From DAOVGU01 sp030637775 [NCBI: bacterium] (GTDB lineage: Bacteria; Ratteibacteria; UBA8468), in the NCBI GenBank assembly GCA_030637775.1, contig DAOWFY010000165.1:1-16978 (forward strand): DNA of 16,978 bases. The letters run 5' to 3'. A model generated the notes under the pieces. It was not told the origin of the DNA. It was given only the letters and a program-made list of their open reading frames with translations, and made no database searches. Made by a program: the position numbers and the translations under genes. Shown piece by piece: positions 1 through 16,978 of the stretch. Numbering within the stretch: the first letter of the stretch is position 1; the number at the start of each line of letters is the position of its first letter.

Positions 1-117
1 TCCAGAAGAAAGGCGAGAACCGGAAGAAATCCTCAGACCGGAAAACCGATCAAGATTCCCGCCAAGAAGGTTCCGGTATTTAAAGCAGGAGCAGCATTGA
101 AGAAGGCCGTGAAGTAA
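1..117 (+). CDS. hup: HU-family DNA-binding protein, C-terminal end (5' truncated)
   Basis: The last 38 codons of a gene entering from the left edge, read in frame 1 and ending with TAA at 115-117. The residues [16 protein letters not shown] followed by [15 protein letters not shown] match the end of HU/IHF proteins: the distal part of the DNA-binding arm (the usual RNPxTG and IPAKK elements) and the final helix that packs on the dimer. HU proteins are small basic dimers that bend and compact nucleoid DNA. The [12 protein letters not shown] wording is more typical of HU than of IHF subunits. Start, promoter and upstream neighbours lie outside the window. Family assignment is firm; the HU versus IHF choice is an inference. 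Confidence 0.87.
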
Positions 118-120
118 ATA

Positions 121-232
121 GGCTCGGAGGTTTACTCCAGCGGCACGCTTGCAGAGATGCTCGCTATGGGCGACTTCTCTATCCAGGCATTCATCCGTCG
201 CCTAATGCACGCTTAGAGTAAACCTCCTCGCC
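121..232. repeat. Long imperfect inverted repeat with inner hairpin
   Basis: Arms at 121-137 and 216-232 pair at 15 of 17 positions (11 consecutive pairs around GAGGTTTACTC / GAGTAAACCTC). They enclose 78 nt. Inside, GGCGAC (169-174) pairs exactly with GTCGCC (197-202), and the octamer GCACGCTT occurs twice, close to each arm. The element lies after the HU stop codon and before a separate terminator, so it would sit in the HU 3' UTR or be a small structured RNA. It could also be a miniature dispersed repeat. I recognise no known RNA family. Confidence 0.55.
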
Positions 233-256
233 TTGGTAGAGAAAACAACAGAAAGG

Positions 257-297
257 AAGGCGGATTTTATTCTTTAAGAAGATAAAGTCCGCCTTTT
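257..297 (+). terminator. Rho-independent terminator after HU
   Basis: AAGGCGGATTTT (257-268) pairs with AAAGTCCGCCTT (284-295), a 12-pair stem with one T-G wobble and a 15-nt loop, followed by TTTT at 294-297. It would end the HU transcript. Because the A-rich and T-rich flanks are symmetric it may work weakly in both directions. The first ATG of the dapB frame (298) follows directly, which argues against that ATG as the start. Confidence 0.75.
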
Positions 298-301
298 ATG
301 T

Positions 302-331
302 TTGACATCGCCAAGGCTTTTATTGTAAACT
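302..331 (+). promoter_or_regulatory. Predicted dapB promoter
   Basis: A perfect -35 TTGACA (302-307) is followed after 18 bp by TAAACT (326-331; four of six -10 positions). The expected start of transcription, about seven bases after the -10, falls at 338-340, on the ATG at 340. No Shine-Dalgarno precedes that ATG, so a leaderless dapB message is plausible. The -10 is weak; the placement directly after the HU terminator supports it. Confidence 0.5.
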
Positions 332-339
332 ACTCTGCG

Positions 340-1125
340 ATGATTAAAACAGTTGTCTGTGGAGCATCCGGAAGGATGGGAAGTCTCATCTCTCAGTTGA
401 TTGCGAGAGATAAAAATTTTTCTTTGGTCGGGGCCGTTGAGAGAATTAACCATCCAGAAATAGACAAAGAGATAGAAGGGATAAGAATAGTAAGGGAGTT
501 AGCAAAAGTTGTAGAGAAGAGTGATGTCGTGATTGAATTTACTGCCCCGGCGGCCACCTTGGCGCATTTAGCCATCTGCGAAGAGAAAGGTGTGCCGATG
601 GTTATTGGCACTACCGGTTTCAGTCAAGAAGAAATGGGTAAAATTGAAGATATTAGTAAAAAAATTCCCATTCTCCTTTCTCCTAATATGAGTTTAGGAG
701 TTAACCTTCTTTTTAAACTGATTAAGGAGGCGGCGGTCATTCTCAAGGATTACGAGGTGGAAATTATTGAGACCCATCATGATCGAAAGAAGGATGCTCC
801 CAGTGGCACCGCCAAGAGAATTGCCGAAATTATTGCTGAGAGCCGAAATAGCGATCTGGAGAAAATAGCTAAATATGGTCGTAAGGGTTTAGTGGGAAAG
901 AGAAACCCTGAAGAGATTGGCATTCATAGTCTTCGGCTGGGTAATGTCATCGGAGAACACAGAGTCATCTTCGGGGGAATAGCGGAGAGGTTAGAGTTAT
1001 TCCATAAGGCAGAGAGCCGAGAGACTTTTGCGCGGGGAGCATTAAAGGCCGCAGCCTTCATTGTCAAACAACATCCCGGCCTCTATGGTATGGAAAGTAT
1101 CTTATGCAATACAGTGAAACACTGA
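340..1125 (+). CDS. dapB: 4-hydroxy-tetrahydrodipicolinate reductase
   Basis: DapB reduces 4-hydroxy-tetrahydrodipicolinate to tetrahydrodipicolinate with NAD(P)H in the cytoplasm, the last step shared by the diaminopimelate/lysine branches. The 261-residue protein starts MIKTVVCGASGRMG, the normal DapB N-terminus with the dinucleotide-binding GxxGRMG loop (residues 8-14). GTTGF (90-94) and the signature HHDRKKDAPSGTA (146-158), with the catalytic His pair, Lys151 and substrate-binding DAPSGT, are intact. The reading frame is open back to an ATG at 298, but that start adds 14 residues not seen in the family and abuts the terminator, so I choose 340. No SD is visible; a promoter ends just upstream. 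The 3' end overlaps dapL by 22 nt, pointing to coupled translation in one pathway operon. Confidence 0.95.
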   Translation: MIKTVVCGASGRMGSLISQLIARDKNFSLVGAVERINHPEIDKEIEGIRIVRELAKVVEKSDVVIEFTAPAATLAHLAICEEKGVPMVIGTTGFSQEEMGKIEDISKKIPILLSPNMSLGVNLLFKLIKEAAVILKDYEVEIIETHHDRKKDAPSGTAKRIAEIIAESRNSDLEKIAKYGRKGLVGKRNPEEIGIHSLRLGNVIGEHRVIFGGIAERLELFHKAESRETFARGALKAAAFIVKQHPGLYGMESILCNTVKH

Positions 1126-2261
1126 AGAAACTACCAACCTACCTCTTCCTGAAGATCGAGCAAAAGAAAAAGGAGTTATTGAAGAAGGGAATAGACATCA
1201 TTGATTTTGGCGTGGGGGACCCGGATTTACCCACGCCAAAAAATATTATTTGTGCGATGGGGAAAGCGGTTGAGAAACCTCAGAACCATCGCTATCCTTT
1301 AGGAACCGGCACACCTGCCTTTAAGGAGGCGATTGCTCAATGGTATAGGAAAAGATTCTCCGTTTCTTTAAATCCCGAAAAAGAGATTCTTGTCCTTCTT
1401 GGCTCCAAGGAAGGTTTGGGTCATCTTCCCTTAGCATTCTTAAATAAAGGCGATTTAGTCCTTATTCCAGAGCCAGCCTATCCGGTCTACCGAGCCGGGA
1501 CAATTTTAGCCGGAGGCATTCCCTACTTTCTACCCCTAAAAGCAGAGAACAATTTCCTTCCCGACTTGAAGAGCATTTCACGGAAGGTTGCAAAAAGGGC
1601 AAAGCTCCTCTTCCTTAATTATCCCAATAATCCTACAGCATCTGTAGCCAGTAAAGAATTCTTTGAGAAGGCTGTTGACTTTTCCAGAAATAATGATATT
1701 GTCGTTCTTCACGATGCTGCCTATTCAGAGATCTATTACGAAGAGAAACCTTTGAGTTTCCTTCAGATAGAGGGGGCAAAGGGAATAGGAATTGAATTTG
1801 GCTCCCTTTCCAAAACCTATAATATGACCGGCTGGAGGATTGGTTGGGCCTGTGGTAGCGCTGAAGTCTTAGAAGGTTTAGCAAGGGTTAAAGGAAATAT
1901 CGACTCCGGAACCTTTTTAGCGATACAGGAGGCCGGGGTTGAGGCTTTAAACGGACCACAGGAGGCCACCAAGGAGATAAGGAGAACTTATGAAGAGAGA
2001 AGGGATATTTTGTTTTCCGGTTTAAAGAAAGGAGGCTGGGAACTGAACAAACCTTCAGCAACCTTTTACCTCTGGGCAAGGGTACCTGCTGGTTATACCT
2101 CTGAGAAAATGGCCTCCATCTTGTTAGAAAAATCTGGAATTCTTGCCACTCCTGGCTCTGGTTTTGGTCCTTCAGGAGAAGGCTATCTTCGTTTTTCCCT
2201 AACAATAGATAAGGAAAGAATAAAAGAGGCAATAGAAAGATTAAAGAAGATTAAACTATGA
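1104..2261 (+). CDS. dapL: LL-diaminopimelate aminotransferase (class I/II PLP aminotransferase)
   Basis: A fold-type I aminotransferase of 385 residues. DapL converts tetrahydrodipicolinate plus glutamate to LL-2,6-diaminopimelate in one step, bypassing the succinylase or acetylase branches. Visible motifs are DFGVGDPDLPTP near the N-terminus (34-45), NYPNNPT (172-178), HDAAYSEI with PLP-binding Asp204, and SLSKTYNMTGWRIG with the Schiff-base Lys237. The wording around Lys237 and DLPTP fits the DapL group typified by archaeal and candidate-phylum enzymes rather than general aspartate aminotransferases. Its 22-nt overlap with dapB strongly favours a lysine/peptidoglycan role. It could still be a broad aspartate/aromatic aminotransferase. 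The start has a weak GGAAAG upstream. The TGA stop overlaps the purE ATG as ATGA. Confidence 0.85.
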   Translation: MQYSETLKKLPTYLFLKIEQKKKELLKKGIDIIDFGVGDPDLPTPKNIICAMGKAVEKPQNHRYPLGTGTPAFKEAIAQWYRKRFSVSLNPEKEILVLLGSKEGLGHLPLAFLNKGDLVLIPEPAYPVYRAGTILAGGIPYFLPLKAENNFLPDLKSISRKVAKRAKLLFLNYPNNPTASVASKEFFEKAVDFSRNNDIVVLHDAAYSEIYYEEKPLSFLQIEGAKGIGIEFGSLSKTYNMTGWRIGWACGSAEVLEGLARVKGNIDSGTFLAIQEAGVEALNGPQEATKEIRRTYEERRDILFSGLKKGGWELNKPSATFYLWARVPAGYTSEKMASILLEKSGILATPGSGFGPSGEGYLRFSLTIDKERIKEAIERLKKIKL

Positions 2262-2710
2262 AAAAGGTTTTGGTTGGGATAATTGTTGGTAGTAAGAGCG
2301 ATCTTCCTTTTATGGAGGAAACAATAAAGACCCTGAAATCATTCAAAATTCCCTATGAATTAAAGGTTCTTTCTGCCCATAGAAATCCTGAGGAAACGGC
2401 TCAATATGCTAAAAAAGCAGAAAAGAGAGGGATAGAGGTAATTATTGCGGCCGCCGGGCTATCCGCTCATCTTGCCGGGGCTTTGGCGGCAAGAACGTTA
2501 TTGCCGGTGATTGGAGTTCCTGTTCCCAGTGAGCCACTTGGTGGAATTGACTCCTTTCTTTCCACACTGCAGATGCCCTCCGGGATTCCGGTAGCCACAA
2601 TGAGTATTGGAAAAAGTGGTGCAAAGAATAGCGCCATCCTTGCCGCAGAAATCTTAGCTCTGAAATATCCAGAGATTAAAAAAAGATTAAAAGAATATAA
2701 AAAAAGTTAA
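2258..2710 (+). CDS. purE: 5-(carboxyamino)imidazole ribonucleotide mutase
   Basis: PurE moves the carboxyl group of N5-CAIR to carbon 4, giving CAIR, in purine synthesis; it is a soluble octamer. The 150 residues contain GSKSD (11-15), SAHR (39-42; His41 is the expected general acid/base), AAAGLSAHLAG (64-74) and LQMPSGIPVATMSIGKSGAKN (104-124), all in family order. The usual AGGAAHLPG loop reads AAAGLSAHLAG, a variant also seen in divergent PurEs. It is slightly shorter than the common 155-170 residues. The ATG overlaps the dapL stop by 4 nt, so it is translationally coupled to an amino-acid gene; no purK or other pur gene is in the window. Confidence 0.93.
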   Translation: MKKVLVGIIVGSKSDLPFMEETIKTLKSFKIPYELKVLSAHRNPEETAQYAKKAEKRGIEVIIAAAGLSAHLAGALAARTLLPVIGVPVPSEPLGGIDSFLSTLQMPSGIPVATMSIGKSGAKNSAILAAEILALKYPEIKKRLKEYKKS

Positions 2711-2733
2711 GAAAGTAAAAGATAATATCTTCA

Positions 2734-3387
2734 ATGTCTGCTGATAATTTTGTTGCCATTACAGGGGATTTAGTCTCCTCCAGACAGATTAAAGAAAGGG
2801 AAAGGATTCAAAGAGAACTAGACAAGATAAATAGAAAGGTAAACAGAAAATTTAAAGAAGTTTTGGTCGTTCCCTTTTCCTTTCGAGGGGGTGATGAAAT
2901 TCAGGGACTTCTTAAAGAATTTTTTTATAGTATAGAAATAGTCTATCTCTACACTAAAAATCTTTATCCTCAGAGAATCCGATTTGGTATTGGGAAGGGG
3001 ACCATCTCTACAGCCATAGCGGAAACCACCATTCAAATGGATGGAAAGTCTTTTACCCGCTCCCGAGAAGCATTAGAAAGTGCTAAGAAAGAAAATAAAT
3101 ATATTGTATACTCCACTGGAAGTCCAAAAATTGACTCTTCGATCAATACCATCTTTCTATTAATACAATCTCTGCAAAGAGACTGGAAACCTTTACATTA
3201 TCGCCGCTTCTGGCTTTATAAGGAATTGAAAAGTATAGAGAAGGTAGCTAAAGAAGAAGATATTTCAAAACAGGCAATTGCTAAAAGTTTAAAGATTGCT
3301 CACTGTGAAGTTTTACTAAAAGCAGAGAGGGTTTTAAAATCTTTGCTTTCGGAAGGGACTTCGTCTTTGTCAACCCCACAGGGTTGA
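2734..3387 (+). CDS. SatD-like protein with GGDE motif and C-terminal helix-turn-helix
   Basis: A soluble protein of 217 residues resembling the SatD family, named from the Streptococcus sat (secretion/acid tolerance) locus and of unknown biochemistry. It opens with FVAITGDLVSSRQI (6-19), has SFRGGDEIQGLL (49-60), a strand RIRFGIGKGTIST (81-93), MDGKSFTRSREALESAKK (102-119), and a likely helix-turn-helix at about 167-203 (EEDISKQAIAKSLKIAH). The order of an early strand with Asp, a GGDE turn, a GIG strand and a closing Ala-Lys helix parallels the GGDEF/nucleotide-cyclase fold; that is my inference. The last residues (about 208-217) are encoded by the tandem repeat beginning at 3357, so the natural C-terminus may have been altered. 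It follows purE by 23 nt with no clear SD. The gene downstream encodes a DUF3307-like membrane protein, a recurrent SatD partner. Confidence 0.72.
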   Translation: MSADNFVAITGDLVSSRQIKERERIQRELDKINRKVNRKFKEVLVVPFSFRGGDEIQGLLKEFFYSIEIVYLYTKNLYPQRIRFGIGKGTISTAIAETTIQMDGKSFTRSREALESAKKENKYIVYSTGSPKIDSSINTIFLLIQSLQRDWKPLHYRRFWLYKELKSIEKVAKEEDISKQAIAKSLKIAHCEVLLKAERVLKSLLSEGTSSLSTPQG

Positions 3388-3418
3388 CTTCGTCTTTGTC
3401 AACCCCACAGGGTTGACT
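3357..3418. repeat. Tandem 29-bp direct repeat, each unit with a perfect hairpin
   Basis: Two identical 29-bp units (3357-3385 and 3386-3414) plus the first four bases of a third (GACT, 3415-3418). Each unit contributes a perfect 8-bp hairpin with a CACA loop: GTCAACCC (3369-3376) with GGGTTGAC (3381-3388), and 3398-3405 with 3410-3417. The first unit supplies the end and TGA stop of the SatD-like gene. The second fills the gap to the next gene. Without a T-run it is not a standard terminator. The identity of the units indicates recent duplication. Confidence 0.9.
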
Positions 3419-3427
3419 CAAATATTT

Positions 3428-3766
3428 ATGAGTAAACCAATCTATTTACTTCTTGCTTATCTCGTTACTATCTTTGGTGGTGATCCTATAGTGAGAAAAA
3501 TTTGCTTAAAATTGCAACTTCCCAAAGAAAAGAAGGAGGGTCTTCAGGGAGCGGGAAGATATATTGGTTATTTTGAGCGATTTTTGGCTCTTTCTGCTCT
3601 TCTCTTAGGGAAGTATGAGGTAATTGGTTTTATCTTTGCGGCTAAGTCCATCTTTCGTTTTTCTTTTCGAGAGGAGATTGACTACTATTTGGTAGGAACA
3701 TTTGCCAGCCTTTCCTGGGCAGTATTCTGGGGGATAATTCTTGCTCACTTTCACATTTTTTTGTAA
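3428..3766 (+). CDS. Small membrane protein resembling the C-terminal half of DUF3307
   Basis: A 112-residue hydrophobic protein with about three membrane segments (near residues 5-19, 52-73 and 86-108). The stretch GAGRYIGYFERFLALSALLLGKYEVIGFIFAAKSIFRF corresponds, from memory of the family, to the conserved AGRxIGxxER...GQYxAIGFLxAAKSIxRF region of DUF3307 proteins. Those are normally about twice as long, so the N-terminal half is absent here. DUF3307 genes commonly sit beside satD genes, which fits this pair. The frame extends to a TTG at 3413, but that codon lies inside the tandem repeat; the ATG at 3428 is preferred. No good SD is visible. Function unknown; a membrane partner or anchor for the SatD-like protein is a guess. 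Confidence 0.62.
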   Translation: MSKPIYLLLAYLVTIFGGDPIVRKICLKLQLPKEKKEGLQGAGRYIGYFERFLALSALLLGKYEVIGFIFAAKSIFRFSFREEIDYYLVGTFASLSWAVFWGIILAHFHIFL

Positions 3767-3807
3767 CTAAACAAGGTTTTAATAAAAATAAAGGAGGAGG
3801 AAAAACA

Positions 3808-4830
3808 ATGCGGATTGGAATTTTAACGGGTGGAGGAGACTGCGCCGGTTTAAATCAGGCAATTCGTGCCGCTGTTCTCAGAAGCCTTGACTTCGGAAAT
3901 GAATGTCTGGGAATTTTAGAAGGCTGGCGTGGTCTTATCGAAGGGAAAAGTCAACCTTTAGGATTAAAAGAAGTGGAAGGAATTGTGGAAAGATCAGGAA
4001 CAATTTTGGGAACCTCAAGAGTCAATCCTTATAAGGAAGAAAAGGGCGTAGAAAGAGTCAAGGAGAATATGAAAAAATGGAGTTTAGGCGCCCTAATCGC
4101 CATGGGTGGGGAGGATACCCTTGGCGTGGCTGAGAAACTCTTTGCCGAGGGAGTAAAGATTGTTGGCGTTCCCAAGACGATGGATAACGATCTCTCGGCT
4201 ACTGACTATACCTTCGGCTTTGATTCCTCTGCCACCAGAGCGATGGAGGCAGCAAGTGCTCTTATTGATACGGGAAGCTCCCACCGCCGGGTAATGATTT
4301 TGGAGGTGATGGGTAGACATGCGGGGTGGGTAGCTCTTTTCACCGGCATTGCCTCGGGAGCCGACTGGATTCTTATCCCGGAGAGAAAGCCGGAGATCAA
4401 GAAAATGGTAAACCATATCAAAGATGTTCATCGCCGGAAGAATTATGCTCTGCTTGTTGCCTCCGAAGGGGTAACTCTTCCAGCGCTAAAGGTTGGCGAA
4501 GAAGAAAAGGATAAATTTGGCCATATGATTCTCAAGAAGAGGAAAGTAGGAGAAACTTTATCAAAACTTATTGAAAAGGAGACTGGCCTGGAAACAAGGG
4601 TCTCGGTCATTGGCCATATGCAAAGGGGTGGAGTGCCTTCCCTTTTTGATCGGATCCTGGCGACAAGATGTGGAGCAAAGGCAGCAGAATTAATTCAGGA
4701 AGGAAAGTTTGGTCAAATGGTTGCTTTACGCGGCAATGAGATTGTGGAGGTCAGTTTGAAGGAGGCAGTGGCAAAGCTGAAATTGGTTGATGAAGCCTGG
4801 TGGAGCCTGGCAAAGGTTTTCTTTAAATAG
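3808..4830 (+). CDS. pfkA: Phosphofructokinase, group III, probably PPi-dependent
   Basis: Phosphorylates fructose 6-phosphate to fructose 1,6-bisphosphate. The 340 residues carry GGGDCAGLN (8-16), GTILGTSR (64-71), AMGGEDTLG (98-106), VPKTMDNDLSATDYTFGFD (121-139; Asp126/Asp128 in the active site), MGRHAGW (168-174) and the sugar-binding end GHMQRGG (269-275). In this superfamily ATP enzymes have Gly at the positions here occupied by Asp103 (GGED) and Lys123 (PKT). Asp plus Lys is the signature of PPi-using enzymes, as in the Amycolatopsis-type group III PFK, which this resembles throughout. PPi use makes the step reversible; it remains a prediction. An unusually strong SD, AGGAGGAGG (3792-3800), lies 7 nt before the ATG. 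It converges on rodA with a single base between the stop codons. Confidence 0.94.
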   Translation: MRIGILTGGGDCAGLNQAIRAAVLRSLDFGNECLGILEGWRGLIEGKSQPLGLKEVEGIVERSGTILGTSRVNPYKEEKGVERVKENMKKWSLGALIAMGGEDTLGVAEKLFAEGVKIVGVPKTMDNDLSATDYTFGFDSSATRAMEAASALIDTGSSHRRVMILEVMGRHAGWVALFTGIASGADWILIPERKPEIKKMVNHIKDVHRRKNYALLVASEGVTLPALKVGEEEKDKFGHMILKKRKVGETLSKLIEKETGLETRVSVIGHMQRGGVPSLFDRILATRCGAKAAELIQEGKFGQMVALRGNEIVEVSLKEAVAKLKLVDEAWWSLAKVFFK

Positions 4831-4831
4831 T

Positions 4832-5917
4832 TTAGAACATGGTCTCTTTTTTCTTAATGTTTAACACAATGCCCACAGCAATCAGGAAGATGAGAAGGGA
4901 GGAACCCCCATAACTTAAGAAAGGCAAAGGCAGTCCTGCTACCGGTAGCATCCCCAAGGTCATCCCGATATTGATAAAAATATGGGAGGCAAACATCACG
5001 GTGATTCCGGTAGCGACCAATCTTGCAAACGGCTCAGAGGTGCTGGTTGCAATCCTTATTAGCGACTTCAAGAAAAGAGAATAAAGAAAAAGAAGAACTA
5101 TCCCCCCAATAAATCCCCATTCCTCAGCTAAAACGCAGAAGATGAAATCTGTGTGGTATTCTGGTAAAAAGGCCAGGTGACTTTGAGTTCCCCGTAAAAA
5201 ACCTTTACCGAAGAGGCCACCGGAACCAATGGCAATCTTGGACTGAATGACATTATAACCGCTACCCAAGGGATCGGCATTAGGGTTGATAAAGACAAGC
5301 AGTCTTGCCCTCTGGTAGTCCTTTAAGACCGTGAACCAGAGAATCGGAGAGGAAAGAAATCCTATAGCGATGAGAAAGGTCAGATGCTTCTTCCTTATTC
5401 CCGCTGTCCATAATATCCCTAAAGAGATGGGAAGGAGTACAAGGGCGGTACCCAAATTTGGTTGTTTCAGAATGAGAAGAAAAGGGATACCGACGAGAAG
5501 GAAATAGGGAATAAGAAAGAAGAACCTCTTCACCTTTTTCCCAATATCGGCAAGGTACCTGGCGGCAACAAGAATGAAGATCAGTTTAGCAAATTCTGAT
5601 GGTTGAAAGTAAAAGCCACCAAAGGTTAGCCAGCGGGAAGAACCTGCCCGACCTTTACCAATAAGCAGGACGAGAAGAAGAAGCAGGAGGGAAAAGAGAT
5701 ATAATGGGTAACTTGCCTTTCTAAGGTTGCGATAGGGAAGAGCAATGAATAAGAAGAGCAGAAAAATACCGATTGCCATCCAGACTGTTTGCCGGCTGGC
5801 TAAATTGGAGAGTTCAGTTTTAATCCCACAACTTGCACTATAGATAAGAACAATTCCTAATAGCACTAAAAGAATAGTTATCAAAAGGAGGAGCCAATCA
5901 ATTTTTTTCTTATTCAT
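4832..5917 (-). CDS. rodA: Rod-shape SEDS peptidoglycan glycosyltransferase RodA
   Basis: RodA polymerises lipid II into glycan strands in the inner membrane during side-wall growth, paired with PBP2. The 361 residues form about ten hydrophobic segments with SEDS motifs QPSEFAKL (105-112), KQPNLGTAL (151-159), GKGFLRGTQSHLAFLPEYHTDFIF (237-260, with catalytic Asp257) and AGLPLPFLSYGGSS (327-340). The frame is open 14 codons further upstream (to 5959), but those residues are the PBP2 3' end read in another frame. The start MNKKKIDW at 5917 overlaps the mrdA stop by 8 nt, and the hydrophobic N-terminus then begins as expected. It is the last gene of the mre operon. No clear terminator separates it from convergent pfkA. 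Confidence 0.96.
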   Translation of the reverse strand: MNKKKIDWLLLLITILLVLLGIVLIYSASCGIKTELSNLASRQTVWMAIGIFLLFLFIALPYRNLRKASYPLYLFSLLLLLLVLLIGKGRAGSSRWLTFGGFYFQPSEFAKLIFILVAARYLADIGKKVKRFFFLIPYFLLVGIPFLLILKQPNLGTALVLLPISLGILWTAGIRKKHLTFLIAIGFLSSPILWFTVLKDYQRARLLVFINPNADPLGSGYNVIQSKIAIGSGGLFGKGFLRGTQSHLAFLPEYHTDFIFCVLAEEWGFIGGIVLLFLYSLFLKSLIRIATSTSEPFARLVATGITVMFASHIFINIGMTLGMLPVAGLPLPFLSYGGSSLLIFLIAVGIVLNIKKKETMF

Positions 5918-7631
5918 TCTCTTCCGGGAAGAAAATGTCCTTGAGAATTCTTCCGGCAATTAATGCTGCCTCAGCGGAGCTGGCTGTATCAAGGAAAACA
6001 CAGAGGGAGATAATAGGATTTTCCCTGGGAGCATAACAGATGAATGCTCCGTGAGTTGGTAACTCCAACTCTGCTTTGGCAATTTGAGCTGTGCCGGTCT
6101 TTCCAGAGATAGATAGGCCGGTAACTTTGCTATTTCTACCTGTGCCTTGCTCCACAACATTGTAAAGACCTTCTTTCAATAGGGAAAGGTCTTCTTCGGG
6201 GATAAAGATCGAGCCTCGCAGATGTGGGGCGAAGGAAAGGATTTCATTTCCCAAAGGGTCAACAATTTCCTTTATAACCTCTGGTTGCCAGATGTTACCT
6301 CCATTAGCAATTGTCGCAATTAAACTTACCAATTGAATCGGAGTAACCAAAAGCGCTCCCTGACCGATGGAGAGGTTTAATGCTCCTCCTGATAGTCGAG
6401 GGGGAGGGATGGAGCCAGCCTTTTCTCCGGGTAGGTCAATTCCGGTAGGGGAGCCAAGCCCAAACCTCTTGCCATAGCTGAGAAGTCCCCTTGCTCCTAC
6501 CATTAACCCCACTTGACCAAAGAAGATATTGCAGGATTGGGGAAGAGCAGTATTAATGTCAATCCAGCCATGTTGTTTGTACTCCTCGGTTTCCCTATCC
6601 ACCCAGCAATGAAAGAGTCTGATTCGTTTCCCTTCCTGCACTTCCAATTCTCCTTTACATTCCAATTTATCGGTGGGAGTAATTACCCCTTTCTTTAAAG
6701 CGGAAAGTTCCGTGATAATCTTATAGATGGAACCTGGTGGGTAGCAGCCTTTGATCGCGCGGTTGAAGAAAGGCCTTCCCGGATGGAAAAGGTAAGGATC
6801 GATATCATCAGGATCAAAGGAAGGCTTACTCACCAGGGCCAGGATTTCACCATTCCTTGGATCCATGACCACGACACTTCCTCGATAACCACCGAGGTTC
6901 TCTGCAGAAGACTCCTGGATGGAGCGATCAATTGTTAAGATGATACTGTTACCCGGGGAAGACTCCTTCTTTCCTAAAATCCTTACCTTGTGGCCACGGG
7001 CATCAGTCTCTGCCCGAATACCCCCCCTTTTTCCTTTAAGGAGAGGGTCAAAGACCTTTTCTACTCCTTCTTTACCCACAAGGTCTCCTGCTTTTATCCT
7101 CTCTCCCTTTAATTTTTTCTTCTGCAGTTCTTCTGGACTTACCTCTCCCAGATAGCCAAGAAGATGGGCAGCTTTTTTGCCTAATTTATAGTCGCGCTTC
7201 AGTCCCACCTGGATGAAGATACCAGAAAGTTGCTCGCCTTTCTCTTCCACAAACGCCACCTCCCTTTCATTAAGATCTCTCTTAAGAGACTGTTGTTCAA
7301 AAGGGTTGGGGCAATCTTTTCTAAAAACGGATTCAATTTTTTCTTGGGGAATATTGATCACAGGGGCTAAAATGCTGCTGGCCTTTTGAGGATTTTTTAG
7401 ATCAAAGGGGACGAAGTAAAGATTAAAGCAGGGTCTATCTTTAACTAAAACTCTGCCATTTCTGTCGAAGATTGTCCCCCGGGGAATATCCAGACCGATG
7501 ATGCGTATAGAATTGAGGTCAGAGAGCCTCTGATAGCGGTAATATCGAAAGAGTTGGGTATAGATGAGTCCGCAGAAAAGAGGGATGAAGGAGAGATAGA
7601 TCAGGTGAGAAAGTCCTCTTATTCTATCCAT
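5910..7631 (-). CDS. mrdA: Penicillin-binding protein 2, class B transpeptidase
   Basis: Cross-links new glycan for cell elongation as partner of RodA. The 573 residues have a short cytoplasmic start, one membrane anchor (about 8-28), the dimerisation/pedestal motif PRGTIFDRNG (50-59), and a transpeptidase domain with SIYK (301-304; nucleophile Ser301, general base Lys304), SCN (366-368) and KTGT (511-514). The PPGS lead into the active site and the GQG (423-425) element are in place. At 573 residues it is shorter than E. coli PBP2 (about 630) but complete. The start overlaps the mreD stop by 8 nt, and the end overlaps rodA by 8 nt, so the three are probably translated together. It is a predicted beta-lactam target (mecillinam-type). 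Confidence 0.96.
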   Translation of the reverse strand: MDRIRGLSHLIYLSFIPLFCGLIYTQLFRYYRYQRLSDLNSIRIIGLDIPRGTIFDRNGRVLVKDRPCFNLYFVPFDLKNPQKASSILAPVINIPQEKIESVFRKDCPNPFEQQSLKRDLNEREVAFVEEKGEQLSGIFIQVGLKRDYKLGKKAAHLLGYLGEVSPEELQKKKLKGERIKAGDLVGKEGVEKVFDPLLKGKRGGIRAETDARGHKVRILGKKESSPGNSIILTIDRSIQESSAENLGGYRGSVVVMDPRNGEILALVSKPSFDPDDIDPYLFHPGRPFFNRAIKGCYPPGSIYKIITELSALKKGVITPTDKLECKGELEVQEGKRIRLFHCWVDRETEEYKQHGWIDINTALPQSCNIFFGQVGLMVGARGLLSYGKRFGLGSPTGIDLPGEKAGSIPPPRLSGGALNLSIGQGALLVTPIQLVSLIATIANGGNIWQPEVIKEIVDPLGNEILSFAPHLRGSIFIPEEDLSLLKEGLYNVVEQGTGRNSKVTGLSISGKTGTAQIAKAELELPTHGAFICYAPRENPIISLCVFLDTASSAEAALIAGRILKDIFFPEENE

Positions 7632-8115
7632 AGAGAGTTCTTTTTAGCCCCCAGAAGAGCAGGGAGAAGAGAAGAGAATTATAGATGGAGAAGATCAGGA
7701 TTTTGGGAATGAGCAGGCCCAGAGCCCAGGGATTTTGGTAAAAAAGAGCCGAAAAGATAATGTAGAGAAAACTTCCCAAAAAAACAAGGGTTATCTGAGA
7801 ATGGAAACTTTCCTTTATTTCCCATTTATTTTTCAATAAACCAATAAGATAACTGATCAGGCAGAAGGAAAAGCTATTGGTCCCAATAAGACCTCGAAAG
7901 AGGATATCCTGCAAAAGTCCGGCGCCGAAAGCCAGAGAAATTGCAAACATTCCACCGGTATACAGGGAAAAGAAGATCAGAAAGATAAGAATAAAATCGG
8001 GAGCAATCTTATTGATCCGGAGATATTTTGTCCCCACCCATTGAAGAAAAAAAAAGAAAGATATCGTGAGGAAAAGATTGGGCAGACGAAGAGAGATTTT
8101 TCCGACTCTGTTCAT
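7624..8115 (-). CDS. mreD: Rod-shape-determining membrane protein MreD
   Basis: A 163-residue, very hydrophobic protein with five or six predicted membrane segments. IAPDFILIFLIFFSLYTGG (37-55) and GAGLLQDILFRGLIGTNSF (64-82) fit the conserved MreD pattern, with the charged Asp in the LLQD turn. MreD is an inner-membrane member of the elongasome that binds MreC and tunes PBP2/RodA activity. Identification rests on this pattern plus position between mreC and mrdA. The ATG overlaps the mreC stop as ATGA, and its own stop overlaps mrdA by 8 nt. Confidence 0.9.
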   Translation of the reverse strand: MNRVGKISLRLPNLFLTISFFFFLQWVGTKYLRINKIAPDFILIFLIFFSLYTGGMFAISLAFGAGLLQDILFRGLIGTNSFSFCLISYLIGLLKNKWEIKESFHSQITLVFLGSFLYIIFSALFYQNPWALGLLIPKILIFSIYNSLLFSLLFWGLKRTLYG

Positions 8116-8822
8116 TGAATAATCAAAACCTCTTCCAATTTTGGGAAGGAAACGGCGGGATTAACTGTTACATCAAGGAAGAGAGAGGAATTTACCCCTC
8201 TAAGCCTGAGAACCTTACCGATAGGAAGTCCTTTTGGATAGAGGGTGGAAAGTCCTGATGTGAGCATGACATCTCCCCTTTTTATTTCACTTTCCTTGGG
8301 TAGATACTTTAATTCTAAAATGCCGGGATGACCTCCGAGCAAAATCCCGAGTTCCCTTGTACGTTGAATTAACCCGCTGATCCTACTTTCCGGGTGAAGA
8401 AGGGTCATCACAAGGGATGTATTTCCATCTACTCTGATCACCCTTCCTACCAAAGAGCCATTCTTGTCAAGGACGGTCATTCCTTCTCTGATGAGCTCGA
8501 CTTTTCCCGAATCAATCAAGACGGTTGTCGGCCAACCCACCGGCTCCATTCTTACTATCTTGGACACTCTTCGGAAACTATAAGGACTTCTCTCCTTTAG
8601 TTGAAGGATTTCTCGCAGCCGCCTATTCTCGGCCAGGAGTTCATCGATGAAGACTCTCTCCAATTCTATTCTCTTATGAGAGAGAAGTTCTTCCTGGGGA
8701 GGAAGAATTAAGGATTCCTTCATCCGGAGTATCTTGCAGGAGTTGGAGGATTTAATACCAATGAGAGACGCTAATAGAAGAAAGAAAAGGAGTAAAATCT
8801 CCTTTCTATACCTCCATAACAT
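8112..8822 (-). CDS. mreC: Cell shape-determining protein MreC
   Basis: A bitopic elongasome protein of 236 residues: membrane helix about 8-23, a coiled-coil about 44-78 (LAENRRLREILQLKER at its end), then the beta-domain with PVGWPTTVLIDSGK (93-106), VLDKNGSLVGRV (117-128), SRISGLIQRT (146-155) and DVMLTSGLSTLYPKGLPIGKV (184-204), all typical of MreC. MreC in the periplasm or outer leaflet switches PBP2-RodA to its active form. It is at the short end for the family, lacking the low-complexity C-terminal tail seen in many. An AAGGAA SD lies 8 nt before the ATG, within the end of mreB, 5 nt away. Confidence 0.95.
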   Translation of the reverse strand: MLWRYRKEILLLFFLLLASLIGIKSSNSCKILRMKESLILPPQEELLSHKRIELERVFIDELLAENRRLREILQLKERSPYSFRRVSKIVRMEPVGWPTTVLIDSGKVELIREGMTVLDKNGSLVGRVIRVDGNTSLVMTLLHPESRISGLIQRTRELGILLGGHPGILELKYLPKESEIKRGDVMLTSGLSTLYPKGLPIGKVLRLRGVNSSLFLDVTVNPAVSFPKLEEVLIIQ

Positions 8823-8827
8823 TTTGT

Positions 8828-9856
8828 CTATTCCTTTTTGAAACTCTTGAGATAGGAAATTTCTTCCAGCATCTTACCCGTTCCCTTTACCACCGCTAAA
8901 AGAGGTTCTTCCGACACCCTCACCGGAATCTTTGTTTCCTGAGAAAGTAGTTTATCTATACCCTGCAGCAGAGATCCACCGCCGGTCATTATTAAACCTT
9001 GTTTTGCCAAATCACTGGATAACTCAGGCGGTGTCTCTTCCAGGATGGCATGAACCTCATTGACGATTATGGATAATGACTCTTTGATTGCTTCCCTGAT
9101 CTCCTCCGAATGAAGGGCGACTGTCTTGGGCAACCCTTCTATTAAATCCCTTCCATTGATCTCCTCACTTAATTCATTCTTTCCCAAAGAGATAGCACTA
9201 CCAATACTAATCTTAATCTCCTCCGCCGTACGCTCTCCAACTAAGAGATTATAATTTTTTTTCAGATATTCGATGATTGCCTCATCCATCTCGTTACCCG
9301 CAATTCTGATACTTCGCATTACCACAATGCCTCCCAGAGATATCACGGCCATCTCGGTAGTTCCACCGCCGATATCAATAATGAAGCTGCCGGTAGGTTC
9401 AGCTACCGGCAATCCTACTCCAATGGCAGCCGCCATTGGCTCCTGCACCAGATAGACCGCTCTTGCTCCCGCTTTGATCGCCGTCTCCCGGACAGCTCTT
9501 CTTTCCACATTGGTGATGCCAGATGGAATGGCAATAACGATCCGGGGTGGAAGGATAAAACGATGTCGCCTCGTGTGTACCTTATTAATGAAGTAACGCA
9601 GCATCATCTCGGTAGCTTCGAAATCAGCAATCACCCCATCCCGCAAGGGCTTCATCGCGATGATATTAGCCGGGGTTCTGCCCAGCATTTGCTTCGCCTC
9701 AGATCCCACGGCCAGGACCTCCTTTGTCTCCATATTGAATGCCACAATTGAAGGCTCAGAGAGCACAATTCCCATTTTCCTTACATGGACAACACTATTT
9801 GACGTTCCTAAATCTATTCCGATATCGTTAGAAAAAAATTGAAATGGATTCCGCAT
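8828..9856 (-). CDS. mreB: Rod-shape-determining actin homologue MreB
   Basis: A 342-residue actin-fold ATPase that forms membrane-bound filaments directing side-wall synthesis. It has the N-terminal membrane-binding stretch MRNPFQFF, phosphate-1 loop GIDLGTSNS (13-21), phosphate-2 loop IDIGGGTTEMAV (160-171), and adenosine motif IMTGGGSLLQG (289-299). The connecting QEPMAAAIGVGLP (138-150) is canonical. An AGGAG SD lies 8 nt upstream of the ATG. It heads the mreBCD-mrdA-rodA operon and has its own promoter with a palindromic repeat in the leader. MreB is by far the most conserved product in the operon, so assignment is secure. Confidence 0.98.
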   Translation of the reverse strand: MRNPFQFFSNDIGIDLGTSNSVVHVRKMGIVLSEPSIVAFNMETKEVLAVGSEAKQMLGRTPANIIAMKPLRDGVIADFEATEMMLRYFINKVHTRRHRFILPPRIVIAIPSGITNVERRAVRETAIKAGARAVYLVQEPMAAAIGVGLPVAEPTGSFIIDIGGGTTEMAVISLGGIVVMRSIRIAGNEMDEAIIEYLKKNYNLLVGERTAEEIKISIGSAISLGKNELSEEINGRDLIEGLPKTVALHSEEIREAIKESLSIIVNEVHAILEETPPELSSDLAKQGLIMTGGGSLLQGIDKLLSQETKIPVRVSEEPLLAVVKGTGKMLEEISYLKSFKKE

Positions 9857-9875
9857 TTTTTTGTCTCCTTATTTT

Positions 9876-9905
9876 GTCATTCTGAGGCATAGCCGAAGAA
9901 TCTCC
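9876..9905. repeat. Small palindromic repeat in the mreB leader
   Basis: ATTCT (9879-9883) pairs with AGAAT (9897-9901), and GGC (9886-9888) with GCC (9892-9894) around an ATA loop. The two stems are separated by a symmetric GA/GA step. The flanks GTCATTCTGAG and GAAGAATCTC match, from memory, a small repeat scattered in many bacterial genomes. It lies between the mreB -10 and the start codon, so it would form a hairpin at the very 5' end of the mre transcript. Only one copy is in this window. Confidence 0.6.
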
Positions 9906-9907
9906 TT

Positions 9908-9936
9908 ATTCTATCAAATATTTCTTATAAAGTCAA
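9908..9936 (-). promoter_or_regulatory. Predicted mreB operon promoter
   Basis: On the minus strand TTGACT (9936-9931) and TAGAAT (9913-9908) are separated by exactly 17 bp; both hexamers match five of six sigma-70 positions. Transcription would start near 9901, giving a leader of about 45 nt that contains the palindromic repeat and then the SD. It shares the 99-bp divergent intergenic region with the phosphohexomutase promoter. Confidence 0.7.
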
Positions 9937-9940
9937 AAAA

Positions 9941-9949
9941 TGATATAAT
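9941..9949 (+). promoter_or_regulatory. Extended -10 promoter of the phosphohexomutase gene
   Basis: TGATATAAT (9941-9949) is a full extended -10: TGN followed by the consensus hexamer TATAAT at 9944-9949. The -35 region (around 9921-9926, TTTCTT) is weak, as is usual for extended -10 promoters. The start of transcription is expected at about 9956, which is the A of the ATG. With no SD present this predicts a leaderless message. Confidence 0.65.
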
Positions 9950-9955
9950 GAAAAT

Positions 9956-11311
9956 ATGAAATTGAATCGAGAAATTTTTCGGGAGTATGATCTCAGAGGA
10001 ATTGTGAAGAAAGATCTCTCTGATGATGTTGTAGCCTCAATTGCCAGAGGTTTTGGCACCTATCTACAGAGAATTTCCCGAGGAAGGGAGATAGTGGTGG
10101 CCAGGGATAATCGCCTTAGCTCTGAGCACCTATCTCGTCTGGTTATAGAAGGACTTCTTTCTACCGGATGCGACGTTACAGATATCGGAGAGGTTCCTAC
10201 CCCGGTTTTCTACTTTGCCAATCATCATTTTGGAGAGAATGGGGGAGTGATGATTACCGCCAGCCATAACCCTCCCCAATTTAATGGTTTTAAATTGGTA
10301 TTAGAGAGAAAGAGCATCTACGGCAAGCAGATTCAGGATTTAAGAGAAATCGTTGAAAAAGGAATGTTCAAAAAAGGGAGGGGAAAATTAAGGAAGAAAA
10401 ATATTAATAACCTCTACTTTAAAGCAATTAGAGATAGAATCAAACTGAAAAGAGCCATTTCTCTGGTTATTGATGCGGGAAATGGCATTGCCGGTCCATT
10501 TGCTCTAAATTTATTAAAAAATTTAGGCTGTGAGGTTGATCCTCTCTATTGTGAGAGTGATGGTAATTTCCCTCACCATCCGCCAGACCCTGTGGTAGCG
10601 GAGAATTTGCGTGACCTGATCAAAAGAGTAAAAGAAACAAAAGCAGAACTCGGAATAGCCTACGATGGTGATGGGGATAGAATCGGAGTCGTTGACGAGA
10701 AAGGGGAAATAGTCTGGGGAGATAAACTCCTGATTATCCTTGCACAAGAGATATTACAAAAATTACCCGGCTCGGTAATTATCTTTGATGTCAAATGCTC
10801 CAACGCACTTGCCGAGGCGATAAAAGAGAAAGGCGGAACCCCTTTAATGTGGAAGACGGGTCACTCCCTGATCGAGGATAAGTTAAGGCAGGAAAAGTCT
10901 CCCCTGGCGGGAGAATTAAGTGGCCACATCTATTTTGCCGATGATTGGTTTGGCTTTGATGACGCCCTTTATACCTCAGCCCGGCTCTTGCAAATTCTCT
11001 CAAGAAGTAAGAAGGAATTCTCTGGCCACCTCTCCGGAATAAGGGAATATTATGCCAGCCCAGAGATCAGAGTTTCTACCCCCGAAGCCAGGAAGTTTCT
11101 TATCGTCGACAAAATCAAAAGATATTTTCAGAGCCGGTATCGAATCTCTGATATTGATGGGGTGAAGGTTTTCTTTAAGAGAGGCTGGGGTTTGGTGCGC
11201 GCCTCCAATACAGAGGCCTCTTTGGTCATTCGCTTCGAAGCCACCACACCGGGACACCTGAAGGAAATAGAAAAGATTATTATGAGAGAGGTAAAGAAAA
11301 ACTTGGTTTAG
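9956..11311 (+). CDS. manB: Phosphomannomutase/phosphoglucomutase
   Basis: An alpha-D-phosphohexomutase of 451 residues that interconverts hexose 1- and 6-phosphates, feeding nucleotide-sugar and envelope polysaccharide synthesis. It has EYDLRGIV (10-17), the phosphoserine loop TASHNPPQFNGFK with Ser103, the magnesium loop DGDGDR (237-242), the sugar-recognition loop GELSGH (319-324), and the phosphate-binding RASNTEA (415-421) of domain 4. The GELSGH and EYDLRG wording places it in the PMM/PGM (AlgC-like) branch rather than phosphoglucosamine mutase. Which sugar is used cannot be read from sequence. The ATG sits at the predicted transcription start and lacks an SD. It is divergent from the mre operon. 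Confidence 0.92.
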   Translation: MKLNREIFREYDLRGIVKKDLSDDVVASIARGFGTYLQRISRGREIVVARDNRLSSEHLSRLVIEGLLSTGCDVTDIGEVPTPVFYFANHHFGENGGVMITASHNPPQFNGFKLVLERKSIYGKQIQDLREIVEKGMFKKGRGKLRKKNINNLYFKAIRDRIKLKRAISLVIDAGNGIAGPFALNLLKNLGCEVDPLYCESDGNFPHHPPDPVVAENLRDLIKRVKETKAELGIAYDGDGDRIGVVDEKGEIVWGDKLLIILAQEILQKLPGSVIIFDVKCSNALAEAIKEKGGTPLMWKTGHSLIEDKLRQEKSPLAGELSGHIYFADDWFGFDDALYTSARLLQILSRSKKEFSGHLSGIREYYASPEIRVSTPEARKFLIVDKIKRYFQSRYRISDIDGVKVFFKRGWGLVRASNTEASLVIRFEATTPGHLKEIEKIIMREVKKNLV

Positions 11312-11320
11312 AACACTAAT

Positions 11321-11390
11321 GTGAGCACCCTGACCGAGCACCATCGGTGCGAGACCTGGTGAGCGTGCCGCCGAAGAAGATAGTCCGAAC
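11321..11390. other. GC-rich hairpin-bearing spacer
   Basis: Almost all of the 84 bp between the phosphohexomutase and yggS is more GC-rich than the surrounding DNA. It contains GCACC (11338-11342) and GGTGC (11346-11350) with a 3-nt loop, inside a weaker CACC...GGTG pairing (11325-11328 with 11358-11361). No T-run follows, so it is not a plain terminator. It may be a dispersed repeat. yggS starts 6 nt after it with no SD. Confidence 0.4.
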
Positions 11391-11395
11391 ATACG

Positions 11396-12055
11396 ATGAT
11401 TAAAGAAAATGTGCAGAGGATATTGAAGGAGTTGCCGGAAGGGGTAGAGTTGGTAGCGGCCGCAAAAACAAGGAGCCCAGGGGAAATTTTAGAGGCGATA
11501 GATGGAGGAATAAAGATTATTGGAGAAAACTATCTCCAGGAGACACTGAGTGTCTTTAAGGTAATTGAAAGAAGGGTAAAATACCATTTTATTGGGCATC
11601 TGCAGAAGAATAAGGTGAAAAAAGCGGTAAAGATATTTGATATGATTGAGACGGTTGATTCCTTAGAGATAGCGGAAAAGATTGATAAAAGATGTAATCA
11701 AATTGGTAAAATAATGCCGCTATTAATCGAGATAAACAGTGGCCGAGAAAAGCAGAAATTCGGGGTATTCCCCGAAATGGCAGAAAGGTTGATAAAGGAT
11801 ATTTCCTCCTTTAAAAATATAAAAATAATGGGACTGATGACGATGGGACCTCGCTTGGGAAATCCTATAGAATCCCGACCCTATTTTATCGAGACAAGAA
11901 AAATATTTGAAAGAATAAAAGCACTGAATCTACCTCGTGTTGAGATGAGATATCTTTCGATGGGAATGACCAATTCCTATAAGATTGCGATTAGTGAAGG
12001 GGCAAATATGGTAAGGATCGGAACAAAGATCTTTGGGGAAAGGGATGATGATTAG
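11396..12055 (+). CDS. yggS: YggS-family pyridoxal phosphate homeostasis protein
   Basis: A 219-residue fold-type III PLP-binding protein of the YggS/PLPBP/ProSC family, which buffers free PLP and affects amino-acid and keto-acid balance without known catalytic activity. LVAAAKTRS holds the PLP lysine (Lys24). GENYLQE (43-49), FIGHLQKNK (65-73), KFGV, MGLMTMGP and the C-terminal LSMGMTNSYKIAISEGANMVRIGTKIFGER (phosphate-binding end) are all typical. It is a little short (family 225-235). The usual family wording is SMGMSxDxxxAI; here it reads SMGMTNSYKIAI, with the Asp missing. No SD precedes the ATG. The end overlaps the lipoprotein start by 11 nt. Confidence 0.92.
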   Translation: MIKENVQRILKELPEGVELVAAAKTRSPGEILEAIDGGIKIIGENYLQETLSVFKVIERRVKYHFIGHLQKNKVKKAVKIFDMIETVDSLEIAEKIDKRCNQIGKIMPLLIEINSGREKQKFGVFPEMAERLIKDISSFKNIKIMGLMTMGPRLGNPIESRPYFIETRKIFERIKALNLPRVEMRYLSMGMTNSYKIAISEGANMVRIGTKIFGERDDD

Positions 12056-12827
12056 GTTTTGGCAGATAATAATAGGGTTATCTCTTTGCGGGCTTTTTCT
12101 TTTTGGTTGTCAGCCAAAGGCAAAGGTAGAAGAAAGGAAAATTCCCCAAACCTATATCTGCCATCAGAGCATAGGTAAAGTTAAGATTGATGGCATTCTC
12201 GATGAGAAGGATTGGCAGAAGGCAGAGCCAATAAACTTTTATCATTTAAGGAGAAAGGACCCCCAGGACTATAGAGAGCCAGAATCCCCTACCATTGGTA
12301 AGCTCCTCTGGGATAAGGATTATTTCTACGTTAGTTTTAAGGCTTATGATAAGGATATTTGGGGTTACTATACTGAAAGGGACGAAACTACCTACCGGGA
12401 GGACGTCTTGGAGATCTTTCTCAAGCCTGATGCCCAAAAGGCATCTTACTATAATTTTGAAATTAATGCTTTAGGCACGGTCTATGATGCATTCAATTTC
12501 AAAAGAGGTTTTGCTGGCGGGAGTCATCGCTGGAGTAAGTGGAACTGTGAAGGACTGAAGATTGGAATAAAGGTTAAAGGAAGTTTGAATAATTGGAAGG
12601 ATGAGGATGAATGCTGGGTCTTAGAGGTGGCCATTCCCTTCTCTGCCTTTAAGGAGATAACTCTTTCTCCCAAGATAGGGGATGAATGGTCCTTTGCCCT
12701 TTGCCGCTATGACTACTCGGTCTATCTAGAAGAGGGTCGTGAACTTTCTTCTTCCGCCAAACTTTCAAAATTGAATTTTCACCTCTGGGAAGATTATGAC
12801 CGTCTGCTCTTCTCTAAATTGCGCTAA
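12045..12827 (+). CDS. Lipoprotein with CBM9-like carbohydrate-binding domain
   Basis: A 260-residue exported lipoprotein: MMIRFW, hydrophobic core, then LFGC with acylated Cys22. Gln at +2 suggests release to an outer membrane if the cell has one. The rest is one beta-sandwich domain of the CBM9/DOMON-like type: KIDGILDEKDWQKAEPI (near 44-60), WDKDYFYVSFKAYDKDIW, EDVLEIFLKPD, YNFEINALGTVYDAF, WVLEVAIPFSAF and GDEWSFALCRYD. Such domains bind sugar ends or polysaccharides on secreted or surface proteins; no catalytic domain follows. Starts are possible at TTG 12033, ATG 12045 and ATG 12048; GGGGAAAGGG just upstream favours the ATGs. It overlaps the yggS end by 11 nt. The TAA is the beginning of the first 77-bp repeat. 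Confidence 0.82.
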   Translation: MMIRFWQIIIGLSLCGLFLFGCQPKAKVEERKIPQTYICHQSIGKVKIDGILDEKDWQKAEPINFYHLRRKDPQDYREPESPTIGKLLWDKDYFYVSFKAYDKDIWGYYTERDETTYREDVLEIFLKPDAQKASYYNFEINALGTVYDAFNFKRGFAGGSHRWSKWNCEGLKIGIKVKGSLNNWKDEDECWVLEVAIPFSAFKEITLSPKIGDEWSFALCRYDYSVYLEEGRELSSSAKLSKLNFHLWEDYDRLLFSKLR

Positions 12828-12968
12828 TCTATCTGCTTACTTCAGTAGCAATATGCGGAAAGATTAACTTCTTTGAGATTGCTCACAGCAACTTCCGCCA
12901 CTAATCTATTCTCTATCTTCAGTAGCAATATGCGGTAAGAATCGCTTCTCAGAAATTGCTCACAGCAA
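12824..12968. repeat. Tandem 77-bp structured repeat, two copies
   Basis: Copy 1 is 12824-12900 and copy 2 is 12901-12968 (cut short), in exact 77-bp register. Shared blocks are CTAATCTAT, TTCAGTAGCAATATGCGG and ATTGCTCACAGCAA. In each copy AGCAAT pairs with ATTGCT (12847-12852 with 12878-12883; 12924-12929 with 12955-12960). The middle differs between copies yet still folds: AAAGA/TCTTT in copy 1 and AGAA/TTCT in copy 2. Copy 1 contains the lipoprotein TAA. Copy 2 stops matching at 12969, exactly where the mnmG-like sequence begins. Only two copies and no spacer pattern, so not CRISPR. Confidence 0.8.
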
Positions 12969-13067
12969 ATGAATCAGCAGGATGGAGAGGTCGGCTTGCC
13001 GCAGACCGTCAATTCGGCAGGCCTGACCGAAGGAAAGAGGTCTTATCTTTGTTATTTTTTGACTTAG
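12960..13067 (-). pseudogene. Detached C-terminal fragment of mnmG
   Basis: On the minus strand about 35 codons read [15 protein letters not shown] then [14 protein letters not shown] and a TGA (12962-12960). This is the MnmG C-terminal helical end, and is 21 residues identical to the intact mnmG nearby from SFGQ through LLIHL. Upstream it decays (LSQKITKIRP versus REKLIKIEP) and meets a TAA at 13070-13068; there is no start. The IRP wording is the commoner one in the family, so this looks like the end of a real but different mnmG allele. It lies 1,072 bp from the matching part of the intact gene, with the nucleotidyltransferase cassette between. Confidence 0.82.
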
Positions 13068-13077
13068 TTATTATAAT
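13049..13077 (+). promoter_or_regulatory. Promoter of the nucleotidyltransferase cassette
   Basis: TTGTTA (13049-13054) and a consensus TATAAT (13072-13077) are spaced by 17 bp. The expected transcription start is near 13084, 10 nt before the GTG of the small first gene. The promoter overlaps the decayed end of the mnmG fragment, so it arrived with, or was created by, the cassette junction. Confidence 0.6.
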
Positions 13078-13093
13078 GTAGTATTCTTTTTGT

Positions 13094-13327
13094 GTGAAAA
13101 CTAAATCAGATTTTTTTGATGAGGATGAAGAATGGCTACAACTGCAGCCAGCCGAACGTCTTTTAGAAACAACCAAACTTTGGGCGATATATCGCCTGAT
13201 GGGAGGTAACCTTGATCCCGAACCCGATCCTCAAAGTCCTTTCTACATTTTTCAAACACCACGTTCGTTGTCTGTTAATCGGCGGACAAGCCTGCATTAT
13301 TTACGGAGCCAGCGAATTCAGTCGTGA
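13094..13327 (+). CDS. Small acidic protein upstream of the nucleotidyltransferase
   Basis: A 77-residue product from a GTG start about 10 nt after the predicted transcription start. The first 50 residues, with FFDEDEEWLQLQPAERLLE, TTKLWAIYRLMGG and NLDPEPDPQSPFY, resemble from memory small proteins encoded directly before Pol-beta-type nucleotidyltransferases in other bacteria (pattern ERLxExxKLWxxYxxLGGxLDPEPDPQSPF). The last 39 codons overlap the next gene by 116 nt in another frame and look like unconstrained sequence; the real protein may be conserved only up to about residue 52. No SD is seen. Function unknown; position and size would fit an antitoxin or accessory subunit, but that is inference. 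Only the GTG gives this frame a start ahead of the conserved part. Confidence 0.6.
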   Translation: MKTKSDFFDEDEEWLQLQPAERLLETTKLWAIYRLMGGNLDPEPDPQSPFYIFQTPRSLSVNRRTSLHYLRSQRIQS

Positions 13328-13958
13328 CTCAGATTTCATTGTTTTCTCCTCAACAGACAATTTGTGCAATTTACGCACGGCACTCACCAAACTAAAGGCA
13401 CGTCGTATTTATGTTCCTTTCTTGAACAAAAAATATTTAGACCGGGGGCACGCCTGCCATTTCCGCTGCTACGGTTCAGGTGTTAAGCATCTGCGGGTAG
13501 ATATTCTGGCAAAACTACGTGGCTGTGATAACTTTCCTTCCCTCTGGAATCGACGCTTTGAACTAAAGATACCATCTGGTCCAAAAATTCATGTTATCGG
13601 TCTTAGAGACTTGGTAATCTCAAAAAAAACACAACGTGATAAAGATTGGTTTATGCTCAGCCGCCTTGTAGACAACGATATAGCACTATATCGGAATACT
13701 TCAGATATACATAAGATTAACTGGTGGTTATGTGAATGTCGCAATCCAACTTATCTTATTGAATTATGCCAGAGGTATCCAGATTTTGCTCGACAACAAC
13801 TCTTGAATCGGCCTCTGCTTAAGTCTGCTATAAAGGTAGAGCAAAAGAAACTGGTACGACTGCTTGAAGGAGAAAAAGAAAAGGAGCAAGAGAAGGACAG
13901 GGCTTACTGGGAACCACTCAAGAAAGAACTTGAATTACTGCGGCATAAGATTTCCTAA
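13212..13958 (+). CDS. Pol-beta-superfamily nucleotidyltransferase
   Basis: A 248-residue soluble protein. LLIGGQACIIYGASEFSRDSDFIVF (21-45) is a nucleotidyltransferase P-loop-like GG followed by the metal-binding Asp39-x-Asp41. A third acidic residue, Asp98, sits in a strand (HLRVDIL), completing the expected triad. LRDLVISKKTQRDKDW lies in the helical C-terminal half, and the end is highly charged and probably coiled (about 215-248). Start: TTG at 13212 with a strong GGGAGGT (13201-13207) 4 nt upstream. The target (protein, RNA or small molecule) is unknown; relatives include AbiEii/MNT-type toxins and antitoxins. The gene forms a cassette with the overlapping small ORF and ends 28 bp from the convergent mnmG stop. 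Confidence 0.78.
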   Translation: MIPNPILKVLSTFFKHHVRCLLIGGQACIIYGASEFSRDSDFIVFSSTDNLCNLRTALTKLKARRIYVPFLNKKYLDRGHACHFRCYGSGVKHLRVDILAKLRGCDNFPSLWNRRFELKIPSGPKIHVIGLRDLVISKKTQRDKDWFMLSRLVDNDIALYRNTSDIHKINWWLCECRNPTYLIELCQRYPDFARQQLLNRPLLKSAIKVEQKKLVRLLEGEKEKEQEKDRAYWEPLKKELELLRHKIS

Positions 13959-13986
13959 TATCCTCAAGCTTACAAGCATTTATTCC

Positions 13987-15768
13987 TTAATCAAGAATCG
14001 ACAATCCAAAGCCTTTTTTAGGTTGCCTGGCCTTCTCCAGATGAATCAGCAAAATGGAGAGGTCGGCTTGCCGCAGACCGTCAATTCGGCAGGCTTGACC
14101 AAAGGAGGAGGGCTCTATTTTGATGAGTTTTTCCCTGGCTTCGCTAGATAAACCATAAAGATTTTTGTAATTAAAATCAATAGGAATTCTCTTCTTTTCG
14201 GCTGATTTGAATCTTTTAATGCTCTGGAGTTCCCTTTTGATATAACCTTCATACTTCAATTCAATCTCTACCTGTTGGAGAATATCTTTATTTAATCTTT
14301 TATCTATAAAATGAGTTTTTTTATGTTTTAACCTATTTAATTCTTCTGTAATTTTTCTTCTCTTCTCTTGCAGTTCTTCAAATTGCTCTTTTTTAATCAG
14401 CCCGAACTTGTATCCATACTCCATTAACCTGAGGTCGGCATTGTCCTGGCGCAAAAGGAGCCGGTACTCTGCCCGGGAGGTAAACATGCGGTAGGGTTCG
14501 GTAATCTCTTTGGTAACGAGGTCATCGATGAGAACTCCGAGATAAGCGGAAGCTCTGTCTAAAATAAAGGGAGGTTTTCCTTTTATTTTTAAAGCGCTAT
14601 TGATCCCCGCCATAATTCCCTGGCCGGCCGCCTCCTCATAGCCACTGGTGCCATTAATCTGGCCGGCAAGATAAAGATTTTCAACCAACTTTGTCTCTAA
14701 GGTGGCTTCAATCTGATGGGGAAAGACGAAGTCATATTCAATGGCGTAACCCGGCCTCATCATCGCGGCATTTTTTAAACCGGGTATGGTCGAAAGAGCC
14801 TCCAATTGGACATCGACCGGGATACTGGTAGCAAAGCCATTAAGGTAAATTTCCTCGGTGTTCTTTCCTTCCGGCTCTAAGAAGATCTGGTGTCGCGGCT
14901 TTTGGGGAAAGTTGACAATCTTTACCTCGATGGAAGGGCAATATCTTGGTCCAATTCCCTTGATCTGTCCCGTATATAAGGGAGCCCGGTTGAGATTTTC
15001 GCGGATGATTTTATGCGTTTTTTCATTGGTATAGGTGATATGACAGGGAATCTGAACTGTCCTGATTTTGTCGGTAGAGAAAGAAAATGGGGCGGGTATC
15101 TTGTCCCCCTTTTGAATCTCTACCTTGGAGAAGTCGATGGAGCCTTTATTGATTCTGGGTGGAGTGCCGGTCTTTAATCGGCCAATTTCAAAGCCGAGTT
15201 TCCTTAAGTTATCAGAAAGTTTTTCGCTCGGAAACTCTCCTGCTCTTCCGGCGGCTATCTTTAATTCACCAATATGGATAAGGCCTTTAAGGAATGTTCC
15301 CGTGGTGACAATAATTGCCTTTCCGTAGTAGAGAATCCGATTATGGGTAATTACCCCGATGCTCTTTTTTTTCTTCACTAAAATTTCTTCCACCGATTCC
15401 TGCTTGAGATCAAGATTTTTTTCTTTTTCTATCGTGTGCTTTAGAGAAAATTGGTAGCTCTTTTTGTCTGCCTGTGCCCTTGGTCCCCAGACCGCTGGTC
15501 CCCGGTTAGTATTAAGCATGCGGAACTGAATTCCGGTTTGATCAATATTTTTGGCCATCTCCCCACCGAGGGCATCAATCTCTCTCACCAGTTGTCCTTT
15601 GGCAACACCCCCAATCGCCGGATTGCATGACATCTGAGCCACAGTATCTAAATTAATGGTTAAAAGGAGGGTGATAAGTCCCATTCTGCTTGTGGCTAAT
15701 GCTGCCTCACACCCAGCATGGCCTGCCCCAACAACAATCACATCATACTTTTGTGGATAGGTAAACAT
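13987..15768 (-). CDS. mnmG: tRNA uridine-5-carboxymethylaminomethyl(34) synthesis enzyme MnmG
   Basis: FAD enzyme that, with MnmE, modifies the wobble uridine of tRNAs reading NNA/NNG codons. The 593 residues show the FAD loop GAGHAG (14-19), [12 protein letters not shown] (47-58) with catalytic Cys48, GPRYCPSIE (273-281) with Cys277, [16 protein letters not shown] (369-384) and [25 protein letters not shown] (424-448), then the MnmE/tRNA-binding helical C-terminus. The motif usually reading IEDKIVRF is IEVKIVNF here. After the conserved LLIHL end there are about 16 extra residues (to ILD) with no counterpart in the detached fragment, probably encoded by sequence brought in at the junction. 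No SD; the upstream 20 bp are very AT-rich. Confidence 0.96.
14041..14106. repeat. mnmG-end direct repeat, copy inside the intact gene
   Basis: These 66 bp match 12969-13034 in the same orientation at 62 positions. The four differences change third or synonymous first codon positions only (Ile ATT/ATC, Leu TTG/CTG, Gln CAA/CAG, Phe TTT/TTC in the minus-strand reading). Homology continues weakly for about 30 bp beyond 14106. The two copies bracket the nucleotidyltransferase cassette like the ends of an integrated element. Confidence 0.88.
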
Positions 15769-15786
15769 AATAAATATAAATTATTC

Positions 15787-15914
15787 ACAAACCACGCTAC
15801 TAAGAACAAGAAATTGCCGGAGACGACTGGGGTTTGTAAGCGAGTTGGCGGTTATGCCGCAGATACGATAGTATCGAGGAATAAGAAAGCCCGAGCGAAC
15901 AAATCCCAGTTGTC
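15787..15914 (-). promoter_or_regulatory. Structured leader upstream of mnmG with competing stems
   Basis: Two 16-nt arms (15822-15837 and 15899-15914) pair fully, 14 Watson-Crick plus 2 G-U, enclosing GCGG/CCGC (15848-15851 with 15857-15860) and GATAC/GTATC (15862-15866 with 15871-15875) hairpins. Seven bases of the same arm, 15831-15837, can instead pair with ACAAACC at 15787-15793. In the minus-strand transcript the middle segment therefore has a choice of an upstream or a downstream partner, about 20 nt before the mnmG ATG. This may be a regulatory leader, or a fossil repeat; I recognise no RNA family. Confidence 0.45.
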
Positions 15915-15920
15915 CCGGGC
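15881..15920 (-). terminator. Terminator of the OPT-like gene
   Basis: On the minus strand GCCCGG (15920-15915) pairs with TCGGGC (15894-15889), six pairs including one wobble, loop 20 nt, followed by TTTCTTAT (15888-15881). It starts directly after the stop codon of the membrane protein gene. It crosses the long leader stem, so the two folds exclude each other. Confidence 0.55.
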
Positions 15921-15921
15921 C

Positions 15922-16978
15922 TCAGAAGACTAACTGGAAGACAGTTTTGGCAATGAGGGCGACGGCAATGGAAAACATCCCGATGAGACCCATCCCGCAG
16001 GCATATCCAGCAAGTAAAACAGGAGTGTATCTTCGCCAGTTTTCTTTTCCAACCTTTTTGGCAAAGTAGAATCTACCCAAAAGGGCACCAAAAAACACTG
16101 GTATGACATAGTGAGGAAAGACGGCAATTCCACCAACAATCCCATAAAATATCGCCACCGGTGCATGGATGGAAAGGAGTAAACTATAAAGAAGAAGGCC
16201 GGCTATCCCACCTCCAATTATATACTTAAACTTCAGGGCCTCCAGCATCCAGGCCGCCCCCCCCTTGACGGTTGAGGTTGCCCATAAACATTGAAAGGTG
16301 GCAGACATCGGCCAGAGCTTCTGAATATAAGGGTAGGTGGCGGAGGGAATTGGTCCCATCCTCCAGATGATTGACCAGAAAAGGAAACTGCAAAAGAGCA
16401 TCACCGCAAGCGCCATAAATTCTGCCTTATACCAACTGGTAAATCTGGTTCTGGTTAATTCCAATTGCTTAAATTGTTGAGTCCTCTTGCCATGATTAAA
16501 ATAGGGAACCGGAGCAAACCAGATATCTGCACCCTTATAGCCGCTTAAGATAAATGTTCCTTCTCTAACCATCGGGAAGGAAACACCGCTTGCTACTCCA
16601 GTGATACCAAACATTCGCGCCGAGATATAGGAAAGAAATGGAGTAAGGACAAATCCGAAAAGGATGAAGAGAGCCAGAGGAAAATTTGGCACCAGGATAT
16701 GGCAGACGATAATATAGATCGAGGTTGAGACGATCCAGATAAGAAGAGCAAGCCAGATGGGAATATCGCCTCGACCAGCCGGCAGCATCCGTTTTCTTTC
16801 CGTTCTCTCTTTTTTGCTCTTGCGCCTTGCCGTTATTACCTTCCAGATGCCGATCAGTCCTACAACCACTCCGACGCCGATAGTAACGCTAATCCAGAAA
16901 TCCATGGTGTTGGCAACATTAGCCGGAATCACACTCATTCCCGGCTGCCAGGTATGGAAGATTTCGGTATGGCGATAA
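15922..16978 (-). CDS. Polytopic membrane protein, possibly OPT-transporter-like (5' truncated)
   Basis: The frame stays open from the stop at 15922 to the right edge, so the 338 residues from the ATG at 16938 are only an internal choice of start; 13 more codons are readable before the edge. There are about eight hydrophobic segments separated by a basic loop (ITARRKSKKERTERKR) and a long hydrophilic section with FGITGVASGVSFPMV, YFNHGKRTQQFKQLELTRT and WATSTVKGGAAW. The closing GALLGRFYFAKKVGKENW plus TPVLLAGYACGMGLIGM resembles the end of oligopeptide-transporter (OPT)-type or DUF6784/6785 proteins, from memory. Substrate unknown. A terminator follows directly. Confidence 0.6.
   Translation of the reverse strand, partial: YRHTEIFHTWQPGMSVIPANVANTMDFWISVTIGVGVVVGLIGIWKVITARRKSKKERTERKRMLPAGRGDIPIWLALLIWIVSTSIYIIVCHILVPNFPLALFILFGFVLTPFLSYISARMFGITGVASGVSFPMVREGTFILSGYKGADIWFAPVPYFNHGKRTQQFKQLELTRTRFTSWYKAEFMALAVMLFCSFLFWSIIWRMGPIPSATYPYIQKLWPMSATFQCLWATSTVKGGAAWMLEALKFKYIIGGGIAGLLLYSLLLSIHAPVAIFYGIVGGIAVFPHYVIPVFFGALLGRFYFAKKVGKENWRRYTPVLLAGYACGMGLIGMFSIAVALIAKTVFQLVF

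Follow-up and report, generated by a model that had tools for sequence, protein, structure and literature searches.

The tRNA-modification gene mnmG (gidA) carries its 3′ end twice in this genome, both copies running in the same orientation from codon 546 onward at a spacing of 1,072 bp, and a two-gene cassette with a nucleotidyltransferase (NT)-like product lies between them, so that the order reads mnmG target gene, NT cassette, displaced mnmG fragment. We propose, at a probability of roughly 55%, that acquired DNA inserted at codon 545/546 together with a replacement 3′ end and displaced the old one. The window, i.e., the whole 16,978-nt stretch of DNA that was analyzed, is one contig (G000:C57) of a metagenome assembly, the genome amounting to 1.4 Mb in 177 contigs at 83.5% completeness. 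The nearest relatives compared were G001, of the same genus, and G002 and G003, of the same bacterial family; the phylum sample comprised 35 genomes, with the window's own (G000) among them. The features of the locus are the following:

13987–15768, minus strand: mnmG (gidA), full-length gene of a tRNA-modification enzyme, 593 aa, with GIDA and SAM_GIDA_C domains
13990–14133, minus strand: 3′ end in current mnmG use, codons 546–593, homologous to the orphan end
12969–13061, minus strand: orphan mnmG 3′ end, no start, 31 residues followed by LL and a stop in the adjoining repeat, from the direct repeat, the profile match and a SAM_GIDA_C match
12982–13022 (= 14054–14094), no strand: shared identical 41-bp core, the longest identity between the ends
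13049–13077, plus strand: promoter-like TTGTTA-17-TATAAT upstream of the cassette genes, 10/12 matches
13094–13327, plus strand: first cassette gene, encoding a small 77-aa protein, GTG start, from its translation
13212–13958, plus strand: second cassette gene, NT-like protein of 248 aa, TTG start, from a DUF6036 match below cut-off and from homologues
12818–12970, no strand: two tandem copies of a dispersed repeat of ~79 bp that close off the orphan end, from repeat comparison

The arrangement described in the earlier note is real, orderly, and somewhat unusual. Comparison of direct repeats in the window yields a 95-nt repeat, 82% identical, that pairs 12966–13060 with 14038–14132 at a spacing of 1072 and agrees with the reported orientation and distance; the distal copy does lack a start, the full gene being the one at 13987–15768, and the small ORF and the NT gene sit between the ends, as had been claimed. 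With 17 of 93 positions differing between the two ends, a fresh duplication is rejected. The four differences in 66 bp that had been reported were counted again at 12969–13034 (positions 12980, 12981, 13023, and 13029), where all are transitions and all synonymous, an outcome with P of ~0.006 if changes are uniform and of 0.02 when only transitions are considered. The earlier note had held this pattern against a decaying pseudogene; the synonymy itself was confirmed, but taken alone it is compatible with a pseudogene, since the intact gene may be where all of the changes arose.

A further comparison concerns the orphan's upstream codons. Its homology to MnmG has a sharp limit at codon 546, nine codons beyond the extent previously given; the added stretch reads QKITKIRPL and reaches 13061. 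Scored on an MnmG profile built from up to 109 other MnmG proteins, the orphan's QKITKIRPL reaches 19.7 bits against 14.7 bits for EKLIKIEPS of the intact gene; it is the top 9-mer among the 33,904 in the six frames of the window, and none of 200,000 random 9-mers scores as high on the same profile. One of the nine residues, I for L, is itself unfavorable. Upstream of codon 546 the profile fit is lost at the orphan, where 13 of 15 positions score negative, three of them as stops. A SAM_GIDA_C match of 32.1 bits covers the orphan at 12975–13064. Since QKITKIRPL fits the profile and the positions upstream score negative, the orphan is authentic MnmG sequence from codon 546 on and a genuine MnmG end. 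A freely decaying pseudogene is rejected as unlikely, given that of the two ends it is the orphan that scores higher on the family profile.

The divergence between the ends is unevenly distributed. The nine codons at the upstream side of the orphan account for 13 differences in 27 bases, versus 4 of 66 in the next 22 codons, and the change point after 13034 was matched by 1 of 5000 permutations in a test that allows for position but not for the post hoc look. As a control we compared mnmG genes with one another, using 5,356 pairs, not mutually independent, from the 104 usable rows of 109: among the 26 pairs with at most eight differences in the second segment the largest first-segment count was six, and among 68 more diverged pairs (9–12 differences in the second segment) five reached at least 13 in the first. 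The two ends thus form a mosaic. The contrast IRPLS versus IEPSS, cited in the earlier note as a difference in amino acids upstream, is correct as such and turns out to be part of this step. The accompanying two-allele reading finds partial support: each end has the look of MnmG sequence under selection, and the mosaic is as would be expected of two alleles joined. A joint arrival of end and cassette in one event, the action of a site-specific recombinase, and mobilization in trans are conjectural.

Such a mosaic would also result from intrachromosomal conversion, and the same orientation, the 1-kb separation, and the 94% identity of the 66-bp core would fit a duplication of the mnmG end in place, with later capture of the cassette between the copies, conversion keeping the core alike while the rest drifts, and no foreign end involved. 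We regard this course as quite unlikely: that the orphan's nine codons fit MnmG better than those of the intact gene is unexpected for a free-drifting copy, the four core changes are all synonymous, and the scheme requires two events plus conversion.

On its outer side the orphan is closed off by the dispersed repeats, the second of which abuts and slightly overlaps the orphan end and supplies its stop codon. Repeats had been noted at this place before, as 77-bp units; they are present, but as members of a dispersed family of ~79 bp whose second copy overlaps the orphan. This repeat family occurs in three of the 35 phylum genomes, namely in three of the four members of the bacterial family and in none of the 31 others. 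A CBM9 gene flanks the orphan, its nearest homologue in G002 (64%) lying in another context. A tRNA or known RNA family as the insertion target was searched for and rejected.

In G002, which belongs to a sister genus, mnmG is 87% identical to residues 1–545 of the window's gene, and the contig breaks off with the final base of codon 545, precisely at the start of the orphan homology. Contig breaks of this kind may signal that a population forks there into alternative sequences; the coincidence is suggestive, though it concerns one contig, was noticed post hoc, and may be chance. In G001, contig C104 ends inside the stop codon of a transporter gene, two bases past the last sense codon, a gene that lies ahead of mnmG both in G002 and in the window. 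The search for mnmG in G001 and G003 came back empty, as did that for the transporter gene in G003. These breaks, inside mnmG in G002 and just before its expected place in G001, together with the window being a single contig of 177 in a metagenome assembly, could alternatively point to a chimera, with the shared core as the place where sequences from two strains or species were fused. We hold an artifact of this kind to be very doubtful: as we reason it, cutting at both cores would still leave the NT cassette with mnmG pieces at both ends, and 41 bp is in general short for collapse by a modern assembler.

A wider survey places the duplication among mnmG ends at large. The SAM_GIDA_C domain was matched in 326 of 386 genomes and matched twice in seven of the 326, but just one of the 326, the window's genome, showed an mnmG fragment next to the full-length gene on one contig, in a search that misses fragments below threshold or off the contig. 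The second match lies on a different contig in G056, G077, G280, and G290, and far from the first in G203 (60 kb) and G341 (267 kb); in G077 it is partial and below the cut-off, and G280 has a 54-aa frame and a match at a contig end, neither case being decided. A common mnmG hotspot is accordingly rejected for this sample, as six of the seven double matches are without an adjacent fragment (G077 and G280 ambiguous).

The cassette itself is compact. The small ORF overlaps the NT gene by 116 bp and encodes a protein reading …EWLQLQPAER…LW…GGNLDPEPDPQSPF…, without a match in NCBIfam, Pfam, or PADLOC. The NT protein displays the motifs GGQAC…SRDSDF…GHACHFRC…RVDI…KKTQRDKDW; against DUF6036 (PF19502) it scores 20.3 bits, below the cut-off of 23.6, and is therefore not assigned to that family, and among the seven aligned NT proteins it is the only one to match DUF6036 at E 0.01 or better. 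It has no match in NCBIfam or PADLOC and one in PHROGs at E 0.25, and its structure predicted alone has a mean pLDDT of 36.8. A profile search of solved structures yielded poor matches to protein kinases (best E 0.0057), which we attribute to chance. The promoter-like element has its first hexamer inside the orphan end and is weak, with three such sites in the region versus 2.2 expected in shuffles. In G+C content cassette and mnmG are alike (41.5% and 43.5%). Besides the two genes, the interval between the ends contains one 95-aa frame (13864–14151) that overlaps them, and among these three frames there is no integrase gene, in keeping with the earlier statement that the window has none.

With two adjacent genes, one of them NT-type, the cassette resembles the MenAT, AbiE, and HEPN-MNT modules as far as excerpts from the literature describe them, yet it differs from them in that its NT protein lacks an NCBIfam or PADLOC match and stays below the DUF6036 cut-off, and in that the small partner matches no family. 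The two genes are arranged like a toxin–antitoxin or defense pair, and such a function is a guess from this layout.

Across genomes the distribution of the cassette is patchy and looks horizontal. The NT gene was matched at E 1e-12 or better in eight of the 386 genomes searched, the window's own included and a copy in pieces (G370) counted, and in two of the 35 phylum genomes. Homologues aligned from six other genomes are 48–60% identical and share an invariant GG, D41, D97, and KKTQRDKDW. In all seven aligned loci the NT gene has this small ORF ahead of it, complete with the LW and QSPF motifs, and the neighbors, named from their translations, are unlike: mnmE in G014, leuD in G285, tex in G122, and glyA, downstream, in G217. 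The small ORF and the NT gene thus appear to travel together between lineages. There was no gene-end duplication at the NT loci of G014, G122, G217, and G285 within 900 bp on each side, and none at those of G072 and G376, where the right flanks extend for only 218 bp and 20 bp, so the cassette is apparently not generally carried with a gene end; in G285 its two flanks carry one copy each of a simple intergenic repeat (40 bp at 85%). Plasmid and phage records contained no match to the NT protein at E 1e-5, nor did IMG/VR yield a close relative, and an origin as a phage or plasmid cassette is thus not supported.

These observations bear on the form of insertion. An integrase-less element whose attP contained an mnmG 3′ end could have been integrated by an integrase acting in trans, with the 41-bp core as the place of crossover; the gene would have been made whole again, and the orphan would be the other att site. 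The footprint is that of target-restoring islands, as far as excerpts from PMC4383910 and PMC12884075 go. The identical 41-bp core is embedded in divergent sequence, G002's contig ends at the same codon, and tyrosine integrases occur in the bacterial family, with two PF00589 matches in G000, eight in G001, one in G002, and five in G003. The two in G000, however, lie on other contigs, in frames of 292 and 296 aa, which is presumably the size of Xer proteins, in an assembly 83.5% complete; the proposed crossover has mnmG-like sequence to its left and to its right, which a simple attP would not show; the NT loci elsewhere are without att-like gene-end repeats; and IMG/VR yielded neither an exact match to the 34-bp core nor a close relative of the mnmG tail. 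We therefore judge site-specific integration unlikely. Recombination of the incoming DNA is in our view, with modest confidence, more likely than a dedicated integrase, because the cassette lacks one and both PF00589 matches of G000 lie elsewhere in frames of Xer size.

In the insertion that we favor, the incoming DNA would have consisted of the horizontally acquired two-gene cassette of ~1.07 kb and a substitute mnmG 3′ end (codons 546–593), arriving jointly. It may have come from a related bacterium and entered the codon 545/546 boundary, with the mnmG end providing homology at one flank and little or none available at the other. The mnmG frame would then consist of the 545 native codons followed by the 48 substitute ones, keeping the enzyme, while the old 3′ end would be stranded as the orphan, flanked by the cassette and by the dispersed repeats; the near identity of the 66-bp core would be best explained if the two ends underwent exchange or gene conversion, either at the time of insertion or later. 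We take the orphan to be the old end because it lies closer to the consensus of the MnmG family and adjoins repeats limited to this bacterial family, as would be expected of a native end. Possibly the crossover fell inside the core instead, in which case the orphan would be a hybrid. Points that weigh against this scheme are the similar G+C of cassette and mnmG, the missing gene-end duplications at the other NT loci, the more diverged mnmG pairs that reach an equal first-segment count, the unfavorable residue of the orphan, and, as regards recombination in place of a dedicated integrase, the tyrosine integrase matches, more numerous in G001 (8) and G003 (5) than in G000 (2). A bolder version, to which we give little credence, holds that codon 545/546 is a recurrent, base-precise entry point in the bacterial family for integrase-less cassettes of ~1 kb that bring their own mnmG 3′ ends, that populations would carry alternative mnmG termini, and that the G002 contig end would reflect the same polymorphism.

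How does the locus relate to known systems? By the Islander principle, in excerpts from PMC4383910, a regenerated target and a displaced fragment mark a genomic island, and islands also enter protein-coding genes, often reconstituting them (PMC12884075, likewise in excerpts). Like the gene-restoring islands of the former source, the mnmG locus combines an intact target, foreign DNA, and a displaced target fragment, the latter in the same orientation as the target; it differs from them in its length of ~1 kb only, in the missing integrase, and in the mnmG homology on both sides of any core crossover. Nor is the same kind of attachment site seen elsewhere, four NT loci with full flanks and one with a short flank being without a gene-end duplication. 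SGI1 and its relatives, in the 3′ end of trmE (mnmE), likewise hit the end of a conserved tRNA-modification gene: as partially available sources have it, the site that SGI1 enters is located 18 bp from the end of trmE (PMC6531882), and SGI1 is an integrative-mobilizable element of 42.4 kb (PMC3285670). The mnmG cassette, by comparison, has a different target, met 48 codons from its end, and two small genes only; with a target other than trmE and neither int nor mobilization genes, it falls outside the SGI1-like elements. Homology-facilitated illegitimate recombination, for its part, denotes a recombination route and no element. A report of mnmG or gidA as an attachment site was not found in the literature searched, itself available in part, which is no proof of absence from print. 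Together, these comparisons describe an unusually small variant of a known insertion style.

Gene-end replacement is familiar from islands that are large and encode an integrase. At mnmG this footprint encloses just ~1 kb, in which there are two genes but no recombinase. If the insertion is real and recurrent, conserved gene ends would be landing places for very small, defense-like cassettes, and mosaic gene ends could reveal such insertions in metagenomes in which no integrase remains. If it was instead a single recombination accident, the locus would still be a clear example of a conserved enzyme that received a substituted C-terminus.

In the window, the second, startless mnmG 3′ end (12969-13061) takes its stop codon from a dispersed repeat that lies beside it, and the features considered here are as follows.

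12818-12970: window copies of a dispersed, in places tandem, ~79-bp repeat of the form ATTGCGCTACT...AGTAGCAATATGCGG...CTCACAGCAACT
13094-13327: small ORF preceding and overlapping the nucleotidyltransferase-like gene, conserved in 7/7 loci
15817-15918: long imperfect hairpin between the transporter gene and mnmG, from RNA folding of the + strand

A sequence scan, with at most 26 candidates scored per genome, returned 30, 26 and 28 matches to the ~79-bp repeat in the window's own genome, its congener G001 and the same-family genome G003, and none in the remaining 32 genomes of the phylum. Within the repeat an inner arm pairs with the first arm, and 6 of 29 copies have both partners of one pair changed; the consensus folds with a weak energy of -2.5 kcal/mol.

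The mnmG locus is broken in both G001 and G002, a further member of the family: the G001 contig (C104) ends, at its first bases (locus L206), two bases past the transporter gene's last sense codon and just short of the expected mnmG position, and the G002 contig stops within mnmG itself.

The + strand RNA of the hairpin folds at -53 kcal/mol (z -5.97), a value equalled by 0 of 200 shuffles, and no Rfam match was found at the gathering score. Separately, the intergenic region at 11318-11392, which is rich in G+C and contains short inverted repeats, comes after a gene that we take by inspection to be phosphomannomutase-like; the folding of this region has no clear advantage over shuffles (z -1.34).

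Searches of NCBIfam, Pfam and PADLOC gave no match for the small ORF, which is a candidate partner or antitoxin. In G285, where the cassette occupies a locus unrelated to mnmG (L187, contig C11; nucleotidyltransferase-like gene at 6293-7051), it is flanked by two copies of a simple intergenic repeat; these are GACATTAGAC-like, 40 bp long and 85% identical, and may represent another entry route for the cassette.
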